Made by a program: the position numbers and the translations under genes
Shown: positions 1-64,000 of the stretch, one piece after another
Numbering within the stretch: position 1 is the stretch's first letter
How the letters are laid out: every line of letters begins with the position of its first letter
The notes under the pieces: generated by a model
What the model saw: the letters and a program-made list of their open reading frames with translations, nothing else
Told to the model about the DNA's origin: nothing
Database searches by the model: none
Source of the DNA: Pseudomonadaceae bacterium
GTDB lineage: Bacteria > Pseudomonadota > Gammaproteobacteria > Pseudomonadales > Azotimanducaceae
Direction of reading: 5' to 3'
Assembly (NCBI GenBank): GCA_024743175.1
Contig: JANSXA010000011.1
Coordinates: forward strand, 1 to 64,000
Length of the DNA stretch: 64,000 bases

Positions 1-630
1 ACTAACGAAACCCTTGTGTTCTTCGATTCGAACGGTCGTACCTATAATATGGCGCCGCACACATTACCCTCTGCGCGCGGTCAGGGAGAGCCGCTCACCG
101 GTCGCTTCAAGCCGCCACCGGGTGCGCGTTTCCTTGGTGTTGCGCTGGGTAAAGGCGATCTGCGGGTGTTGATGGCGTCCAATGCAGGCTTCGGATTTGT
201 TGGCCGTCTGGCTGACATGGTGACAAAAAACAAGGCAGGCAAAGCAGTGCTCACGGTACCTGCAGGCGGTGTTGCTCTAGCACCCAGCGTTTTTTCTCTG
301 GATGAAATTGAAGATGCTGCGCAAACCAACGTGGCTGCAGTCACCGACCAGGGCAGGTTACTCGTTTTTCCGCTGGCAGAGCTTCCTGAGCTTGCGCGCG
401 GTAAAGGTAACAAGCTCATCAATGTGCCCACCGCAGCGTTCAAAGCCGGTGAGGAAACCATGATCGCCGCAGTAGTGCTGTTGTCCGGACAGGAATTGCT
501 GGTGCATGCCGGTGCCCGGCATCTGCGCATGAAAGCGAAAGATCTTGAAAATTACGTTGGCGAGCGTGCGCGTCGTGGTCGCAAGCTGCCGCGAGGCTTT
601 CAGAAAGTAGATCGTCTCAGCGTGGAATGA
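1..630 (+). CDS. parC: DNA topoisomerase IV subunit A, C-terminal part (partial)
   Basis: The reading frame is open from base 1, so the gene starts left of the window and only about the last 210 residues are seen. ParC is the DNA-breaking subunit of topoisomerase IV, which unlinks daughter chromosomes. The visible part is the C-terminal beta-pinwheel that wraps DNA. Its repeated blade segments can be seen (for example FFDSNGRTY near the start and VTDQGRLLVFPLAELPE in the middle), and it ends in a basic stretch (GERARRGRKLPRG). The catalytic tyrosine lies outside the window. The next gene is convergent, with 10 bases between stops. Identity rests on the blade pattern and on the parC-serB neighbourhood known from Pseudomonas. 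GyrA is the alternative but is less likely in this context. Confidence 0.88.
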   Translation, partial: TNETLVFFDSNGRTYNMAPHTLPSARGQGEPLTGRFKPPPGARFLGVALGKGDLRVLMASNAGFGFVGRLADMVTKNKAGKAVLTVPAGGVALAPSVFSLDEIEDAAQTNVAAVTDQGRLLVFPLAELPELARGKGNKLINVPTAAFKAGEETMIAAVVLLSGQELLVHAGARHLRMKAKDLENYVGERARRGRKLPRGFQKVDRLSVE

Positions 631-639
631 CCGGCTGGG

Positions 640-696
640 ATCAGGCTGACGCCTGATTGAAACCGAGAATCAGATTGGCCTGATTATCAATCAGGC
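640..696. repeat. Two inverted repeats built from ATCAGGC/GCCTGAT
   Basis: ATCAGGC-TGAC-GCCTGAT (640-657) and GCCTGATT-ATC-AATCAGGC (678-696) are perfect 7- and 8-bp stems at the convergent ends of parC and the membrane-protein gene. Four copies of the same heptamer, in alternating orientation, lie within 57 bases. They overlap the last codons of the minus-strand gene. No T-run follows directly, so a termination role is only possible, not shown. Confidence 0.5.
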
Positions 697-1804
697 GCGC
701 CTGCTCTTCGGGCAATGCGCTGACCAGATAGGTGTGGTCAGAGGGTGACACATCATCGATCAGCGGGTGGCTGTACAGGCGAGACCAGACCTTCTCTTCA
801 TTGTTGAGCTTGCTGTAAACTGACTCACTGAGCAGCACAGTATCAGGACGCGCGAGCGCCGCTAACGTGACCAGCATGTCGATGTCGGCGTCTGCTTCTA
901 TGTCACTCAACTCAAGTTTTACCAGTTCCGCCGGCGATCCCTTGCAGGTCACTTCACCAAGGTAGCAGCGAAACTTGCCCGGGGTTTCGAATTCGGCCAG
1001 CAGGCGCTGCAGCAGGAATGATGCACAGATCGCCTGACCACCGGTCACACTCTTCTGATCAAACAGAATTAACGCACCACGTTCAGGAATTTCTACTGCA
1101 ATACCCGGATGTATGGCACAGGCTTCGTGCGCCATATTCAAAGCGTCAGAAATTGCGCTCTGGCGGCTGTCTTTGTCCAGAGTGAGCTGATTATAAAGGT
1201 TGAGCGTCAGCGCAAAACTGGACTGCTCTTCAGGTGGCGCTGCTTCAGGTACAGACACGATAGGCAACGATCGATTGCCTGCTGCGGACAGCTGCAGAAT
1301 GCCAAGACTCAGAAAAGGGCTCAGGCCGAGGACCAGTAAGCTCAGCAGCCAGGCGCCGATGCGAGTGGGCACCGCAAATGCACTACTGTTAAGCACCACG
1401 CTGACGTAGCCGGTGATGGTGTCGTCCAGGGTGGCGGGCGCGATGAAGTGCAGGTCGGTATCGGTGTTGCCGCTCAGAACAATAATCTCATTGCTGGCAC
1501 TGTAGAAAATCACCCCGGCCACTTCTGGATACTGACTGATCTGATTGGCAACTACGGCAAGTTCAATGCGTTCGGTGTGCAACAGCAACCCCGCACTGGA
1601 ATGGGCCAGGGTTTCAGATAGTGCTTCGCCGTAGCGGGAAACTTCCCGATCAGCACTCAGGGGCTGGGTCCAGATCAGCAGCAGGCTGATGCCACAGAAC
1701 GCGGTAGCCAGAATTGCAGCAGGTAAGGTTGACTGATTGGGGCGAAACTTACGTAGGCCCCGCAACGGTTTCTGCAGAAAAGAGGTGTTTCGCAACAGCG
1801 ACAA
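641..1804 (-). CDS. Membrane protein, AhpA/YtjB-like sensor architecture with a degenerate cyclase-like C-terminus
   Basis: This is a 387-residue protein. A basic N-terminus precedes a membrane segment (about 28-46). A periplasmic stretch of about 100 residues resembling a small sensor domain follows, then a second membrane segment (about 150-172) and a cytoplasmic C-terminal half of about 200 residues. The gene lies between parC and serB, where many gammaproteobacteria have an AhpA/YtjB (SMP) family gene, and the N-terminal half matches that layout. The C-terminal half has features reminiscent of a class III nucleotide cyclase fold (GALILFD near 247; ARPDTVLLSESVY near 318-330). The paired metal aspartates are not evident, so any such domain is probably non-catalytic. 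The cyclase resemblance is an inference. It is divergent from serB. Confidence 0.6.
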   Translation of the reverse strand: MSLLRNTSFLQKPLRGLRKFRPNQSTLPAAILATAFCGISLLLIWTQPLSADREVSRYGEALSETLAHSSAGLLLHTERIELAVVANQISQYPEVAGVIFYSASNEIIVLSGNTDTDLHFIAPATLDDTITGYVSVVLNSSAFAVPTRIGAWLLSLLVLGLSPFLSLGILQLSAAGNRSLPIVSVPEAAPPEEQSSFALTLNLYNQLTLDKDSRQSAISDALNMAHEACAIHPGIAVEIPERGALILFDQKSVTGGQAICASFLLQRLLAEFETPGKFRCYLGEVTCKGSPAELVKLELSDIEADADIDMLVTLAALARPDTVLLSESVYSKLNNEEKVWSRLYSHPLIDDVSPSDHTYLVSALPEEQARLIDNQANLILGFNQASA

Positions 1805-1930
1805 CGGCGGATTACCTGAATGGCTTTAGATATGGCCGACAAATCTAGCACACAAAAGACGTGCAGGGCGTCCTTTAAACCCTACATTTAGCGTTACAAT
1901 TAACATTCCTGGTTCATTGCGAAAATCGGT

Positions 1931-3199
1931 TTGTCCAAAACTCTGACCCCAAACAAACCCTCGGCTGGAGAAGCGGAAGAAATAGTCCTGATTAACGTTT
2001 CCGGCCAGGATAAACCTGGCCTGATGTCACTGCTGATGGAAACCCTGGCCCAGTTCAACGCACACATTCTTGATATCGGCCAGGCGGTCATTCACGAAGA
2101 TCTGGCGCTGGGCATACTGGTCAGCGTACCGGTGGATCATTCCGGTGCGCTGATAAAGGACATCATGTTCAACGCGAATACGGCAGGTGCCACAGTCCGT
2201 ATAACCAACGTTACCGAACCCAATTACCAGCTCTGGGTGGAAGCCTCAGGCCAGACTCGTTATATCCTGACGCTGCTGGCCACAGGCGACGGCAGTCATG
2301 CGTTGTACGCCGCCAGCTCACTGACACACAAGTTTGGACTCAACATCGATACCGTCCGCCGCCTCACTGACCGGGGCGATACCCGCAGCGAAGACCAGCC
2401 CACTCGACTGTGCATAGAGATGCGCTTACGAGGCAACGCTGCTGATATAAACAGACTGCGTTCAGAGCTGATGGCTTCAGCGGACAGTCTGAATTTCGAT
2501 TTCAGTCTGCAGCATGACACCGTATTCCGACGCAATCGACGCCTGGTGGCCTTCGATATGGATTCAACCCTGATTACAGAAGAGGTGATTGATGAACTGG
2601 CGCGTCTGCATGGCGTAGGCGAGCAGGTGGCTGCAATCACCGCCCAGGCGATGACGGGCAAAATAGACTTTAAGGAAAGCTTTCGTCGCCGTGCCGGGTT
2701 GTTGAAAGGTATGCCGGTAGACACACTCGAGCAGGTGGCCAATGCTGTGCAATTGAACACTGGCGCGCAGCGGCTGATACAGGCACTGCGTTATTTTGGT
2801 TATAAAACAGCGGTGATCTCTGGTGGTTTTCAGTATGTCGGCGATCATCTGCAACAGCGCCTGGGGATTGATTATGTGTATGCCAACGCGCTGGAAATAG
2901 AAAATGGGGTGATGACCGGCGCGGTCGCTGGAGAGATCATCGATGCACAGCGCAAGGCTGATCTGTTGCGCCAGACGGCTCAGGCAGAAGGTATTTCCCT
3001 GCAACAGACGATTGCGATAGGCGACGGCGCCAATGATCTGCCGATGTTATCTACCGCCGGTTTGGGTGTGGCCTTTCATGCCAAGACGGTGGTGCGGGAA
3101 AATGCAGAACATGCGATATCGAACTTCGGCCTGGACGCGGTGCTCTATCTTATTGGGTTCAGCGACCGTGATATAGATCAAGCCCTGGAACACAGCTAA
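1931..3199 (+). CDS. serB: Phosphoserine phosphatase
   Basis: SerB removes phosphate from L-phosphoserine in the last step of serine synthesis and belongs to the HAD superfamily. The 422-residue protein has an N-terminal ACT-like regulatory half (INVSGQDKPGL near 22). The C-terminal catalytic half has motif I AFDMDSTLI (about 207-215, nucleophile and acid aspartates present), the cap region with EEVIDELA, motif II in VISGGF (about 296) and the GDGANDLPML metal-binding motif (about 364). The chosen start is a TTG without a clear Shine-Dalgarno sequence, so the exact N-terminus is uncertain. A TACAAT at 1895-1900 could be a -10 box, but no good -35 is seen. It is convergent with fimX. Confidence 0.95.
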   Translation: MSKTLTPNKPSAGEAEEIVLINVSGQDKPGLMSLLMETLAQFNAHILDIGQAVIHEDLALGILVSVPVDHSGALIKDIMFNANTAGATVRITNVTEPNYQLWVEASGQTRYILTLLATGDGSHALYAASSLTHKFGLNIDTVRRLTDRGDTRSEDQPTRLCIEMRLRGNAADINRLRSELMASADSLNFDFSLQHDTVFRRNRRLVAFDMDSTLITEEVIDELARLHGVGEQVAAITAQAMTGKIDFKESFRRRAGLLKGMPVDTLEQVANAVQLNTGAQRLIQALRYFGYKTAVISGGFQYVGDHLQQRLGIDYVYANALEIENGVMTGAVAGEIIDAQRKADLLRQTAQAEGISLQQTIAIGDGANDLPMLSTAGLGVAFHAKTVVRENAEHAISNFGLDAVLYLIGFSDRDIDQALEHS

Positions 3200-3244
3200 C
3201 CAGGTGCCAACAGCTCCAATCAGCGGTTGGCTGGGTAAGCCGCA

Positions 3245-5335
3245 CTACTCTTCAGTGTTGAAGTCGTAGTCCATGTTGGTCGTGGGCTCCTGCAGGTAGT
3301 GACCCTGAATATAGTTGGCGCCAGCCTGCCACAGCGTAGACAGCACATTTGCGTTTTCCACCATCGGCACCACGGTCAGCTTGCCGGATCCCTGCAACTT
3401 TTTAATGTCTTCGATCAGCTTGTCACTGCGTTCCTTGTCATCGTCAATGCCTTCTATGCAGGAGCCATCGAGTTTAACCATGTCCACAGGCAGGTGACGT
3501 AAGGTTTCGAAAGGGTCTTCGATTAAACCAAAGCGAGACAAAGATGCCCGACAATGCATGTTGCGCAGACCTTCAACAAACTCCCGTGTCTGGCGCAGGT
3601 ACGTTGTTGCGTCTTTTTCGGTCACCTGGAAAATCACTGCATCACTGGGTAGACGCGCAGCTTTGATGGCAACCCCAAGCCATTGCAGAAACTCACTGTC
3701 GGTAACACTGTTGGCAGTCAGGTTAATGGTCAGGCGGGTCGCGTGCCCTTTGGCACGGTGAACGCTCAACATCTTAATCGATTGCAGGATTACCCAGCGG
3801 TCAATTTTGCCGGCCACATTATTATCGATTGCAGTCTGCAGAAAGCGTCCCGGCTGAATCTGGGCGCCGTTGCTGTCAGTCATGCGCAGGAACACTTCGT
3901 AGTGCTCATCTGAGTCGCCGCGCAAACTGATGATGGGTTGAAACAGGAGCATAAACGCTTTGTTTTCAATGGCATCGGTAATCTGTCGCAGGATAACCCG
4001 TGCGTCGTCATTTTCGCTGGTTGCGCTCATTTCAACCGGTGCTTTGATTTTTGTCACGTTGGCCTGGCTGCCGGAGAGCATTTCCAGGAGATCCTGGTAG
4101 ATGATATCCAGCGTTTTGCTGATGCCAGCCTGCTCGTCAACTTCGTCGCCCGCAATAGTGAGAGTGGGGCGTACAGTTTTGTCCTGCACCTCAAAGATCA
4201 TTTCGCTGATGGCTTTGCGGATACGCTCTCCGGTCTGGCCAGCAACGTCACGATTGGCTGCAGTAATGGCCAGAGCAAACTGGTTGTTGTTCAGGCGCGT
4301 AGCTGGGAAAACATCAGCCAGCTCGATCAGATGATGCCAGACTTTGCGGCAGATAACTTCTGCGCCAACAAGGCCATAAGCGGCTTGCAGCTCGGTGTAG
4401 TTGTCCAGGGCGCAGATCAACAGGTAGGGGTTGTCAGTATCGTTTGTGAACAGGGATTCGGCTGCTTTTACAAACCCAGGCAGTTCCAGAGCGTCACTAC
4501 GAGGTGTGTCTTGTGCCTCGCTGTCTGCGGGCTCAGTGGATTCGCCCGGTGGCGTTGTAGTGCTGGCGTTGTTATGTTCCTGCCGCACTGTAATCTGCAG
4601 GCATTGTTCGCCTTCGTATTGCGCATTAGCCAGGGTCATGTTGCCGTGCACCGGTTTGTCACCGTTGCTGACGAAGTTGAAATTTGTTTCATTCGCGCCG
4701 TTGCGAATGGCTTTGAGTTGAACTTTTAACTCGGCTGCGCTTTCCGCCGCGAGGATGTCAATTAAACTTTCGCCGCTCAGTTCGTCAACATCGTTGTATC
4801 CGAACAGTTCGAGATAGCCTTCGTTTGCATGAATATGCATACCTTCGTGGATGTAGGCGATGGCAGCTTTAGAGCCCTGCAGTAGAAGCTGACAGCGTTG
4901 CTCAGCCTCCTTCAGTGCACGTCGCACCTGTGCGAAGTGTTCCTGCTGGCAGACATGTTCGAGCTCGCGCTTAACCGCCAGCGCCAGATGTTCTGCGTCG
5001 CTTGCAGGAATAACATCGGTAATACCAATCTTCAGTGCCGCTGGTATGGTCCAGCTGCTTTGCTCCTGGGTCAGCAGAAGGATTGGTGTGCGGGGTGCCT
5101 GTTCGCGTATACGTGGCAGGATCTGTTCAAGCCCATCGATCTTGTCAGTCAGCAACACGATATCGCAATGACCGTCACTGACCTGTTGAGCAATGTGTGC
5201 CAGATCGTCGCTGATGGTCAACTTTGTTGCGATGCCAGCATCGCGCAGGGTTGAATCCAACGCATAGGCGCTGTTCTCTGATTTTTCCGCAATCAGCAGG
5301 CGTGTGGTTACATGCTGGGAAAGCTGTGCCGACAT
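3245..5335 (-). CDS. fimX: FimX-like c-di-GMP effector (receiver-PAS-degenerate GGDEF-degenerate EAL)
   Basis: FimX binds c-di-GMP through an inactive EAL domain and promotes type IV pilus assembly and twitching at the cell pole. The 696-residue length is close to the roughly 690 of P. aeruginosa FimX. Domains in order are a receiver-like region (about 8-125), a PAS domain (about 140-250), a GGDEF domain with the signature replaced (NNNQF near 352) and an EAL domain whose signature reads EVF (about 478). P. aeruginosa FimX has EVL at the same place. Both catalytic motifs are therefore degenerate, consistent with a receptor rather than an enzyme. An AAAGGAT Shine-Dalgarno sequence lies just before the ATG. 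It is the last gene of the minus-strand set epmB, PilZ-like, fimX. No pil genes are in the window. Confidence 0.82.
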   Translation of the reverse strand: MSAQLSQHVTTRLLIAEKSENSAYALDSTLRDAGIATKLTISDDLAHIAQQVSDGHCDIVLLTDKIDGLEQILPRIREQAPRTPILLLTQEQSSWTIPAALKIGITDVIPASDAEHLALAVKRELEHVCQQEHFAQVRRALKEAEQRCQLLLQGSKAAIAYIHEGMHIHANEGYLELFGYNDVDELSGESLIDILAAESAAELKVQLKAIRNGANETNFNFVSNGDKPVHGNMTLANAQYEGEQCLQITVRQEHNNASTTTPPGESTEPADSEAQDTPRSDALELPGFVKAAESLFTNDTDNPYLLICALDNYTELQAAYGLVGAEVICRKVWHHLIELADVFPATRLNNNQFALAITAANRDVAGQTGERIRKAISEMIFEVQDKTVRPTLTIAGDEVDEQAGISKTLDIIYQDLLEMLSGSQANVTKIKAPVEMSATSENDDARVILRQITDAIENKAFMLLFQPIISLRGDSDEHYEVFLRMTDSNGAQIQPGRFLQTAIDNNVAGKIDRWVILQSIKMLSVHRAKGHATRLTINLTANSVTDSEFLQWLGVAIKAARLPSDAVIFQVTEKDATTYLRQTREFVEGLRNMHCRASLSRFGLIEDPFETLRHLPVDMVKLDGSCIEGIDDDKERSDKLIEDIKKLQGSGKLTVVPMVENANVLSTLWQAGANYIQGHYLQEPTTNMDYDFNTEE

Positions 5336-5396
5336 ATCCTTTTTCGGCCAAGGTGCCTACTGCAAAGCCCTTGTTTTTATGGGGGCGAGGTTGAGG

Positions 5397-7151
5397 CTAC
5401 GGACCTTGGCTAGTGTCCTCTCTAGTCATAGCTGACAGTCCGTCAATGTTGCTGTCGTTTCGGTTATTTTCCAAGTAACCATCCAACATACGAAACGTGA
5501 ACTGGTTAACACTCTCGGTCTTTAGGCGGGTTAACAGCAGCTGGGCGGTGGTCTGGATACCCTGGCGTTGCAGATTTACTTTCTGTCTTTCCATAAAGGG
5601 AACAGTTGGAGTGATCAGGGTCGACTCCTGACCAATGGCTTCGATCTGCGGTAACAGCAGTCCGCGGGTGTAGCCGGTTGGACCACCGCGTTTCTGTATG
5701 GCCCGGATAGCTACCGGAATAGCTCGCGGTGACAGCAGCTCAACACCCATACAGATACGCTGCTGCTCCTGGCGGATCCAACGAATTAACGCCACGCACC
5801 AGCGTGCCGCTTTTTCTTCGCGCAGTGCAATCAGTTCGCCGACACGGGCGTTAGGCGGCAGGTCCTCCAGCCATTCCAGCCGATAGCCGCCAGGGCTGGT
5901 ATCCACCGCGCAGGTTTCGAAATGGCTGTAGTCCCGGCGACTGGCCTCTGCAGCGGGTTTCTCCAATAGAATTCGTTCCGGCGCCTCTATGTTCGGGTTG
6001 ACCGGGATGCGCACTTTCAGGTCGTGAGCCTGCGACCAGGGATCCTTTGTATCCGTGGTTTTTGGCTCATAGGCAACATCCAGAAACGGATTTACTTCGC
6101 GACGAAGCAGCTCGTCGGTATTTGAGATCTGGTCGCTGAAGTGGCAGCCGCCGGAAAGGAAATAGTGTGTTGCGCGTAAACCTACCGCCACACGCACAGG
6201 AGTTTGTGTGGCAAAACGACCAAATCCTCTGGGTTGCAGCACACTCCAGGCATCGACCAGATGCCGCAACAGACTTCGGCTCAGGGTTGGCGGCACGCTG
6301 ATCTGACCGTCAACGTTATTCAGATAAGCTTCGAGTTCGTAAGCCAGTACTTCGGTATTCAGCCCGCGCGGGTCTTCGAACTGATCTGCCAGATTGGCAT
6401 ATTGGGGTGGCAGGTTTGACATCAGGTCGATGACCAGCAGCGCATCCGTTGTATCACGGTGCAACCCAACAGGTTTGGTCCAGGATTCCAGAGCGTTAAA
6501 CACCGCGCTTAACTCACTGGCCTGGAGTTGATTGTGTTTACATGTGGACAGCAGCAGAGCACGCAGATAAGCATCCGCAATGCTCAGATCCTGGTCGGTA
6601 TTATTTTCCTCATCCTGCAGCTTGAACTCGCTGATCTCGAGTCCTTCAGCAATACGGAAAAGTTCGTTCAGTTCCCACCAGAAATTGGAAGGCGGTGATA
6701 CGTACAACTGCTGAGCGCGCAACAGTATGCGCGAAAGGTCAGAGATCAGACGATGTATGGCCTGCCCCATAACCGAAGTGTCTGACGGATCCTGTTTGGC
6801 TGTTTCCATCAGAACGTCTTTGTAACCCGTGCACAGATTCAACATCAGACGCTGTGAATCCGACTCGCGGATATTCTTGGCACTGCTCTGCAAACCACGA
6901 TCCAGACGTGCGCAGATGTAATGGATCAACGGTCGGATGGCTTCCAGACAATTCAGTTTGTCTTCGCTGGGATGATTGAGTAGCGCCAGTTCCGCGGTCG
7001 CCAGTTTAAGTTGAGCAGCCGTCTGGGCAATGTTCGCCAGCGGCAGATTCGCCGCCCAGGCGCTGATGCCGGACGCAGTGGTGTCGGCGAAGCTCAACTC
7101 GCTGAGCGTGGTGTCTATCGCGTCAAGGCGTATGTCGAGAGGTGCTGTCAT
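5397..7151 (-). CDS. Large PilZ-like domain protein, possible c-di-GMP receptor
   Basis: This 584-residue protein has a long alpha-helical N-terminal part (about 1-390) that I do not recognise and a C-terminal part with a PilZ-like signature. A pair of arginines (SRRDYSHFE near 408) is followed by DTSPGG (about 422-427), which fits the [D/N]xSxxG half of the PilZ c-di-GMP-binding motif. The strand pattern and a VGELIAL segment after it also suit the fold. It is followed 61 bases later by fimX, another c-di-GMP protein, in the position of P. aeruginosa PA4958. No signal peptide or membrane segment is seen. No Shine-Dalgarno sequence precedes the ATG, but a TATAAT ends 7 bases before it. The specific function is unknown. 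Confidence 0.62.
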   Translation of the reverse strand: MTAPLDIRLDAIDTTLSELSFADTTASGISAWAANLPLANIAQTAAQLKLATAELALLNHPSEDKLNCLEAIRPLIHYICARLDRGLQSSAKNIRESDSQRLMLNLCTGYKDVLMETAKQDPSDTSVMGQAIHRLISDLSRILLRAQQLYVSPPSNFWWELNELFRIAEGLEISEFKLQDEENNTDQDLSIADAYLRALLLSTCKHNQLQASELSAVFNALESWTKPVGLHRDTTDALLVIDLMSNLPPQYANLADQFEDPRGLNTEVLAYELEAYLNNVDGQISVPPTLSRSLLRHLVDAWSVLQPRGFGRFATQTPVRVAVGLRATHYFLSGGCHFSDQISNTDELLRREVNPFLDVAYEPKTTDTKDPWSQAHDLKVRIPVNPNIEAPERILLEKPAAEASRRDYSHFETCAVDTSPGGYRLEWLEDLPPNARVGELIALREEKAARWCVALIRWIRQEQQRICMGVELLSPRAIPVAIRAIQKRGGPTGYTRGLLLPQIEAIGQESTLITPTVPFMERQKVNLQRQGIQTTAQLLLTRLKTESVNQFTFRMLDGYLENNRNDSNIDGLSAMTREDTSQGP

Positions 7152-7158
7152 GGGCTTA

Positions 7159-7164
7159 ATTATA
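7159..7164 (-). promoter_or_regulatory. Candidate -10 box for leaderless transcription of the PilZ-like gene
   Basis: On the minus strand a perfect TATAAT ends 7 bases before the ATG at 7151, which would put transcription start at or next to the start codon. No Shine-Dalgarno sequence is present. No convincing -35 hexamer is seen (GTTTTT or CGTTTT at the right distance). Reading from the upstream epmB transcript is the alternative. Confidence 0.35.
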
Positions 7165-7232
7165 GGCGATCCACCGTCTTAAAAACGGCTGATTACACGC
7201 TGAAAATGTTAAAAACTGTGTGTCTTTGTGAA

Positions 7233-8237
7233 TCAGATGCTGACTATTGTTTTCGAGCGTTCACCCGCCTGCTCGCGCACCAGCTTGGCAACCAGGTAGC
7301 CGGGCAGATTTGCCTGCATGCTGCGATGCAGAGTCAGCGCCTCCTGTTTGTTAACAAAGAAGTGAGCGGTGCCAGCCACCCGGTCCGGCAGGTGCAGGTA
7401 GTAGGGCAGCACACGCTGGCTGAATAAAGCCTTTGCCAGGGCAATCTGTGCAGGCAAGTTGTCGTTTACCTCTTTGAGCAGCACAGCCTGGTTGAGTAAA
7501 TGAATGCCTGCGTTGTGCAGAGCAGCAAGGGACCGGGCGGTCGCCGCATCAAGTTCCTGCGCATGATTGCTGTGGATCACCACCACCACGTCCAGTCTCG
7601 ACGCGGCTAACAGTTCAACCAACGCCTGGGTGATGCGTGTAGGCAACACAACCGGAATGCGGGTGTGAATTCGCAGACGCTGCAGGTGGGTGATTTTCTC
7701 CAGGGAAACCACCAGACGCTCCAGGGCACGATCATCGAGCAGCAGTGGATCACCACCTGACAGGATGATTTCCTCAATACTGTCATCACCCTGTATTGCC
7801 ACCAGCGCTTTTTCGTGGCGACTCTGCTGGTGCTCGGCATACGGAAAGTGGCGTCTGAAACAGTAACGGCAGTTGATGGCGCAGGCACCCGTGGTGATCA
7901 GTAGCGCCCTGCCGTGGTACTTATGCAGCAGACCGGGTGCTGGATGTATCAGATTGTCAGTGCTGTTTTCCTCCAGCGGATCCCGTACGAACCCCGGCGT
8001 GTCGATCTGCTCGTGGGTCGTGGCCAGTACCTGGCGCAGAAGCGGGTCGTTTGCATCGCCAGGTACCATTCGGTCCGCAAACCCCCTGGGTACGCGCACA
8101 GCAAAAGGCTCGCTGTCACTGGCAAAATCACTTTGTACTTTGACATACTGCAGCAGCTGCGCACTGGTCCTGATGGCCTGTTGCAGTTCACTGCGCCAAA
8201 TGTCGGGCTCCCAAGGTGTTTCAATCGGGGTTATCAT
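7233..8237 (-). CDS. epmB: EF-P (R)-beta-lysine synthesis enzyme, lysine 2,3-aminomutase family
   Basis: EpmB is a radical SAM, PLP-dependent enzyme that converts L-alpha-lysine to (R)-beta-lysine, the group EpmA attaches to elongation factor P. The 334-residue protein has the radical SAM cluster motif in CAINCRYC (CxxxCxxC, about 118-125) followed by FRRHFPY, and GGDPLLLDD further on. The length is close to the E. coli protein (342). It is divergent from efp, with only 32 bases between start codons, so the three genes for EF-P and its lysylation are together. On its own strand it is followed after 81 bases by the PilZ-like gene and fimX, an association with no obvious functional reason. Confidence 0.93.
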   Translation of the reverse strand: MITPIETPWEPDIWRSELQQAIRTSAQLLQYVKVQSDFASDSEPFAVRVPRGFADRMVPGDANDPLLRQVLATTHEQIDTPGFVRDPLEENSTDNLIHPAPGLLHKYHGRALLITTGACAINCRYCFRRHFPYAEHQQSRHEKALVAIQGDDSIEEIILSGGDPLLLDDRALERLVVSLEKITHLQRLRIHTRIPVVLPTRITQALVELLAASRLDVVVVIHSNHAQELDAATARSLAALHNAGIHLLNQAVLLKEVNDNLPAQIALAKALFSQRVLPYYLHLPDRVAGTAHFFVNKQEALTLHRSMQANLPGYLVAKLVREQAGERSKTIVSI

Positions 8238-8269
8238 GCGCGCCGCTCAATTATTAGATTGCGAGAATT

Positions 8270-8842
8270 ATGGCTACCTATTCTACCAACGAATTCAAAT
8301 CCGGCATGAAAGTCCTGCTTGATGGGGATCCGTGCACCATATTAGAGAACGAATTTGTGAAACCCGGTAAAGGCCAGGCGTTCAACCGGGTCAAATTTCG
8401 CAACCTGAAGTCCGGTCGGGTGTGGGAACGCACCATGAAATCGGGTGAAAGCATTGAAGCGGCTGATGTCATGGACCTGGATATGGAGTACCTCTACACC
8501 GATGGTGAATTCTGGCACTTCATGCGGACCGATGGCAGTTTTGAGCAGATTGCGGCTACCGAAGCTGCCGTTGGGGAAGCTCACCAGTGGCTCAAAGAGC
8601 AGGACGTCTGCCAGGTTACCCTCTGGAACGAAGACCCGATTGCGGTTGCGCCGCCAACCTTTGTGGAACTGGAAGTCACTGACACCGATCCAGGTTTGAA
8701 AGGTGATACCGCCAGTGGGGGTACCAAGCCTGCTACGCTGTCTACCGGAGCAACCATCAAAGGCGTGCCTTTGTTTGTGAACATTGGTGACGTGCTGAAA
8801 ATTGACACCCGCACCGGGGAATATGTCAGCCGCGCGCGTTAG
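8270..8842 (+). CDS. efp: Elongation factor P
   Basis: EF-P binds the ribosome between the P and E sites and relieves stalling at consecutive prolines. The 190-residue length is typical. The modified lysine is K34 in PGKGQ, the same position as the beta-lysylated residue of E. coli, and the loop keeps the bacterial lysine type rather than the arginine used in rhamnosylated EF-P. The KOW-like N-domain and two OB domains are complete, with the C-terminal signature [14 protein letters not shown]. epmA follows 19 bases later, and epmB is divergent upstream. This matches an EpmA/EpmB-modified EF-P. Confidence 0.97.
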
Positions 8843-8861
8843 TCGCGTTTAGCCAGCTTCG

Positions 8862-9704
8862 ATGCCAACCTGGCAACCTTCTGCTGACCACGCCGCTTTG
8901 CTGGCGCGGGCGCAGATGTTTTCTGCGATCCGCGATTTTTTTGCCGAGCGGAACGTGCTTGAAGTGCATGTGCCTCTGCTGGCCAGCCACACGGTGACAG
9001 ACCCGGACGTGGAATCGATTGCGGTGCCGGGTTATGGCTTTCTGCAGACCTCTCCGGAGTACTACTTAAAGAGACTGTTGGCGCACGGTCTGCCCGGCTG
9101 CTATCAGCTCGCGCCGGCATTTCGCCATGATGAGCAGGGTCGCCTGCACAATCCGGAGTTTTATCTGCTTGAGTGGTATCAGCTGGGCTATGACGCCAAG
9201 CGCCTGATGTCTGAGGTGGCAGCGCTGTGCGACCTGATTCTGGGTCCGGCTGAATATCAGCAGGTGCAATACGCGCAGCTGGTGCCTGACCTGAACGCGC
9301 CGCGAGATGAACTTGATCTGGCTTTTGCCCTGGCGTGCGAGTCGCTTAAGCCTGGTCGCTTTTTCATTGTTGATTATCCGGCGGAGCAGGCGGCGCTGGC
9401 CCGTCTGAATCCACAGGACCCCAGCGTCGCAGATCGCTTTGAGCTGGTTGTCGACGGCGTTGAACTGGCTAACGGATACTATGAGCTGACCGATCCGGAT
9501 GAGCACAGGCGCCGGTTTGAACAGGATAACCAGATCCGCAAGGCGCGGGGTCTGGAGCCCCGGCAGTTGGATGAGACCTTTCTGGCTGCATTACACGCAG
9601 GTTTGCCGGACTGCGCCGGTGTTGCTCTGGGTGTCGACAGACTACTGATGCACAAACTCGGCGCAAAGTCTCTGGATGCAGTGATCACCTTCAGGCCTGG
9701 TTAG
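8862..9704 (+). CDS. epmA: EF-P--(R)-beta-lysine ligase (PoxA/GenX)
   Basis: EpmA is a paralogue of the class II lysyl-tRNA synthetase catalytic core without the tRNA anticodon-binding domain. It activates (R)-beta-lysine and transfers it to Lys34 of EF-P. The 280-residue protein (E. coli 325) has class II motif 2 (APAFRHDEQGRLHNPEF, about 84-100) and motif 3 (GVALGVDRLLMHKLG, about 254-268), plus FELVVDGVELANGYYEL. A short N-terminus is expected for the stand-alone form. It forms a likely operon with efp. Confidence 0.94.
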   Translation: MPTWQPSADHAALLARAQMFSAIRDFFAERNVLEVHVPLLASHTVTDPDVESIAVPGYGFLQTSPEYYLKRLLAHGLPGCYQLAPAFRHDEQGRLHNPEFYLLEWYQLGYDAKRLMSEVAALCDLILGPAEYQQVQYAQLVPDLNAPRDELDLAFALACESLKPGRFFIVDYPAEQAALARLNPQDPSVADRFELVVDGVELANGYYELTDPDEHRRRFEQDNQIRKARGLEPRQLDETFLAALHAGLPDCAGVALGVDRLLMHKLGAKSLDAVITFRPG

Positions 9705-9725
9705 TTTTTGTGCTTTAAACCTGAC

Positions 9726-10550
9726 TTACAGGAATGTGCCGATCGCCTCGCCCATTTTCACCTTCGTTCCTGCTTGTAAATGCTCAGCGAGGGCAACACT
9801 ACCCTCGGTAAAGCAGCAGATCACGGTAGAGCCCAGCAGGAACTGACCAATTTCGTCTCCGCGGCGGTAAACAAGGTGGTGCTCAGTGTCCTCGACCAAC
9901 ATATAAGGCGAGGCTGGGCCGAGCCAGTCGGTTTCGATCGACGCGACAATCATTGCACCAACCAGAATCACCAGCATAGGCCCGTAGTCAGTTTCAAACC
10001 GGCAGACCAGGCGCTCATTGCGGGCGAATAATCCTTCGATGTTAGCCTCTGTTGCTGCGTTCACCGAATACAGAGCGCCGGGTATGGCCTTGGTGTGGGT
10101 CAACGTGCCATTAAACGGCAGGTGTACTCGATGATAATCGCTGGGCGCCAGATAGATCGTGCAGAAACTGCCGTTGTTGAACTCGTCACCCAGCTCTCCG
10201 GCCAGACTGTGCACGCTGTAGGTATGACCTTTTGCCTGTAACAGCTGATCGTTATGGATGTCTCCCAGCTGACTCACGGTGCCGTCAGCCGGTGAGACCA
10301 GGGTCTGTTCCCCCTGTGCGAGCGGGCGAGCATCTGCGCGCAGCGCGCGAGTGAAAAAGTCGTTGAAAGAGTTGTAGTCTTCAAACGCTCCACGTTCAGC
10401 CTCTTTGAGATTGACGTCGTAGACCCGGGCAAACTGCTTGATCAACAGGTCTTTCAGCCAGGGGGTGGTGCTGTTTGCAACACGTCCGCCCATTCTCGAT
10501 AGACCATGCTGGGGCAGAATTTTCTGCAGAGTGGAAAAAAGTTCGCTCAT
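9726..10550 (-). CDS. psd: Phosphatidylserine decarboxylase proenzyme
   Basis: Psd makes phosphatidylethanolamine from phosphatidylserine at the inner membrane. The proenzyme cleaves itself at a conserved LGST motif, and the serine becomes the pyruvoyl cofactor. Here LGST is at about 239-242 with the serine at 241, which gives a small alpha chain of 34 residues as usual. SPADGTVSQLG (about 88) and YHRVHLP (about 139) are the other conserved blocks. The 274-residue length is normal. The start overlaps the rhdA stop by 4 bases, so the two are translationally coupled. Confidence 0.95.
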   Translation of the reverse strand: MSELFSTLQKILPQHGLSRMGGRVANSTTPWLKDLLIKQFARVYDVNLKEAERGAFEDYNSFNDFFTRALRADARPLAQGEQTLVSPADGTVSQLGDIHNDQLLQAKGHTYSVHSLAGELGDEFNNGSFCTIYLAPSDYHRVHLPFNGTLTHTKAIPGALYSVNAATEANIEGLFARNERLVCRFETDYGPMLVILVGAMIVASIETDWLGPASPYMLVEDTEHHLVYRRGDEIGQFLLGSTVICCFTEGSVALAEHLQAGTKVKMGEAIGTFL

Positions 10551-11392
10551 GTAGACAGCTCGATGGGTGTATCCGGCAGATTACCCCATTCAGACCAGGA
10601 TCCATGGTAAGCGCGGATCGGCAGACCTAACAAGCGCCCCAACATATACGACAGCCCGGAGCGATGGTGTGTCTGACAGTGGGTAATAATTGTTTTTGCC
10701 TGGCTGATGCCCAATGCCTCCAGTTTGTCTGCAACATCCTCCACAAATCGATACTGGCGGGCTGGATCCTGCAGCAGCAGCCAGTCCAGGTTTATCGCGC
10801 CGGGCACATGGCCAACTCTGGCGGATACCTGGCGAAGCCCGGCATATTCCTCTGCGGAACGCACATCCCAAACGACCTGTTCATCATCATCTATCGTGGC
10901 GAGCACATCGGCAACTTCTGCAATCGGACCGGTATCAATGTCCAGGTCTGTTTGCGTAGTGGGCCTCGGCTCGGCGGGTCCCTGGGCAAGCGGCAGCCCC
11001 TCGCCGTGCCAGGCATGTAATCCGCCGTTCAGATACTGCCAGCTGCGGTGGCCAATGACGTCCAGGGTCCAGGCGAAGCGACCCGCCCAGCCTCCGCCTT
11101 CGTCGTCGTAGATCACAATGTCCAGGTCAGGCTTATAACCAAGGCTGCCAAACAGATCGTTTAAGTGGTCAAGATCCGGCAGCTTACCCGTGGCAGGTGG
11201 TACACCACAGACCAGAGAGCCGGGTGTGACAAGCACGGCGCCAGGTATGTGTGCCTGCAGAAAATTCTCTTCACTGCTGACCTGAACCAGGAGCAGCTTT
11301 TTGTTATCACCATTCTGCAGTCTGGTTTGTAACGTCGCGGGCTCGATTAAGCTCACTATTGCGCTTGGCTGCACACAAAACCTCTTTGGCAT
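10547..11392 (-). CDS. rhdA: Thiosulfate sulfurtransferase (rhodanese, RhdA type)
   Basis: The 281-residue protein has two rhodanese domains, an inactive N-terminal one and an active C-terminal one. The catalytic cysteine is in the loop CQTHHRSG (Cys about 239). That loop is characteristic of Azotobacter/Pseudomonas RhdA and not of the CRKG loop of bovine rhodanese or the CGSGVTA loop of mercaptopyruvate sulfurtransferases. It transfers sulfane sulfur from thiosulfate to cyanide or thiol acceptors. It is upstream of and overlaps psd, the order seen in Pseudomonas. The first ATG is used; a slightly later start is possible. Confidence 0.93.
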   Translation of the reverse strand: MPKRFCVQPSAIVSLIEPATLQTRLQNGDNKKLLLVQVSSEENFLQAHIPGAVLVTPGSLVCGVPPATGKLPDLDHLNDLFGSLGYKPDLDIVIYDDEGGGWAGRFAWTLDVIGHRSWQYLNGGLHAWHGEGLPLAQGPAEPRPTTQTDLDIDTGPIAEVADVLATIDDDEQVVWDVRSAEEYAGLRQVSARVGHVPGAINLDWLLLQDPARQYRFVEDVADKLEALGISQAKTIITHCQTHHRSGLSYMLGRLLGLPIRAYHGSWSEWGNLPDTPIELST

Positions 11393-11498
11393 CTATTTTG
11401 AGTAAGACATATTATCCTTTCTATACAGGGCCGCACAGTTGTCGGCCCGCGCAGTAACAGGCGTGCTGTCTGTTTCACAGAGCTTGAAGGAGTCAAAC

Positions 11499-12041
11499 TT
11501 GAGCGAAAATCTGGTTTGGATGGATCTGGAGATGACTGGGTTGGATCCCAGCGTTGAGCGCATCATTGAGATGGCAACCATTATCACCGACAGTGAGTTA
11601 AACACGATCGCTGAAGGTCCGGTGCTGGCGATCAGGCAACCCCAGGCGCTGTTCGATGCTATGGACGATTGGAATCAGACTCATCACCGTGCATCGGGGC
11701 TGCTGGACCGCATTGCCAAAGAAGGGGTTACTGAGCGTGAAGCTGAGGCGCTGACGCTGGCCTTTCTGGAGCAGCATGTAAAAGCCGGGGCTGCCCCGTT
11801 GTGCGGTAACACCATCTGGCAGGATCGGCGCTTTTTGACCCTCTATATGCCGGATCTGGAAAACTATCTGCATTATCGAATGGTCGACGTCAGTTCCATA
11901 AAAGAGCTGGCCAGGCGCTGGCGGCCGGATGTAGCCAATAGTTTTTCGAAAAAGAATGAACATACCGCGCTGGCTGACATAAAAGAGTCGATTGGAGAAC
12001 TGCAGCACTATCGCGAACATTTCTTTCAGATGCCGGACTGA
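11499..12041 (+). CDS. orn: Oligoribonuclease
   Basis: Orn degrades 2-5 nt RNAs, including pGpG from c-di-GMP turnover, and is usually essential in gammaproteobacteria. I place the start at TTG 11499: AAGGAG (11487-11492) lies 6 bases before it, and the resulting 180 residues match the E. coli length (181). An ATG 60 bases upstream would add a tail with no counterpart. The DEDD exonuclease residues are visible in MDLEMTGL (D9, E11), in YRMVDVSSIKEL and in HTALADIKESI. Its 3' end overlaps the convergent queG end by 16 bases. Confidence 0.95.
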   Translation: MSENLVWMDLEMTGLDPSVERIIEMATIITDSELNTIAEGPVLAIRQPQALFDAMDDWNQTHHRASGLLDRIAKEGVTEREAEALTLAFLEQHVKAGAAPLCGNTIWQDRRFLTLYMPDLENYLHYRMVDVSSIKELARRWRPDVANSFSKKNEHTALADIKESIGELQHYREHFFQMPD

Positions 12042-13144
12042 CTCGCCTGTTGCTGTAATTTCTGCAAAGCCCAGGTGATGTGTTCCGCCACCATGGGCGA
12101 TGCGCTGGCGAGGCGATTCTGCAAAGCCGCAATAGCCTCAGCGCTGGCCGGACCGTTACCGAGGCCAACCGCAAGATTGCGCTGCCATTGTTCATAACCT
12201 ACGCGCCGCATTGCTGAACCCTCGGTGAGGGTGAGAAATTCTGTTTCCGTTAATCTGAATAAATCCACAAGTTGCACCTGCTCCAGACCGTGTCGCGGTT
12301 GGAAATCAGGCTCCGAAGTAGTGGGCGCCTGCCGATTCCAGGGGCAATACAGCTGACAGTCATCACAACCGTAAATGCGATTACCCATGGCGCTGCGCAG
12401 GGATTCGGGGATGACACCTTTGTGCTCAATGGTCAGATAGGAAATGCAGCGGCGTGCATCCAGTTGTTTGGGCCCAATAATCGCCTGGGTCGGGCAGACT
12501 GTCATACAGGCCTGGCATTTGCCGCAGGCGTCTTTGTAAGCAGAATCTTCGACGTCGATATCAAGGGGTGCGTTGGTATAAATCTCTCCCAGGAAGAACC
12601 AGGACCCAGCCTCCTTATTCAGCAGCAGCGTGTGTTTGCCGATCCAGCCCAGGCCGGATTTTGCCGCCAGCGCTTTTTCCAGCACGGGCGCTGTATCCGT
12701 GAAAGCGCGGAATTGATGGCTGGGCAATTGCGCGTTGATCTGTTCGGCCAGCTTTGCCAGTCGACGCCGCAGAACTTTGTGATAGTCGCGCCCCAGTGCA
12801 TATCTGGAGATATAAGCCTGTTCAGATGTATGGAGGACCTGCAGCGGCTGGGTATCTGCTGGCAGATAGTCCATACGTGCGGTGATGACCCGGCAGGTGT
12901 CAGTCTCCAGTAATTCCGGTTGCAGGCGTTTGTCGAGATTGCGCTCCAGATAACCCATGTCGCCGGCAAATCCCCGCGCCAGCCAGGCCCGCACGTGTGG
13001 CGCATGCGCACTCAAATCCACATCGCTGATCGCGATATCGGCAAAACCCAGGGCCTGTCCCCAGGTTTTGATTGTCTGCAGATCTGGCAGCATCGTCTGG
13101 CCATCGTTTGTGATGAAAAGGGCAGTATAATGATCCGTTCGCAA
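12026..13144 (-). CDS. queG: Epoxyqueuosine reductase
   Basis: QueG reduces epoxyqueuosine to queuosine in the wobble position of tRNAs with GUN anticodons, using cobalamin and two [4Fe-4S] clusters. The 372-residue protein has the ferredoxin-like motifs CGKCQACMTVCP (about 200) and CDDCQLYCPWN (about 255), and HEAT-like helices at its C-terminus. The length agrees with the family. It is divergent from nnr with 8 bases between start codons, so both promoters must lie within the opposing genes or overlap. Confidence 0.94.
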   Translation of the reverse strand: MRTDHYTALFITNDGQTMLPDLQTIKTWGQALGFADIAISDVDLSAHAPHVRAWLARGFAGDMGYLERNLDKRLQPELLETDTCRVITARMDYLPADTQPLQVLHTSEQAYISRYALGRDYHKVLRRRLAKLAEQINAQLPSHQFRAFTDTAPVLEKALAAKSGLGWIGKHTLLLNKEAGSWFFLGEIYTNAPLDIDVEDSAYKDACGKCQACMTVCPTQAIIGPKQLDARRCISYLTIEHKGVIPESLRSAMGNRIYGCDDCQLYCPWNRQAPTTSEPDFQPRHGLEQVQLVDLFRLTETEFLTLTEGSAMRRVGYEQWQRNLAVGLGNGPASAEAIAALQNRLASASPMVAEHITWALQKLQQQASQSGI

Positions 13145-13152
13145 AGCGTTGT

Positions 13153-14640
13153 GTGTTTATGTTGCCAGTTGATACCTACCTTTATTCCGCGGCCGAGAGC
13201 CGTGCCGTTGACGCAGATGCCATGGCCCAACTCAATGTGCCCGGTTACACGCTGATGCAGCGGGCCGCGCAGGCAGCACTGGCGCTGGTGATGCATCAGT
13301 ATCCTGGTGTGGGCGCCATCAGTGTGGTGTGCGGCAAGGGCAACAACGCCGGGGATGCATACCTTGTGGCCAGTGGCGCGCATCAGCTTGGTATCAAAGT
13401 GCAGCTTCTGGCGGCAGCACCGCCGTCATCTCTCGACGGAGATGCAGCCACCGCTTATGCCGAGGCAACCGCACACGGACTCAGCGTAGAAGATCATTTT
13501 CAATCCTTTTCCGGAGGTGTGATTGTTGATGGTCTGCTGGGTACAGGTTTGCGTGGTGAACCGAAGTCCGACTACGCTCAGTGGATTGAAAGGATCAACG
13601 CTGCGGGAAAACCGATCGTTAGTTTGGACGTCCCCTCAGGCATCGAAACGGATACCGGGCGCGCACCGGGCGCGGTAGTGAATGCCGCTCATACCTTGTC
13701 TTTCATTACACCGAAAATTGGTTTACACACCGGTGCTGGGCTGGCGGCAGCCGGCCAGCGCCATCTTGATGATCTCGGTGTGCCCCAGCAGTGTTTTCCG
13801 GCCAGCGCCGTGACGAGCCTGCAGTGGCGAAGAGAAATGCTGCCTGAGCTGAAAGTAAACACTTACAAACATCGCCAGGGTCATATTGTGATTGCCGGTG
13901 GTGATGACAATATGCCCGGGGCAGTCATCATGGCTGCAGAAGCAGCGCTGCGGGCAGGTGCCGGCATGGTCACTGTGCTCACCCGTCCTGACCACACGAC
14001 AGCATTGGTGAGCCGAACCCCTGAGGTGATGGTGCTTGGCTATGTTGAAGCAGATGAAAATGACCGGGTAAACCAATTGCTGGATAACGCAAGCGTTGTG
14101 GTTCTGGGTCCGGGCCTGGGTCGAAGCCAATGGTCGGAATCTCTCTACAATCGGGTTGTCGCTGCTGCTCGACCTGTTTTGCTGGACGCGGATGGGTTGT
14201 ACTGGCTGGCGAATCAAGGCAGCTGGACCGGAGGCGCGTTAACCATCACCCCCCATGTCGCTGAAGCGGCACGGCTGTTGAAGGTGGGGTCGGATGAGGT
14301 GCAGGCTGATCGCCTTACTGCAGCACGCCAGTTAGCGCAGAAGTATGCCTGCCAGGGGGTTCTGAAAGGCGCCGGCTCCGTTGTTTTTGCCCAACATATG
14401 CAAGAGCTGGCAATCTGTAGCCATGGCAACCCGGGCATGGCCAGTGCGGGTATGGGTGACGTGCTAAGCGGCGTGCTGGGTGGCATGCTTGGGTACACAG
14501 AAGGTCCATTTACGCCGAACCGCGCTCTGCATGCCGGAGTTGCACTGCACAGCGCAGCAGCAGATCATGCAGCGCTTGAACGGGGTCAACGCAGTCTGCA
14601 GGCGACCGATGTCATAGCCGCCCTGCCTGCCCTATTGTGA
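13153..14640 (+). CDS. nnr: Bifunctional NAD(P)H-hydrate epimerase / ADP-dependent dehydratase
   Basis: Nnr repairs damaged hydrated NADH and NADPH. The N-terminal YjeF_N domain (about 10-215) epimerises the hydrate; VVCGKGNNAGD (about 58) and LDVPSGI (about 158) are its nucleotide-binding blocks. The C-terminal ribokinase-like domain (about 230-490) is the ADP-dependent dehydratase, with GPGLG (about 320) and the catalytic AGMGDVLSG (about 434). The 495-residue length is normal. Its stop overlaps the tsaE start by 4 bases, as in the E. coli yjeF-yjeE arrangement. Confidence 0.95.
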   Translation: MFMLPVDTYLYSAAESRAVDADAMAQLNVPGYTLMQRAAQAALALVMHQYPGVGAISVVCGKGNNAGDAYLVASGAHQLGIKVQLLAAAPPSSLDGDAATAYAEATAHGLSVEDHFQSFSGGVIVDGLLGTGLRGEPKSDYAQWIERINAAGKPIVSLDVPSGIETDTGRAPGAVVNAAHTLSFITPKIGLHTGAGLAAAGQRHLDDLGVPQQCFPASAVTSLQWRREMLPELKVNTYKHRQGHIVIAGGDDNMPGAVIMAAEAALRAGAGMVTVLTRPDHTTALVSRTPEVMVLGYVEADENDRVNQLLDNASVVVLGPGLGRSQWSESLYNRVVAAARPVLLDADGLYWLANQGSWTGGALTITPHVAEAARLLKVGSDEVQADRLTAARQLAQKYACQGVLKGAGSVVFAQHMQELAICSHGNPGMASAGMGDVLSGVLGGMLGYTEGPFTPNRALHAGVALHSAAADHAALERGQRSLQATDVIAALPALL

Positions 14641-15122
14641 ACATTCAGGACATGGATAAAACGCTTGAGTCACAAGGCACCTCCTGGCGTCAGCATTTGC
14701 CGGATGAAGCGGCAACGGTTGCGTTTGGCGCTCGCTTGGGTGAAATTCTGCAATCGCGCTATGGCGGTCGGGCAGTGGTTTTCCTGCGTGGTCAGCTCGG
14801 TGCAGGTAAAACGACCCTGGTACGTGGCCTGCTCAAAGGTCTTGGCCATACCGGGGTGGTGAAGAGCCCTACCTATACGCTCCTGGAACCGTACAATATG
14901 TCAGCGGCTGAGGTGTTTCACTTTGATCTGTATCGGGTGAATGATTCCCAGGAACTGGAATTTGTCGGATTTGATGAAATTATTGATGGTCCGGGTTTGA
15001 AGCTGTTTGAGTGGCCTGAAAAGGCTGCAGACTGGTTGCCACATCCGGATGTAGAGGTCAGTTTAGAAGTGGTTACGCAGACGCAGCCGGTATCCCGTGA
15101 GGTGGCAGTTGTTTTTAGTTAA
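14637..15122 (+). CDS. tsaE: tRNA threonylcarbamoyladenosine biosynthesis ATPase TsaE
   Basis: TsaE is the ATPase that works with TsaB, TsaC and TsaD to make t6A37 in ANN-decoding tRNAs. The 161-residue protein has the P-loop GQLGAGKTT (about 51-59), SPTYTLLEPY and the FHFDLYR segment typical of the family. The GTG start overlaps the nnr stop. The following amiB start lies inside the tsaE 3' end by 26 bases, so the genes are tightly coupled. Confidence 0.95.
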   Translation: MNIQDMDKTLESQGTSWRQHLPDEAATVAFGARLGEILQSRYGGRAVVFLRGQLGAGKTTLVRGLLKGLGHTGVVKSPTYTLLEPYNMSAAEVFHFDLYRVNDSQELEFVGFDEIIDGPGLKLFEWPEKAADWLPHPDVEVSLEVVTQTQPVSREVAVVFS

Positions 15123-16455
15123 ACCGCAGAATAGAAAATCAGTGATTGTAGCACTGCTTGCTGTGCTGTGGGTGGGCTTGCTGCCTGTCTCGGCGTCCGC
15201 CGCGACGGCGTTGAAAAGTGTGCGCATGCACGAAGCGCCCGATTCCACGCGGGTGGTGTTTGATACCGATGCCGCGGTCACTTATAAAATTTTCACCCTC
15301 GAAGATCCGCACCGCGTGGTGGTAGATCTGCAGGGCGTTTCACCTCGCCCCGGCTTTGATCCAGCGGTAGTTGCGGTCGGCCGGGACCGTGTGGCCAGTT
15401 TGCGCGCAGCAGATCGCAGCGGCAATTACCGTGTTGTCATCGACACCAAAACCCGCCTCACTCCTAAAGCGTTTACCCTCAAGCCAATTGACCCCTATGG
15501 CCACCGCCTGGTCATCGATCTGATAGAACCAAATCCCAGTTCGCCTGCGCCCAGAATAGTTGCGCCGGCAGCGAACAGGGATGTGGTGATTGCCATAGAT
15601 GCAGGTCATGGCGGAGACGATCCGGGTGCGATCGGACCAAAGAAAATTCTGGAAAAAAATGTTGTGCTGCAGATTGCCCGGCGCCTGAAACGTAACCTCG
15701 ATGCTGTAGATGGGTTTCGCGCTGAACTGGTACGCACCGGCGATTACTATCTGCCGCACCGAAAACGTACACAGCTGGCACGCGACAAACGCGCTGATCT
15801 GTTTGTTTCGGTTCACGCAGATGCATTTAAAGAAGCTAATGTAAAAGGCGCTTCGGTTTATACCTTGTCAGATCGCGGTGCAACCAGCGAAACAGCAGCC
15901 TGGCTGGCGGAACGGGAAAACAGAGCTGATTTATTAGGCGGGGTTGGTGATGTCAGCCTGACTGACAAAGATCCGGTGCTGGCACATGTGCTGCTGGATC
16001 TGTCTATGGATGCAAATCGGTCACAGAGCATTGATGCAGGTCGTGCGGTTCTGGCAAACCTGGGGCGTGTCACAAGGCTGCACAAGCGGCGGGTGGAGCA
16101 GGCAGCGTTTATTGTTCTTAAATCGCCTGATATGCCTTCTATCCTTGTGGAAACCGGTTTTATCTCGAATCCTGATGAAGCCCGGCGTCTGTCTCAAGCA
16201 GAACATCAGGCGAACGTGGCGCGCGCTATCGCAGACGGCATTGAGCAGTTCATGCGCCTTAATCCGCCGCCGGGATCTTTGCTTGCATCGCAGGATGTAC
16301 CCGCGAATGAAACACGTTACACCATTGCGCCCGGAGACACCCTGTCTGCAATAGCACAGCGCTATGGTGTCAGTTCAAGTACGCTGAAAACAAAAAATGG
16401 ATTGCGCACGGACACCATCAGAGTGGGTCAAGTGCTGCTGATTCCAGGGGTTTAA
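15097..16455 (+). CDS. amiB: N-acetylmuramoyl-L-alanine amidase with AMIN and LysM domains
   Basis: This periplasmic amidase cleaves the stem peptide from MurNAc and helps separate daughter cells. The 452-residue protein has a signal peptide (hydrophobic 16-32, cleavage after ASAA near 36), an AMIN domain (about 38-140) for septal localisation, an Amidase_3 domain (about 160-390) and one LysM peptidoglycan-binding repeat (YTIAPGDTLSAIAQRYG, about 407-423). Zinc-ligand blocks seen are AIDAGHGGDDPGA (about 163), the HADAF block (about 248) and LVETGFISN (about 350). mutL starts directly after its stop codon. Confidence 0.94.
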   Translation: MRWQLFLVKPQNRKSVIVALLAVLWVGLLPVSASAATALKSVRMHEAPDSTRVVFDTDAAVTYKIFTLEDPHRVVVDLQGVSPRPGFDPAVVAVGRDRVASLRAADRSGNYRVVIDTKTRLTPKAFTLKPIDPYGHRLVIDLIEPNPSSPAPRIVAPAANRDVVIAIDAGHGGDDPGAIGPKKILEKNVVLQIARRLKRNLDAVDGFRAELVRTGDYYLPHRKRTQLARDKRADLFVSVHADAFKEANVKGASVYTLSDRGATSETAAWLAERENRADLLGGVGDVSLTDKDPVLAHVLLDLSMDANRSQSIDAGRAVLANLGRVTRLHKRRVEQAAFIVLKSPDMPSILVETGFISNPDEARRLSQAEHQANVARAIADGIEQFMRLNPPPGSLLASQDVPANETRYTIAPGDTLSAIAQRYGVSSSTLKTKNGLRTDTIRVGQVLLIPGV

Positions 16456-18255
16456 ATGTCCGCCAACCGCGTCAAGCGGCTTTCAGGTTTTGTTGCTGAT
16501 CAGATCGCTGCAGGTGAGGTGGTCGAAAGACCGGCATCTATTGTTAAGGAGCTTATTGAAAACAGCCTTGATGCACAGTCCTCGCAGATTGATGTTCGTA
16601 TAGAAGAAGGTGGCAGTGGCCTGATCTGGGTGCAGGATAATGGCTATGGTCTGCATCCTGACGATTTGTCTCTTGCGCTGGAGCGACATGCAACCAGTAA
16701 AATAACAGACGCGCAGGATCTGCTGGGCATTGCCAGTCTGGGTTTTCGTGGTGAAGCGCTGGCCAGCGTAGCATCGGTCGCGCGGGTAAAACTCAGCAGC
16801 GCACAAGCTGGTGCTGCAATGGGGTATCAGCGTGAGGTGCATGGTGGCGAATTGATGTCGCAGGGCCCTGTTGCTCACAACACGGGCACTACCGTTGAGG
16901 TCCGTGACCTGTTTTACAACACGCCAGCGCGGCGGAAATTTCTCAAAGCACAACGCACTGAATCGGCACAGATTGATCAGGTGTTCCGGCGTTTGAGTCT
17001 GGCGCACATGGATGTTGGTTTTTCCCTGCGGCAGTCTGCGGAAAAGTCGGCGTCCGGGCGGGGGCTGTCACTGCCCGCCGGGCGTATCGAAGAACGTCTC
17101 GGTCAGGTACTGACTACGGATTTTCTCTCCCACAGCATTGCGGTGGATGAGAGCTGGGATAACTTCCGCCTGCATGGCTGGGTGGGGTTGCCTGCTTTCC
17201 ATCGACGCCTGGCAGACCAGCAGTATTTTTACGTCAACGGCAGAGCGATCCGCGACAAGCTGGTTGGCCACGCAGTACGCCAGGCCTACCGTGATGTCAT
17301 GTTTCATGGCCGACAGCCTGTGTTTGTGCTGTATTTTGAGCTGCCCCAGGACACCGTTGATGTCAATGTGCACCCGACCAAACATGAGGTCCGGTTTCGT
17401 GAGTCACGGGCGGTGCATGACTTTATTTTTGGCAGTCTGAACCGTGCGCTGCGCGAAGTGCGCCCGCAAAACCCTGCGTCGACCCGGGATGGGGTTACGC
17501 CGGTGTCACCACAAGCGACCAATGCCTGGCCGTCGGTGCAGGAGAGCGCAGCATTCCAAATGCCTCCGGGGTCAACACCAGCGGCGACTGTAACGTCGCC
17601 CCTGATGACGGGGAGTGCGCCCCGTGAATCCGCGGAAAATCCGACGTTCGACAATTCGTCCCAAGCACAAACGCCACCACTGGGTTATGCCCTGGGACAA
17701 CTGCACGGTGTTTACATCCTGGCACAGAATAGTGAAGGCCTGGTCATTGTTGATATGCATGCCGCCCACGAACGGGTAACGTACGAAAAGCTTAAAGCTC
17801 AGGCGGAAAATGCCTCGATTGCACGGCAACGGCTGCTGGTGCCGGAGAATCTCAATGTCACTGAAGCAGAAGCGGAACTGGTGGAGAGTCTGAGCGACAC
17901 TTTTCTGCAGGCTGGTCTTGTTATTGAACGCTCTGGCATTCAGTCGGTGTGTCTGCGTGAGGTGCCCGCACTGATTTCTTTCAAAAAGCTGCAACCCATG
18001 GTGCGCGATTTTATTGCCGAGTTAGCTGAGTTCGGAAACAGTGATGAGCTGCTCCGCGGCCAACTTGATCTGTTGGCCAGCGTTGCCTGCCATGGTTCCG
18101 TTCGTGCAAACCGCAGTTTGACCATCGCGGAAATGAACGCCCTTCTGCGTGAAATGGAAGTGACTGAAAACGCGGGTTTATGTAATCACGGTCGGCCTAC
18201 GTATTTTACCCGCAGTCTGGCGGATCTCGATAAACTGTTTTATCGGGGACAGTAA
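16456..18255 (+). CDS. mutL: DNA mismatch repair protein MutL with endonuclease-type motif
   Basis: MutL couples mismatch recognition by MutS to strand excision. The 599-residue protein has the N-terminal GHKL ATPase (IAAGEVVERPASIVKELIENSLDA region at about 17-40, DNGYGL, GFRGEAL) and a C-terminal dimerisation domain. The C-terminal part has DMHAAHERVTYE (about 433-444), which fits the metal-binding endonuclease motif DxHAxxExxxxE, and CNHGRP (about 576) near the end. Endonuclease-type MutL occurs in species without MutH, such as Pseudomonas, so MutH-independent repair is likely. The usual glutamine in DQHA is methionine here. It abuts amiB and miaA with no spacing. Confidence 0.95.
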   Translation: MSANRVKRLSGFVADQIAAGEVVERPASIVKELIENSLDAQSSQIDVRIEEGGSGLIWVQDNGYGLHPDDLSLALERHATSKITDAQDLLGIASLGFRGEALASVASVARVKLSSAQAGAAMGYQREVHGGELMSQGPVAHNTGTTVEVRDLFYNTPARRKFLKAQRTESAQIDQVFRRLSLAHMDVGFSLRQSAEKSASGRGLSLPAGRIEERLGQVLTTDFLSHSIAVDESWDNFRLHGWVGLPAFHRRLADQQYFYVNGRAIRDKLVGHAVRQAYRDVMFHGRQPVFVLYFELPQDTVDVNVHPTKHEVRFRESRAVHDFIFGSLNRALREVRPQNPASTRDGVTPVSPQATNAWPSVQESAAFQMPPGSTPAATVTSPLMTGSAPRESAENPTFDNSSQAQTPPLGYALGQLHGVYILAQNSEGLVIVDMHAAHERVTYEKLKAQAENASIARQRLLVPENLNVTEAEAELVESLSDTFLQAGLVIERSGIQSVCLREVPALISFKKLQPMVRDFIAELAEFGNSDELLRGQLDLLASVACHGSVRANRSLTIAEMNALLREMEVTENAGLCNHGRPTYFTRSLADLDKLFYRGQ

Positions 18256-19206
18256 GTGAACCGACAGGTTGTCCTGTTGCTTGGCCCGACTGCGGTGGGC
18301 AAAACTGCTGCGGCGATGGCCTTGTTTGATCAGCTCGGCGGGGCAGATAAAGTGCGGTTAATCAGCGCGGATTCAGCCCTGGTTTATCAGGGTATGGATA
18401 TCGGCACGGCAAAACCCAGTGCGGCTGAGTTGAAACGTTACCCTCATGAACTGATTGATTTTCGCGCACCCCAGGACACCTACACCGCAGCAGATTTTGT
18501 TACCGATGCGGATCTGCTGGTAGAAGATGCACTGCAGCAGGGACAGGTGCCGGTCATCGTCGGCGGCACCATGCTCTACGTGAAGCGTTTTGTTGAAGGC
18601 ATCGCTCGGCTACCCAGTGCTGACCCGACTGTTCGAGCTCAGCTGCAGGCGGCTTTTGATGCCGGAAAGGGCCCTGAACTGCACGCTGAACTTGTCGCCA
18701 TCGACCCGAGCGCTGCTGCAAACATTCATCCCAATAACCCTCAGCGTCTGTTACGGGCCCTGGAAATAGTGCGACAAACCGGCCAGCCCGTCAGCCACCT
18801 GTGGTCGGAACTTGGCGGTTTGCCCGCTGTCGAACGTCTACAGGTTCAGTTGCGCAGCTTTGCCATTGTCCCGGACGATCGTCAGGTGTTGCATGAACGG
18901 ATTGCGGTACGTTTTGCAGCCATGCTGGAAGCTGGATTTCTCGGCGAGTTGCAGTCACTTTATGCAAGGCCCGAATTGCGTGCAGATCTGCCGGCGTTGC
19001 GCGCGGTGGGTTATCGACAGGGTTTTGCGTACCTGCGAGGTGAATGTAGCGAGGCACAATTTCATGCTGATGCACTTACTGCTACGCGTCGCCTGGCAAA
19101 ACGGCAGCTGACCTGGCTGCGCCAGTGGCCAGACTTACAGAACCTGTTCTGGGGCGATTCTGACACCCTCGCCGCGAAGATTATCAGTGCGGTGAAACCG
19201 TTGTAA
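18256..19206 (+). CDS. miaA: tRNA dimethylallyltransferase
   Basis: MiaA transfers a dimethylallyl group to A37 of tRNAs reading UNN codons. The 316-residue protein has the P-loop GPTAVGKT (about 8-15), SADSALVYQGMDIGTAKP (about 36-53; catalytic Asp included), HELIDFRAP, and GGTMLYVKRFVEG (about 97). The GTG start follows the mutL stop directly. hfq lies 139 bases downstream in the usual mutL-miaA-hfq order. Confidence 0.95.
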   Translation: MNRQVVLLLGPTAVGKTAAAMALFDQLGGADKVRLISADSALVYQGMDIGTAKPSAAELKRYPHELIDFRAPQDTYTAADFVTDADLLVEDALQQGQVPVIVGGTMLYVKRFVEGIARLPSADPTVRAQLQAAFDAGKGPELHAELVAIDPSAAANIHPNNPQRLLRALEIVRQTGQPVSHLWSELGGLPAVERLQVQLRSFAIVPDDRQVLHERIAVRFAAMLEAGFLGELQSLYARPELRADLPALRAVGYRQGFAYLRGECSEAQFHADALTATRRLAKRQLTWLRQWPDLQNLFWGDSDTLAAKIISAVKPL

Positions 19207-19243
19207 GCATCGGTTTAGCGGTACTAACGTGTCATGACGGCTT

Positions 19244-19294
19244 GTAACATTACGTGTTACGCTTGGTATCAAATAACAGCGGCGGGAACGCCGC
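19244..19294 (+). promoter_or_regulatory. hfq upstream region with two inverted repeats
   Basis: The 139-base gap before hfq holds GTAACA-TTACG-TGTTAC (19244-19260) and GCGGCG-GGAA-CGCCGC (19279-19294), the latter a 6-bp GC stem with a GNRA-type tetraloop. The second would sit about 50 bases before the hfq start, in the leader if transcription begins upstream. A role in protein binding or hfq autoregulation is possible but not shown. No strong -35/-10 pair was found here. Confidence 0.35.
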
Positions 19295-19345
19295 GATAGC
19301 GTCGTTTGTCAGTCGTTTGGCTGGCAGGCGTTTAAGGAGACCACA

Positions 19346-19582
19346 ATGTCGAAAGGGCATACCTTACAAGACCCTTATCTCAACGCTTTACGCAAGGAAC
19401 GTGTACCGGTTTCCATCTACCTGGTAAACGGCATCAAGCTGCAGGGCCAGATTGAGTCTTTTGACCAGTTTGTTGTGCTGCTGAAAAATTCCGTAAGCCA
19501 GATGGTTTACAAACATGCCATCTCAACGGTGGTACCTGCTCGCAACGTCAAACTGCCAACAGGTAGTGAAGAAGAGGATTAA
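19346..19582 (+). CDS. hfq: RNA chaperone Hfq
   Basis: Hfq is a hexameric Sm-like protein that anneals small RNAs to mRNAs. The 78-residue protein has the conserved N-terminus ([20 protein letters not shown]), the Sm1 motif ([19 protein letters not shown]) and the Sm2 motif [10 protein letters not shown] (about 55-64). The acidic C-terminal tail is short (GSEEED), as in Pseudomonas (82 residues) and unlike the long tail of E. coli (102). A strong AAGGAG precedes the ATG. hflX follows. Confidence 0.97.
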
Positions 19583-19647
19583 CGCTCAGGCGTCCGCATC
19601 AGCGCCTTTGGAAGGTGCGGATTGTCCATCGGACGCAGTAACCAATA

Positions 19648-20958
19648 ATGTTGTTTGAACGCCCCGAAGCCGGAAATCGCGCCGTTGTGCTGCATGTTGA
19701 ACTGCGCGGCCAGGCGAACCCTGATAAAGACGAGTTTGTTGAGCTTGCCCGCTCGGCGGAAATCGACGTGGTGGAGGTTGTCCTGGCGCCGCGTGACGCA
19801 CCGGACGCGCGCGCCTTTGTCGGCTCAGGCAAGGTCAGCGAAGTGAAACAGACGCTGCGCGCAGCTGATGCAGACCTTCTGCTGATCAACCATGAGCTGT
19901 CTGCAGGGCAGCAGAGGAATCTGGAACAGGCTTTGGACTGTCGGGTGATCACCCGCACCGAGCTGATCCTGACTATTTTTGCCGATCGCGCGCGCAGTCA
20001 CGAAGGCCAGCTGCAGGTTGAGCTGGCGCAGCTGAAACACGCACAAACGCGCCTGGTCCGTGGCTGGACTCACCTCGACAGACAGAAAGGTGGTATCGGC
20101 ATGCGCGGTGCTGGTGAAAAGCAGATAGAGCTTGACCAGCGCATGTTGAGCGAGCGCATTAAAGCCGTGGAAAAGAAGATTGCTGTTGTCAGCAAACGTC
20201 GCAGTCAGAATCGTCGTGGCCGCGGCCGTCGTGGCACCCCAACCGTTGCGTTGGTTGGCTACACCAATGCCGGTAAATCGACGTTATTCAATCAGATGAC
20301 CAACGCCAGTGTTTATGCAGAAGACCAGCTGTTTGCGACCCTCGACCCGACCATGCGGCGCATTCCCGTGCCGGGTCTGAATGATGTAGTGCTGGCAGAC
20401 ACAGTAGGGTTTGTATCACTTCTGCCCCACGCCCTGGTTGAAGCTTTCAAAGCAACACTGGAAGAAGTGGTACATGCAGATCTGCTGCTGCACGTTGTAG
20501 ATGCCGCAGATGAACTGCATGAAGAGCGCCTGCAACAGGTCAGAGATGTCCTACAAGACATCGGTGCAGACGAGGTTCCAGAGATGCTGGTCTTGAATAA
20601 AATAGACCTGCTCCCATATAACGAATTGCCTCAAGCTGTGCAGGAAGCTCATGACAACGTCAAAGGTGTTTTCCCTGTCAGCGCAATTAACGGCCAGGGT
20701 ATCAACGCTCTGATAGAAGGCATTGGTGCGGCGCTGGGTGTTGCTGCACCTCATCAGGTAGTATTGGACTCCGCCGATGGGCGCACACGCGCATGGCTAT
20801 ATCGGTCCGGTGCGGTACTGGATGAGCAAACAATGGAAGACGGCAGCCTGCAATTAACTCTGCAGGCAGATGACGGGCTGCTGAAGCAACTGCAAAGTTC
20901 GCCACAAGTTATGTTGCGTGGTGACTATACCCCCCCTAAAATTTCGATCAGTAACTAA
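19648..20958 (+). CDS. hflX: Ribosome-associated GTPase HflX
   Basis: HflX is a GTPase that binds the large ribosomal subunit and splits stalled or heat-damaged ribosomes. The 436-residue protein has the N-terminal HflX domain with the glycine-rich stretch GGIGMRGAGEKQIELDQR (about 149-166), then the G domain with G1 VGYTNAGKST (about 204-213), the DPTMRR switch region, DTVGF and the NKID G4 motif (about 317). It is followed by hflK and hflC in the standard hfq-hflX-hflK-hflC order. Confidence 0.95.
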   Translation: MLFERPEAGNRAVVLHVELRGQANPDKDEFVELARSAEIDVVEVVLAPRDAPDARAFVGSGKVSEVKQTLRAADADLLLINHELSAGQQRNLEQALDCRVITRTELILTIFADRARSHEGQLQVELAQLKHAQTRLVRGWTHLDRQKGGIGMRGAGEKQIELDQRMLSERIKAVEKKIAVVSKRRSQNRRGRGRRGTPTVALVGYTNAGKSTLFNQMTNASVYAEDQLFATLDPTMRRIPVPGLNDVVLADTVGFVSLLPHALVEAFKATLEEVVHADLLLHVVDAADELHEERLQQVRDVLQDIGADEVPEMLVLNKIDLLPYNELPQAVQEAHDNVKGVFPVSAINGQGINALIEGIGAALGVAAPHQVVLDSADGRTRAWLYRSGAVLDEQTMEDGSLQLTLQADDGLLKQLQSSPQVMLRGDYTPPKISISN

Positions 20959-21012
20959 AGCCAGCCTGCACAGTACATAGCAACGGGCTGCATAATATAA
21001 GCGGAGACAGAC

Positions 21013-22161
21013 ATGGCGTGGAATGAGCCAGGTGGCGGTGATAAAGATAAAGACCCTTGGGGCAATCGTTCTGACCAGGGACCACCGGACTTAGACGAAG
21101 CCATTCGAAAGCTGCAATCGCAGCTCTCGGGTATCTTTGGTGGTGGCAAAGGCGGCAGCGGTAGTGGCGGCGGTGCCAGTATCTCTGGCGGTGCGTTGGG
21201 TCTGGTTGGTTTTGTACTGATCGCCATCTATGCGTTTACCGGGGTTTACCAGGTAGATCAGCAGGAGCGCGGTGTTGTGTTCCGTTTTGGTGCGGCGCAG
21301 GAAATCTTAAAAGAGCCGGGTCTGCACTGGAACCCGCCGCTCATCGACCAGGTCGAACTGGTTAATGTTACCCAGGTGCGTTCTCATTCGACCCAGTCGA
21401 GCATGTTGACCGAAGATGAAAACATTGTAGATATCAGCCTCACGGTGCAGTGGGTTGTAGACAGCGCCAAAGATTTTATCGTCAATGTGAAAAATCCCGA
21501 GACCAGTCTGGCTCAGGCAACAGAAAGTGCTTTGCGCCATGTTGCGGGTAGTTCGACCATGAACCAGGTGATTACCGATGGCCGTGAAGCCATTGCCGCG
21601 GAAATTCAGAGTCGTCTACAGGATTATCTGACCAGCTACGGCACGGGTATTTTTGTTAACAAGGTCAACATCGACCGCAGTGCGCCGCCTTCACAGGTTC
21701 AGGAAGCCTTCAACGATGTGCAGAAGGCCAAAGAAGACCAGCAGCGTTTTGTTAACCAGGCAACTGCTTACGCGCAGCAGGTGGTTCCGGAAGCGCGGGG
21801 TCGTGCGCGACGACAGATTGAAGAAGCCAACGCTTATCGGGACCGGGTCATTGCCCGTTCAACGGGTGAAGCTCAGCGTTTTGATAAGTTGCTGGCCGAG
21901 TATCAGCAGGCCGAACGAGTGACTCGGGATCGTCTGTATATTGACGCCCTTGAGTCAGTGTTGAGTAACGCCAGTAAAATTATGGTGGACGTTGAAGGGG
22001 GCAATAACATGATGTATCTGCCGCTTGATCAGCTGACTCGTCAACGTGCCGGTGGTGGCGATGGTGTCATTGACCAGACCATGATGGACAATGCGGTGGA
22101 ACGGATTCTTCGCGAAGTGAACAGTGCCCGAACCAACAGTTCTCGCGTACGCGGAAACTAG
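21013..22161 (+). CDS. hflK: HflK, subunit of the HflKC FtsH-modulating complex
   Basis: HflK and HflC form a large membrane cage around the FtsH protease. The 382-residue protein has a short Gly/Asp-rich cytoplasmic N-terminus (including GGGKGGSGSGGG at about 45), one membrane segment (about 62-78), then the SPFH/band 7 domain (GVVFRFG, GLHWNPPL) and a long Ala/Gln/Glu-rich helical part. An AGCGGAGA Shine-Dalgarno sequence precedes the ATG. hflC begins 10 bases later. Confidence 0.95.
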   Translation: MAWNEPGGGDKDKDPWGNRSDQGPPDLDEAIRKLQSQLSGIFGGGKGGSGSGGGASISGGALGLVGFVLIAIYAFTGVYQVDQQERGVVFRFGAAQEILKEPGLHWNPPLIDQVELVNVTQVRSHSTQSSMLTEDENIVDISLTVQWVVDSAKDFIVNVKNPETSLAQATESALRHVAGSSTMNQVITDGREAIAAEIQSRLQDYLTSYGTGIFVNKVNIDRSAPPSQVQEAFNDVQKAKEDQQRFVNQATAYAQQVVPEARGRARRQIEEANAYRDRVIARSTGEAQRFDKLLAEYQQAERVTRDRLYIDALESVLSNASKIMVDVEGGNNMMYLPLDQLTRQRAGGGDGVIDQTMMDNAVERILREVNSARTNSSRVRGN

Positions 22162-22171
22162 GAGATAAGAC

Positions 22172-23035
22172 ATGTCTATGAAATCATTAGTAGGATTGAT
22201 CATTGTATTGCTGCTGGTTGTGCTGGGCAGTCAATCGCTGTTTCGCGTACATGAAACCGAACGCGCCATTCTGCTGCAGTTTGGTGAAATCATGCGTGCT
22301 GACGTGAAGCCCGGACTGCATTTCAAAATGCCAATCGCCCAGGAAGCAAAAATCTTTGACGCTCGTGTGCTCACTCTGGATTCAAACTCAGAAACTTACT
22401 ACACGCTGGAAAAGAAGCCTCTCGAAGTTGATTCGTTTGTGAAATGGCGAGTTGCAGATGTGGCATCTTTTTATGAAAGTGCCAGCTTTGATATCCGCCG
22501 CGCAGAGCGCCTGTTGCAGGAGCGCGTCAATGAAGGTCTGCGTAACCAGATCAGCCGACGTGATATGCATGAAGTCGTTTCCGGCGAACGCGATCAGCTG
22601 ATGGCTGAATTGCGTGCAGACCTGGACGAAAAGATGCGCGGCTACGGCGTCGAAGTTGTTGATGTCCGCGTTAAACGCATTGACCTGCCCGTGCAGGTAT
22701 CGTCCTCTGTTTACGAGCGGATGAATTCAGAGCGGGAAATCGAAGCCCGTCAGTTCCGTGCCGAAGGTCAGGAAGAAGCGCTGGCCATTCGGGCCGGCGC
22801 CGATCGTCAGGCAGTGGTTATCGAAGCGGAAGCCTATCGTGAAAGTGAGCAGATTCGTGGTGAAGGTGATGCACAGTCTGCGGCAATTTATGCGGCAGCG
22901 TTTAACAAAGACCCTGAGTTCTACGAGTTTTACCGTAGCATTAATGCCTATGTGAACGTATTCAGCGATAAGTCAGACCTCATGATCATTGATCCTAGCA
23001 GTGACTTCTTCAAATACCTTGATAAAGAAGGTTAG
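22172..23035 (+). CDS. hflC: HflC, subunit of the HflKC FtsH-modulating complex
   Basis: This is the partner of HflK. The 287-residue protein has one N-terminal membrane segment (about 5-23), an SPFH domain (ERAILLQFGEI, PGLHFKMP) and a C-terminal helix-rich segment with repeated Ala/Glu/Arg heptads. The end IDPSSDFFKYL is typical of HflC. Its place directly after hflK makes the assignment firm. The small DUF2065 gene often found after hflC is absent; hisZ follows instead. Confidence 0.95.
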   Translation: MSMKSLVGLIIVLLLVVLGSQSLFRVHETERAILLQFGEIMRADVKPGLHFKMPIAQEAKIFDARVLTLDSNSETYYTLEKKPLEVDSFVKWRVADVASFYESASFDIRRAERLLQERVNEGLRNQISRRDMHEVVSGERDQLMAELRADLDEKMRGYGVEVVDVRVKRIDLPVQVSSSVYERMNSEREIEARQFRAEGQEEALAIRAGADRQAVVIEAEAYRESEQIRGEGDAQSAAIYAAAFNKDPEFYEFYRSINAYVNVFSDKSDLMIIDPSSDFFKYLDKEG

Positions 23036-23068
23036 ATAGCACTTCTGACTTCTCGATAGACCGACACC

Positions 23069-24241
23069 ATGAAATCACATTGGCGCCTGCCTCGCGGCGT
23101 GGACGAATTACTACCGCCCGCCGCCTGGCAACTCGAACTGCTGCGACGCAAAGTGCTGGACCTGTTTGACAGCTGGGGTTTCGAGTATGTGGATCCTCCG
23201 GTTATCGAGTACCTCGATGCTCTGCTGGTTGGCAGTGGTGAAGACCTCGACCTGCAGACCTTGAAGGTGGTTGACCAGGTCAGCGGTCGGCAGCTCGGTG
23301 TACGCGCGGACATGACCTCCCAGGCGGTTCGCATAGATGCGCACAGCATGGTGACGGATGAAGTGCAGCGACTGTGTTATGCCGGGCCGGTTGTTTTTGC
23401 CAACCCACAGATTACGCAGAACTCGCGGGTGCCGTTCAAAGCCGGCGCTGAAATCTTTGGCGCAGCAGGCATTGATGCAGATGCTGAAGTCATTGCCCTG
23501 ATGCTCAGCACGGTGCAGGAGGCTCAGATCGAGGAGCCAGTTCTGCTGCTGGGCCATATGGGAATTTACCTTGGGCTTGTCGCGCAACTGATTGCTGAAG
23601 GCAGTCTTGCCGCAGAAGACGAAGGCCGCCTTTTTACCTGCGTGCAACGCAAATCCCAGGCAGATATTCGCGCCCTGCTGCAGAAAACCCCGTGCTCAGA
23701 AATGATGACGGCGCTGCCTCTGATGATGGGCGAACCTGCCGTGATGGGTGGCGTACATCAGCAGCTATCCGGCGCGCCCGAGTCTGTGTTACAGGCACTG
23801 GAAGAGCTGCAAAGCCTTGCGGAGCAGGTCAGTGAGCTTTATCCAGGCCTGCGTTTGCGTCTCGACGTATCTGAGCTATCGGGATATGGCTACCACAACG
23901 GACCGGTTTACGCGGTCTATCATCCTACGCATGGCAGTGCACTGTCCCAGGGTGGGCGCTACGATGACGTTGGTGAAGTGTTTGGTCGCCTGCGTCCCGC
24001 CACGGGTTTCGATGTAAATCTGAAGCTTTTGATAAATACTGCGACCAACCGCAATATCATTTTTGCACCGTATGTACCGCCGCAGCAGCGTAGTGCGTTG
24101 CTGCTTGAAATTGCGACATTGCGTGCAGCAGGGGAGCGTGTGCAGTGTGCGTTGAGTAGCGAAGAACGGCCGCCGTCAGCCTGTCAGCGGGTGCTGGCGC
24201 AAGTCGAGGGAAAATGGCAGGTGGTGGCAAACCATGATTGA
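23069..24241 (+). CDS. hisZ: ATP phosphoribosyltransferase regulatory subunit
   Basis: HisZ is a histidyl-tRNA synthetase paralogue that forms a hetero-octamer with the short HisG and makes the first enzyme of histidine synthesis active and feedback-sensitive. The 390-residue protein keeps the class II fold (PRGVDELLPPAA at the start, RADMTSQAVRIDA near 83, GGRYDDVGEVFGR near 295) but lacks an anticodon-binding domain. Its position between hflC and purA is the same as in Pseudomonas. It implies a short-form HisG elsewhere in the genome. Confidence 0.93.
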   Translation: MKSHWRLPRGVDELLPPAAWQLELLRRKVLDLFDSWGFEYVDPPVIEYLDALLVGSGEDLDLQTLKVVDQVSGRQLGVRADMTSQAVRIDAHSMVTDEVQRLCYAGPVVFANPQITQNSRVPFKAGAEIFGAAGIDADAEVIALMLSTVQEAQIEEPVLLLGHMGIYLGLVAQLIAEGSLAAEDEGRLFTCVQRKSQADIRALLQKTPCSEMMTALPLMMGEPAVMGGVHQQLSGAPESVLQALEELQSLAEQVSELYPGLRLRLDVSELSGYGYHNGPVYAVYHPTHGSALSQGGRYDDVGEVFGRLRPATGFDVNLKLLINTATNRNIIFAPYVPPQQRSALLLEIATLRAAGERVQCALSSEERPPSACQRVLAQVEGKWQVVANHD

Positions 24242-25573
<1,332 letters not shown>

Positions 25574-25587
25574 AGCCGGAAAGCGAG

Positions 25588-25779
25588 ATGGACTCAAAAC
25601 TCCTGGAAATGTTGGTTTGCCCTGTCAGTAAAGCCCAGCTGCACTACAAGAGTGAGCAACAGGAACTGTGGTGTCGTGTCAGTCGGTTGGCCTATCCCAT
25701 CGAAGACGGTTTTCCGGTTATGATTGAAGATCAGGCGCGGCCTTTAACCGAATCAGAGTGGTCCAGCCTGCCGACTTAA
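25588..25779 (+). CDS. Trm112/YcaR family small protein lacking one zinc cysteine
   Basis: This 63-residue protein has the Trm112 (YcaR) pattern: LLEMLVCP near the start, ELWC in the middle and LAYPIEDGFPVMIEDQARPL at the end. Relatives such as E. coli YcaR have CPVC at the first site; here it reads CPVS, so one of the usual metal ligands is missing. In eukaryotes and archaea Trm112 activates methyltransferases; the bacterial role is poorly defined. It lies 14 bases after purA and just before the ketosynthase gene. Confidence 0.8.
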   Translation: MDSKLLEMLVCPVSKAQLHYKSEQQELWCRVSRLAYPIEDGFPVMIEDQARPLTESEWSSLPT

Positions 25780-25808
25780 ATAAGCCCCATTCGAACAAGA
25801 AGAACACT

Positions 25809-26930
25809 ATGCAACCAGTTGTCATTAGCGGTACAGGCTTGTGGAAGCCCGACCACATCATCACAAACGAAGAGTTAGTCAATTCGTATAATGCCTATGC
25901 AACTGCGTTCAACGAAGCCAACGCAGCAGCCATCAGTGACGGCGAAGTAGCAGAAAAGCCGCTATCCAGTGTGGCGTTCATCGAAAAAGCCAGTGGTATC
26001 AAGCAGCGTTACGTTTATGCCAAAGAAGGCATTCTGGATATAGACCGGATGCGTCCGGTGTTGTCCCAGCGCAGCGATGACGAGCTGTCTCACCAGGCTG
26101 AAATGGCTGTGCATGCCGCAGAAGCTGCTATGGCTCAGGCGAACAAAACCAGTGCTGACATTGATATGGTCATCGTATCGTGTGCTTATACGCAGCGCTC
26201 TTACCCGGCCATTGCCATCGAAGTGCAGGAAGCGCTCGGCATTGAAGGGTTTGGTTTTGACATGCTGGTTGCGTGCTCGGCGGCGACCTTTGCCTTGCAT
26301 CGGGCCTACGATGCGCTGGCTGCCGGTTCCGCCAAAGGCGTTCTGGTGATCAACCCGGAGCTGGTGTCACCGCAAATGAATTACACCGATCGCGATGGTC
26401 ACTTTATATTTGGCGATGTCAGCACCGCGGTGATCATGGAACGCGCGGATACCTGTACCGCTCCCCACAGTTATGACGTGCTCAGTACACAGGCTGTCAC
26501 CTCATATTCCAGTAACATCCGCTCCAACTTTGGGTATCTGTCTTTTGCAGATGATTCAAACCCGTTTGCCGATGACAAACTGTTTCATCAGAACGGTCGC
26601 AAAGTGTTTAAAGAAGTATGCCCGATGGCTGCGGAGCACCTGCACAGTCAGGTAGAGAAGGCCGGTCTGCAACTGGCAGATATTAAACGTTGGTGGTTAC
26701 ACCAGGCCAATATCAACATGAATGATCTGATCGCCCGTCGGCTGCTGGGTCGAGACCCACATCCAGGCGAAGCGCCCATTGTGCTGGATGAGTTTGCCAA
26801 CACAGCTTCTGCGGGGTCAATCATTGCGTTCAACCTGCATCAGGAAGATCTGGCCAGTGGTGATTGTGGGGTGATCTGCTCGTTTGGCGCCGGCTATTCG
26901 ATTGGTTCCGTCGTGGTGCGCAAACGTTGA
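25809..26930 (+). CDS. Beta-ketoacyl-ACP synthase III-like ketosynthase
   Basis: This 373-residue thiolase-fold enzyme is of the FabH type. The catalytic triad is visible as the cysteine in DMLVACSAATFAL (about 156), the histidine in WWLHQANIN (about 299) and the asparagine in NTASAGS (about 337). A long insertion near the N-terminus (about 18-60) distinguishes it from housekeeping FabH (about 320 residues). It resembles the 373-residue P. aeruginosa PA3286 type, which condenses medium-chain acyl-CoA with malonyl-ACP. I use ATG 25809 because the extension to 25758 overlaps the Trm112 gene and has no family counterpart. No other fatty-acid genes are next to it. Confidence 0.85.
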   Translation: MQPVVISGTGLWKPDHIITNEELVNSYNAYATAFNEANAAAISDGEVAEKPLSSVAFIEKASGIKQRYVYAKEGILDIDRMRPVLSQRSDDELSHQAEMAVHAAEAAMAQANKTSADIDMVIVSCAYTQRSYPAIAIEVQEALGIEGFGFDMLVACSAATFALHRAYDALAAGSAKGVLVINPELVSPQMNYTDRDGHFIFGDVSTAVIMERADTCTAPHSYDVLSTQAVTSYSSNIRSNFGYLSFADDSNPFADDKLFHQNGRKVFKEVCPMAAEHLHSQVEKAGLQLADIKRWWLHQANINMNDLIARRLLGRDPHPGEAPIVLDEFANTASAGSIIAFNLHQEDLASGDCGVICSFGAGYSIGSVVVRKR

Positions 26931-26941
26931 ATACACCCTAA

Positions 26942-27892
26942 GTGGCGGGCTCATCCAAAAAAGCGATTTATGCTGCGCTGGTCGGAAATTCGCTGATAGC
27001 AGTGACAAAGTTTTCTGCCGCCGCTTATACCGGTAGTGCAGCCATGCTCAGTGAAGGTATCCATTCACTGGTAGACACCGGCAATCAGATCCTGCTGCTT
27101 TTTGGTCTGAAACAATCCATCAAACCTGCCAGTCATGAGTTTCCTTTTGGTCACGGCAAGGAAGTGTATTTCTGGTGTTTCATCGTGGCGATGCTCATTT
27201 TTGCGCTGGGCGGCAGCGCATCGATCTACCAGGGTGTGATGCACCTGTCTTCCACTGAACCGATCACCAACATCTTCCTGAACTACATTGTTCTGGGCCT
27301 GGCGCTGATCTTCGAGGGTGGGGCGCTTTACGTCGCTTTAAAAGAGTTCAACAAGAGCCGCGGTGATCAGACAATTCTGGAAGCTGTCAGCACCGGCAAA
27401 GACCCGACGCTGTTTGTTGTAGTGTTTGAAGACAGCGCCGCTGCGCTTGGCCTGTTGATTGCCGTGTTTGGCCTGGTGATGTATCAGATCACCGGCAATA
27501 CGGTGTTTGATGCAATAGCGTCAATTTCAATTGGCGTGGTCCTGATTTTGACCGCGATCTGGCTGGCTTACGAAAGCAAAGGCCTGCTGATTGGTGAAAG
27601 CACAACGTTAACAATCCGTCAGCTGATAAAGAATGTGTTTTTGAATGATCTGCGCGTTGCCGCAGTGAATGAAGTTGCCACTCTGCACATGGGCCCGGAT
27701 TTTGTGCTGGTAACTGCTTCAATACAATTTGCCAGAGTACAAACTACAGATGAAGTGGAAAGCGCGGTGACTGAGCTGACTCGCAAAGTTAAACAAGTAG
27801 ATCCACGCATCAAGCGAGTGTTTGTTGAAGCCGAACGCACCGCAGATCATTATCTGCCGCCGTCTCTGCGCGAAGAAGATTTCTCGATTTAA
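26942..27892 (+). CDS. Cation diffusion facilitator transporter, ZnT9-like
   Basis: This 316-residue inner-membrane protein has about six membrane segments in its first 205 residues and a cytoplasmic C-terminal domain. Segment 2 has LSEGIHSLVDT (HxxxD), and the loop has FPFGHGKE, both CDF signatures. In segment 5 the usual second HxxxD is replaced by FEDSAAALG (about 162), as in the ZnT9 (SLC30A9) branch, so classical zinc export should not be assumed. The GTG start is 11 bases after the ketosynthase stop, with no clear Shine-Dalgarno sequence. The substrate is unknown. Confidence 0.85.
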   Translation: MAGSSKKAIYAALVGNSLIAVTKFSAAAYTGSAAMLSEGIHSLVDTGNQILLLFGLKQSIKPASHEFPFGHGKEVYFWCFIVAMLIFALGGSASIYQGVMHLSSTEPITNIFLNYIVLGLALIFEGGALYVALKEFNKSRGDQTILEAVSTGKDPTLFVVVFEDSAAALGLLIAVFGLVMYQITGNTVFDAIASISIGVVLILTAIWLAYESKGLLIGESTTLTIRQLIKNVFLNDLRVAAVNEVATLHMGPDFVLVTASIQFARVQTTDEVESAVTELTRKVKQVDPRIKRVFVEAERTADHYLPPSLREEDFSI

Positions 27893-27930
27893 CTGACAGG
27901 TGCAGTGTCCTTCCCCTTTCAGGTAAAGTG

Positions 27931-27952
27931 CCCTTCACCATTTGGTGAAGGG
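27931..27952 (+). repeat. 9-bp hairpin in the gap after the CDF gene
   Basis: CCCTTCACC-ATTT-GGTGAAGGG is a perfect 9-bp stem with a 4-base loop, 39 bases after the CDF stop and before the DUF4397 gene. It is followed by GGTGTCAACACC, a smaller inverted repeat, and not by a T-run. It may act in RNA stability or factor-aided termination; the function is not shown. Confidence 0.45.
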
Positions 27953-28038
27953 GGTGTCAACACCTCAATCCGCCAAATTGATTATCCGTTCACGAATCGA
28001 TATGCAGACTTTGTCGAAATAAGTAACGGAGTCTCTCG

Positions 28039-29409
28039 ATGCGTAAGGCATTCCTTTTAATTTCGATGGCCGCTGTGTTCATTGCCGGTTGTGGCGGTAG
28101 CAGCAGCAATTCCTCAACACCGCCAGGACCGACTTTCCCAGCTGGCGAAGTAGTCTTTGAAATTGTCCACGCCTCTCAGGACGCGCCGCCGGTGAACCTT
28201 TCGGTCGGCGGTAATGTGGTTGCCTCGGGTGCTGATTTTGGTGACGCCGCTTTTGTAACGACCGAAGACGGGGAAGTCACCATTGTCGTTGAAGGCATCA
28301 TTCCCGGTGGCAACACAGACGTTATAACCGCCACTGACACATTTGCCGACGGTCAGCGTGTGACTGTCTTTGCTGCCAACGACGTGGCGAACATTGGGCC
28401 GATTGTGCTTGTTGATGATCAACCCGAAGTGGCTGCCACTGATGTACGGTTACGCGTCGTACATGCCGCTTCAAACGTCACGCCCATAGCCGACATGGTG
28501 GACATCTATGTGACTGCGCCTGCAGATCCCATTTCCTCCGCCGCGCCGATAACGCTGATGTTTGGTGATTTTACCCCCGACGCTGTAACCGTGCCTGCGG
28601 GCGACTATCGAATTCGCATTACGCCAGCGGCGTCTTCAACTGTGGTGTATGACTCCGGCACAGTGGCCCTGGCCGGCGGCAGCGATCTCGTTGTTGCAGC
28701 GATTGCCAATGTTGGACCAGGTGAGTCTCCAGTAGAGTTGATCGCTTTGACAGGGTCAGCCTCACTACGTTTACTGGATAGTGAAACGCCTGCTGATGTT
28801 CGCGTAGCCCACCTTGCCGCCGACGTCGGTCCTGTAGATGTGCTGATCGACGATGTGCTTTCGCCGGTACAAGGCGCTGCGTTTGGCGCGATCACAGGGT
28901 ACCTTCCGCTGGCGGCTGGACCAACAAACTTTAAAGTCACGGTGGCTGGCAATGCCAGTGCGGTGGCCATCGAAACACTGGATGAAGTTGCACTTGAAGC
29001 GGGTGAAACGTACACCGTTGCCGCGGTCGGTCTGGCTGGTGATGGCAGTCTGACTTACGACGTCGCAGTTGATAACCCTCGTCGAATAGCAACAGAGAGT
29101 CGCGTACGGATTTTTCACAGCTCACCAGCAGCCGGTGATGTCGATATCTATGTTGTTGGCACGGGCGACCCGATCGACGGTTTAACACCAGATTTTGCCG
29201 CAGTACCCTTTGGTGCAGAGACGGGTTATGTGCCGCTGGCGCCGGGTGGTTACGATGTCCATGTCACAGAGGCGGGCGATCAGACTATGCCGGTACTACC
29301 TGTGGTCGCGGTAACCCTGGATGCCGGTGGTATCTACACTGCAATTGCGGTGGACGCGGCGGGTGGCGGTGAGCCGGTTGGACTGGTCCTTGCCGATGAT
29401 TTCTTATAG
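28039..29409 (+). CDS. Lipoprotein with four DUF4397-type repeats
   Basis: This 456-residue protein has a type II signal peptide with lipobox FIAGC (Cys 18) followed by a Ser/Gly linker, so it is probably anchored in the outer membrane. The rest consists of four repeats of roughly 100 residues, beginning at about 38, 134, 251 and 353. Each opens with a V-x-x-x-H segment (EIVHAS, RVVHAA, RVAHLA, RIFHSS) followed by VDIYV- or VDVLI-like strands and a G-Y-x-P-L or AGDYxI turn. This matches the DUF4397 pattern of surface beta-sandwich proteins of unknown function. An ACGGAG Shine-Dalgarno sequence precedes the ATG, and a strong terminator follows. Confidence 0.82.
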   Translation: MRKAFLLISMAAVFIAGCGGSSSNSSTPPGPTFPAGEVVFEIVHASQDAPPVNLSVGGNVVASGADFGDAAFVTTEDGEVTIVVEGIIPGGNTDVITATDTFADGQRVTVFAANDVANIGPIVLVDDQPEVAATDVRLRVVHAASNVTPIADMVDIYVTAPADPISSAAPITLMFGDFTPDAVTVPAGDYRIRITPAASSTVVYDSGTVALAGGSDLVVAAIANVGPGESPVELIALTGSASLRLLDSETPADVRVAHLAADVGPVDVLIDDVLSPVQGAAFGAITGYLPLAAGPTNFKVTVAGNASAVAIETLDEVALEAGETYTVAAVGLAGDGSLTYDVAVDNPRRIATESRVRIFHSSPAAGDVDIYVVGTGDPIDGLTPDFAAVPFGAETGYVPLAPGGYDVHVTEAGDQTMPVLPVVAVTLDAGGIYTAIAVDAAGGGEPVGLVLADDFL

Positions 29410-29431
29410 AACACAACATAAACCTTGAACT

Positions 29432-29459
29432 AAAAAGCCGGCGCTTCGCCGGCTTTTTT
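29432..29459 (+). terminator. Rho-independent terminator, likely bidirectional
   Basis: GCCGGCG-CTT-CGCCGGC (29437-29453) is followed by six T on the plus strand and preceded by five A. It can therefore terminate the DUF4397 lipoprotein gene and also the convergent CDF gene that ends at 29481. Confidence 0.93.
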
Positions 29460-29480
29460 CTGACAGCTACACTTTGCTGC

Positions 29481-30356
29481 CTAATCAGGCTCCATGTGAA
29501 TGGAAACGTCTTTCAGACTGAAGCGCTCTTCCAGCAGGTTTTCGATGTCATCGGCAATGGCATGCGCTTCCTGCAGGGTCAGATGTGCCTTTGCGCTGAC
29601 AACCATATCAACAGCTGAATCTGAGCCCTTCCAGCGCGATCGCACCTGACGCACGCTGCCTGCACCGGATATCTCCTCTGCGGTCGCGATCAGCAAAGAG
29701 GAATCTATGGCTGATTCGTCCACCAGTACGGGAATGGCTTTGCTGAACAGGCCGTAAGCCAGGTAAAAAACAAGCCCCGCAACGCCCAGGGCACAGAGCT
29801 GATCCAGCCACACGTACCCCATAGCCGACAGCTGCCAGCCGACGATTACAACAATGGTGGTCAAAGCATCTGCAAACGTATGGCTGGCATCTGCCTGCAG
29901 GATCTCAGAATCTAAACGGCGGGCCCATCTGCGCTGCCAGGCGGCAAGACCAATGTTCACCGCAAGTACTCCGATCATCGTTGCCAGCCCCCAACCTGAA
30001 GACACGATCGTTGTCGCTTCTCGGCTCAATGCCTGTACGACCAGCTCAAAGCCGACAACAGCAAGCAAGGCAGCCAGCACAAAGACCGCCAGCGTCTCAA
30101 ATTTTCGATGGCCGTAGGGGTGTTTCGAATCAGGCGGCTGATTGGCCTGGCGCATGACCATCCAGGCCAGAGCGTTGTTGAGCACGTCTGTGAGTGAATG
30201 CAGTGCATCGCCGAGAACCGCCAGCGAGCCTGTGGATAAACCCACAACGAGTTTGGCAGCCAGCACGAGCAGGTTTGCGGTGCCTTCAATCAGAATAACC
30301 CGCAGCACCTGGCTGTCTCTTTTACTATCTGGCGTTAGTTGTGTAGTGGCGCGCAA
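29481..30356 (-). CDS. Cation diffusion facilitator transporter (FieF-like)
   Basis: This 291-residue protein has six membrane segments and a C-terminal cytoplasmic metal-binding domain. Both canonical CDF metal sites are present: GDALHSLTDVLNN in segment 2 and DASHTFADALTT in segment 5 (HxxxD each), plus HPYGHRKFE between segments 2 and 3. This is the classical zinc/iron(II) exporter arrangement, unlike the other CDF gene 2 kb away. It is monocistronic and convergent with the lipoprotein gene. The exact metal cannot be told from sequence. Confidence 0.88.
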   Translation of the reverse strand: MRATTQLTPDSKRDSQVLRVILIEGTANLLVLAAKLVVGLSTGSLAVLGDALHSLTDVLNNALAWMVMRQANQPPDSKHPYGHRKFETLAVFVLAALLAVVGFELVVQALSREATTIVSSGWGLATMIGVLAVNIGLAAWQRRWARRLDSEILQADASHTFADALTTIVVIVGWQLSAMGYVWLDQLCALGVAGLVFYLAYGLFSKAIPVLVDESAIDSSLLIATAEEISGAGSVRQVRSRWKGSDSAVDMVVSAKAHLTLQEAHAIADDIENLLEERFSLKDVSIHMEPD

Positions 30357-30518
30357 AAATAACCCGGGACCTGGCCCTTCAGTTTAATGTCTGTGCACTC
30401 TTCTTATCATGGTTGCAAGCCACAAACCAGAAAGGAACCTTAGATCCAGTTTCTCCGAAATATCAGATATTCGACATCGGTTCACGCAAGGTTCAGCCAC
30501 ATGCGCTAGCTTTATCCC

Positions 30519-31046
30519 ATGACCTGTGCAAACCATGAAACCCGCATCTGGCTGCTCGCGTTCACGCTCCTCATTGCCGGCGGTTGCGCTGCAGGCCGGG
30601 ATGCAACAGAACAGCGACTGGTGACGCCGCCAGCTCGTGTTGCGGTGCAGTCTGATATCAAAGCCGCCCGCGACGCTGAGCATCGTTGTTTAGCCCTGGC
30701 AATGTATTGGGAAGCCAGAGGTGAAGGTGTCGTGGGTATGCAGGCTGTTGGCGAAGTTGTTCTGAACCGGGTCGCAGATCACCGCTTCCCCGCATCAGCC
30801 TGCGCAGTAGTCAAGCAGGGGGGCGAAAGACCACCTTGTCAGTTTTCCTGGTGGTGTGATGGTAGGAGCGATTACCCGGCGGATCGGGCTCTCTGGCGTG
30901 AGGCGTTACAGGTTGCAGATAGTCTATCCAGTCAACGCTCACGCAGGATGACGGCAGGTGCTCTATTTTTCCACAATACGTCAGTGCGTCCCAACTGGAA
31001 ATATCAGCGGGTCGCTACCATTGGTAATCACGTATTCTACAAATAG
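30519..31046 (+). CDS. SleB-type cell wall hydrolase
   Basis: This 175-residue exported protein has a hydrophobic signal (about 10-22) ending at GGCAAG; lipidation at that cysteine is possible, but the lipobox is poor. The Hydrolase_2 (SleB) domain fills the rest: LAMYWEARGEG (catalytic Glu), AVGEVVLNRV, FPASACAVV and CQFSWWCDG. Such domains cleave peptidoglycan glycan strands. In non-sporulating proteobacteria they act in wall remodelling. Downstream are two hairpins and the tRNA-Leu gene on the other strand. Confidence 0.87.
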   Translation: MTCANHETRIWLLAFTLLIAGGCAAGRDATEQRLVTPPARVAVQSDIKAARDAEHRCLALAMYWEARGEGVVGMQAVGEVVLNRVADHRFPASACAVVKQGGERPPCQFSWWCDGRSDYPADRALWREALQVADSLSSQRSRRMTAGALFFHNTSVRPNWKYQRVATIGNHVFYK

Positions 31047-31095
31047 CGGGCACGCCTGCCCGTGTCGAACAATCTTTGTGTTTAAGGATTCGATC

Positions 31096-31160
31096 AGTAC
31101 TATGCAACTTGAGAGTTGCATCGTATTGCCTGTGACTGTTTGAGGACGGTCATTCCTCAA
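31096..31160. repeat. Two strong hairpins between the SleB-like gene and tRNA-Leu
   Basis: ATGCAACT-TGAG-AGTTGCAT (31102-31121) is a perfect 8-bp stem that can extend outward to 31096 and 31127 with one mismatch and one wobble. TTGAGGA-CGGTCAT-TCCTCAA (31140-31160) is a 7-bp stem directly behind the CCA end of the tRNA. Neither is followed by a T-run on either strand. They may mark transcript ends or protect 3' ends. Confidence 0.5.
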
Positions 31161-31247
31161 TGGTGCCCAGGAGAGGACTTGAACCTCCACGGGGTTGCCC
31201 CCACTAGCACCTGAAGCTAGCGTGTCTACCAATTTCACCACCTGGGC
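31161..31247 (-). tRNA. tRNA-Leu (anticodon CAG)
   Basis: Read on the minus strand, this is an 87-base class II tRNA with acceptor stem GCCCAGG/CCTGGGC, the D-loop sequence AAATTGGTAGAC, anticodon loop TTCAGGT (anticodon CAG, reading CUG), a long variable arm (GGGGGCAACCCC), T-arm GTTCAAGTC and an encoded CCA end. The long variable arm and the anticodon make it leucine. A TTGACA/TACAGT promoter lies just upstream. Confidence 0.97.
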
Positions 31248-31259
31248 ACAGGGGTGCGG

Positions 31260-31289
31260 ACTGTACTGAAATCTGACATAAGGTGTCAA
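31260..31289 (-). promoter_or_regulatory. Sigma70-like promoter of tRNA-Leu, overlapping the rnr start
   Basis: On the minus strand TTGACA (31289-31284) and TACAGT (31265-31260) are separated by 18 bases, and transcription would start about 6 bases before the mature tRNA. The -35 box lies in the ribosome-binding and start region of the divergent rnr gene, so the two genes share these bases. Confidence 0.65.
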
Positions 31290-31291
31290 TC

Positions 31292-33523
31292 TTGGCGAAC
31301 GGACAAAACAGCAAAAATAATGTTGCTGGTCGAAAGAAAACCCCGAAAAAGCGCAACTCGGGTGCAAATCGCTACACCGCCAGAGAAATTCTGGCGCTGA
31401 TCAGGGCTGAACCTGGCCCGGTGCCCTGGTCAACTTTGACGCACCTTGCCGGCGCGGATAAACCCAAGACCATCACCCAGCTGCGTCAGATGTTAAAAGG
31501 TCTGCAGCGCAGCGGAGAGCTGCAGCGAAATCAGCACGGTGACTATCAGTTGCCCGATGGTGGTGTGCCCCGCAAAGCGGTGGCCCGGTTGCGTGGGCGA
31601 ATGTTAGTGGTGGATGACTTACCCATAGATGATGCCGGGCGTCTGAATCTGCGTGCCGGCGATGAAATTGAATACCGTATCAGTGAGGGGCGCGCACAGG
31701 TCATCCAGGTAACACAACTGTCTGAAGCTCTGTTCACCGGCATTTTCAGTAAGCAGGGACGTGATCAATTTGTTAACGGCCTGGGACAGGACCGGGGGCG
31801 CATCCGAATTCTACAGTCGGCAAAGAAAGCGCGGGAAGGAGATACCGTGCAGGTTTCGATCACCGCGCGGGATGAGCGTGGCTTGAGTGGCAACATCGTT
31901 CACATTCTGGAAAGCGAGAACGTCCTGGATCAGGCCATCCAGACGGCAGTCACCGGCGGCGGTCTTCCGTTCGAGTGGCCGGCAGAGGTCACAACTGCGG
32001 TCTCCAAGTTGCCAACCAGGGTGGTTCCAGGTCGTTATCCGCAGCGTGAAGATCTGACCGGTTTACCGCTGGTGACCATTGATGGTGAAACCGCCAGAGA
32101 TTTTGACGATGCTGTTTTTGCCGAGCCGCTGAAGCGCCGTGCTGGTGGGTTCCGTCTGGTGGTCGCTATTGCTGATGTGGGCCATTACGTGAAACCCAGA
32201 ACGCCGCTGGATGACGAAGCCGTGCTGCGCAGCACGTCAGTTTATTTTCCGGAACGGGTCATTCCCATGTTGCCGGAAGCGCTTTCCAATGGATTGTGCT
32301 CGCTGCGTCCCGAGACACCGCGCCTGGCCCTGGTCTGCGAAATGTTTATTGATGTCAAAGGCAATATTTTCAAACATCAGTTCAGCGAAGCGGTCATTTT
32401 CTCCCACGCCCGGCTCACTTATAACCAGGTGCAGGCTTATCTGGACACCGGCGCAAAAATGCCTGTGAACAAATCCGCTTTGGCGGCGGTTAACCAGTCT
32501 GTCGACGCGCTGGCACAGCTGCACGATGTCATGCGCGAAGCCCGCACCAGGCGTGGCGCGCTGGAGTTTGAAACCCACGAAGCCAACATTGAGATCAAGG
32601 ATGGCCGTGTTGCGGCGATCACGCCCGTTGGCCGTCTGGTAGCCCATCAGCTGATTGAAGAAGCCATGATTGCCGCCAATGTCAGTGCGGCGGTTTTCCT
32701 GGAAGAAGCGCAGGTACCGGCACTTTATCGAGTTCACGAAACCCCTGACCCGGACAAAGTCGCAGAATTCAGCCAGGCGCTTGGTCAGGTGGGCGTAAAG
32801 TTACCCAGCGGTGAAATTACGCCTCTGGTGCTACAGTCTGCACTTAACCGCCTGCCTGATTATGCCGACCCTTGGCTGTATGGGCAGATGGCCTTACGCA
32901 CGCTCAAACAGGCGCTTTACAGTCCAGAAAACCAGGGCCACTTTGGACTGGCTCTGGACCGCTATATGCATTTCACCTCACCCATCCGGCGCTATCCGGA
33001 TCTGGTAGTGCATCGCGCCATAAAATCCGTGCTGGCAAAACGCGCTGGTCGTAAAAGCAAAAACGTGCCCGGTATGGATGAGCTGCAGCAGCTGGGCGAG
33101 ATCTGCTCCAGCAACGAAAGGCGTGCGGAAAATGCCGGCTGGATGGTGGATGCCTGGCTGAAATGTGATTTTCTGCGCGATCGTGCGGGTGAGACCTTTG
33201 CAGGCGTGATTGCCAGCGTTACTGAGTTTGGGCTGTTTGTCGATCTGGATACCTACTATGTTCAGGGTCTGCTGCACATATCCAACCTCGGTTCTGACTA
33301 TTTTAACTTCGACCCACGGGCCTTTGCCCTGATCGGCGAGCGCAGTGGTCGCAAATTCCGTCTGGGTGATCGACTGCAGGTTGTTGTTGAAGATATCGAC
33401 CCACCCCAGGGACGCATCGACCTGAGTCTGCCTGGCATGAACAATACGCGGACGAAGAAATCAGCGGGTCCGCCCGGGGGCAAAAAGAAATCTTCCAGCG
33501 GGCGGCGTAAGAAACGCTCATGA
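31292..33523 (+). CDS. rnr: Ribonuclease R
   Basis: RNase R is a processive 3'-5' exonuclease that can unwind structured RNA. Domains in order are a basic N-terminal tail, a winged-helix HTH (about 27-90), cold-shock domains (about 95-250), the RNB catalytic domain (about 260-590, with ETARDFDDAV holding the metal aspartates) and S1 (about 635-715), then a Lys/Ser/Gly-rich basic tail. At 743 residues it is shorter than E. coli (813) or P. aeruginosa (about 900), mainly in the terminal tails. TTG 31292 is preferred because TAAGG sits 8 bases before it; GTG 31283 would overlap that site. rlmB overlaps its stop by 4 bases. Confidence 0.93.
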   Translation: MANGQNSKNNVAGRKKTPKKRNSGANRYTAREILALIRAEPGPVPWSTLTHLAGADKPKTITQLRQMLKGLQRSGELQRNQHGDYQLPDGGVPRKAVARLRGRMLVVDDLPIDDAGRLNLRAGDEIEYRISEGRAQVIQVTQLSEALFTGIFSKQGRDQFVNGLGQDRGRIRILQSAKKAREGDTVQVSITARDERGLSGNIVHILESENVLDQAIQTAVTGGGLPFEWPAEVTTAVSKLPTRVVPGRYPQREDLTGLPLVTIDGETARDFDDAVFAEPLKRRAGGFRLVVAIADVGHYVKPRTPLDDEAVLRSTSVYFPERVIPMLPEALSNGLCSLRPETPRLALVCEMFIDVKGNIFKHQFSEAVIFSHARLTYNQVQAYLDTGAKMPVNKSALAAVNQSVDALAQLHDVMREARTRRGALEFETHEANIEIKDGRVAAITPVGRLVAHQLIEEAMIAANVSAAVFLEEAQVPALYRVHETPDPDKVAEFSQALGQVGVKLPSGEITPLVLQSALNRLPDYADPWLYGQMALRTLKQALYSPENQGHFGLALDRYMHFTSPIRRYPDLVVHRAIKSVLAKRAGRKSKNVPGMDELQQLGEICSSNERRAENAGWMVDAWLKCDFLRDRAGETFAGVIASVTEFGLFVDLDTYYVQGLLHISNLGSDYFNFDPRAFALIGERSGRKFRLGDRLQVVVEDIDPPQGRIDLSLPGMNNTRTKKSAGPPGGKKKSSSGRRKKRS

Positions 33524-34266
33524 GTGACGTTTTCGGTATACAGCCAGCAAGAGCACTGCTGCGGGATTCACCCGCGCGGGCTCGAGCGCTCTACACCCTG
33601 CAGGGGCGCCGCGATGCCCGGGTCAACGAATTAATCAGCCTGGCGAAAGAGTCTGGCATCCGTCACCAGAGTATGGATGGTGCATGGTTTCGCCGGCGTG
33701 CCGCTGACGTTACTCACCAGGGCGTATTGCTGGAATGCCATGAGCTGGCGTTATCCCGGGAGCAGGATCTGTTCGACGCCTGGGACAGGTTCAACACGCC
33801 ACCGCTGTTTCTGATTCTTGATGGTGTCACCGATCCGCGCAATTTTGGCGCCTGTTTGCGCAGTGCCAACGCCACTGGTGTAGATGCGGTGATCGTGCCG
33901 AAACGTAATAGTGCACCGCTCAGTCCGGTGGCGTTGAAAACCGCTCAGGGTGGTGCGGAGAATCTGTTAATCGTAGAGGTTGTGAATCTGGCGCGCTTTA
34001 TGAAGCAGCTGATGCAACGCAATGTCTGGATCATTGGTGCTGATGGTGAGGCACCGCAAGCCTATACCGCGGTAGATGCGCGGGATGGATTGGCTCTGGT
34101 GATGGGCAGTGAAGGCAAAGGTCTGCGCCGCCTGACGAAGGAAAACTGCGATCAGCTGGTGCATATCCCCATGCAGGGCAGCGTCTCGAGTCTGAACGTT
34201 TCGGTGGCCACAGGCGTTATGCTGTTTGAAATACAGCGTCAGCGTATGGCCCCTGTTCCGGAATAA
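33520..34266 (+). CDS. rlmB: 23S rRNA (guanosine-2'-O-)-methyltransferase RlmB
   Basis: RlmB methylates G2251 of 23S rRNA in the peptidyl-transferase centre. The 248-residue protein has the N-terminal SpoU substrate-binding domain (about 10-80) and the SPOUT knot. Motif 1 is DPRNFGACLRSANATG (about 105-120), motif 2 VMGSEGKGL (about 194) and motif 3 IPMQGSVSSLNVSVA (about 217-231). It is coupled to rnr as in E. coli and Pseudomonas. Confidence 0.95.
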   Translation: MSDVFGIQPARALLRDSPARARALYTLQGRRDARVNELISLAKESGIRHQSMDGAWFRRRAADVTHQGVLLECHELALSREQDLFDAWDRFNTPPLFLILDGVTDPRNFGACLRSANATGVDAVIVPKRNSAPLSPVALKTAQGGAENLLIVEVVNLARFMKQLMQRNVWIIGADGEAPQAYTAVDARDGLALVMGSEGKGLRRLTKENCDQLVHIPMQGSVSSLNVSVATGVMLFEIQRQRMAPVPE

Positions 34267-34269
34267 CCG

Positions 34270-35985
34270 ATGTCTGCCAGGCAAATCTCTCAGACAGTCA
34301 ATGGCTTGGTGATCATATTCGCCGTGACTCTTGCCCACGGCGCGCAGCCCAGTTGTGTGCCAGTGCATGGAATGTCCTTGCAGGACCTGCAGAGTTTTGA
34401 TTTTCAGGCACGTGGTGAGAAATACAAAGCGCAGACTGCATGGCCTGATGCCAGACCAGAATACGTGCTTGGTCAGATCAATTTCGTTCGCCAGAACGTG
34501 TTCCCGGATCGCAATCACTGGCTGGCACGCCAGGCCAATCGGTTCAACACGTTAACCAGCGAAAGTGCATTGTTAGCAGCTTTTCCTTTTGTTCCGGGCA
34601 ACCTGATTGACGAGCGCAGGCGTGACGAGGCTGAACGGGTGTTACGTGACAAAGCCTTCCTCTACGACGCCCGGGTGCTGGTGCGCCAGGTATGCGGCAC
34701 AAGGATGGACCTGGACGTGGTTGTCCGCGATGTATGGACACTGACACCCGGTCTGGGGTTGACCCGCTCCGGTGGCGACAATGAAACGTCTGTGAGCCTG
34801 TCTGATGTGAATTTTCTCGGCACCGGTAAAGGTCTGAGCATCGAGTATTTTGATGACACTGACCGCTCCGGCACTTTCCTGAGTTATGACGATCCCAATA
34901 TTCTGGGTTCACGCTGGCAGGGTAGCCTGGTCGCTGCAGATAACGATGATGGTGAGCGGTATGGTGCCAGCCTGAGCCGGCCGTTTTTTGCCCTGGATAC
35001 GCCTTATGCCTTCGGCTTTTCGGCCAACCACTTTGTGCGCAATGAAGATCTTGAATTCCTCGGCAGAGATCAGTTTGAGCTGCAGGCGGAGACAGACACA
35101 GTCAATATTTATCTGGGTCGGTCCTCGGGTCGCCAGCAGGGCTGGGTAAATCGCTATTTTGCCGGTGTTCGCTACCAGCATGAGCAGTTTGAATACCCGC
35201 TGGATTTTCCTGACACAACCCAGGACGAGCGTAAATTTATTTACCCCTACCTGGGCTGGTCGCTGATCGAAGAGCAGTTCGAGGCAAGCACCGATATTGA
35301 TCGCGTGGGTATTGTTGAAGACATTAACCTGGGCTGGAATATTTACCTTGAGCTCGGTTGGTCACCAGACACGTTTGGTGGTTTTGGCGATTATCTGTTG
35401 CTGCGAGGTGCAGCAAGCCACCGACAGTATCTGGCGCGTGCTCATCTGCTGAGTCTCTCGGCGGAGCTGCGCAGCCGTTATGACCTGGACAACAACACCA
35501 CTGAAGATCTGCGGTTGGAAAGCAGGGCCAGTTACCTCTGGCGGCAGAGCGAGAAGTGGTCATTTTTTGCCAGTCTCGATTACAACCTGACACGTAATCT
35601 ACCTGCAGACAAACAGCTCACACTGGGTGGAGACGATGGATTACGTGGCTATCCCACGAGATATCAGATTGGCGACCGCAGCGTATTGGCCACCTTAGAA
35701 CAACGCTACTATTCCAGCGCTTATCCCTTTGGTCTGTTTCGGGTTGGATATGCGGCTTTCTTTGACGTCGGTCGGGCCTGGTTTGAGGACGAGCCGCCGG
35801 CCTGGGTGCCCCCGCGTGAGGGTGATCACTTCGATGTACTGAGCAATGTTGGGGTCGGTTTGCGGCTGGAGAGTGTGCGTACGCGACGTGATCGCCTGGT
35901 GCATATAGATTTTGCCAAGCCTCTGGTAGACGGCCCCTTTGTCAGCAGCTGGGAGTTCACCATCACCGCCAAGCAGTCTTTTTAG
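34270..35985 (+). CDS. Omp85-superfamily outer membrane protein
   Basis: This 571-residue protein has a signal peptide (cleavage likely after AHGA near 25). A region of roughly 75 residues around 105-160 (ERVLRDKAFLYDARVLVRQ followed by LDVVVRDVWTL) looks like a single POTRA domain. A beta-barrel made of alternating strands rich in aromatic residues follows. GDDGLRGYP (about 453-461) matches the conserved L6 motif of the Omp85/BamA family. It is far shorter than BamA (about 800, five POTRAs) and lacks the usual TPS partner gene. It follows rlmB by only 3 bases, so it may be co-transcribed with rnr-rlmB. The substrate is unknown. Confidence 0.75.
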   Translation: MSARQISQTVNGLVIIFAVTLAHGAQPSCVPVHGMSLQDLQSFDFQARGEKYKAQTAWPDARPEYVLGQINFVRQNVFPDRNHWLARQANRFNTLTSESALLAAFPFVPGNLIDERRRDEAERVLRDKAFLYDARVLVRQVCGTRMDLDVVVRDVWTLTPGLGLTRSGGDNETSVSLSDVNFLGTGKGLSIEYFDDTDRSGTFLSYDDPNILGSRWQGSLVAADNDDGERYGASLSRPFFALDTPYAFGFSANHFVRNEDLEFLGRDQFELQAETDTVNIYLGRSSGRQQGWVNRYFAGVRYQHEQFEYPLDFPDTTQDERKFIYPYLGWSLIEEQFEASTDIDRVGIVEDINLGWNIYLELGWSPDTFGGFGDYLLLRGAASHRQYLARAHLLSLSAELRSRYDLDNNTTEDLRLESRASYLWRQSEKWSFFASLDYNLTRNLPADKQLTLGGDDGLRGYPTRYQIGDRSVLATLEQRYYSSAYPFGLFRVGYAAFFDVGRAWFEDEPPAWVPPREGDHFDVLSNVGVGLRLESVRTRRDRLVHIDFAKPLVDGPFVSSWEFTITAKQSF

Positions 35986-35989
35986 TCTC

Positions 35990-36649
35990 TTAATCCTGGC
36001 GGAAATCCACCCGGAAGCGCGTATGGCGCCACAGGAACCAGGTGAGCACTGGAAAGGCGGTTAAGGCAGACGCAAAATTCCATTCGGAAATATTCTGCAG
36101 AAAGTCATCGTCCTCAAAAAAGTTGGCCAGTACGGCAAACGCCAGCGCACCCCAGAACATGAAAATGGCCATCCGGTACTTCCAGCGCACCATCGGCGAC
36201 TGGAGATCTGCATCGATAATACGCTTGGCGAACAGCAGCTGAGCGAGAAATGTGAAGCCAAAAAATATCACTGTGCCGTAGCGGCGCAAGGTACGGTACG
36301 TATCGCCATCAGACCCCAGAAAAGTCACATACAACACCAGAAAAAGCGCGCCAATCAGCCCAAGGCTGAGAATCACCTGATCTACCCGTGCTGGGGTGAT
36401 GATCAGACTCAACCACCGATAGCACAGTATCCAGTAGATCAGCGTCAGGCCTGCGGCGGGCAGCATGGTTGCTTTGAAAACAAAATAACCCCAGCCATGT
36501 CTGCCGCTGGCGCTGATGCTGTCGCAACCGGTCAGGTGGGGTACACACCAGTCGACGTAGCCGGCGTTTGCAGACAGCAGATACGCGGCCAGCGGGCCGC
36601 TCCAGTAGAGGATCCAGGTGACTAACGCGACGTTCCGAAGATCTAACAT
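35990..36649 (-). CDS. Six-helix integral membrane protein of unknown function
   Basis: This 219-residue protein is almost entirely hydrophobic, with about six predicted membrane segments (near 8-26, 50-72, 84-108, 122-138, 160-176 and 193-208). A cysteine pair in CVPHLTGC and an ISASG segment follow the first helix. The layout is reminiscent of the Frag1/DRAM/Sfk1 family (ISxxG after helix 1), but I cannot confirm this. It is transcribed alone, convergent with the Omp85-like gene and divergent from rpsF. Confidence 0.55.
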   Translation of the reverse strand: MLDLRNVALVTWILYWSGPLAAYLLSANAGYVDWCVPHLTGCDSISASGRHGWGYFVFKATMLPAAGLTLIYWILCYRWLSLIITPARVDQVILSLGLIGALFLVLYVTFLGSDGDTYRTLRRYGTVIFFGFTFLAQLLFAKRIIDADLQSPMVRWKYRMAIFMFWGALAFAVLANFFEDDDFLQNISEWNFASALTAFPVLTWFLWRHTRFRVDFRQD

Positions 36650-36740
36650 GGTCTAATTTTACTGGCTTTGTCATCCATTGAGAGGATAGAAAGCGTCGTT
36701 TTTAGCGATTTTCAGGGTCTTGTAAAACCTGACAGACACC

Positions 36741-36769
36741 TTGCCACACCGAGACTTCCCCCCTACAAT
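36741..36769 (+). promoter_or_regulatory. Sigma70-like promoter of the rpsF-rpsR-rplI operon
   Basis: TTGCCA (36741-36746) and TACAAT (36764-36769) are separated by exactly 17 bases. Transcription would start near 36776, the first base of a perfect 18-base palindrome, giving a leader of about 135 bases before rpsF. Confidence 0.72.
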
Positions 36770-36775
36770 TCGCGC

Positions 36776-36877
36776 CCCCACAAATTTGTGGGGTAAACCT
36801 TGCCTCACGCGTGGCCTGTACAGAATGTCAGCACGTCGGAGGCGAAACGCCGAATTGGCCGGCAGTGGAATTCCACT
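36776..36877 (+). promoter_or_regulatory. rpsF mRNA leader with three inverted repeats
   Basis: The leader holds a perfect palindrome CCCCACAAATTTGTGGGG (36776-36793), GGCG-AAA-CGCC (36841-36851) followed by CCGAATT, and AGTGG-AATT-CCACT (36864-36877). In many bacteria the S6:S18 complex represses its own operon through a structured rpsF leader with an exposed CCG. The middle hairpin region could serve that role here, but I have not matched it to the published consensus. The SD is AAAGGAG just before the ATG. Confidence 0.4.
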
Positions 36878-36909
36878 CTCAGCTGCGGCGCTAACCGAAA
36901 GGAGATGTT

Positions 36910-37392
36910 ATGCGACATTACGAAGTCGTGTTTATGGTCCATCCGGACCAGAGTGACCAGGTGCCCGGGATGATCGAGCGTTATCACGCCATGATCCAGC
37001 GCGGCAACGGTGTTGTCCACCGCACGGAAGATTGGGGCCGGCGTCAGCTTGCGTTCCCAATTGCCAAAATCCATAAAGCCCACTACATCCTCATGAACAT
37101 TGAGGTAGATCAGAGCGTTTATGATGAGCTGATCAGTGCTTTCCGCTTCAATGATGCGGTTATCCGCAGCATGGTCATTCGCCGCGACGCGCCGCAGACA
37201 GGCAACTCGAAGATTTACGAAGAAGAATTGCGCGATCAGGAAAAAGATAAAGAACGCGAACGCCGTCGCGAAGAAGAATATGCCGCGCGTGCTGCGCAGA
37301 ATGCCAGCTCCGAAGACAGTGGTGAATCATCAGATAACACGGAAGCGGCTGCCGAGCCTGCTGCTGATACCGAAGAGGAGGCCAGCTCATGA
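36910..37392 (+). CDS. rpsF: Small ribosomal subunit protein S6
   Basis: S6 binds 16S rRNA together with S18 in the 30S platform. The core (about 1-100) is standard: [15 protein letters not shown] at the start, and HYILMNIE and [14 protein letters not shown] in the second half. The 160-residue length exceeds E. coli (131). The extra part is a highly charged tail (Glu/Arg-rich about 105-125, then Ser/Glu/Ala-rich to the end). Its stop overlaps the rpsR start by 4 bases. Confidence 0.96.
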
Positions 37393-37598
37393 GCCGTCGC
37401 CGTATGCAACAAGCCCAGCAAGAGGGCGATATCGATTACAAAGACCTGGACACCCTGCGTCAGTTTATCGGCGAAACCGGAAAAATTGTGCCCAGCCGCA
37501 TCACCGGCACTTCCGCCCGCTTCCAACGCATGCTGGCCAAAGAAGTGAAACGCGCACGCTATCTTGCGCTGCTGCCGTACACTGATCAGCACAACTAG
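37389..37598 (+). CDS. rpsR: Small ribosomal subunit protein S18
   Basis: This 69-residue protein has the S18 core [30 protein letters not shown] and [15 protein letters not shown]. The N-terminus is shorter than in E. coli (75) and lacks the cysteine-containing FCRF segment; a basic [11 protein letters not shown] stretch replaces it. It pairs with S6 in the ribosome. It is translationally coupled to rpsF, and rplI follows 15 bases later without the membrane-protein gene found between them in Pseudomonas. Confidence 0.96.
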
Positions 37599-37613
37599 GT
37601 CGAGGAGATACAG

Positions 37614-38060
37614 ATGAATATTATTTTACTCGAGCCGGTGAACAACCTCGGTGAACTCGGTGACGAAGTGGTGGTGAAGCCTGGTTTTGCGCGTAACTTT
37701 CTTGTCCCACAGGGCAAAGCGGTACAGGCGAACAAGAGCAACCGTGCAGAGTTTGAAGCGCGCCGCGCCGAGCTCGAAAAGGCGGCTAATGAAAAACTGA
37801 CTGAAGCCCAGACCCGCGGTGAGAGCCTGAAAGACGTTGTCCTGACCATGGTTGTTAAGACGGGTGAAGAAGGTCGTCTCTACGGATCAGTTGGCACGCA
37901 GGACATCGCTGATGCACTGACCAATGATGGCCATGAAGTTGTACGCGCTGAAGTGCTCATGCCGGAAGGTGTGATTCGACTGACAGGCGAATACGACATC
38001 GCCCTGCAGTTACATTCGGAAGTCACTGTTGATATCAAAGTCAACGTGGTGCCGGAATAG
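37614..38060 (+). CDS. rplI: Large ribosomal subunit protein L9
   Basis: L9 binds 23S rRNA near the L1 stalk. The 148-residue protein has the N-terminal domain with the conserved VNNLGELGDEVVVKPGFARNF region (starting about 7), the long connecting helix (about 45-75) and the C-terminal domain ending in HSEVTVDIKVNVVPE. GAGGAG precedes the ATG. A strong terminator follows. Confidence 0.97.
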   Translation: MNIILLEPVNNLGELGDEVVVKPGFARNFLVPQGKAVQANKSNRAEFEARRAELEKAANEKLTEAQTRGESLKDVVLTMVVKTGEEGRLYGSVGTQDIADALTNDGHEVVRAEVLMPEGVIRLTGEYDIALQLHSEVTVDIKVNVVPE

Positions 38061-38112
38061 TCAGGTCACGCTGAAGAAGATACAGAATAAGAAGCACTTC
38101 AAGTGCCGTTTG

Positions 38113-38141
38113 AAAGGGTCCCATCGGGACCCTTTTTTTTT
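38113..38141 (+). terminator. Rho-independent terminator of the rpsF-rpsR-rplI operon
   Basis: GGGTCCC-ATC-GGGACCC (38116-38132), flanked by AAA/TTT that can extend the stem, is followed by an uninterrupted run of nine T. It lies 52 bases after the rplI stop and before dnaB. Confidence 0.95.
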
Positions 38142-38218
38142 ACAACTGCAACCGCTTAGTGGTTGCAAAATTTCAGGCAACCGAGCACAGTCTTCAACCG
38201 TCTACACAAATTCGCTCC

Positions 38219-39595
38219 ATGTCTGAATACGCCTCCGAACCACCATCGCCGATAAATCTGAAAGTACCCCCACACTCTATAGAGGCTGAACAGTCTGTAT
38301 TAGGGGGGCTGATGCTGAACAACGAAGCCTGGTTCGACCTGGTGGAAATTGTTCGCGCCCAGGACTTCTATCGCACCCAGCACCAGATTATTTTTGAAGC
38401 GATGATGGCACTGGCGAACGCTGATGAGCCTATGGATGCGGTCACGGTGTCAGAGCGATTGCGCTCTCAGGCGTTGCTGGAGAAGGCGGGTGACGTCACC
38501 TATCTGGCTGAGCTGGCAGAGGCGACCCCCGGCGCCAGCAACGTCCTGGCTTATGGGAAAATTGTCCGTGAGCGATCGATTATGCGCCAGCTCATCGGTG
38601 CAGCTAACAAGATAGCCGACGCCGCTTTTTCGCCTGATGGCCGCGATAGCGATGCCCTGGTCGAAATCGCTGAACAATCGGTATTTGAAATTGCAGAAAA
38701 TCGCAGCACCGAAGGTGGTCCGGAAAAAGTGGCACCGCTGCTGTCCAGGGCAGTAGAAAAAGTAGAATTTCTCTATAACAACAAAGGTGGCACCACAGGT
38801 GTTGCGACCGGATTTGCTGATCTCGACAAGAAAACCTCTGGCCTGCAGTCCTCAGATCTGGTGATTGTTGCCGCGCGTCCTTCCATGGGTAAAACTGCTT
38901 TTGCGGTGAACATGGTTGAGCACGCGGTCATGTCCGGCGAGGCAGTACTGGTGTTCAGTATGGAGATGCCTTCCGAGCAGATTGTCATGCGTATGCTGTC
39001 CAGCCTCGGTCGTATAGATCAGACCCGGTTACGTGACGGATCATTGCAGGACGACGACTGGGCCCGTTTCACCGGCGCTGTCAGCCAGCTGCGCGACAAA
39101 AAACTCTATGTGGATGACACGCCGGCGCTGACGCCTGGAGACGTGCGTTCCCGGGCGCGCCGGGTGGCACGGGAAGCCGGCGGCCTGGGATTGATCGCAG
39201 TAGACTATCTGCAACTGATGAGAACCGCGGACAAGTCTGAGTCCAGAGCCGGTGAAATTTCTGAAATCTCCCGTTCCCTAAAAGCGCTGGCCAAAGAAAT
39301 GCGTTGCCCGGTCATTGCCCTGTCTCAGCTTAACCGCGCACTGGAAGCCCGACCGGACAAACGACCGATGATGTCAGACCTGCGTGAATCAGGCGCCATC
39401 GAGCAGGATGCTGACGTGATTCTGTTCATCTATCGTGATGAAGTTTATAACGAAGACACTGAAGACAAAGGCGTTGCAGAAATCATCATAGGCAAACAGC
39501 GTAACGGTCCTATCGGCAAAGTCCGCTTGTCCTGGATTGGTAATCTGACCAAATTTGAAAACCTGGCGTCTGATATTTACGCCGATTATGTTTAA
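38219..39595 (+). CDS. dnaB: Replicative DNA helicase
   Basis: DnaB is the hexameric 5'-3' helicase at the replication fork. I use ATG 38219, giving 458 residues beginning MSEYASEPPSP, comparable to P. aeruginosa (464). The frame extends upstream to 38159, but that part has no family counterpart. No clear Shine-Dalgarno sequence is seen. The N-terminal DnaG-binding domain starts with VPPHSIEAEQSVLGGL (about 15-30). The RecA-like motor has Walker A ARPSMGKTAFA (about 220), Walker B LIAVDYLQLM and the SRSLKALAKE helix. No intein is present. Confidence 0.96.
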   Translation: MSEYASEPPSPINLKVPPHSIEAEQSVLGGLMLNNEAWFDLVEIVRAQDFYRTQHQIIFEAMMALANADEPMDAVTVSERLRSQALLEKAGDVTYLAELAEATPGASNVLAYGKIVRERSIMRQLIGAANKIADAAFSPDGRDSDALVEIAEQSVFEIAENRSTEGGPEKVAPLLSRAVEKVEFLYNNKGGTTGVATGFADLDKKTSGLQSSDLVIVAARPSMGKTAFAVNMVEHAVMSGEAVLVFSMEMPSEQIVMRMLSSLGRIDQTRLRDGSLQDDDWARFTGAVSQLRDKKLYVDDTPALTPGDVRSRARRVAREAGGLGLIAVDYLQLMRTADKSESRAGEISEISRSLKALAKEMRCPVIALSQLNRALEARPDKRPMMSDLRESGAIEQDADVILFIYRDEVYNEDTEDKGVAEIIIGKQRNGPIGKVRLSWIGNLTKFENLASDIYADYV

Positions 39596-39613
39596 TCAGC
39601 ACGACCTGACCTA

Positions 39614-40978
39614 GTGGCAAAAACCAAAATAAAGTCTGCTTATGTCTGTAGCGACTGCGGCGCCGAGTTTGCAAAATGGCAGGGCCAGTGCAACGCGTGT
39701 AATGAATGGAACACGCTGTCGCGGGTGAATATCAGCCCGGTCAAAGAGTCGCGCGTAGGTTTTGCTGGTGCCGCCGCACAAATCCAGAAGCTCAACGAAG
39801 TCAAAGCACAGGAAGCCGAACGTCTTACAACCACGTTCGGGGAGCTGGATCGCATCCTTGGTGGCGGCCTGGTGCCTGGCTCTGTGGTATTGATTGGCGG
39901 TGATCCGGGTGCCGGTAAAAGCACACTGCTGCTGCAGGTGTGTACCAAAATGGCACAATCCCGTGGTGTTCTCTATGTCACCGGGGAAGAGTCACTGCAG
40001 CAGCTGGCGATGCGCGCCAAGCGTCTGGAGTTGCCGATGGACGGGCTGGATGTCGCCTCGGAGACACGAGCAGAAGTTATTGCCAGCCACATCACCCAGC
40101 GTAAACCTGATGTGGTGGTGCTGGACTCGGTGCAGGTTCTGCAAATGGATGCCCTCGACGCAACGCCGGGTTCAGTCACCCAGGTGCGTGAAACCGCAGC
40201 TTTCTTTACTCGTCTGGCAAAACAGACGGATACAGTCATTATCCTTGTTGGCCATATCACCAAAGAAGGTGGGTTGGCTGGTCCGAAGGTGCTGGAGCAT
40301 ATGATCGACTGTTTCATGATGCTCGACAGCCCCGCCGGTAGCCGCTATCGAACGCTGCGCGGACATAAAAATCGTTTTGGTGCCATCAACGAGCTTGGCG
40401 TCTTTGCGATGACAGATCTGGGCATGAAAGAGGTGGCAAATCCATCTGCTATATTTCTGCAGCGCGGCGAAGTGGACTCTCCCGGCAGCATCGCCACAGT
40501 AACCTGGGAAGGCACAAGACCGCTGCTGGTAGAGATCCAGGCACTGGTGGACGAAGTGGCGGGAGGTTATGCCAAACGCGTTGCTGTGGGCCTGGATCAG
40601 CAACGCCTCGCCATGCATCTGGCGGTGATGCACCGGCATTGTGGCATCACCCTGGGTGATCAGGATGTGTTTGCCAATGTAGTGGGTGGTGTGCGTATAA
40701 CTGAAACAGGCGCTGATCTGGCGCTGCTGCTGGCAGTGCTGTCGTCTTTTCGTGATCGGGTGCTGCCGCGGGATCTGATTGTCTTTGGTGAGCTGGGCCT
40801 GACCGGCGAACTACGCCCGGTTGCCAATGGTCAGGAGCGGTTGCGCGAAGCCGCCAAACACGGGTTCAAGCGCGCGATAGTGCCGTTTGCGAACAGACCC
40901 AAAGAAAACCTGCCTAACATGGCAGTACACGGGGTGCAGAGCCTCAGTAGTGCCCTAGAGGTTTTGACAAACCTCTGA
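39614..40978 (+). CDS. radA: DNA repair protein RadA
   Basis: RadA is a DnaB-like hexameric helicase that aids branch migration in recombination. The 454-residue protein has an N-terminal C4 zinc finger (CSDCGAEFAKWQGQCNAC, about 10-27), a RecA-like ATPase with Walker A GGDPGAGKST (about 95-104), the RadA-specific KNRFG motif (about 254) and a C-terminal Lon-protease-like domain. A GTG start is used. It follows dnaB by 18 bases. Confidence 0.96.
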   Translation: MAKTKIKSAYVCSDCGAEFAKWQGQCNACNEWNTLSRVNISPVKESRVGFAGAAAQIQKLNEVKAQEAERLTTTFGELDRILGGGLVPGSVVLIGGDPGAGKSTLLLQVCTKMAQSRGVLYVTGEESLQQLAMRAKRLELPMDGLDVASETRAEVIASHITQRKPDVVVLDSVQVLQMDALDATPGSVTQVRETAAFFTRLAKQTDTVIILVGHITKEGGLAGPKVLEHMIDCFMMLDSPAGSRYRTLRGHKNRFGAINELGVFAMTDLGMKEVANPSAIFLQRGEVDSPGSIATVTWEGTRPLLVEIQALVDEVAGGYAKRVAVGLDQQRLAMHLAVMHRHCGITLGDQDVFANVVGGVRITETGADLALLLAVLSSFRDRVLPRDLIVFGELGLTGELRPVANGQERLREAAKHGFKRAIVPFANRPKENLPNMAVHGVQSLSSALEVLTNL

Positions 40979-41008
40979 GGTGTCTGACGAACCTCCAAGG
41001 CTTCGCAT

Positions 41009-42679
41009 TCAGGCCCGGTGTATGGGTTTGTACTTGATACGTGTTGGTCCAGCGTCACCAAAGCGGCGTTTATGATCGGCTTCGTAATCACTGTAATTGC
41101 CTTCAAACCATTCCACGTGTGAATCACCTTCAAAGGCCAGAATGTGTGTGGCCACGCGATCCAGGAACCATCTGTCGTGTGATATGACCAGCACGGTGCC
41201 GGCAAAATTCAACAGCGCTTCTTCCAGGGCGCGCAGTGTCTCTACATCAAGATCATTTGTCGGCTCGTCCAGCAGCAACACATTTGCACCGCTGCGCAGG
41301 AGCTTTGCCAGGTGAACGCGATTGCGCTCACCACCGGAGAGGTCTCCCACACGTTTCTGCTGATCGCTGCCTTTGAAATTGAACCGGCCTACATATGCAC
41401 GGCTCTGAATCTCATGTCTGCCTACGCGCATGATGTCCTGACCATCAGATATTTCTTCCCAGACGGTTTTGCTGCCATCCAGCGAATCTCGGCTCTGGTC
41501 AACAAAAGCCATCTGCACTGTTGGACCAATATCGATGCTACCTTCGTCAGGTGTTTCTGCGCCGGTAAGCATTTTGAAAAACGTCGACTTACCCGCACCG
41601 TTACCGCCGATGATACCGACAATAGCCCCCTGGGGAATGTTGGCGCTGAGGTTCTCGATCAGCAGGCGTTCGCCAAAGCCTTTGTGCAGACCGTTGATCT
41701 CAATGACCTTTTCACCCAGGCGTTCGCCGGTGGGAATGAACAGTTCGGTGGTTTCCTGACGGGCTTCTGATTCCTGATTGACCAGTTCGTCGAAACGAGC
41801 CAGGCGGGCACGGGATTTTGACTGCCGGGCTTTAGGGTTGCTGCGCACCCAGTCCAGCTCCGATTTTATCGATCGCTGCCGGGCTTTTTCCTGTGACGCT
41901 TCCGCCTGCAGGCGTTGTTCTTTGTTTTCCAGCCAGTGGCTGTAGTTACCTTCAAACGGAATACCCCGACCGCGGTCGAGTTCCAGAATCCAGCCGGCAA
42001 CGTTATCCAGGAAGTAGCGATCGTGGGTGACCGCCACCACCGTGCCACTGTATTCGTCCAGGAAGTGCTCCAGCCAGCTGACGCTCTCCGCATCCAGGTG
42101 GTTTGTCGGCTCGTCCAGGAGCAGCATGTCGGGTTTAGACAGCAGCAGGGCGCACAGCGCCACACGACGTCGCTCACCGCCGGAAAGAACGTTAACCGGC
42201 GTTTCCCATGGCGGCAGACGCAGGGCATCCGCAGCAATATCCAGGGTTCGGTCGATATCCCAGCCGTCTACCGCATCAATCTGGGTAGCCAGTTCACCCT
42301 GGCGTTCCAGCAGTTCGGTCATCTGCTCATCATCCATCGGCTCAGCAAACTTTTCTGATATCTCGTTGTACTCGTTAATGATGGCCATGATCGGCGCGAC
42401 ACCCTGTTCGACGTTACCGCGTACATCGAGCTCGTCATTCAGCTGTGGCTCCTGGGGCAGGTAGCCGACGTTGATGTCCTTCTGGGCGCGGGCTTCGCCT
42501 TCAATCTCGGTGTCGATACCCGCCATGATACGTAACAGGCTCGATTTTCCCGAGCCGTTCAAACCCAGGACGCCAATTTTGGCCCCCGGGAAAAAAGACA
42601 GAGAAATATTTTCCAGAATAATGCGCTTTGGAGGCACTACCTTGGTGACGTTCTGCATGGTGTAAACGTATTGCGCCAT
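41009..42679 (-). CDS. ettA: Energy-dependent translational throttle protein EttA (ABC-F)
   Basis: EttA is an ABC-F ATPase that binds the ribosomal E site and gates the first elongation steps according to ADP/ATP level. The start is ATG 42679 (MAQYVYTMQNVTK), preceded by AAAGGAG; the 556-residue length matches E. coli (555). It has two nucleotide-binding domains with Walker A GLNGSGKSS (about 39) and GGNGAGKST (about 357), each with an LSGGE signature, the arm insertion in NBD1, and the linker with LDWVRSNPKARQSKSRAR (about 270-290). The open frame upstream to 42784 is not part of the gene. Confidence 0.95.
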   Translation of the reverse strand: MAQYVYTMQNVTKVVPPKRIILENISLSFFPGAKIGVLGLNGSGKSSLLRIMAGIDTEIEGEARAQKDINVGYLPQEPQLNDELDVRGNVEQGVAPIMAIINEYNEISEKFAEPMDDEQMTELLERQGELATQIDAVDGWDIDRTLDIAADALRLPPWETPVNVLSGGERRRVALCALLLSKPDMLLLDEPTNHLDAESVSWLEHFLDEYSGTVVAVTHDRYFLDNVAGWILELDRGRGIPFEGNYSHWLENKEQRLQAEASQEKARQRSIKSELDWVRSNPKARQSKSRARLARFDELVNQESEARQETTELFIPTGERLGEKVIEINGLHKGFGERLLIENLSANIPQGAIVGIIGGNGAGKSTFFKMLTGAETPDEGSIDIGPTVQMAFVDQSRDSLDGSKTVWEEISDGQDIMRVGRHEIQSRAYVGRFNFKGSDQQKRVGDLSGGERNRVHLAKLLRSGANVLLLDEPTNDLDVETLRALEEALLNFAGTVLVISHDRWFLDRVATHILAFEGDSHVEWFEGNYSDYEADHKRRFGDAGPTRIKYKPIHRA

Positions 42680-42934
42680 GTCGCTCCTTTTTAATGTTGC
42701 TGGCCGCGCACCGGTTTGCAGGCCACGACCCATTTTTTTACCAGCGCGGAGTATACGGGTGTGGTGCCTGTTGCCCCAGTCCAATTATGAATCCGCCGGC
42801 AAAGGGCAGAGTTATTCACGTTGAACATGAGGCTTTTTTTTAATCATGGGAAAAGGCTTTCGGTTACAATACCGCCTTTCAAACAGCCGACCTACGCGGC
42901 TGACTCCCATCCAGGTAAAAACACAGGGCAGACC

Positions 42935-44194
42935 ATGTTTGCAGGTAATGAAACCATTGCAGGATTTGATGATGATTTGGCCGCAGCTATCGCCGCGGAA
43001 AATTTGCGACAGGAAGAGCACATTGAACTGATAGCTTCAGAAAACTACGCCAGTCCCAGGGTGCTTGAAGCCCAGGGCAGCGTACTCACCAACAAATATG
43101 CGGAAGGCTATCCGCACAAACGCTACTACGGTGGTTGTGAGTATGTTGATCAGGTGGAAGTGCTGGCCATTGATCGCGCTAAAGCCCTTTTTGGTGCGGA
43201 CTATGCCAACGTGCAGCCGCACTCCGGGTCTTCTGCAAATTCAGCGGTGTATCTGGCGCTGATGGAAGCCGGCGATACCGTGCTGGGGATGAGTCTTGCA
43301 GACGGTGGACATCTGACCCATGGCGCTTCGGTGAATTTTTCAGGCCGCCTCTACAACGCTGTGCAGTATGGTATAGATGCCAACTCCGGTGAAATGGACT
43401 ACGACGCGATTGCGCGCCTGGCCAGAGAACACAAACCAAAAATGCTCATGGCCGGTTTTTCTGCCTATTCAAGAATCGTTGACTGGCAGAAGTTCCGTGA
43501 CATCGCAGACGATGTGGGCGCTTATCTGGTGGTCGACATGGCTCACGTTGCCGGTCTGGTCGCTGCTGGACTGTATCCCAATCCAGTTCAGATTGCTGAC
43601 GTCACTACGTCCACCACGCACAAAACGCTGGGTGGACCAAGAGGTGGCATTATTCTGGCGAAGTCCAATCCCGAGATTGAAAAGAAACTTAACTCGGCGC
43701 TGTTTCCCGGCAGTCAGGGTGGTCCGCTGATGCATGTGATTGCGGGGAAAGCAGTGTGTTTCAAAGAAGCCATGAGCGAAGAGTTTGTCGCGTATCAGCA
43801 GCAGACCCTGGCCAATGCCAGCACCATGGCGAACCAGTTTATTGAGCGGGGCTATCGCGTGGTGTCCGGGGGAACCGATAATCATCTGTTCCTGCTTGAC
43901 CTGGTCGATAAAGACATCACCGGCAAAGACGCTGATGCTGCCCTGGGTCGGGCAAATATCACGGTGAATAAAAATGCGGTACCCAACGATCCACGCTCAC
44001 CCTTTGTCACCAGCGGCCTGCGTATCGGCTCGCCTGCGGTGACCCGCCGCGGCTTTAAAGAAGCCGAATGCGAAACCCTGACCGGTTGGATGTGTGACAT
44101 TCTGGAAGACATTGATAATGACAACATGGTGGGTAGCGTGAAGCAGCAGGTGGTTGAGTTGTGCCAGCGCTTTCCGGTGTACCCGAAAGTTTAA
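42935..44194 (+). CDS. glyA: Serine hydroxymethyltransferase
   Basis: GlyA interconverts serine and glycine with tetrahydrofolate and is the main source of one-carbon units. ATG 42935 ([15 protein letters not shown]) gives 419 residues, the normal length. The PLP lysine is in [15 protein letters not shown] (about K230). [11 protein letters not shown] (about 28), [17 protein letters not shown] and [13 protein letters not shown] (about 365) are further family blocks. A TACAAT at 42865-42870 may be a -10 box, without a good -35. It is divergent from ettA, and nrdR follows closely. Confidence 0.96.
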
Positions 44195-44208
44195 GCAGGA
44201 GTTACCCG

Positions 44209-44664
44209 GTGCATTGTCCCTTCTGCCGAGCTGACGACACCAAGGTGATTGATTCCCGGCTGGTGGCTGACGGCGATGCGGTGCGCCGACGTCGCGAATG
44301 TCAGGCCTGTGGAGAGCGTTATACAACCTTTGAAACCGCTGAGCTGGTCATGCCGAGGTTGATCAAACGCGATGGCAGCCGCGTACCTTTTGATGATGCC
44401 AAGCTGAAAACGAGCCTGACCAAGGCATTAGAGAAAAGACCGGTCAGTGTTGATCAGATTGAAACCGCACTGACGCACATTAAAACGCGTCTACGCGCCA
44501 CTGGTGAACGGGAAATTCCCTCTTTGCAGGTGGGTGAAGAAGTGATGCGGGAGTTGCGTGCGCTTGATCCGGTGGCTTATGTTCGATTTGCTTCGGTTTA
44601 CCGGGATTTTCAGGATGTCAGCGAATTCACCGAAGAGATTCGCAAGCTGGTGAAAGAGACGTGA
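44209..44664 (+). CDS. nrdR: Transcriptional repressor NrdR
   Basis: NrdR represses ribonucleotide reductase operons in response to ATP/dATP. GTG 44209 is chosen because AGGAG (44197-44201) lies 7 bases before it, and the protein then starts MHCPFC as in the family, with 151 residues. It has an N-terminal zinc ribbon (CPFC ... CQAC, Cys 3, 6, 31 and 34) and an ATP-cone domain (about 49-139, [14 protein letters not shown]). It lies in the glyA-nrdR-ribD-nusB-thiL-pgpA series. ribD overlaps its stop by 4 bases. Confidence 0.95.
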
Positions 44665-45749
44665 CACCTTCTGATGGCGTATTCCTGGCGGCCACCGTCG
44701 AGCTGGCTGAGCAGGGGCGCCTGACATGCGCACCAAACCCACCGGTGGGTTGCATCATTGTTCGCGGTCAGCAGATTATAGGTCGTGGTTTTCATGTTCG
44801 CACCGGCGAAGGTCATGCTGAGGTGAATGCCATCGCGGATGCGGGTGGTGATATCCAGGGAGCAACGGTCTATGTCAGCCTGGAACCTTGCGCCTTTGTC
44901 GGCCGCACACCGGCTTGCGCACAAACGTTGATTGATGCGCAGGTAAAGCGCGTGGTGATTGCCGCCACTGACCCACATCCACAGGTTGCCGGTGCGGGTA
45001 TCACAATGCTGCGCGCTGCAGGCATCGAAGTGAATCTGCTGACCCAGCCCGCAGCCCTCGAGCTGATTCAGGGTTATGTATCCAGAGAATTGTCAGGTAA
45101 GCCGTTTGTCAGGCTGAAAACTGCCAGCAGTTTAGATGGAGCAACTGCGCTGGCCAGCGGTGAAAGCCAGTGGATTACCGGCGCCGCGGCCCGAGCGGAT
45201 GTTCAGTACTGGCGCGCCCGCAGTGATGCGATTATTACCGGTGTGCAGACTGTCATTGATGATAACCCGCAGCTCAATATCCGCGCTCAACAATATCAGG
45301 ATGCGCGGGCACCGCTGCGGGTGGTGTTGGACAGCCGTCTGTCTACGCCTGCCCAGGCAACGGTGCTCAACGATGGTGGCGCAACTCTGCTGGTGCACAA
45401 CGCCGGTGTAGATGTGCCTCAACACCTGCATAATGCACCTTCTGTCAGTCTACTGGCGCTCGACGCTGGTCCAACAGACCTGCACAGTGTATTGCGGTAT
45501 CTGGGTGACCATGGCTGTAATGAAGTGCTGGTAGAAGCTGGCGCGAAAGTCTGCGGTAGCTTTGTTGCAGCAGATTTGTGGGATGAATGGATATGTTATA
45601 TCGCGCCCAAATGGTTGGGGGTCGCGAGTCAACCGTTGGCCAGTTTTACAGTCGCGCAACTCGACCAGGCGCCAACAGGGAAATTGATGGATACAAAACA
45701 GTTTGATGATGATGTTCGTATACGGTTGAAGGCTGACCGTGGCGAATAA
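44661..45749 (+). CDS. ribD: Riboflavin biosynthesis deaminase/reductase RibD
   Basis: RibD performs the second and third steps of riboflavin synthesis. The N-terminal deaminase domain (about 1-145) has the zinc motif HAEVNAI (about 50) and [11 protein letters not shown] (about 75-85). The C-terminal reductase domain (about 147-360) has [12 protein letters not shown] and [15 protein letters not shown]. The 362-residue length is normal. Its end overlaps nusB by 11 bases. The riboflavin synthase, ribBA and ribH genes commonly found between ribD and nusB are not here. Confidence 0.95.
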
Positions 45750-46191
45750 CAAAACCAACATCTGGGCTCGACGTAAAGCCCGGCGAGCACTGGTGCAGGC
45801 GACATATCAGTGGCAACTCTCTGCAGGAAACCTGTCTGACATAAAGGCTGAGTTTTATGATTCAGAGGCGCTGAAGAAAGCTGATGTCGAGTTTTTTAAT
45901 GAGCTGCTGACTCATGTGGTTTACCATCCGGCTGACCTTGATGCGACCTATGCAGATCTTCTCGACCGTACCGTAGACAAACTTGATCATGTTGAACGGG
46001 CCATTCTGCGCCTGGCCGCAGCGGAGTTTAAACATCGTATTGATGTGCCTTATCTGGTGGTGATTAATGAATACGTGGAGCTGGCAAAAACATTTGGCGC
46101 CACAGATTCGCACAAATACATTAACGGTGTGCTGGATAAACTGGCTGCCAGCTTGCGCAGCATAGAAGTGCAGGCTGCAGGGCGTGGATGA
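45739..46191 (+). CDS. nusB: Transcription antitermination factor NusB
   Basis: NusB with NusE (S10) binds boxA in rRNA leaders and supports antitermination. The 150-residue all-helical protein has ARRKARRALVQATYQWQ at the start, LDHVERAILRLAAAEFKHRIDVPY in the middle and INGVLDKLAASLR near the end. The start lies within the ribD 3' end, and the thiL start overlaps its stop by 8 bases, so the genes are in one operon. Confidence 0.95.
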   Translation: MANNKTNIWARRKARRALVQATYQWQLSAGNLSDIKAEFYDSEALKKADVEFFNELLTHVVYHPADLDATYADLLDRTVDKLDHVERAILRLAAAEFKHRIDVPYLVVINEYVELAKTFGATDSHKYINGVLDKLAASLRSIEVQAAGRG

Positions 46192-47071
46192 ATTTGCATT
46201 GATACGTGAGGTGGTGCGCCATCTTGCGGATCGTGCTCAGGGACCCTGGGTTGCCGTTGGCCCCGGTGATGATGCAGCTGTTATGCGGCAAACCCAGGGT
46301 CATGACGCTGTCGCGTCAATTGACACGCTGATTGCAGACGTTCATTTCCCCGCCAGCGCGCCAGCTTTCTATATTGGTTATCGAGCGCTCATGGTCAGTC
46401 TGTCTGATCTTGCTGCAATGGCAGCACAGCCCCGTTATGTGCTGGTAGCGTTGACTCTACCGACGGCAGACGTCTCCTGGGTTGGTGAGCTGGCGCAAGG
46501 CATGGCGGCCGCCGCTCGAGATTGTGATACGTACATCTGCGGCGGTAATTTTGCTCGCGGTCAGCTGAGTATAACCGTTAGTGTTCATGGCGAGGTGCCG
46601 ACGGATAAAGCCGTTACCCGTGCCGGTGCGCGGGTTGGCGATCAGCTTTTTGTGAGCGGTCCTCTGGGCCTTGCCGCTGCCTGCGTTCGGCAGCAGAATT
46701 TTCAGTTGCGCGATCAGCTGAGCGCCTTGCAGAAGGCTTATTTCATGCCTCAGGCGCGCTTTGATCTCTTAGCCGTTTTGCGCGCAAACGCCCACGCTGC
46801 CATTGATATTTCCGATGGGCTGCTGGCCGATGCGGGTCATCTGGCGCAGGCATCTGAAGTTGCTCTGAACATTAACTCCGCGGATCTGCAACTTACCGAG
46901 GGTGTGACGTTGACAGACGCCTTAAAAGGCGGGGACGACTATCAATTGCTTGCAATCGCGGACAAACCTCTGGCCGGCATGGTCAGCATAGGACAGGTCA
47001 TCGAGGGCAGCGGCGTCAGTCTTGACGGCGTAGAGCAGCAGCCTGACGGTTATAATCATTTTGTCGCTTAG
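46184..47071 (+). CDS. thiL: Thiamine-monophosphate kinase
   Basis: ThiL phosphorylates thiamine monophosphate to the active diphosphate. The 295-residue protein has VGPGDDAAV (about 26, metal-binding aspartates), IDTLIADVHF (about 45), MVSLSDLAAMAAQPRY and AIDISDGLLADAGHLA (about 205-220). The order nusB-thiL-pgpA is widespread in proteobacteria. Confidence 0.95.
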   Translation: MDEFALIREVVRHLADRAQGPWVAVGPGDDAAVMRQTQGHDAVASIDTLIADVHFPASAPAFYIGYRALMVSLSDLAAMAAQPRYVLVALTLPTADVSWVGELAQGMAAAARDCDTYICGGNFARGQLSITVSVHGEVPTDKAVTRAGARVGDQLFVSGPLGLAAACVRQQNFQLRDQLSALQKAYFMPQARFDLLAVLRANAHAAIDISDGLLADAGHLAQASEVALNINSADLQLTEGVTLTDALKGGDDYQLLAIADKPLAGMVSIGQVIEGSGVSLDGVEQQPDGYNHFVA

Positions 47072-47564
47072 CGCGCGCAATTTGTGGCGACCGGAGGTGT
47101 TGTGGGCCAGTGGTCTGGGGCTCGGATTTCTGCGGCCAGCGCCGGGAACCTGGGGCTCTGCGGGTGCCGTTGTGGTCTGGTGGCTCTTCCTCTCGGATTT
47201 TAATCCACTGGTTCAACTGTTGATCTGCGCTGCGTATTTTATCAGTGGCTGGGTCTGCAGCACGCTTGTTACGCGCAATTTCGGTGTTGATGATGCTTCT
47301 GAAATCGTTGCTGACGAGGTCGCGGGCATGTGGCTCGCGCTGACCTTTTTGCCACCCCTATGGTGGCTTGTGTTACTTGCTTTTGCTTTATTTCGCCTGC
47401 TCGATATCCTCAAGCCCGGCCCAATTGGCTGGCTCGACCGCGAGGTGAAAGGTGGCCTGGGTGTTATGCTGGACGATCTGCTGGCTGGCGCAGTGGTTGG
47501 AATTGTGTTGTACGTCGCAGTTTTGAGCTTACAGACGATGGGCCTGGTCCCAGCCCTACTTTAG
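47061..47564 (+). CDS. pgpA: Phosphatidylglycerophosphatase A
   Basis: PgpA removes phosphate from phosphatidylglycerophosphate in the inner membrane to give phosphatidylglycerol. The 167-residue protein has GFLRPAPGTWGS at the start, VADEVAGMWLAL (about 77, catalytic acidic residues) and FRLLDILKPGPIGWLDREVKGGLGVMLDD (about 112-140), with about four membrane segments. The TTG start overlaps the thiL stop by 11 bases. Confidence 0.94.
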   Translation: MSLSARNLWRPEVLWASGLGLGFLRPAPGTWGSAGAVVVWWLFLSDFNPLVQLLICAAYFISGWVCSTLVTRNFGVDDASEIVADEVAGMWLALTFLPPLWWLVLLAFALFRLLDILKPGPIGWLDREVKGGLGVMLDDLLAGAVVGIVLYVAVLSLQTMGLVPALL

Positions 47565-47620
47565 CCAGTTACACTAGGGGCGGCTATGGATGCGCAGCAG
47601 CTAACGGTGTCACTTCGAAA

Positions 47621-48289
47621 ATGTTTTTACCTCGCCAGAAAATAAAAATCCTGACAGGCCTGATACTCAGCCTCGGGCTGGTATGCAGTGCCGCCCAGTT
47701 ACAAGCTGCCGCCCCGGTAGAAGTAGTGGCGCTGTTTAAAGATCGCGCTGTTGTGCGAACCGCCGATGAACAGCAGATGCTCAAAGTAGGCGAGACCTCA
47801 CCCGCAGGCGTGAAGCTGTTACAGGCAGATACTGCAGGCGCTCGTGTCAGCTACGGCGGTAAGGTCTACCAGCTTGATCTCTCTGCCCGGGTGGCCGGAA
47901 GCTTTGCCAAGCCCACCTCTGAATCTGTTCGCATCAGCCGGGATGCCGTTGGCCAGTACCGCATGCGCGGCGCGCTGAATGACCACATGGTCGATTTCCT
48001 GGTTGATACCGGCGCATCAGTGGTGGCGTTAAGCGAACGACAGGCGCAACAGATGGGTCTGGATTACAAAACCGGTCAACGCGGTACTGTGCAAACCGCT
48101 CAGGGTAATGCTAATGCGTATTTTCTGCTGTTAGAGCGGGTGACTCTGGGAGGTATCACCCGGCGGAAGGTCAGAGCCACGGTTATTGAAGGCATGTATC
48201 CAACAGATGTGTTGTTGGGCATGTCCTTTCTGAACTCTCTTAACCTGAACGATAACAATGGTGTGTTGACCCTGACGGCAAAGTTCTAG
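47621..48289 (+). CDS. Exported retropepsin-like aspartic protease (TIGR02281 type)
   Basis: I use ATG 47621, giving 222 residues; the frame is open further upstream inside pgpA, but that part is not coding in this frame. There is a signal peptide (hydrophobic 10-25, cleavage after LQAAA). The C-terminal domain has FLVDTGASVVALSE (about 125-138), the single DTGA aspartic protease motif, and VLLGMSFLNSL (about 201-211). It would act as a dimer in the periplasm or be membrane-tethered. The natural substrate of this clan AA family is unknown. A TACACT at 47570-47575 may be a -10 box. Confidence 0.85.
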   Translation: MFLPRQKIKILTGLILSLGLVCSAAQLQAAAPVEVVALFKDRAVVRTADEQQMLKVGETSPAGVKLLQADTAGARVSYGGKVYQLDLSARVAGSFAKPTSESVRISRDAVGQYRMRGALNDHMVDFLVDTGASVVALSERQAQQMGLDYKTGQRGTVQTAQGNANAYFLLLERVTLGGITRRKVRATVIEGMYPTDVLLGMSFLNSLNLNDNNGVLTLTAKF

Positions 48290-48313
48290 GGTCTGCTGCT
48301 TGTGTGCAGGTGC

Positions 48314-49195
48314 TCAGTGATCGCGGTTCACAACCTGCTGTGCAATCTGCTGTAATGTTTCGGTTTGCAAACGCGTTCTCTGCAACAGTGCCTGTGCCTC
48401 GCGGACTAAGGTGTGTGCCAGCTCCCGCGCCTGTTCAGTGCCCATCAATCTCGGGAACGTGTTCTTCTCCAAAGCTTCGTCTGAGCCTGCGGGTTTACCC
48501 AGTTGCTCGGTGCTCTGAGTGACATCCAGCACATCGTCCATGACCTGGAAGGCGAGGCCAATGCGATTGCCGAATTCACTGAGCAGAAGAAATTGTTCTT
48601 TGCTGACGGCATCCCCGGCGCAGTGGCAACCCAGTTGTACCGCAGCGCGAATCAGCGCCCCGGTTTTTGCGCCGTGTAATACCTGCAGTTCACCCAGACT
48701 CAAATGCCTGCCTTCAGCTTCAATATCCAGGCACTGTCCGCCGGCCATGCCCGCCCAACCGGCAGCTTCCGCCAGAGTTTCGATCATCATCAGTTTGATC
48801 TCAGCAGAATGCTCTGGTGCAGTGGCAATGGTTTTGAAAGCCAGAGAATGCAGACTGTCGCCAGCCAGAATGGCATTGGCCTCGCCATAAGCAATATGTG
48901 TGCTCGGCAATCCGTGGCGCACCTCGTCGTCGTCCATTGCCGGCAGGTCGTCGTGTATCAGCGAGTACGCATGAATGAACTCAATGGCACAGGCAATGGG
49001 CAGTGCCGACGTTGCATCTTTGCCAAACGCCTCACTGGTTGCGCAGACCAGCATGGGGCGTATGCGTTTGCCACCGCCCAGCACCGCGTGACGCATTGCA
49101 TCAGTCACCGCCTGAGCGATGTCAGAATGTCGCGGCAGATGTTTATCCAGCGAGCGGTTGATCTGCTCCTGCAGAATATCCAGATCAGTTGTCAT
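48314..49195 (-). CDS. ispA: Farnesyl diphosphate synthase (geranyltranstransferase)
   Basis: IspA makes farnesyl diphosphate from IPP and DMAPP/GPP, feeding quinone and undecaprenyl lipid synthesis. ATG 49195 ([14 protein letters not shown]) gives 294 residues. The two Asp-rich motifs are [13 protein letters not shown] (about 84-96) and [10 protein letters not shown] (about 223). [10 protein letters not shown] (about 46) binds IPP. The start overlaps the xseB stop by 11 bases. The usual downstream dxs is not present; the convergent protease gene comes next. Confidence 0.94.
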
Positions 49196-49466
49196 CAATA
49201 TCGCCGAGATCAAAATCCTCCAGCGTATTGTCTGCAGTCAGCGTCTGCACTTTCAATTCGGCTTGCGCCAGGGCATTGGAACAATGACGGGTCAGGGCGA
49301 TGCCCCGTTCAAAGGCCTGCAGCGATTCGTCTAAACTCAAGCTGCCGCCCTCCATCTGTTCAACCAGGGTCTCCAGTTCTGCCAGTGCGGCCTCAAACTG
49401 GATGTCCTGTGTCAAATTATTGTCACCCTCGGGGGGATTGCTGTCACTTTTTTTGGTGTTTTTCAT
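49185..49466 (-). CDS. xseB: Exodeoxyribonuclease VII small subunit
   Basis: XseB with XseA degrades single-stranded DNA. I choose ATG 49466 because GAGGG lies just before it; the upstream frame to 49520 adds an unlikely tail. The 93-residue protein has a Lys/Asn/Ser-rich start and then the conserved [20 protein letters not shown] and [15 protein letters not shown] core (about 26-60), with an acidic C-terminus ([11 protein letters not shown]). It is first in the xseB-ispA operon. Confidence 0.93.
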
Positions 49467-49587
49467 GTCCCTCAAGGTAGCAAGCTGCGCAGGTGGAGAA
49501 AAGCTTTTTGCTTTGTACATTTCGTCAAGACATTCGCTGGATGTGTTCTAGACTTCTACATAAGGAATAAACCAAGGACTTCGTTAG

Positions 49588-50343
49588 ATGGATCTAGCGA
49601 CCCTCATCGGCTTACTCGGTGCATTTGGCATCGTGATATATGCAATGTTGTCTGGTGGCGATATCGGTATGTTTGTCAACGCACCGTCGCTCTTGATTGT
49701 ATTGGTGGGATCACTGTTTGTGGTGTTAATGAAGTTCAATCTGGGCCAGTTTCTCGGTGCCATAAAAGTGGCCATCAAGGCGTTCAGCTTCAAACTCACG
49801 CCACCGGAAGACCTTATTGAAGAAGTTGTGGCGCTGGCAGACGAAGCGCGTAAAGGCGGGCTGCTGTCGCTGGAAGGTAAAGAAGTCTCTAATCGCTTCC
49901 TCAATAAAGGTATTCAACTGCTGGTTGATGGCCACGATGCGGACGTGGTCCGCACGTTGTTGTGGAAAGACCTGAAGCAGACCGTTGAGCGGCACGAACG
50001 CGGTGCAAAAATTTTCTCCGCCATGGGTGACGTTGCCCCGGCCATGGGCATGATTGGTACCCTGATTGGTCTGGTGGCGATGCTTGCCAACATGGACGAC
50101 CCAAAGTCGATTGGTCCAGCCATGGCGATTGCGCTGCTCACCACCCTGTATGGCGCCATGTTTGCCAACATGATTGCGTTACCGGTGGCTGACAAACTGG
50201 AACTCCGGCGTACCGAAGAAGGTATGACAAAGGCGATGGTGATTGATGCATTGCTGGCCATTCAGGCCGGACAGAACCCGCGCATCATCGATTCCATGTT
50301 GAAAGCCTATCTGCCGGAAGGTAAACGTGCGGACGAAGACTAA
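49588..50343 (+). CDS. pomA: Flagellar stator protein MotA/PomA type
   Basis: This is a stator ring component that converts ion flow into flagellar torque. The 251-residue protein is close to Vibrio PomA throughout: MDLATLIGLLGAFG at the start, GGDIGMFV, MKFNLGQFLGAIK, LLVDGHDADVVR (about 110), DVAPAMGMIGTLIGLVAML (about 148-166) and LLTTLYGAMFANM. It has four membrane segments and a cytoplasmic loop between segments 2 and 3. The PomA likeness suggests sodium coupling, an inference that depends on PomB residues. Its Shine-Dalgarno sequence is CAAGGA. No other flagellar genes are in the window. Confidence 0.92.
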   Translation: MDLATLIGLLGAFGIVIYAMLSGGDIGMFVNAPSLLIVLVGSLFVVLMKFNLGQFLGAIKVAIKAFSFKLTPPEDLIEEVVALADEARKGGLLSLEGKEVSNRFLNKGIQLLVDGHDADVVRTLLWKDLKQTVERHERGAKIFSAMGDVAPAMGMIGTLIGLVAMLANMDDPKSIGPAMAIALLTTLYGAMFANMIALPVADKLELRRTEEGMTKAMVIDALLAIQAGQNPRIIDSMLKAYLPEGKRADED

Positions 50344-50367
50344 CGTCATCCGGCCCACCAGCTGACC

Positions 50368-51336
50368 ATGGAAGAAGTTGAAGAAAGTAAAGATGAAGGC
50401 GGTGGTGCCGGCTGGGTAATGACCTTTGCCGACCTGATGTCGCTGCTGATGTGTTTCTTTGTTCTGCTGCTGTCTTTTTCTGAAATGGACGTGCTCAAAT
50501 TCAAACGCCTGGCAGGTTCCATGAGCCAGGCTTTTGGTGTTCAGGCTCAGGTACGGGCAAACGACCCGCCGAAAGGTACCAGCATTATCGCCCAGGAGTT
50601 TTCTCCGGGTACACCGCGACCCACGCCACTTAATGAAATCTGGCAGAAAACCACCGATGAGTCGCGTAACTCCCTGGATGTGGCCTGCCAGGATATGGGT
50701 TCCAGCAACACGGGTGAATCCGGTGATGCGGAGCAGATGGTGGTGGTTGATAAGATTCAGGACCTGGTCGGCGAGACAGAACAGGAAGCCATTGATCTGG
50801 CAACAGCCTTGTCGAAAGAGATTGCCGCCGGCGTGCTGGAGATTGAAACGGCCGGTCGTCGAATCATTCTGCGCATCAAAGAACACGGCAGCTTTCCATC
50901 CGGGACTGCAGAATTGTCAGCCAACTTCAAGCCGGTGCTGAAGATCATCCGGCAACAGTTGCGCGACATGGACGGGCGCATCATTGTTGAAGGTCATACG
51001 GATGATGATCCCATCAACACCCCACGCTTTCGTTCCAACTGGGCGCTCTCCAGTGCCCGTGCAGTCAGTGTTGCGCATGGTTTGTTTGAAGACCCTGAGC
51101 TCGACCAGGAGCGTTTTACCATCACCGGATTTGCGGATACAAAGCCGCTGGTGAGTAACGCCAACGCAGCCGGTAAAGCGCGTAATCGCAGGGTAGAGGT
51201 GGTGATTCATCAAGGCCTGGGCGCCGATGTGAAGAACGATCTGGAGATCCTCAAAAACGAGTTCCCGGCAACCTATGAAAACGTACGCCAGGAACTCATT
51301 CAGCGCTTTGAGCTGAGCCCGGAAGAAATTTTCTAA
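50368..51336 (+). CDS. pomB: Flagellar stator protein MotB/PomB type
   Basis: This is the ion-binding plug and peptidoglycan anchor of the stator. The 322-residue protein has a short acidic Gly-rich N-terminus and one membrane helix with the ion-binding aspartate in WVMTFADLMSLLMCFFVLLLS (Asp about 22). A linker follows, then an OmpA/MotB peptidoglycan-binding domain (about 170-300, with VEGHTDDDPI at about 208 and the NRRVEVVIHQ end). It is 24 bases after the pomA-like gene. It ends 10 bases from the convergent selenoprotein gene. Confidence 0.92.
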   Translation: MEEVEESKDEGGGAGWVMTFADLMSLLMCFFVLLLSFSEMDVLKFKRLAGSMSQAFGVQAQVRANDPPKGTSIIAQEFSPGTPRPTPLNEIWQKTTDESRNSLDVACQDMGSSNTGESGDAEQMVVVDKIQDLVGETEQEAIDLATALSKEIAAGVLEIETAGRRIILRIKEHGSFPSGTAELSANFKPVLKIIRQQLRDMDGRIIVEGHTDDDPINTPRFRSNWALSSARAVSVAHGLFEDPELDQERFTITGFADTKPLVSNANAAGKARNRRVEVVIHQGLGADVKNDLEILKNEFPATYENVRQELIQRFELSPEEIF

Positions 51337-51346
51337 AACTTCCCGG

Positions 51347-51832
51347 TCAGGTCTTATTCTTTTTTGCCATTGAATCCAGGAACTTCAGTAACACCAGTGT
51401 TTCTGCGGGGTCCATGCGACCTACCGGGGAATTACTGTAGGTGGACGCCATGACTTTGCCATCGCCGCGCAGAATAAACTCGGAAGGCTGGATGTGGTCT
51501 CGTCGGGGTTCCCACCAGGCGCCAATTGTTTCCGTATCCTGCTGAGTCATACCAAATGCCACGGGAAAATTCAGATCGGCAGCCACTTCCAGGGTTTGCT
51601 CTTCTGTATCCACGGTGCCTGCAATGAGGGTTACGCCAAGGGATCTGTAATCGTCCAGTCTCGCTTCGAAGCCGGCTAACAGTCGGCGGCAGAAGGGTCA
51701 CCAGTGGCCGCGGTAGAATAGAACCACTGCATACGGGGTTTCGATCGCTGCTGGCAGGATCATCGTATCACCGCCGGCGATATTCAGGGTCAGCTCAGGA
51801 AACTGGCTGCCTGGGACTAGTTGTTCGCTCAT
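51347..51832 (-). CDS. Selenocysteine-containing peroxiredoxin-like (AhpC/TSA) protein, UxxC motif
   Basis: Read from ATG 51832, after a GGGGGGTG-type Shine-Dalgarno sequence, the frame is interrupted once, by UGA at 51700-51698 (codon 45), and then runs to a stop at 51347: 161 residues in all. Upstream of the UGA comes VVLFYRGHW and downstream PFCRRLLAGFE. In AhpC/TSA-like redoxin relatives the same place reads GHWCPxC, so the UGA stands exactly at the first redox cysteine and gives UPFC (Sec45, Cys48). The remaining part has a normal Prx-like fold pattern (SLGVTLIAGTVDTEE, FPVAFGMTQQDTETIGAWW, FILRGDGKV). A SECIS-like hairpin follows the UGA. The likely role is thiol peroxidase or disulfide oxidoreductase chemistry. 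A nonsense mutation is the alternative. The Sec machinery genes (selABCD) are not in the window. Confidence 0.82.
51664..51695 (-). promoter_or_regulatory. Candidate bacterial SECIS element downstream of the UGA
   Basis: In the mRNA, counted from the UGA, the lower stem CUUC (+3 to +6) pairs with GAAG (+31 to +34). After an internal loop, GCCG (+11 to +14) pairs with CGGC (+24 to +27); an A-C mismatch and one more C-G pair close the apical loop UGUUA. The loop has G at +18 and U at +19, within the 16-37 nt spacing described for bacterial SECIS elements and similar to the loop GU of E. coli fdhF. Confidence 0.65.
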
Positions 51833-52026
51833 TTCACCCCCCATTTGTGTCTGTCCATCCTAGCGCGAACGAAGAGGCAGTGTATGCTACAAACCCCCCC
51901 ATCTGGTCAGACAAGCGAAACTTCATGCGGAAGGGGAAAGCTTGATATGCTGCGCGCGGGTGGAAGTAGCCGGGCGCTAGATCTGGCACATCACCCAAGT
52001 AGAGTTGGATAAATAGAAGGTAAAAA

Positions 52027-54009
52027 ATGAATAAGTACGTAGTGCTTGCGTTTATGTTTGTCAATTTGTTGGGGACAAACACATATGCTGATCTGGTGGA
52101 CGACTGGTCCAAGAACCGCGAAGTGCTCAGCGCTAAGATATCACCCCAAGGTGAATACCTGGCGGTAATGAAAGAAGAAGATCAGAAGCGTGTTGTTGCT
52201 GTGTTTTCCTTCCCAGGCATGAAATTGCTGAACGTTGTGGACTTTCCCGGTCGCAGCGAAGTAGGTAACTACTGGTGGGTGAACGATGAACGTCTGATCT
52301 TCCAAATTAACGTGGACTGGGGGTTTCGCGAAAGTGATGTCTCTTACGGCGAATTATACGCCGTTAATGCAGATGGCAAACGCGGGAAGTATTTGTATGG
52401 GTTGCGCGGCAATCAACTGGGTGCAACTCAAAGCCGTACCAGCACTGTTACCACGGCGCGTGCATCAGCAAGGTTCACGCATCCGATGTGGGACAACTCC
52501 AGTAAAGTTCTGATTACGCTGGCTGACTGGACTCGTGGATTTAAAAACACGACGTCTACAGCGATGCTGGACGTGTATTCCGGTCGATTGACTGATCGGC
52601 AGATTACCCCTACTGCAAATGCGCAGGTTCTGCCGGACACAAAAGGCCAGCCGCGCTTCAGTTTTTACATTGACGATGACCAGAATACGGTTATACATCA
52701 GCGTGATCCAGAATCAGGTCAGTGGGAAATCTTTTCAAAAGCCGCTTTTGGTGAATCACAGATCAGCCCGCTTGAAGTGGCTGAAGATGGTCGAATCTTC
52801 GTGCTGAAGTCCGAGAATGAAGGCCCGGAAGGTGTTTATCTGATGGATTTGGAGACAAAAGAATTTGAGAAGGTCTATCAGCATGAATATGTAGATGCTG
52901 ACCGAGTTTATCGCGACTTCGCCGATCGGGTTTATGCTGTGCAGTCCATGCCTGCAAAAATTGAACAGTACATAATTGATCCGGAACATCCGAATGCCCA
53001 GCTCATCATGGCGCTGCAGGATGTTTTTCCCGGCGCAGCCACCTTCGTGACGAGCACAACGCACGATTTCAATTTGTCCGTCGTGGCCGTCATACAGGAT
53101 GTTCGTACACTGGAGTACTATCTATACAACAGGGGTACCGGCCAGCTGCAGCAACTGTTTGACGCCATGCCTTGGATTGACGACAGCCTCCTTTCACCTA
53201 TGAAACCTATTGAGGTGACCGCGCGTGATGGGCTGACGCTGCACGGCTATCTGACGATTCCAAAAGGCGCGGAACCCAAAAACCTGCCTCTTGTTGTAGT
53301 GCCTCATGGTGGTCCGCACGGGCCAAGAGATGAGTGGGGTTTCCAATGGTTTGAAGGCTTTATTCCCGCGGCAGGCTACGCGATGTTGCAGGTCAATTTC
53401 CGCGGGTCTGGCGGCTACGGGATGGAATTTGAAAACGCGGGTTACGGCGAATGGGCGGGTAAAATGCAGGATGATCTGACTGATTCGGTTCGTTGGGCCA
53501 TCGAGCAGGGTTACGCAGACCCGGACCGTATCTGCATATTCGGTTGGAGCTATGGCGGTTATGCCGCAGCCATGAGTATTTCGCGGGAACCGGATCTCTA
53601 CAAGTGCAGTATTGCCGGCGCTGGGGTCTACGATAACGAAGTGCAGTACGAGAGCTCAGATTTTGCAGAAGGTACGCGCTGGGGCAAAAAATATCTCAAC
53701 AAGGTAGTAGGCCCCAGCAAAGAGGAGCGTGCGGCAGCCTCACCGGCAACTTTTGCGGGCAAAATTAAAACTCCCCTGCTGCTGATACATGGGGAAGACG
53801 ATGTTCGTGTACCTGTGGAACAGGCTTACGTAATGCAGGACGCCATGAAGGCGGCCGGCAAGCCAGTGCCTGAGCTGATTGAGTTACCTAACGAAGGGCA
53901 CACGCCGCGCAAGGAAGAAAACAACCTGCGATGGCGTAGAGCCACTATAGACTTTATTGAAAAGCACATTGGTCCCGGGGTAAAACCCCGTGCGGTAGCT
54001 AGTCAGTAA
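52027..54009 (+). CDS. Exported S9 family (prolyl oligopeptidase-like) peptidase
   Basis: This 660-residue protein has a signal peptide (about 1-21, YADL), a beta-propeller-like N-terminal region (about 25-385) and a C-terminal alpha/beta-hydrolase peptidase domain. The catalytic triad is visible as Ser in GWSYGGYAA (about 508), Asp in GEDDVRVP (about 591) and His in NEGHTPR (about 623). VVPHGGPHGPRDEWGF (about 425) and NFRGSGGYG support the S9 assignment. It probably releases dipeptides or cleaves short peptides in the periplasm. AGAAGG precedes the ATG. Its end overlaps the convergent esterase by 11 bases. Confidence 0.9.
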   Translation: MNKYVVLAFMFVNLLGTNTYADLVDDWSKNREVLSAKISPQGEYLAVMKEEDQKRVVAVFSFPGMKLLNVVDFPGRSEVGNYWWVNDERLIFQINVDWGFRESDVSYGELYAVNADGKRGKYLYGLRGNQLGATQSRTSTVTTARASARFTHPMWDNSSKVLITLADWTRGFKNTTSTAMLDVYSGRLTDRQITPTANAQVLPDTKGQPRFSFYIDDDQNTVIHQRDPESGQWEIFSKAAFGESQISPLEVAEDGRIFVLKSENEGPEGVYLMDLETKEFEKVYQHEYVDADRVYRDFADRVYAVQSMPAKIEQYIIDPEHPNAQLIMALQDVFPGAATFVTSTTHDFNLSVVAVIQDVRTLEYYLYNRGTGQLQQLFDAMPWIDDSLLSPMKPIEVTARDGLTLHGYLTIPKGAEPKNLPLVVVPHGGPHGPRDEWGFQWFEGFIPAAGYAMLQVNFRGSGGYGMEFENAGYGEWAGKMQDDLTDSVRWAIEQGYADPDRICIFGWSYGGYAAAMSISREPDLYKCSIAGAGVYDNEVQYESSDFAEGTRWGKKYLNKVVGPSKEERAAASPATFAGKIKTPLLLIHGEDDVRVPVEQAYVMQDAMKAAGKPVPELIELPNEGHTPRKEENNLRWRRATIDFIEKHIGPGVKPRAVASQ

Positions 54010-55609
54010 AAAACACTGCATCCCAGATGTCGAGTTTGGCGGTCCGCACACCCTTTGTGGTGTGCGGGTTGCTGTTGAGCAACATCGTGGCGCGCGATTT
54101 CCGGTCATAAGGCTGCCATTCGGATGCCCAGGTCTGACCTGGAGAATTTGGATCACCACTTTTTGCAAAGTTGGTCCAGAACCGGACCATGGTCCGACTC
54201 AGCTGTCGATCAGCCTCCTGCCAGTCCAGTCCAACTTTATCAACGGTGCCAAACACATAGGCCAGGTCTGCGGAGTGATATGCCCCTGCTGAGCGGGGCC
54301 CGTCCGGCAGCTTAAGGTCAGGGTTGTCAGGTACATAGAGCCTGAATGCGGGTGGTGTGTGGTCAAAGTGATATAAGTAAACAGGCGCGCCGGTTGCGCT
54401 CTGGTGATCAGCCCAGCGGCGCATGCCGTAGGTCATAAACAGGTCGGTGGCAATTTCGCGCTGGGCGAGCCCGGGTGATTCAGCGATTTCACTGGCGTAG
54501 TGTTCCAGTAACGCTGCCGCATAGGTTCCGGCAAGTTTTTCTGTTGCAGCTTGCAGATCGCTCTTGTCTAAATTTTCATTCAACGGAAACAGCAGGTGAC
54601 CTTCGTTGGCCAGTGATCCCAGCAGCAGCGGTACTCTAGCCTGTTGTCCGGCCAGGTAGATATCGTCTATAGACTCAGGGACCACCCAGCCATCGACGAC
54701 GATGCGTGATTGAGCCGCCCAGCGACTTTTGTTGGCGGCGCGCATAACGGCTTCCGGTGATGTTTTGCGCAAGGCGGCCGCATCAACATCGGTATCTTCC
54801 ACCAGCGCTTGTGCCAACCGTCTACCACGATCAAAACCGTTGGCGTCAGCGGCGTCTCGTTCGGTGTCTGGTTGCGTGCAGGATGCCGATTGTCCAATGG
54901 CTTTATGAAACAGACCTTTGCTCAACGGCGAAGCCATTAACGCGCAGACACTCTGGGAACCAGCGGATTGCCCAAAGATGGTCACGTTGTCCGGGTTACC
55001 ACCAAATTGTGCGATGTTGTCCCGCACCCAGTTCAAGGCCGCAATCTTGTCCAGCAAACCATAGTTGCCTGCGCTGTTATGACTGGATTCTGCCGCCAAC
55101 GCAGGATGGGCAAGAAAACCAAAAGGCCCCAGACGATAGTTGACGGTCACAACAAGTACACCCTGGCGTGCGAGCGTTGCGCCATCAAAAATAGTGTCAT
55201 GGGACATGCCGGAGGTATGTGAGCCGCCGTGAAACCACACCATAACAGGCTGTTTAGGCTGTTCAACATTGGACCAGATGTTCAGATAGAGACAGTCTTC
55301 GCTACGCTCGAAGGTGCCGCGACTCCAGACAAACTGTTCCAGCTGGCTCTCCTGCCAGCAGGCTGGACCGGGCCTATCTGCGGTGCGGATACCGGACCAT
55401 TTTTCTGGCGCCTGAGGCGGTTTCCATCGCAGGTCACCCACGGGTGGTCTGGCGTACGGCAGGCCTTTAAATTCGTGTATACCCTTGGCTTCGTCTGTCC
55501 AGTTGCCGCGCACTTCACCCTGGGAGGTGGTGACCGTGTCAGGATCAACGGCCATAACAAATTCTGCCGGTAGACAAATCAGTAAAGCGAAACAGAATGT
55601 GCGTAACAT
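53999..55609 (-). CDS. Exported type-B carboxylesterase
   Basis: This 536-residue protein (from ATG 55609) has a signal peptide (hydrophobic 4-20, ending FVMA). Type-B carboxylesterase blocks are EDCLYLNIWSN (about 103), the oxyanion GG in WFHGGSH (about 125), the nucleophile serine in FGQSAGSQS (about 216) and the histidine in GAYHSADLAYVFG (about 452). LGSLANEGHL contains the likely acid residue. The substrate is unknown; carboxylic esters are expected. A longer frame to 55654 is less likely. It is divergent from the TetR-RND operon. Confidence 0.88.
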   Translation of the reverse strand: MLRTFCFALLICLPAEFVMAVDPDTVTTSQGEVRGNWTDEAKGIHEFKGLPYARPPVGDLRWKPPQAPEKWSGIRTADRPGPACWQESQLEQFVWSRGTFERSEDCLYLNIWSNVEQPKQPVMVWFHGGSHTSGMSHDTIFDGATLARQGVLVVTVNYRLGPFGFLAHPALAAESSHNSAGNYGLLDKIAALNWVRDNIAQFGGNPDNVTIFGQSAGSQSVCALMASPLSKGLFHKAIGQSASCTQPDTERDAADANGFDRGRRLAQALVEDTDVDAAALRKTSPEAVMRAANKSRWAAQSRIVVDGWVVPESIDDIYLAGQQARVPLLLGSLANEGHLLFPLNENLDKSDLQAATEKLAGTYAAALLEHYASEIAESPGLAQREIATDLFMTYGMRRWADHQSATGAPVYLYHFDHTPPAFRLYVPDNPDLKLPDGPRSAGAYHSADLAYVFGTVDKVGLDWQEADRQLSRTMVRFWTNFAKSGDPNSPGQTWASEWQPYDRKSRATMLLNSNPHTTKGVRTAKLDIWDAVFFTD

Positions 55610-55747
55610 GTATCCCCATCTCTCCTCCTCTGTGTAGTTGACTATCGCATTCAATACGGCATATTGACAACCTAGTGCAGGAAAGCCGGGTAATTGTGCC
55701 TACGCTGGCCTGAAGCCTTCGCCAGAAAACAGTGAACAGAGCCAGTT

Positions 55748-56362
55748 ATGAGCAATACCCAATTTCCGTTGCGTGAGAAGCGTAAAGCCGCAACGCGCAC
55801 CAGCCTTATTCGCTCGGCTCAATCCCTGTTCGCCGAGCAGGGCTATGATGAAACGACTTTAGAGGCGGTGGCAGAACACGCGGGCCTGCACGTGCAGACC
55901 CTTTATCGGCACTTTGCCAGCAAACAGGAACTGGCAACTGCTGGAGATCAGGAACAGCTGGAGCGATTCAGGCGTGCCATTTCTGATCCGGGCCGTGACG
56001 ATCATACCTTTGATTTCTGGCGGTCCTGGGTAAGCAACGCCGTGAACCGTGTAACTCAGGAAGATGGGGGTCGCCAGTACCGTGATTTTCTGATTCAACG
56101 CTGGAGTTCAGCGCTGGTGTCATCGCAGCTGATCTGGATTGGCCAGGAATACGAAGATCTGCTGGCAGCATCGTTTACAAAAGATTTCGGCGGCACTGCA
56201 GATAACCTGGAAGTTGCGCGTCTTGCGGCCATAACGCTGTGGGGTGCAAACGCTCGGGTGCAGCGCCTGCATGCAAACCAGAAAAATTATGACCTCGCGG
56301 AACAGACAGTGGCCGCAGTTGATACGGTACAGAAGCTCTTCGGGCACCTTTTGAAAACATGA
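55748..56362 (+). CDS. TetR/AcrR family transcriptional regulator
   Basis: This 204-residue regulator has an N-terminal helix-turn-helix (about 18-60; TLEAVAEHAGLHVQTLYRHFASKQEL) with the typical YRHF..K ending and a helical ligand-binding C-terminal domain. It lies 13 bases before the RND adaptor gene and in the same direction, so it probably represses its own efflux operon, and perhaps the divergent esterase. No palindromic operator could be fixed in the 138-base intergenic region. Confidence 0.9.
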   Translation: MSNTQFPLREKRKAATRTSLIRSAQSLFAEQGYDETTLEAVAEHAGLHVQTLYRHFASKQELATAGDQEQLERFRRAISDPGRDDHTFDFWRSWVSNAVNRVTQEDGGRQYRDFLIQRWSSALVSSQLIWIGQEYEDLLAASFTKDFGGTADNLEVARLAAITLWGANARVQRLHANQKNYDLAEQTVAAVDTVQKLFGHLLKT

Positions 56363-56375
56363 GTGTCCACGGATA

Positions 56376-57533
56376 ATGAAGCGTTGGGCAAAAATCGCCT
56401 TACCCATCCTGATCCTGGGTCTTTCTGTTGTTGGTGCGATTGCCATGTTTGCAGCCCGGCCTGAACCCCAGTTCAATGCACCCGAACCGCCCAGCCTGCT
56501 GGTTCAAGTTGAGACCATAAGCGCCCAACCGATTACCTATGAAGTGCGATCCCAAGGCACGGTCAGTCCACGTACGCAGACTACTATGGTAGCAGAGGCA
56601 TCCGGTCAGATTGTTGAAGTTTCACCTAGTTTTGTCAGTGGTGGGTTCTTCAGTAAAGGTGATGTTCTGATACGAATTGATCCGCGTAACTACGCTTCAG
56701 CAGTGAAACGAGCCAGTGCGGAAGTCGCCAAAGCCGCTACCCAGCTGCAAACAGAAACAGCTCTGGCCGGATACGCGGCCGAAGATTTTGAACGTCTGCG
56801 GCGCCTTAACCCGGACCAGGGTCCGGCTACAGAACTGGCGCTGCGTAAGCCACAGTTACGTCAGGCGATGGCTGAGCTGCAGTCCGCAGAAGCTGCGCTG
56901 GAAAAAGCTCAAGGCGATCTGGATCGCACGGTTATTCGCGCACCGTATGATGGGCTTGTCAGGGAAAAACTCGCTGACGTTGGCCAGTATGTTAATTCCG
57001 GCTCTCAACTGGGTGTCACATTTGCCGTTGATATTGCAGAAGTGAGGCTGCCGGTAACCCAGCATGATCTGCAATACCTTGATATTGGCAAACTGCGTTT
57101 GAATTCACCCATTGAAGTAGAGCTTACCGCTGAACTGGGAGATACAAACTTCAACTGGCGCGGCGAGGTGCGGCGCAGTGAAGGTGTTTTTGATACCACT
57201 AATCGCGTTTTATATCTGGTGGCGCAGATTGAGGACCCTTATGACCTGGACGGCGACGGTCAGGCGCCGTTGCTGATGGGTACGTTTGTGTCAGCAAGAA
57301 TTGTAGGTCGATATGCGGGTGAACTGATGCTTGTGCCGAGGCATTCGCTGCAGCGTGGTAACACGTTGTGGATGTTAGACGAAGAACAGCGTATTTATCC
57401 CCGTGAAGTGGAAGTGGTGCGGCGTGACAAAGACTTTGTTTATATCCAAAGCGGTGTTGAGGGGGGTGAGCTTTACGTTGTGACGCCGATAGACCAACCG
57501 CTACCCGGTATGAAAGTCCGGTTGGAGTCTTAA
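56376..57533 (+). CDS. RND efflux periplasmic adaptor (membrane fusion protein)
   Basis: This 385-residue protein has an N-terminal membrane anchor (about 5-25), a lipoyl/barrel-sandwich part (about 60-100 and 185-215; VAEASGQIVEVSPSFVSGGF and VIRAPYDGLVREKLADVGQYV), a coiled-coil hairpin (about 105-180, rich in Ala/Glu/Gln) and beta-barrel domains. It connects the inner-membrane pump to an outer-membrane channel of the TolC type, which is not encoded here. The RND pump gene starts 4 bases after its stop. Confidence 0.92.
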   Translation: MKRWAKIALPILILGLSVVGAIAMFAARPEPQFNAPEPPSLLVQVETISAQPITYEVRSQGTVSPRTQTTMVAEASGQIVEVSPSFVSGGFFSKGDVLIRIDPRNYASAVKRASAEVAKAATQLQTETALAGYAAEDFERLRRLNPDQGPATELALRKPQLRQAMAELQSAEAALEKAQGDLDRTVIRAPYDGLVREKLADVGQYVNSGSQLGVTFAVDIAEVRLPVTQHDLQYLDIGKLRLNSPIEVELTAELGDTNFNWRGEVRRSEGVFDTTNRVLYLVAQIEDPYDLDGDGQAPLLMGTFVSARIVGRYAGELMLVPRHSLQRGNTLWMLDEEQRIYPREVEVVRRDKDFVYIQSGVEGGELYVVTPIDQPLPGMKVRLES

Positions 57534-57537
57534 CATT

Positions 57538-60500
57538 ATGCAACGCTATCCGGAAGTCAAAGGTCTGATCGGCTGGTTTGCCACCAACCATGTAGCAGCG
57601 AATCTGCTCATGATTTTTATTGTTGTTGCAGGTCTTTACGCCCTGGTGACGGTAAAGAAAGAAAGTATTCCCAACCTTCAGTTTGACCAGGTGCGCGTCA
57701 CGGTGCCATATCCTGGCGCGGGTCCTGAAGAAGTTGAAGAAGGTATTGTCGTAAAAATAGAAGAGGCCATTACCAACATCAATGGCATCAAGGAAGTGGT
57801 GGGCCTGGCTTATGAAGGCTCAGGTCAGGTGGTGATCGAAGTGAAGCAGGGCTTCGACGTCGGAGAAATCACCGACGAAGTCAAACTTGCCGTCGACGGT
57901 ATCAACACGTTCCCACGAGATGCCGAACGACCAATAATAGCAAAGCAGAACTTCAAGCGCGGCGCGCTTACCGTGCAGCTGTCAGGTGATCTTGCTGAAG
58001 CCACAATGAAATCGCTGGCGGAAGATATCCGTGACGAGATTACTTCGTTAGCTGACGTTTCGTCAGCGGAAATCTGGGGTGGACGCCCGTTTGAAATTTC
58101 AGTCGAAATAGCAGAACTCACCCTGCGGGAATATGGACTTACCCTGGCTGAGGTGGCGGAAATCATTCGTCGCTGGTCAATCGATCTACCGGGCGGTTCG
58201 ATTCGCACGGAGTCGGGAGATATCCGTCTGCGCGCCAGCGGCCAGGCGTACACGGGTTATGAATTCGAGCAGATCGTTCTGCTCACCAACCCGGATGGCA
58301 CGCGTGTTCGGCTGGGCGACATCGCCACAATACGTGACGGCTTTGCAGAAACTCAGAGTTATGCTTTTTTCAACGGCAAACCGAGCCTGGGCATCAACGT
58401 GCTCTCCACAGAAAACGAAAACGAGCTGGTCATCAGCGACGCCGTTCATAAATACGTGGAACAACGAAATGCAACTCTGCCTGAAGAAGTTCAGCTTACC
58501 GTCTGGGGTGACGCGACTTATTATCTGCAGGGCCGAGTTGACATGCTTGTGGGCAACCTTGCCTTAGGTGCATTGTTGGTGTTTGTGATTCTTGGGCTGT
58601 TTCTGCAGCTCAAACTGGCGGCCTGGGTCATTTTTGGTTTACCGGTTGCATTCCTCGGTGCGTTTATGATGCTGCCAGTGGTCGGTGTCACGATAAATAT
58701 TATGAGCCTGTTTGCGTTTATTGTCGTGTTAGGCATTGTTGTTGATGATGCCATTATCATCGCGGAAGCAGCCTATAGCGAAACAGAGGAGAAGGGTTAC
58801 ACGCTACCCAACATTGTTGCTGGCGCTCAGCGTGTCGCGATGCCAGCAACTTTTGGCGTGCTGACGTCGATAATGGCGTTTCTGCCCATGCTGTTTGTTA
58901 CCGGCCCGGCTGCGCCGATAAACGCAGCCATTGGCTGGGTGGTGATCTGGTGTCTGTTGTTCTCCCTGGTTGAAAGTAAACTCATCCTGCCTTCCCATCT
59001 GTCGCTGATGAAGTCTTCTCATGGCAAGAAAAAAGGCGTGTCGGACTGGTTTGATCAGCGGCTAAAAAGCTTCATCACCGATGTTTATCAGCCTGTACTG
59101 ATTCACGCAATTGAATATCGGTACGCCACTGTTGCCATATTTACCGGCATGATGATTCTTGCTGTCGGCCTGGTTACCGGCGGATTTGTACGCTTTGTTT
59201 TTTTTCCAGAGCTCGAAAACGATTACGTCGCGGCTAACATTGAGTTACAGGAAGGTGCGCCTGAAACTCTGGTCGTCAGCGTCATAGAGCAGATGAACAG
59301 TGCCCTGCGTGAAGTCAACGCCGAGGTTAAACAAGAGCTGGGCATCGAAGATGATGTTATCCGCAACGTGTTCGCCTATGTCTTTAACGGTAAATCCGGG
59401 CGCTTTCAGGTTGAGCTGGACAAAGAACATAGGGCTGTTTCACCCAAAGAAATTGAAGGTCGCTGGCGTGAAAAAGTGGGTGACATAGCAGGCACCAAGG
59501 AACTGCGTTTCATAGGCTCAACCAACATGGGGGGTGGTCCACCTATAGCCTTAAAGCTGCAAGGTAAAGATTTTGAATTGACTGAAGCGGCAGCAACAGA
59601 ACTGCTCAGCTATCTGCGCACCATAGCCGGGCTTTACGAAGTGGAAATGTCTGCCCAGGCGGGTCCGGAGGAAATCAGCCTGCGTATCAAACCCGAAGCG
59701 GAAGCGCTGGGTGTGACGCTGGCAGACCTTGCGCGTCAGGTGCGGGAATCCTTTTACGGTGCCGAAGCCCAGCGTATTCAACGCGGTAACCAGGATGTCC
59801 GTGTCATGGTCAGGTTTCCGCAGAACGAACGTCGCTCGGTCGGAAATCTGGAGAGCATGTGGATACGGCTGCCTGATGGTCGCGAACTGCCGTTTTCCGC
59901 TGTTGCGGTTTTTGACATGCAGCCTGGCTTCAGCATGATCCGCCGTCTTGACGGTCAGCGCACCATCAGCGTTACGGCCAATGCAGACCTGTCCGTGGTA
60001 GAACCAGCGCGCCTACTCGCGCAGATCAATTCTGAGTTTCTGCCGCAGATGCTGTCTGCTTATCCCGGTGTCACAGCAGCGTTGGAAGGCAGTTCGGCAG
60101 AGGAAATGTCAGGCCTGCAGGAAATGTTACTGATGTTCCTGGCAGCTTGTTTTGGTATCTATGCACTGATGGCTGTGCCCCTGCGCTCTTATCTACAACC
60201 GTTGATCATCATGAGTGTCATACCTTTTGGCGTGGTAGGCGCAATTGTGGGTCACCTGGTGATGGGCATTGCCGTCAGCTCGTTGTCGTTCATCGGCATT
60301 ATCGCGCTTGCAGGTGTGGTCGTGAATGACAGTCTTATACTTGTAGATTACGTAAACAAGAAAGTCGACGCAGGTATAGACGCATCCCAGGCATCCATTG
60401 AAGGGGGCATGGCGCGGTTCAGAGCTATTCTGCTGACTTCGCTGACCACGTTCTTTGGCCTGGTTCCGATACTGACGGAAACCTCCATGCAGGCGCAGAT

Positions 60501-60645
60501 GGTCATACCCATGGCGGTATCTCTGGCATTTGGTATTTTGTTTGCCACAGTCATCACGCTGATTCTGGTGCCGTGTCTTTACAACATCCTGGGTGACATT
60601 GGTGCGCGGCGTGGAGTATCTCAAGAGGTATCAGTTCAAACTTAG
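57538..60645 (+). CDS. RND family efflux transporter, inner membrane pump
   Basis: This 1035-residue pump has the RND layout: a membrane helix (about 20-35), a periplasmic porter domain, TM2-6 (about 335-480), a second periplasmic domain, and TM8-12 (about 860-1020). The motif GIVVDDAIIIAEAAY in TM4 holds the proton-relay aspartates (about 400-414). VTVPYPGAGPEEVEEGI near 55 is typical. It runs on the proton gradient. The substrate cannot be told; hydrophobic toxic compounds are common for this group. It is the last gene of the TetR-adaptor-pump operon and convergent with yejF. Confidence 0.93.
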   Translation: MQRYPEVKGLIGWFATNHVAANLLMIFIVVAGLYALVTVKKESIPNLQFDQVRVTVPYPGAGPEEVEEGIVVKIEEAITNINGIKEVVGLAYEGSGQVVIEVKQGFDVGEITDEVKLAVDGINTFPRDAERPIIAKQNFKRGALTVQLSGDLAEATMKSLAEDIRDEITSLADVSSAEIWGGRPFEISVEIAELTLREYGLTLAEVAEIIRRWSIDLPGGSIRTESGDIRLRASGQAYTGYEFEQIVLLTNPDGTRVRLGDIATIRDGFAETQSYAFFNGKPSLGINVLSTENENELVISDAVHKYVEQRNATLPEEVQLTVWGDATYYLQGRVDMLVGNLALGALLVFVILGLFLQLKLAAWVIFGLPVAFLGAFMMLPVVGVTINIMSLFAFIVVLGIVVDDAIIIAEAAYSETEEKGYTLPNIVAGAQRVAMPATFGVLTSIMAFLPMLFVTGPAAPINAAIGWVVIWCLLFSLVESKLILPSHLSLMKSSHGKKKGVSDWFDQRLKSFITDVYQPVLIHAIEYRYATVAIFTGMMILAVGLVTGGFVRFVFFPELENDYVAANIELQEGAPETLVVSVIEQMNSALREVNAEVKQELGIEDDVIRNVFAYVFNGKSGRFQVELDKEHRAVSPKEIEGRWREKVGDIAGTKELRFIGSTNMGGGPPIALKLQGKDFELTEAAATELLSYLRTIAGLYEVEMSAQAGPEEISLRIKPEAEALGVTLADLARQVRESFYGAEAQRIQRGNQDVRVMVRFPQNERRSVGNLESMWIRLPDGRELPFSAVAVFDMQPGFSMIRRLDGQRTISVTANADLSVVEPARLLAQINSEFLPQMLSAYPGVTAALEGSSAEEMSGLQEMLLMFLAACFGIYALMAVPLRSYLQPLIIMSVIPFGVVGAIVGHLVMGIAVSSLSFIGIIALAGVVVNDSLILVDYVNKKVDAGIDASQASIEGGMARFRAILLTSLTTFFGLVPILTETSMQAQMVIPMAVSLAFGILFATVITLILVPCLYNILGDIGARRGVSQEVSVQT

Positions 60646-60652
60646 CTGCTGT

Positions 60653-62242
60653 CTAATCCTCTGGTAACAATGCGGCGTCAAGCAGCGCCTGGGTATACGC
60701 AGTTTGCGGCCGCTCAAAGAGCTGTTCTGCGTCGCCCTGTTCAACCACCACACCTTCTTTCATAACCATTACCCGGTGTGCCAGTGCTCGCACAACAGCC
60801 AGGTCGTGGCTGATGAACAGATAAGCTAGCTGGTGTCTCTGTTGTAATTCGCGCAGCAGATCTACAATCTGGGATTGCACTGACATGTCCAGGGCCGAAG
60901 TGGGTTCATCCAGTACGATGAAATCGGGTCGCAGCACCTGTGCGCGGGCAAGAGATATGCGTTGTCGCTGGCCGCCGGAAAACTCGTGTGGGTAACGTGA
61001 CATCCAGCTTGCTTCAAGACCGACTTCCTCCAGCGCCTCCACAACTCTGGCATCCACTTCAGCAGGAGATAGGTGTCTTTCGTGCACCGACAACCCTTCA
61101 GCAACAATATCCCGGACAGTGAGTCGCGGTGACAAACTGCCATAGGGATCCTGAAAAACCATCTGCATGTTTCGGCGCAGATTCTTCAGCGCAGCTGGTT
61201 TCAGGTCCTGAATATTGCTGCCGAGATAACAGATGCGGCCACTGCTGGGAATCAGTTTCAGCGTGGCCAGGCCGAGGCTGGTTTTACCGCTGCCCGATTC
61301 GCCAACAACCGCCAGGGTTTCACCCGCTGAGACAGAAAAACTCATGGGTTGCACCGCAATGAACTGTTCGCTTTTACCAAACCAGCCTTTGCCGATGTTG
61401 TACCCTACCTGCAGATCTTCTGCGGAAACAATCTCGTTATTGTCTTTGAGTAACGGTGCTGGTCTACCACTGGGCCGCGAATTAAGCAGGTGGTTAGTAT
61501 AGGTGTGCTCGGGTTTGGTGAAGAGTTGTTCCGTCGGGCCGTTTTCGACCACTTTACCGTTATTCATGACATAAACCCGGCCGGCCATTCTGCGCACGAT
61601 GCCCAGATCGTGAGATATCATCAGAATAGCCATGCCCATATCACGGTTCAGTTCTTTGAGCAGCTCAAGAATGCTCGCCTGGATGGTCACATCAAGCGCG
61701 GTAGTGGGTTCATCCGCAATCAGCAGCTTGGGGGAATTGGCCAGTGCCATGGCAATCATCACCCGCTGGCGTTGGCCACCGGACAGCTGGTGTGGATAGG
61801 CGTCGAGTTTGCCGTTGGGATCAGGTAGCTGTACGCGTTCCAACAGGCCAAGTGCTTTGCTGCGCGACTCACGTCGAGTTAATCCTTTGTGTACGCGTAA
61901 CGTTTCGCCTATCTGTTTACCCACGGTATGCAGAGGGTTCAGGGAGGTCATGGGTTCCTGGAAGATCATGCCTACTTCGCCGCCGCGTATCGCCTGCAGG
62001 TCGGCTTTACTCGCGCCAAGCATTTCTTCTCCACCCAGCACAATGGAGCCGCTGGGATGTGATGCCTGGGGGTAAGGCAACAGCTGTAGAACAGAGAGCG
62101 CACTGACAGATTTACCGGAGCCGGACTCGCCGACCAGAGCAACAATTTCACCAGCATTCAGATAAAACGATACGCCGTCGACGACAGTTGTGTCGCCGAA
62201 TTTGACGGATAAGTTGTCGACCTCAAGAATGCGGTCAGTCAT
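60653..62242 (-). CDS. yejF: Dual-ATPase ABC transporter ATP-binding protein (YejF type)
   Basis: This fused ATPase carries two nucleotide-binding domains in one chain. Walker A motifs are [12 protein letters not shown] (about 35) and [12 protein letters not shown] (about 313). Signatures are [12 protein letters not shown] (about 158) and [12 protein letters not shown] (about 424). ATG 62242 gives 529 residues, the same as E. coli YejF. It powers uptake of peptides; in E. coli YejABEF also imports microcin C. The start overlaps the yejE stop by 8 bases. Confidence 0.9.
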
Positions 62243-63266
62243 GGCGCGTCGAGCCGATGGTGCGGCGTGGATCAAACGCGTCACGCACGCCTTCGCCGAC
62301 AAATATCAGCAGCGTCAGCATGGTGGCCAGCGTGGCAAAAACCGACAGCCCCAGCCACGGTGCCTGCAGATTGGCCTGGGCCTGAGTAAGCAGCCGGCCC
62401 AGCGATGGATAATCCAGCGGTAGACCCAGATTCAGAAAGTCCAGTGCGGTCAAGGTGGCAATAGATGAATTCAGCAGGAAAGGTGTATAAGTCAGCGCTG
62501 CCGTCATCGCGTTGGGTAGCACATGGCGCAGCATGATGGTCAGGTTGCCTACACCCATGGCGCGCGCAGCGCGGACAAATTCAAAATTTCGAGCGCGCAG
62601 AAATTCTGCGCGTACCACCCCAGTCAAAGCCATCCAGCTGAACAGGGTCAGGGTCACCAGCATCCAGAAAAAGGTGGGTTCAACGATACTGTTGAGGATG
62701 ATCAGCACAAACAGCACAGGCAGACCTGTCCAGATCTCGACCATACGCTGGCCAATAAGATCAGTGAGCCCGCCAAAATAACCCTGCAGGGCGCCAACAG
62801 TAATGCCGATAAAGGATGCCAGCACCGTCATCGACAACCCAAACAGAACAGATAAGCGGAAGCCATAGATCAGCTTCGCCAGCACATCGTTGCCGGAGCT
62901 GTCGGTACCCAGCCAGTGTTCGCCGTCTGGCGGATGCGGTAAAGGCAACTCAACGTCCCAGTTGATGGTGTTGTGTGAATAACGGATCAGCGGCCACAGC
63001 ACCAGGCCTTCACTGATCAGGTCTGCCACAAAAGGGTCACGATAATCAGCTGCAGAAGGCAGCACACCACCCAATTCGGTTTCGGAATAGTCTATCAGCA
63101 TCGGCACAAACAACTTTCCCTTCAAAACCATGAAGATGGGACGGTCGTTGGCGATCATCTCTGCACACAGGGTTATGACAAACAGCACCAGAAAAATACG
63201 CAGGGACCAAAGCGCCCTGCGATTGGCGCGGAAATTGGCAATGCGTCTGGCGTTGATCGGGCTCAT
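62235..63266 (-). CDS. yejE: Peptide ABC transporter permease (YejE type)
   Basis: This 343-residue inner-membrane permease (E. coli YejE 341) starts with a basic N-terminus and a membrane helix (about 22-38). A large periplasmic loop follows (about 45-135, with HWLGTDSSGNDVLAKLIYGFR at the end), then five helices with the permease EAA-like loop AARAMGVGNLTIMLRHVLPNA (about 235-255). It lies 2 bases after yejB. Confidence 0.9.
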   Translation of the reverse strand: MSPINARRIANFRANRRALWSLRIFLVLFVITLCAEMIANDRPIFMVLKGKLFVPMLIDYSETELGGVLPSAADYRDPFVADLISEGLVLWPLIRYSHNTINWDVELPLPHPPDGEHWLGTDSSGNDVLAKLIYGFRLSVLFGLSMTVLASFIGITVGALQGYFGGLTDLIGQRMVEIWTGLPVLFVLIILNSIVEPTFFWMLVTLTLFSWMALTGVVRAEFLRARNFEFVRAARAMGVGNLTIMLRHVLPNAMTAALTYTPFLLNSSIATLTALDFLNLGLPLDYPSLGRLLTQAQANLQAPWLGLSVFATLATMLTLLIFVGEGVRDAFDPRRTIGSTRHD

Positions 63267-63268
63267 GG

Positions 63269-64000
63269 TCAGCGCGACTCGAAATCAATGCGCGGGTCAA
63301 CAAACACATACACCATGTCGCCGATCAGCTGCATGACCAGGCCAACCAGGGTGAAGGCGAACAAAGTCCCAAACAGAATCGGAAAATCTCGCGTCATTGC
63401 CGCTTCAAAACCCAGTAAGCCCAGGCCGTCCAGAGAAAATATGACTTCGATGAGCAGGGCGCCGGTGAACAGGATGCCAACAAATGCGGCAGGGAAGCCG
63501 GCGATAACAATCAGCATCGCATTGCGAAACACATGCCCATAAAGCACCCGCTGTTCGGTTAATCCTTTAGCGCGAGCAGTCAGCACAAACTGTTTTGAAA
63601 GCTCTTCAAGAAATGAGTTTTTTGTCAGCATCGACAAAGTCGCAAACCCACCCAGAGTCAGCGCGGTGAGCGGCAGCGCCAGGTGCCAGAAGTAGTCAAG
63701 AATCTGTGCCATCAGGGACATCTCGCTGAAGCCTTCCGAAGTGAGTCCGCGCAGTGGGAACCACGCCAGATAATTGCCGCCGGCAAAAATAATGATCAGC
63801 AGAATGGAAAAAAGAAACCCCGGAATCGCGTAAGCAGAAAACAGCAGAGCACTAGTGGCGACATCGAACCGGCTGCCGTCGCGTACCGCTTTCGCGATAC
63901 CCAGTGGAATTGAGATGCAGTAAATCAGCAGCAGCGACCACAGACCCAGGGAAATGGACACCGGCAGTCTTTCAATCACTAGATCAACCACCGGTCGGTC
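63269..64000 (-). CDS. yejB: Peptide ABC transporter permease (YejB type), partial
   Basis: Only the C-terminal 243 residues or so are seen, because the frame is open to the right edge of the window on the minus strand; E. coli YejB has 364. Visible are helices 2-6 and the EAA-type loop [21 protein letters not shown] (about 115 residues from the end), then the end [12 protein letters not shown] typical of DppB/OppB/YejB permeases. The yejA binding protein, if present, would be beyond the edge. Confidence 0.9.

Follow-up and report, generated by a model that had tools for sequence, protein, structure and literature searches.

A probable peroxiredoxin-fold UxxC selenoprotein gene with an in-frame UGA, in a family whose SECIS element appears to lie in one of two places

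The window, by which we mean the whole 64,000-nucleotide stretch of contig JANSXA010000011.1 (assembly GCA_024743175.1) that was analysed, carries on its minus strand a reading frame that starts with ATG at 51832, ends with a TGA terminator at 51347 and comprises 161 residues. Only one codon interrupts it, the TGA at position 45 (51700-51698), in the context GHW-U-PFC. The features at the locus are as follows.

51347..51832, minus strand: coding sequence of a predicted Prx-like UxxC selenoprotein, 161 residues with predicted Sec at 45 (from the frame, Pfam, homologues and dN/dS)
51837..51842, minus strand: GGGGGG, Shine-Dalgarno-like, 4 nt 5' of the ATG (read from the sequence)
51698..51700, minus strand: in-frame UGA, codon 45, predicted selenocysteine (from the frame and the codons of homologues)
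51689..51691, minus strand: codon for Cys48, which completes the UxxC pair as its second member (all 80 loci kept have Cys here)
51671..51687, minus strand: hairpin HP1, predicted SECIS, GCCGACU-GUU-AGCCGGC, loop at 51680-51678, one A.C mismatch in the stem

This arrangement, one UGA at codon 45 followed by an open frame, is the one described by the first-pass annotation, which had also placed a Shine-Dalgarno sequence before the ATG at 51832. That part stands only in a weaker form, since a G-rich GGGGGG is present at 51842-51837 and a perfect AGGAGG is not. The headless 88-residue fragment (51347-51613) expected from ordinary gene calling is indeed present, with a GTG start, and by itself it matched no Pfam family. 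When the whole frame was searched with Cys at position 45, it matched AhpC-TSA (PF00578) at 7.3e-15 (55.4 bits, cut-off 26) and, as a second Pfam family, Redoxin at 1.5e-6, while no NCBIfam model matched the protein at its cut-off. The AhpC-TSA match covers residues 8-128 and thus crosses codon 45, in agreement with the claim that family sequence is kept on both sides of the UGA. The locus is a real gene, and its internal "stop" is best read as selenocysteine.

A scan of genome contigs confirmed 165 relatives, the best 80 of which were kept for codon reading. The first-pass annotation had located the UGA at the position of the family's first cysteine and proposed a search of homologues at position 45; among the best 80 of 165, that search returned only TGA (55 loci) or Cys (25 loci; 14 TGC and 11 TGT), so that every one of the 25 non-TGA loci has Cys there. 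Codon 48 encodes Cys in all 80. Identity to the window protein in the same set was 54-76% for the TGA loci and at most 46% for the Cys loci. Close homologues were pooled into 76 rows, of which 73 are distinct, and every one of the 73 has TGA at this codon, unlike ordinary stops, because the natural end stops of the same 73 sequences are mixed (TAG 27, TGA 23, TAA 23). The pooled rows contain no insertions, 69 of the 73 are ungapped across codons 5-149, and the first stop past codon 45 falls at codon 155-169 in 72 of the 73. Neither a different stop in close relatives nor a degraded 3' half, which the first-pass annotation had named as grounds for giving up its reading, was therefore found: the codon is always TGA, and the one frame that does not end at codon 155-169, that of locus L072, stays open. 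In L072 (4001-4640) the family likeness ends after residue 125 and the frame is open to 213; a rearranged 3' end and an assembly join are possible explanations.

Selection on the protein appears on both sides of the codon. Between the window gene and its nearest relative dN/dS was 0.08 before the TGA and 0.07 after it, and values after the TGA were at most 0.21 in 11 of 12 pairs. The twelfth pair (L039/L049) gave 0.96, with dN and dS both at 0.019, so that changes are too scarce for a verdict. In the part before the TGA, the pair L112/L113 reached 0.71 and two pairs were without synonymous change.

The gene was found in 21 of 58 related genomes (the window's own included), always with TGA and always within the window's genus; at E 1e-20 it was present in 0 of 21 genomes from other genera of the order. 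A search of the genus recovered it from 23 of 40 genomes, with TGA in 23 of 23, and among 369 genomes sampled evenly across the class and searched at E 1e-35, it occurred only in the window's own. Phage records gave no match to the protein at 1e-5. Matches were present in 40 plasmid records, all with less than 60% identity. Gene neighbours, read by eye, include none common to the whole family, and some close relatives have theirs in common.

The prediction that the host possesses SelA, SelB, SelC and SelD was borne out by a search of its genome, and the absence of selB and selC, named beforehand as a reason to abandon the selenoprotein reading, was not observed. The tRNA-Sec gene (selC) scored 71.7 bits against a cut-off of 47, with the anticodon tca reported by ARAGORN, and selA and selB (519 and 425 bits) lie directly upstream of it, giving selA-selB-selC in a row. 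SelD (268 bits, cut-off 125) occupies the C-terminal side of a frame of 725 residues, and the N-terminal side of that frame matched TIGR03169 above its cut-off, which indicates an Ndh-SelD fusion; SelD thus stands behind a pyridine nucleotide-disulfide oxidoreductase domain (L100:4476-6653, minus strand). It resembles the Ndh-SelD fusions known from the GOS data, as far as the available text of that survey describes them (PMC2398784). A weak selD match inside the window, at 46232-46906, was rejected as it proved to be thiL (237.6 bits, cut-off 184).

A survey of selB among hosts covered 50 of the 80 loci kept. selB exceeded its cut-off in 22 of the 25 hosts of the TGA form, the other 3 showing no selB, and in 8 of the 24 hosts of the Cys form; the two groups do not make a clean comparison, because the Cys hosts belong mostly to other phyla. 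Within the genus, where 37 genomes were searched, selB was found in 15 of 21 genomes with the gene and in 12 of 16 without it, and therefore selB does not predict the gene and the genus as a whole uses Sec. Under stricter filters, tRNA-Sec was detected in 13 of the 21 gene-bearing genus genomes, and selB or tRNA-Sec in 16 of the 21. The five genomes that have the TGA gene and in which neither was found (G010, G012, G015, G020 and G029) are drafts of 64-96% completeness, and missing contigs are the likely cause.

With regard to the protein, the motif RGHW-C/U-P-x-C is invariant in alignment A3, which holds 28 TGA and 8 Cys rows. The structure model, made with Cys for Sec, has a mean pLDDT of 94.6 and resembles peroxiredoxins among the matches listed, Bcp4 being first (TM 0.84, 16% identity). 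In a profile alignment with a solved 1-Cys peroxiredoxin, U45 aligns with the Thr of FTPVC and Cys48 with its Cys, which points to an oxidoreductase of the UxxC type built on a peroxiredoxin fold and not to a plain peroxiredoxin. The first-pass name, a peroxiredoxin-like UxxC protein, thus agrees with the AhpC-TSA match and is refined by the position of U45. Judged by model and alignment, the protein most likely works as a UxxC thiol oxidoreductase, and peroxidase activity is possible. The same alignment separates it from Sec-containing peroxiredoxins of the TxxU type, where Sec takes the Cys position of TxxC: the peroxiredoxin fold is common to both, but in the window protein Sec would take the place of the Thr, and Cys48 that of the Cys.

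Proteins of this description have been reported under several names. In the portions of the sources available, the "Prx-like protein" of the Sargasso Sea comprised 22 sequences in 2005, 21 of them with UXXC (PMC1088965), "Prx-like 1" of the GOS data (2008) comprised 225 sequences with pfam00578 and UxxC (PMC2398784), and a 2026 review lists a "Prx-like thiol:disulfide oxidoreductase" with PF00578 and UxxC or UxxU (PMC13188914). The window gene has the PF00578 domain, a UGA aligned to Cys and Sec machinery in its host. It shares with these selenoproteins, so far as the texts describe them, the AhpC/TSA domain, UxxC, the existence of Cys homologues and a SECIS-like hairpin after the UGA, and part of its family departs from them in having a hairpin at 39 nt from the UGA. 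Likened by way of these published descriptions, the window protein fits the Prx-like UxxC selenoproteins of 2005 and 2008.

Comparison of sequences makes it very probable, in our judgement, that the locus is a peroxiredoxin-fold UxxC selenoprotein gene in which SelB and a SECIS direct Sec to UGA 45, Cys48 resolves, and the family's SECIS appears to lie at HP1 or at a second hairpin, HP2. The two further TGA redoxins of the genome, with hairpins after their TGA, also speak for this reading; against it count the weakness of the window's own HP1, the gene-bearing genus genomes in which neither selB nor tRNA-Sec was found, the three other hosts showing no selB, and the small number of independent HP1/HP2 contrasts. 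SelB with Sec-tRNA would bind the SECIS hairpin just past UGA 45, as the machinery genes and the conserved hairpin suggest, and selenocysteine would be inserted at codon 45. Sec45 would then attack an oxidised substrate, either a disulfide or a peroxide, after which Cys48 would resolve Sec45 as a selenenylsulfide that a cellular thiol system would reduce. The frame is open whichever residue the TGA encodes, and the codon might accordingly be read as tryptophan or another residue with no Sec involved, either because the genetic code has changed or through simple readthrough; we regard this as highly improbable, since the window gene and 22 other distinct homologues terminate in TGA, the aligned residue is Cys in 25 of 25 non-TGA loci, and the host has the full Sec machinery together with a frozen hairpin downstream of the UGA. 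A pseudogene or sequencing error, in which the TGA would simply terminate translation and the sequence behind it would be dead, is hardly credible at all, for although a single TGA interrupts the frame and standard calling yields the 88-residue fragment, the same codon is TGA throughout the 73 distinct homologues, dN/dS is low downstream of it and 72 of the 73 frames end at codon 155-169.

The hairpin of the window gene itself was compared with the bacterial consensus. According to the part of the review available, the loop of a bSECIS measures 3-9 nt, carries a G among its first two nucleotides and lies 16-37 nt from the UGA, the upper stem has 4-16 bp and the MFE is -7.5 kcal/mol or lower, and some SECIS elements fall outside the 16-37 nt model (PMC13188914). 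HP1, with its loop GUU 17 nt after the UGA, lies within the rule for loop and distance and is like the consensus in its short apical loop of G then U. It is unlike the consensus in its stem, which consists of 4 + 2 bp around the A.C mismatch, and in its low energy: the 17-nt core gave -4.8 kcal/mol and longer stretches -6.0 to -9.5, the lowest with another fold. A folded stretch of 81 nt was no better than shuffles (z 0.19). Taken by itself, then, the window's HP1 would be a weak SECIS candidate, given the mismatch and energies set against the published limit of -7.5 kcal/mol.

The family as a whole provides a clearer pattern. Synonymous entropy drops directly behind the TGA: as a fraction of its maximum, it was 0.55 in codons 51-60 vs. 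0.76-0.95 in the decades outside 41-70. Classed by motif, 70 rows fell into groups of 21 and 49, three rows with N being left out; an earlier split by pair count gave 17 and 56 rows, with L127, L039, L049 and L128 in the HP2 group, and the entropies quoted by class come from that split. In the 21 rows, the window's among them, codons 49-54 read CGC CGN CTG TTA G.., with CTGTTAG in 21 of 21 and the HP1 loop GUU at 17 nt. The 49 rows carry HP2, GARCGC-CGUGNN-GCGYUY, whose loop starts 39 nt after the UGA, 2 nt beyond the range of the consensus. There, HP2 forms 6.00 of 6 pairs vs. 4.63 ± 0.10 when codons are redrawn by background usage. In the HP2 class of 56 rows, codons 58, 59 and 61 hardly vary (entropy 0.05, 0.00 and 0.07).

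Pairing was also examined by within-column codon shuffling, which left a small excess in the 49 rows (HP1 6.41 vs. 6.32 ± 0.02, HP2 6.00 vs. 5.95 ± 0.02) and no excess of note in the 21 rows (HP1 6.14 vs. 6.09 ± 0.04). This near-equal pairing means that HP1 in the 21 HP1-only rows is a matter of frozen letters, not of covariation. Alignment A2 holds 73 rows, of which 69 are distinct. In it both partners had changed at 5 of the 6 pairs of HP2 and at 2 of the 7 of HP1; both-side cells numbered 26, where shuffling gave 7.7 and sliding the partner by 1-3 columns gave 8-18, and 88% of cells were paired vs. 25-41% after sliding. A prediction fixed beforehand was applied to two new genus homologues, and both had 6 of 6 HP2 pairs and CGTG, one of them also CTGTTAG, although two are few. 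No obvious SECIS remnant was seen by eye in the three Cys homologues L073-L075.

Sequence comparison suggests that the family's SECIS occupies either of two sites within one coding sequence, HP1 (17 nt) or HP2 (CGUGNN, 39 nt). The signal for recoding thus seems to have shifted its position while the frame stayed ungapped. HP2-type genes keep the HP1 stem and not always the HP1 loop. We lean towards the interpretation that the SECIS moved repeatedly between loops at 17 and 39 nt, 22 nt apart, with two-hairpin genes as intermediates and the old hairpin serving as a spacer helix that brings the SelB-binding loop within reach beyond the standard distance. The more doubtful alternative is a single composite SECIS in which HP1 is always the SelB site and HP2 is an accessory element, or reflects another constraint, in part of the family. 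Such a composite would accommodate the retention of the HP1 stem in the 49 HP2-type genes (6.41 of 7 pairs vs. 4.54 ± 0.16 after codon redraw), the persistence of CTGTTAG beside HP2 in 9 of the 49 (and in the new L130), and an HP2 loop outside the 16-37 nt given in the available part of the review (PMC13188914). It sits poorly with the apex of HP1, however, since codons 51-52 are relaxed in the HP2 class (entropy 0.83 and 0.80) where the HP2 codons are nearly invariant, and the first loop G is missing in 22 of the 49 HP2-type genes vs. none of the 21 others (Fisher 6e-5, counting sequences, not events); moreover, the CGUG of HP2 recurs in the loops of SECIS-like hairpins of paralogues.

A protein tree that left out columns 44-64 (81 rows, 8 of them Cys; 139 columns; many forks open) requires 6 changes between the HP1 and HP2 states, at least 4 of them on well-supported branches. 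Four independent pairs on supported branches showed the HP1 apex changing in the expected way in about 3 and in the opposite way in none (p 0.25), and for the loop G alone the expected change occurred in about 1 of the 4 and the opposite one in none; the switch does not reach significance because the independent contrasts are too few. We found no description of a two-position SECIS in the open-licence literature searched. If true, it would offer a natural series of aligned, ungapped genes for testing the distance and loop rules of SelB, and a spacing that the standard prediction model omits.

Ordinary gene calling breaks this gene, and the genomes of the genus carry several UxxC redoxins with an in-frame TGA. 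The window's own genome has two more such UxxC frames, at G000:C14:216285-216914 and C14:439769-440278, both matching AhpC-TSA. As loci these two frames are the following.

L104:1261-1890, plus strand: UxxC redoxin frame on contig C14, with in-frame TGA
L107:1270-1887, minus strand: UxxC redoxin frame on contig C14, with in-frame TGA

Relatives of the frame at 216285-216914 were matched 53 times in the genus, across 33 of the 40 genomes; an internal TGA is present in 51 of these matches, and the remaining 2 are fragments that do not reach across it. Of these paralogues, 31 loci were read out, and all 31 have TGA at the aligned codon with a hairpin about 20 nt later (in 2 of the 31 the script put another hairpin first), the loop being CGUGA, CGUGC, CGUGG, GGUUC or GGUCC. 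Weaker redoxin relatives with one TGA occur in otherwise stop-free frames of about 380-420 residues (e.g. G026:C99, G030:C279 and G017:C144), and these are possibly fusion selenoproteins.
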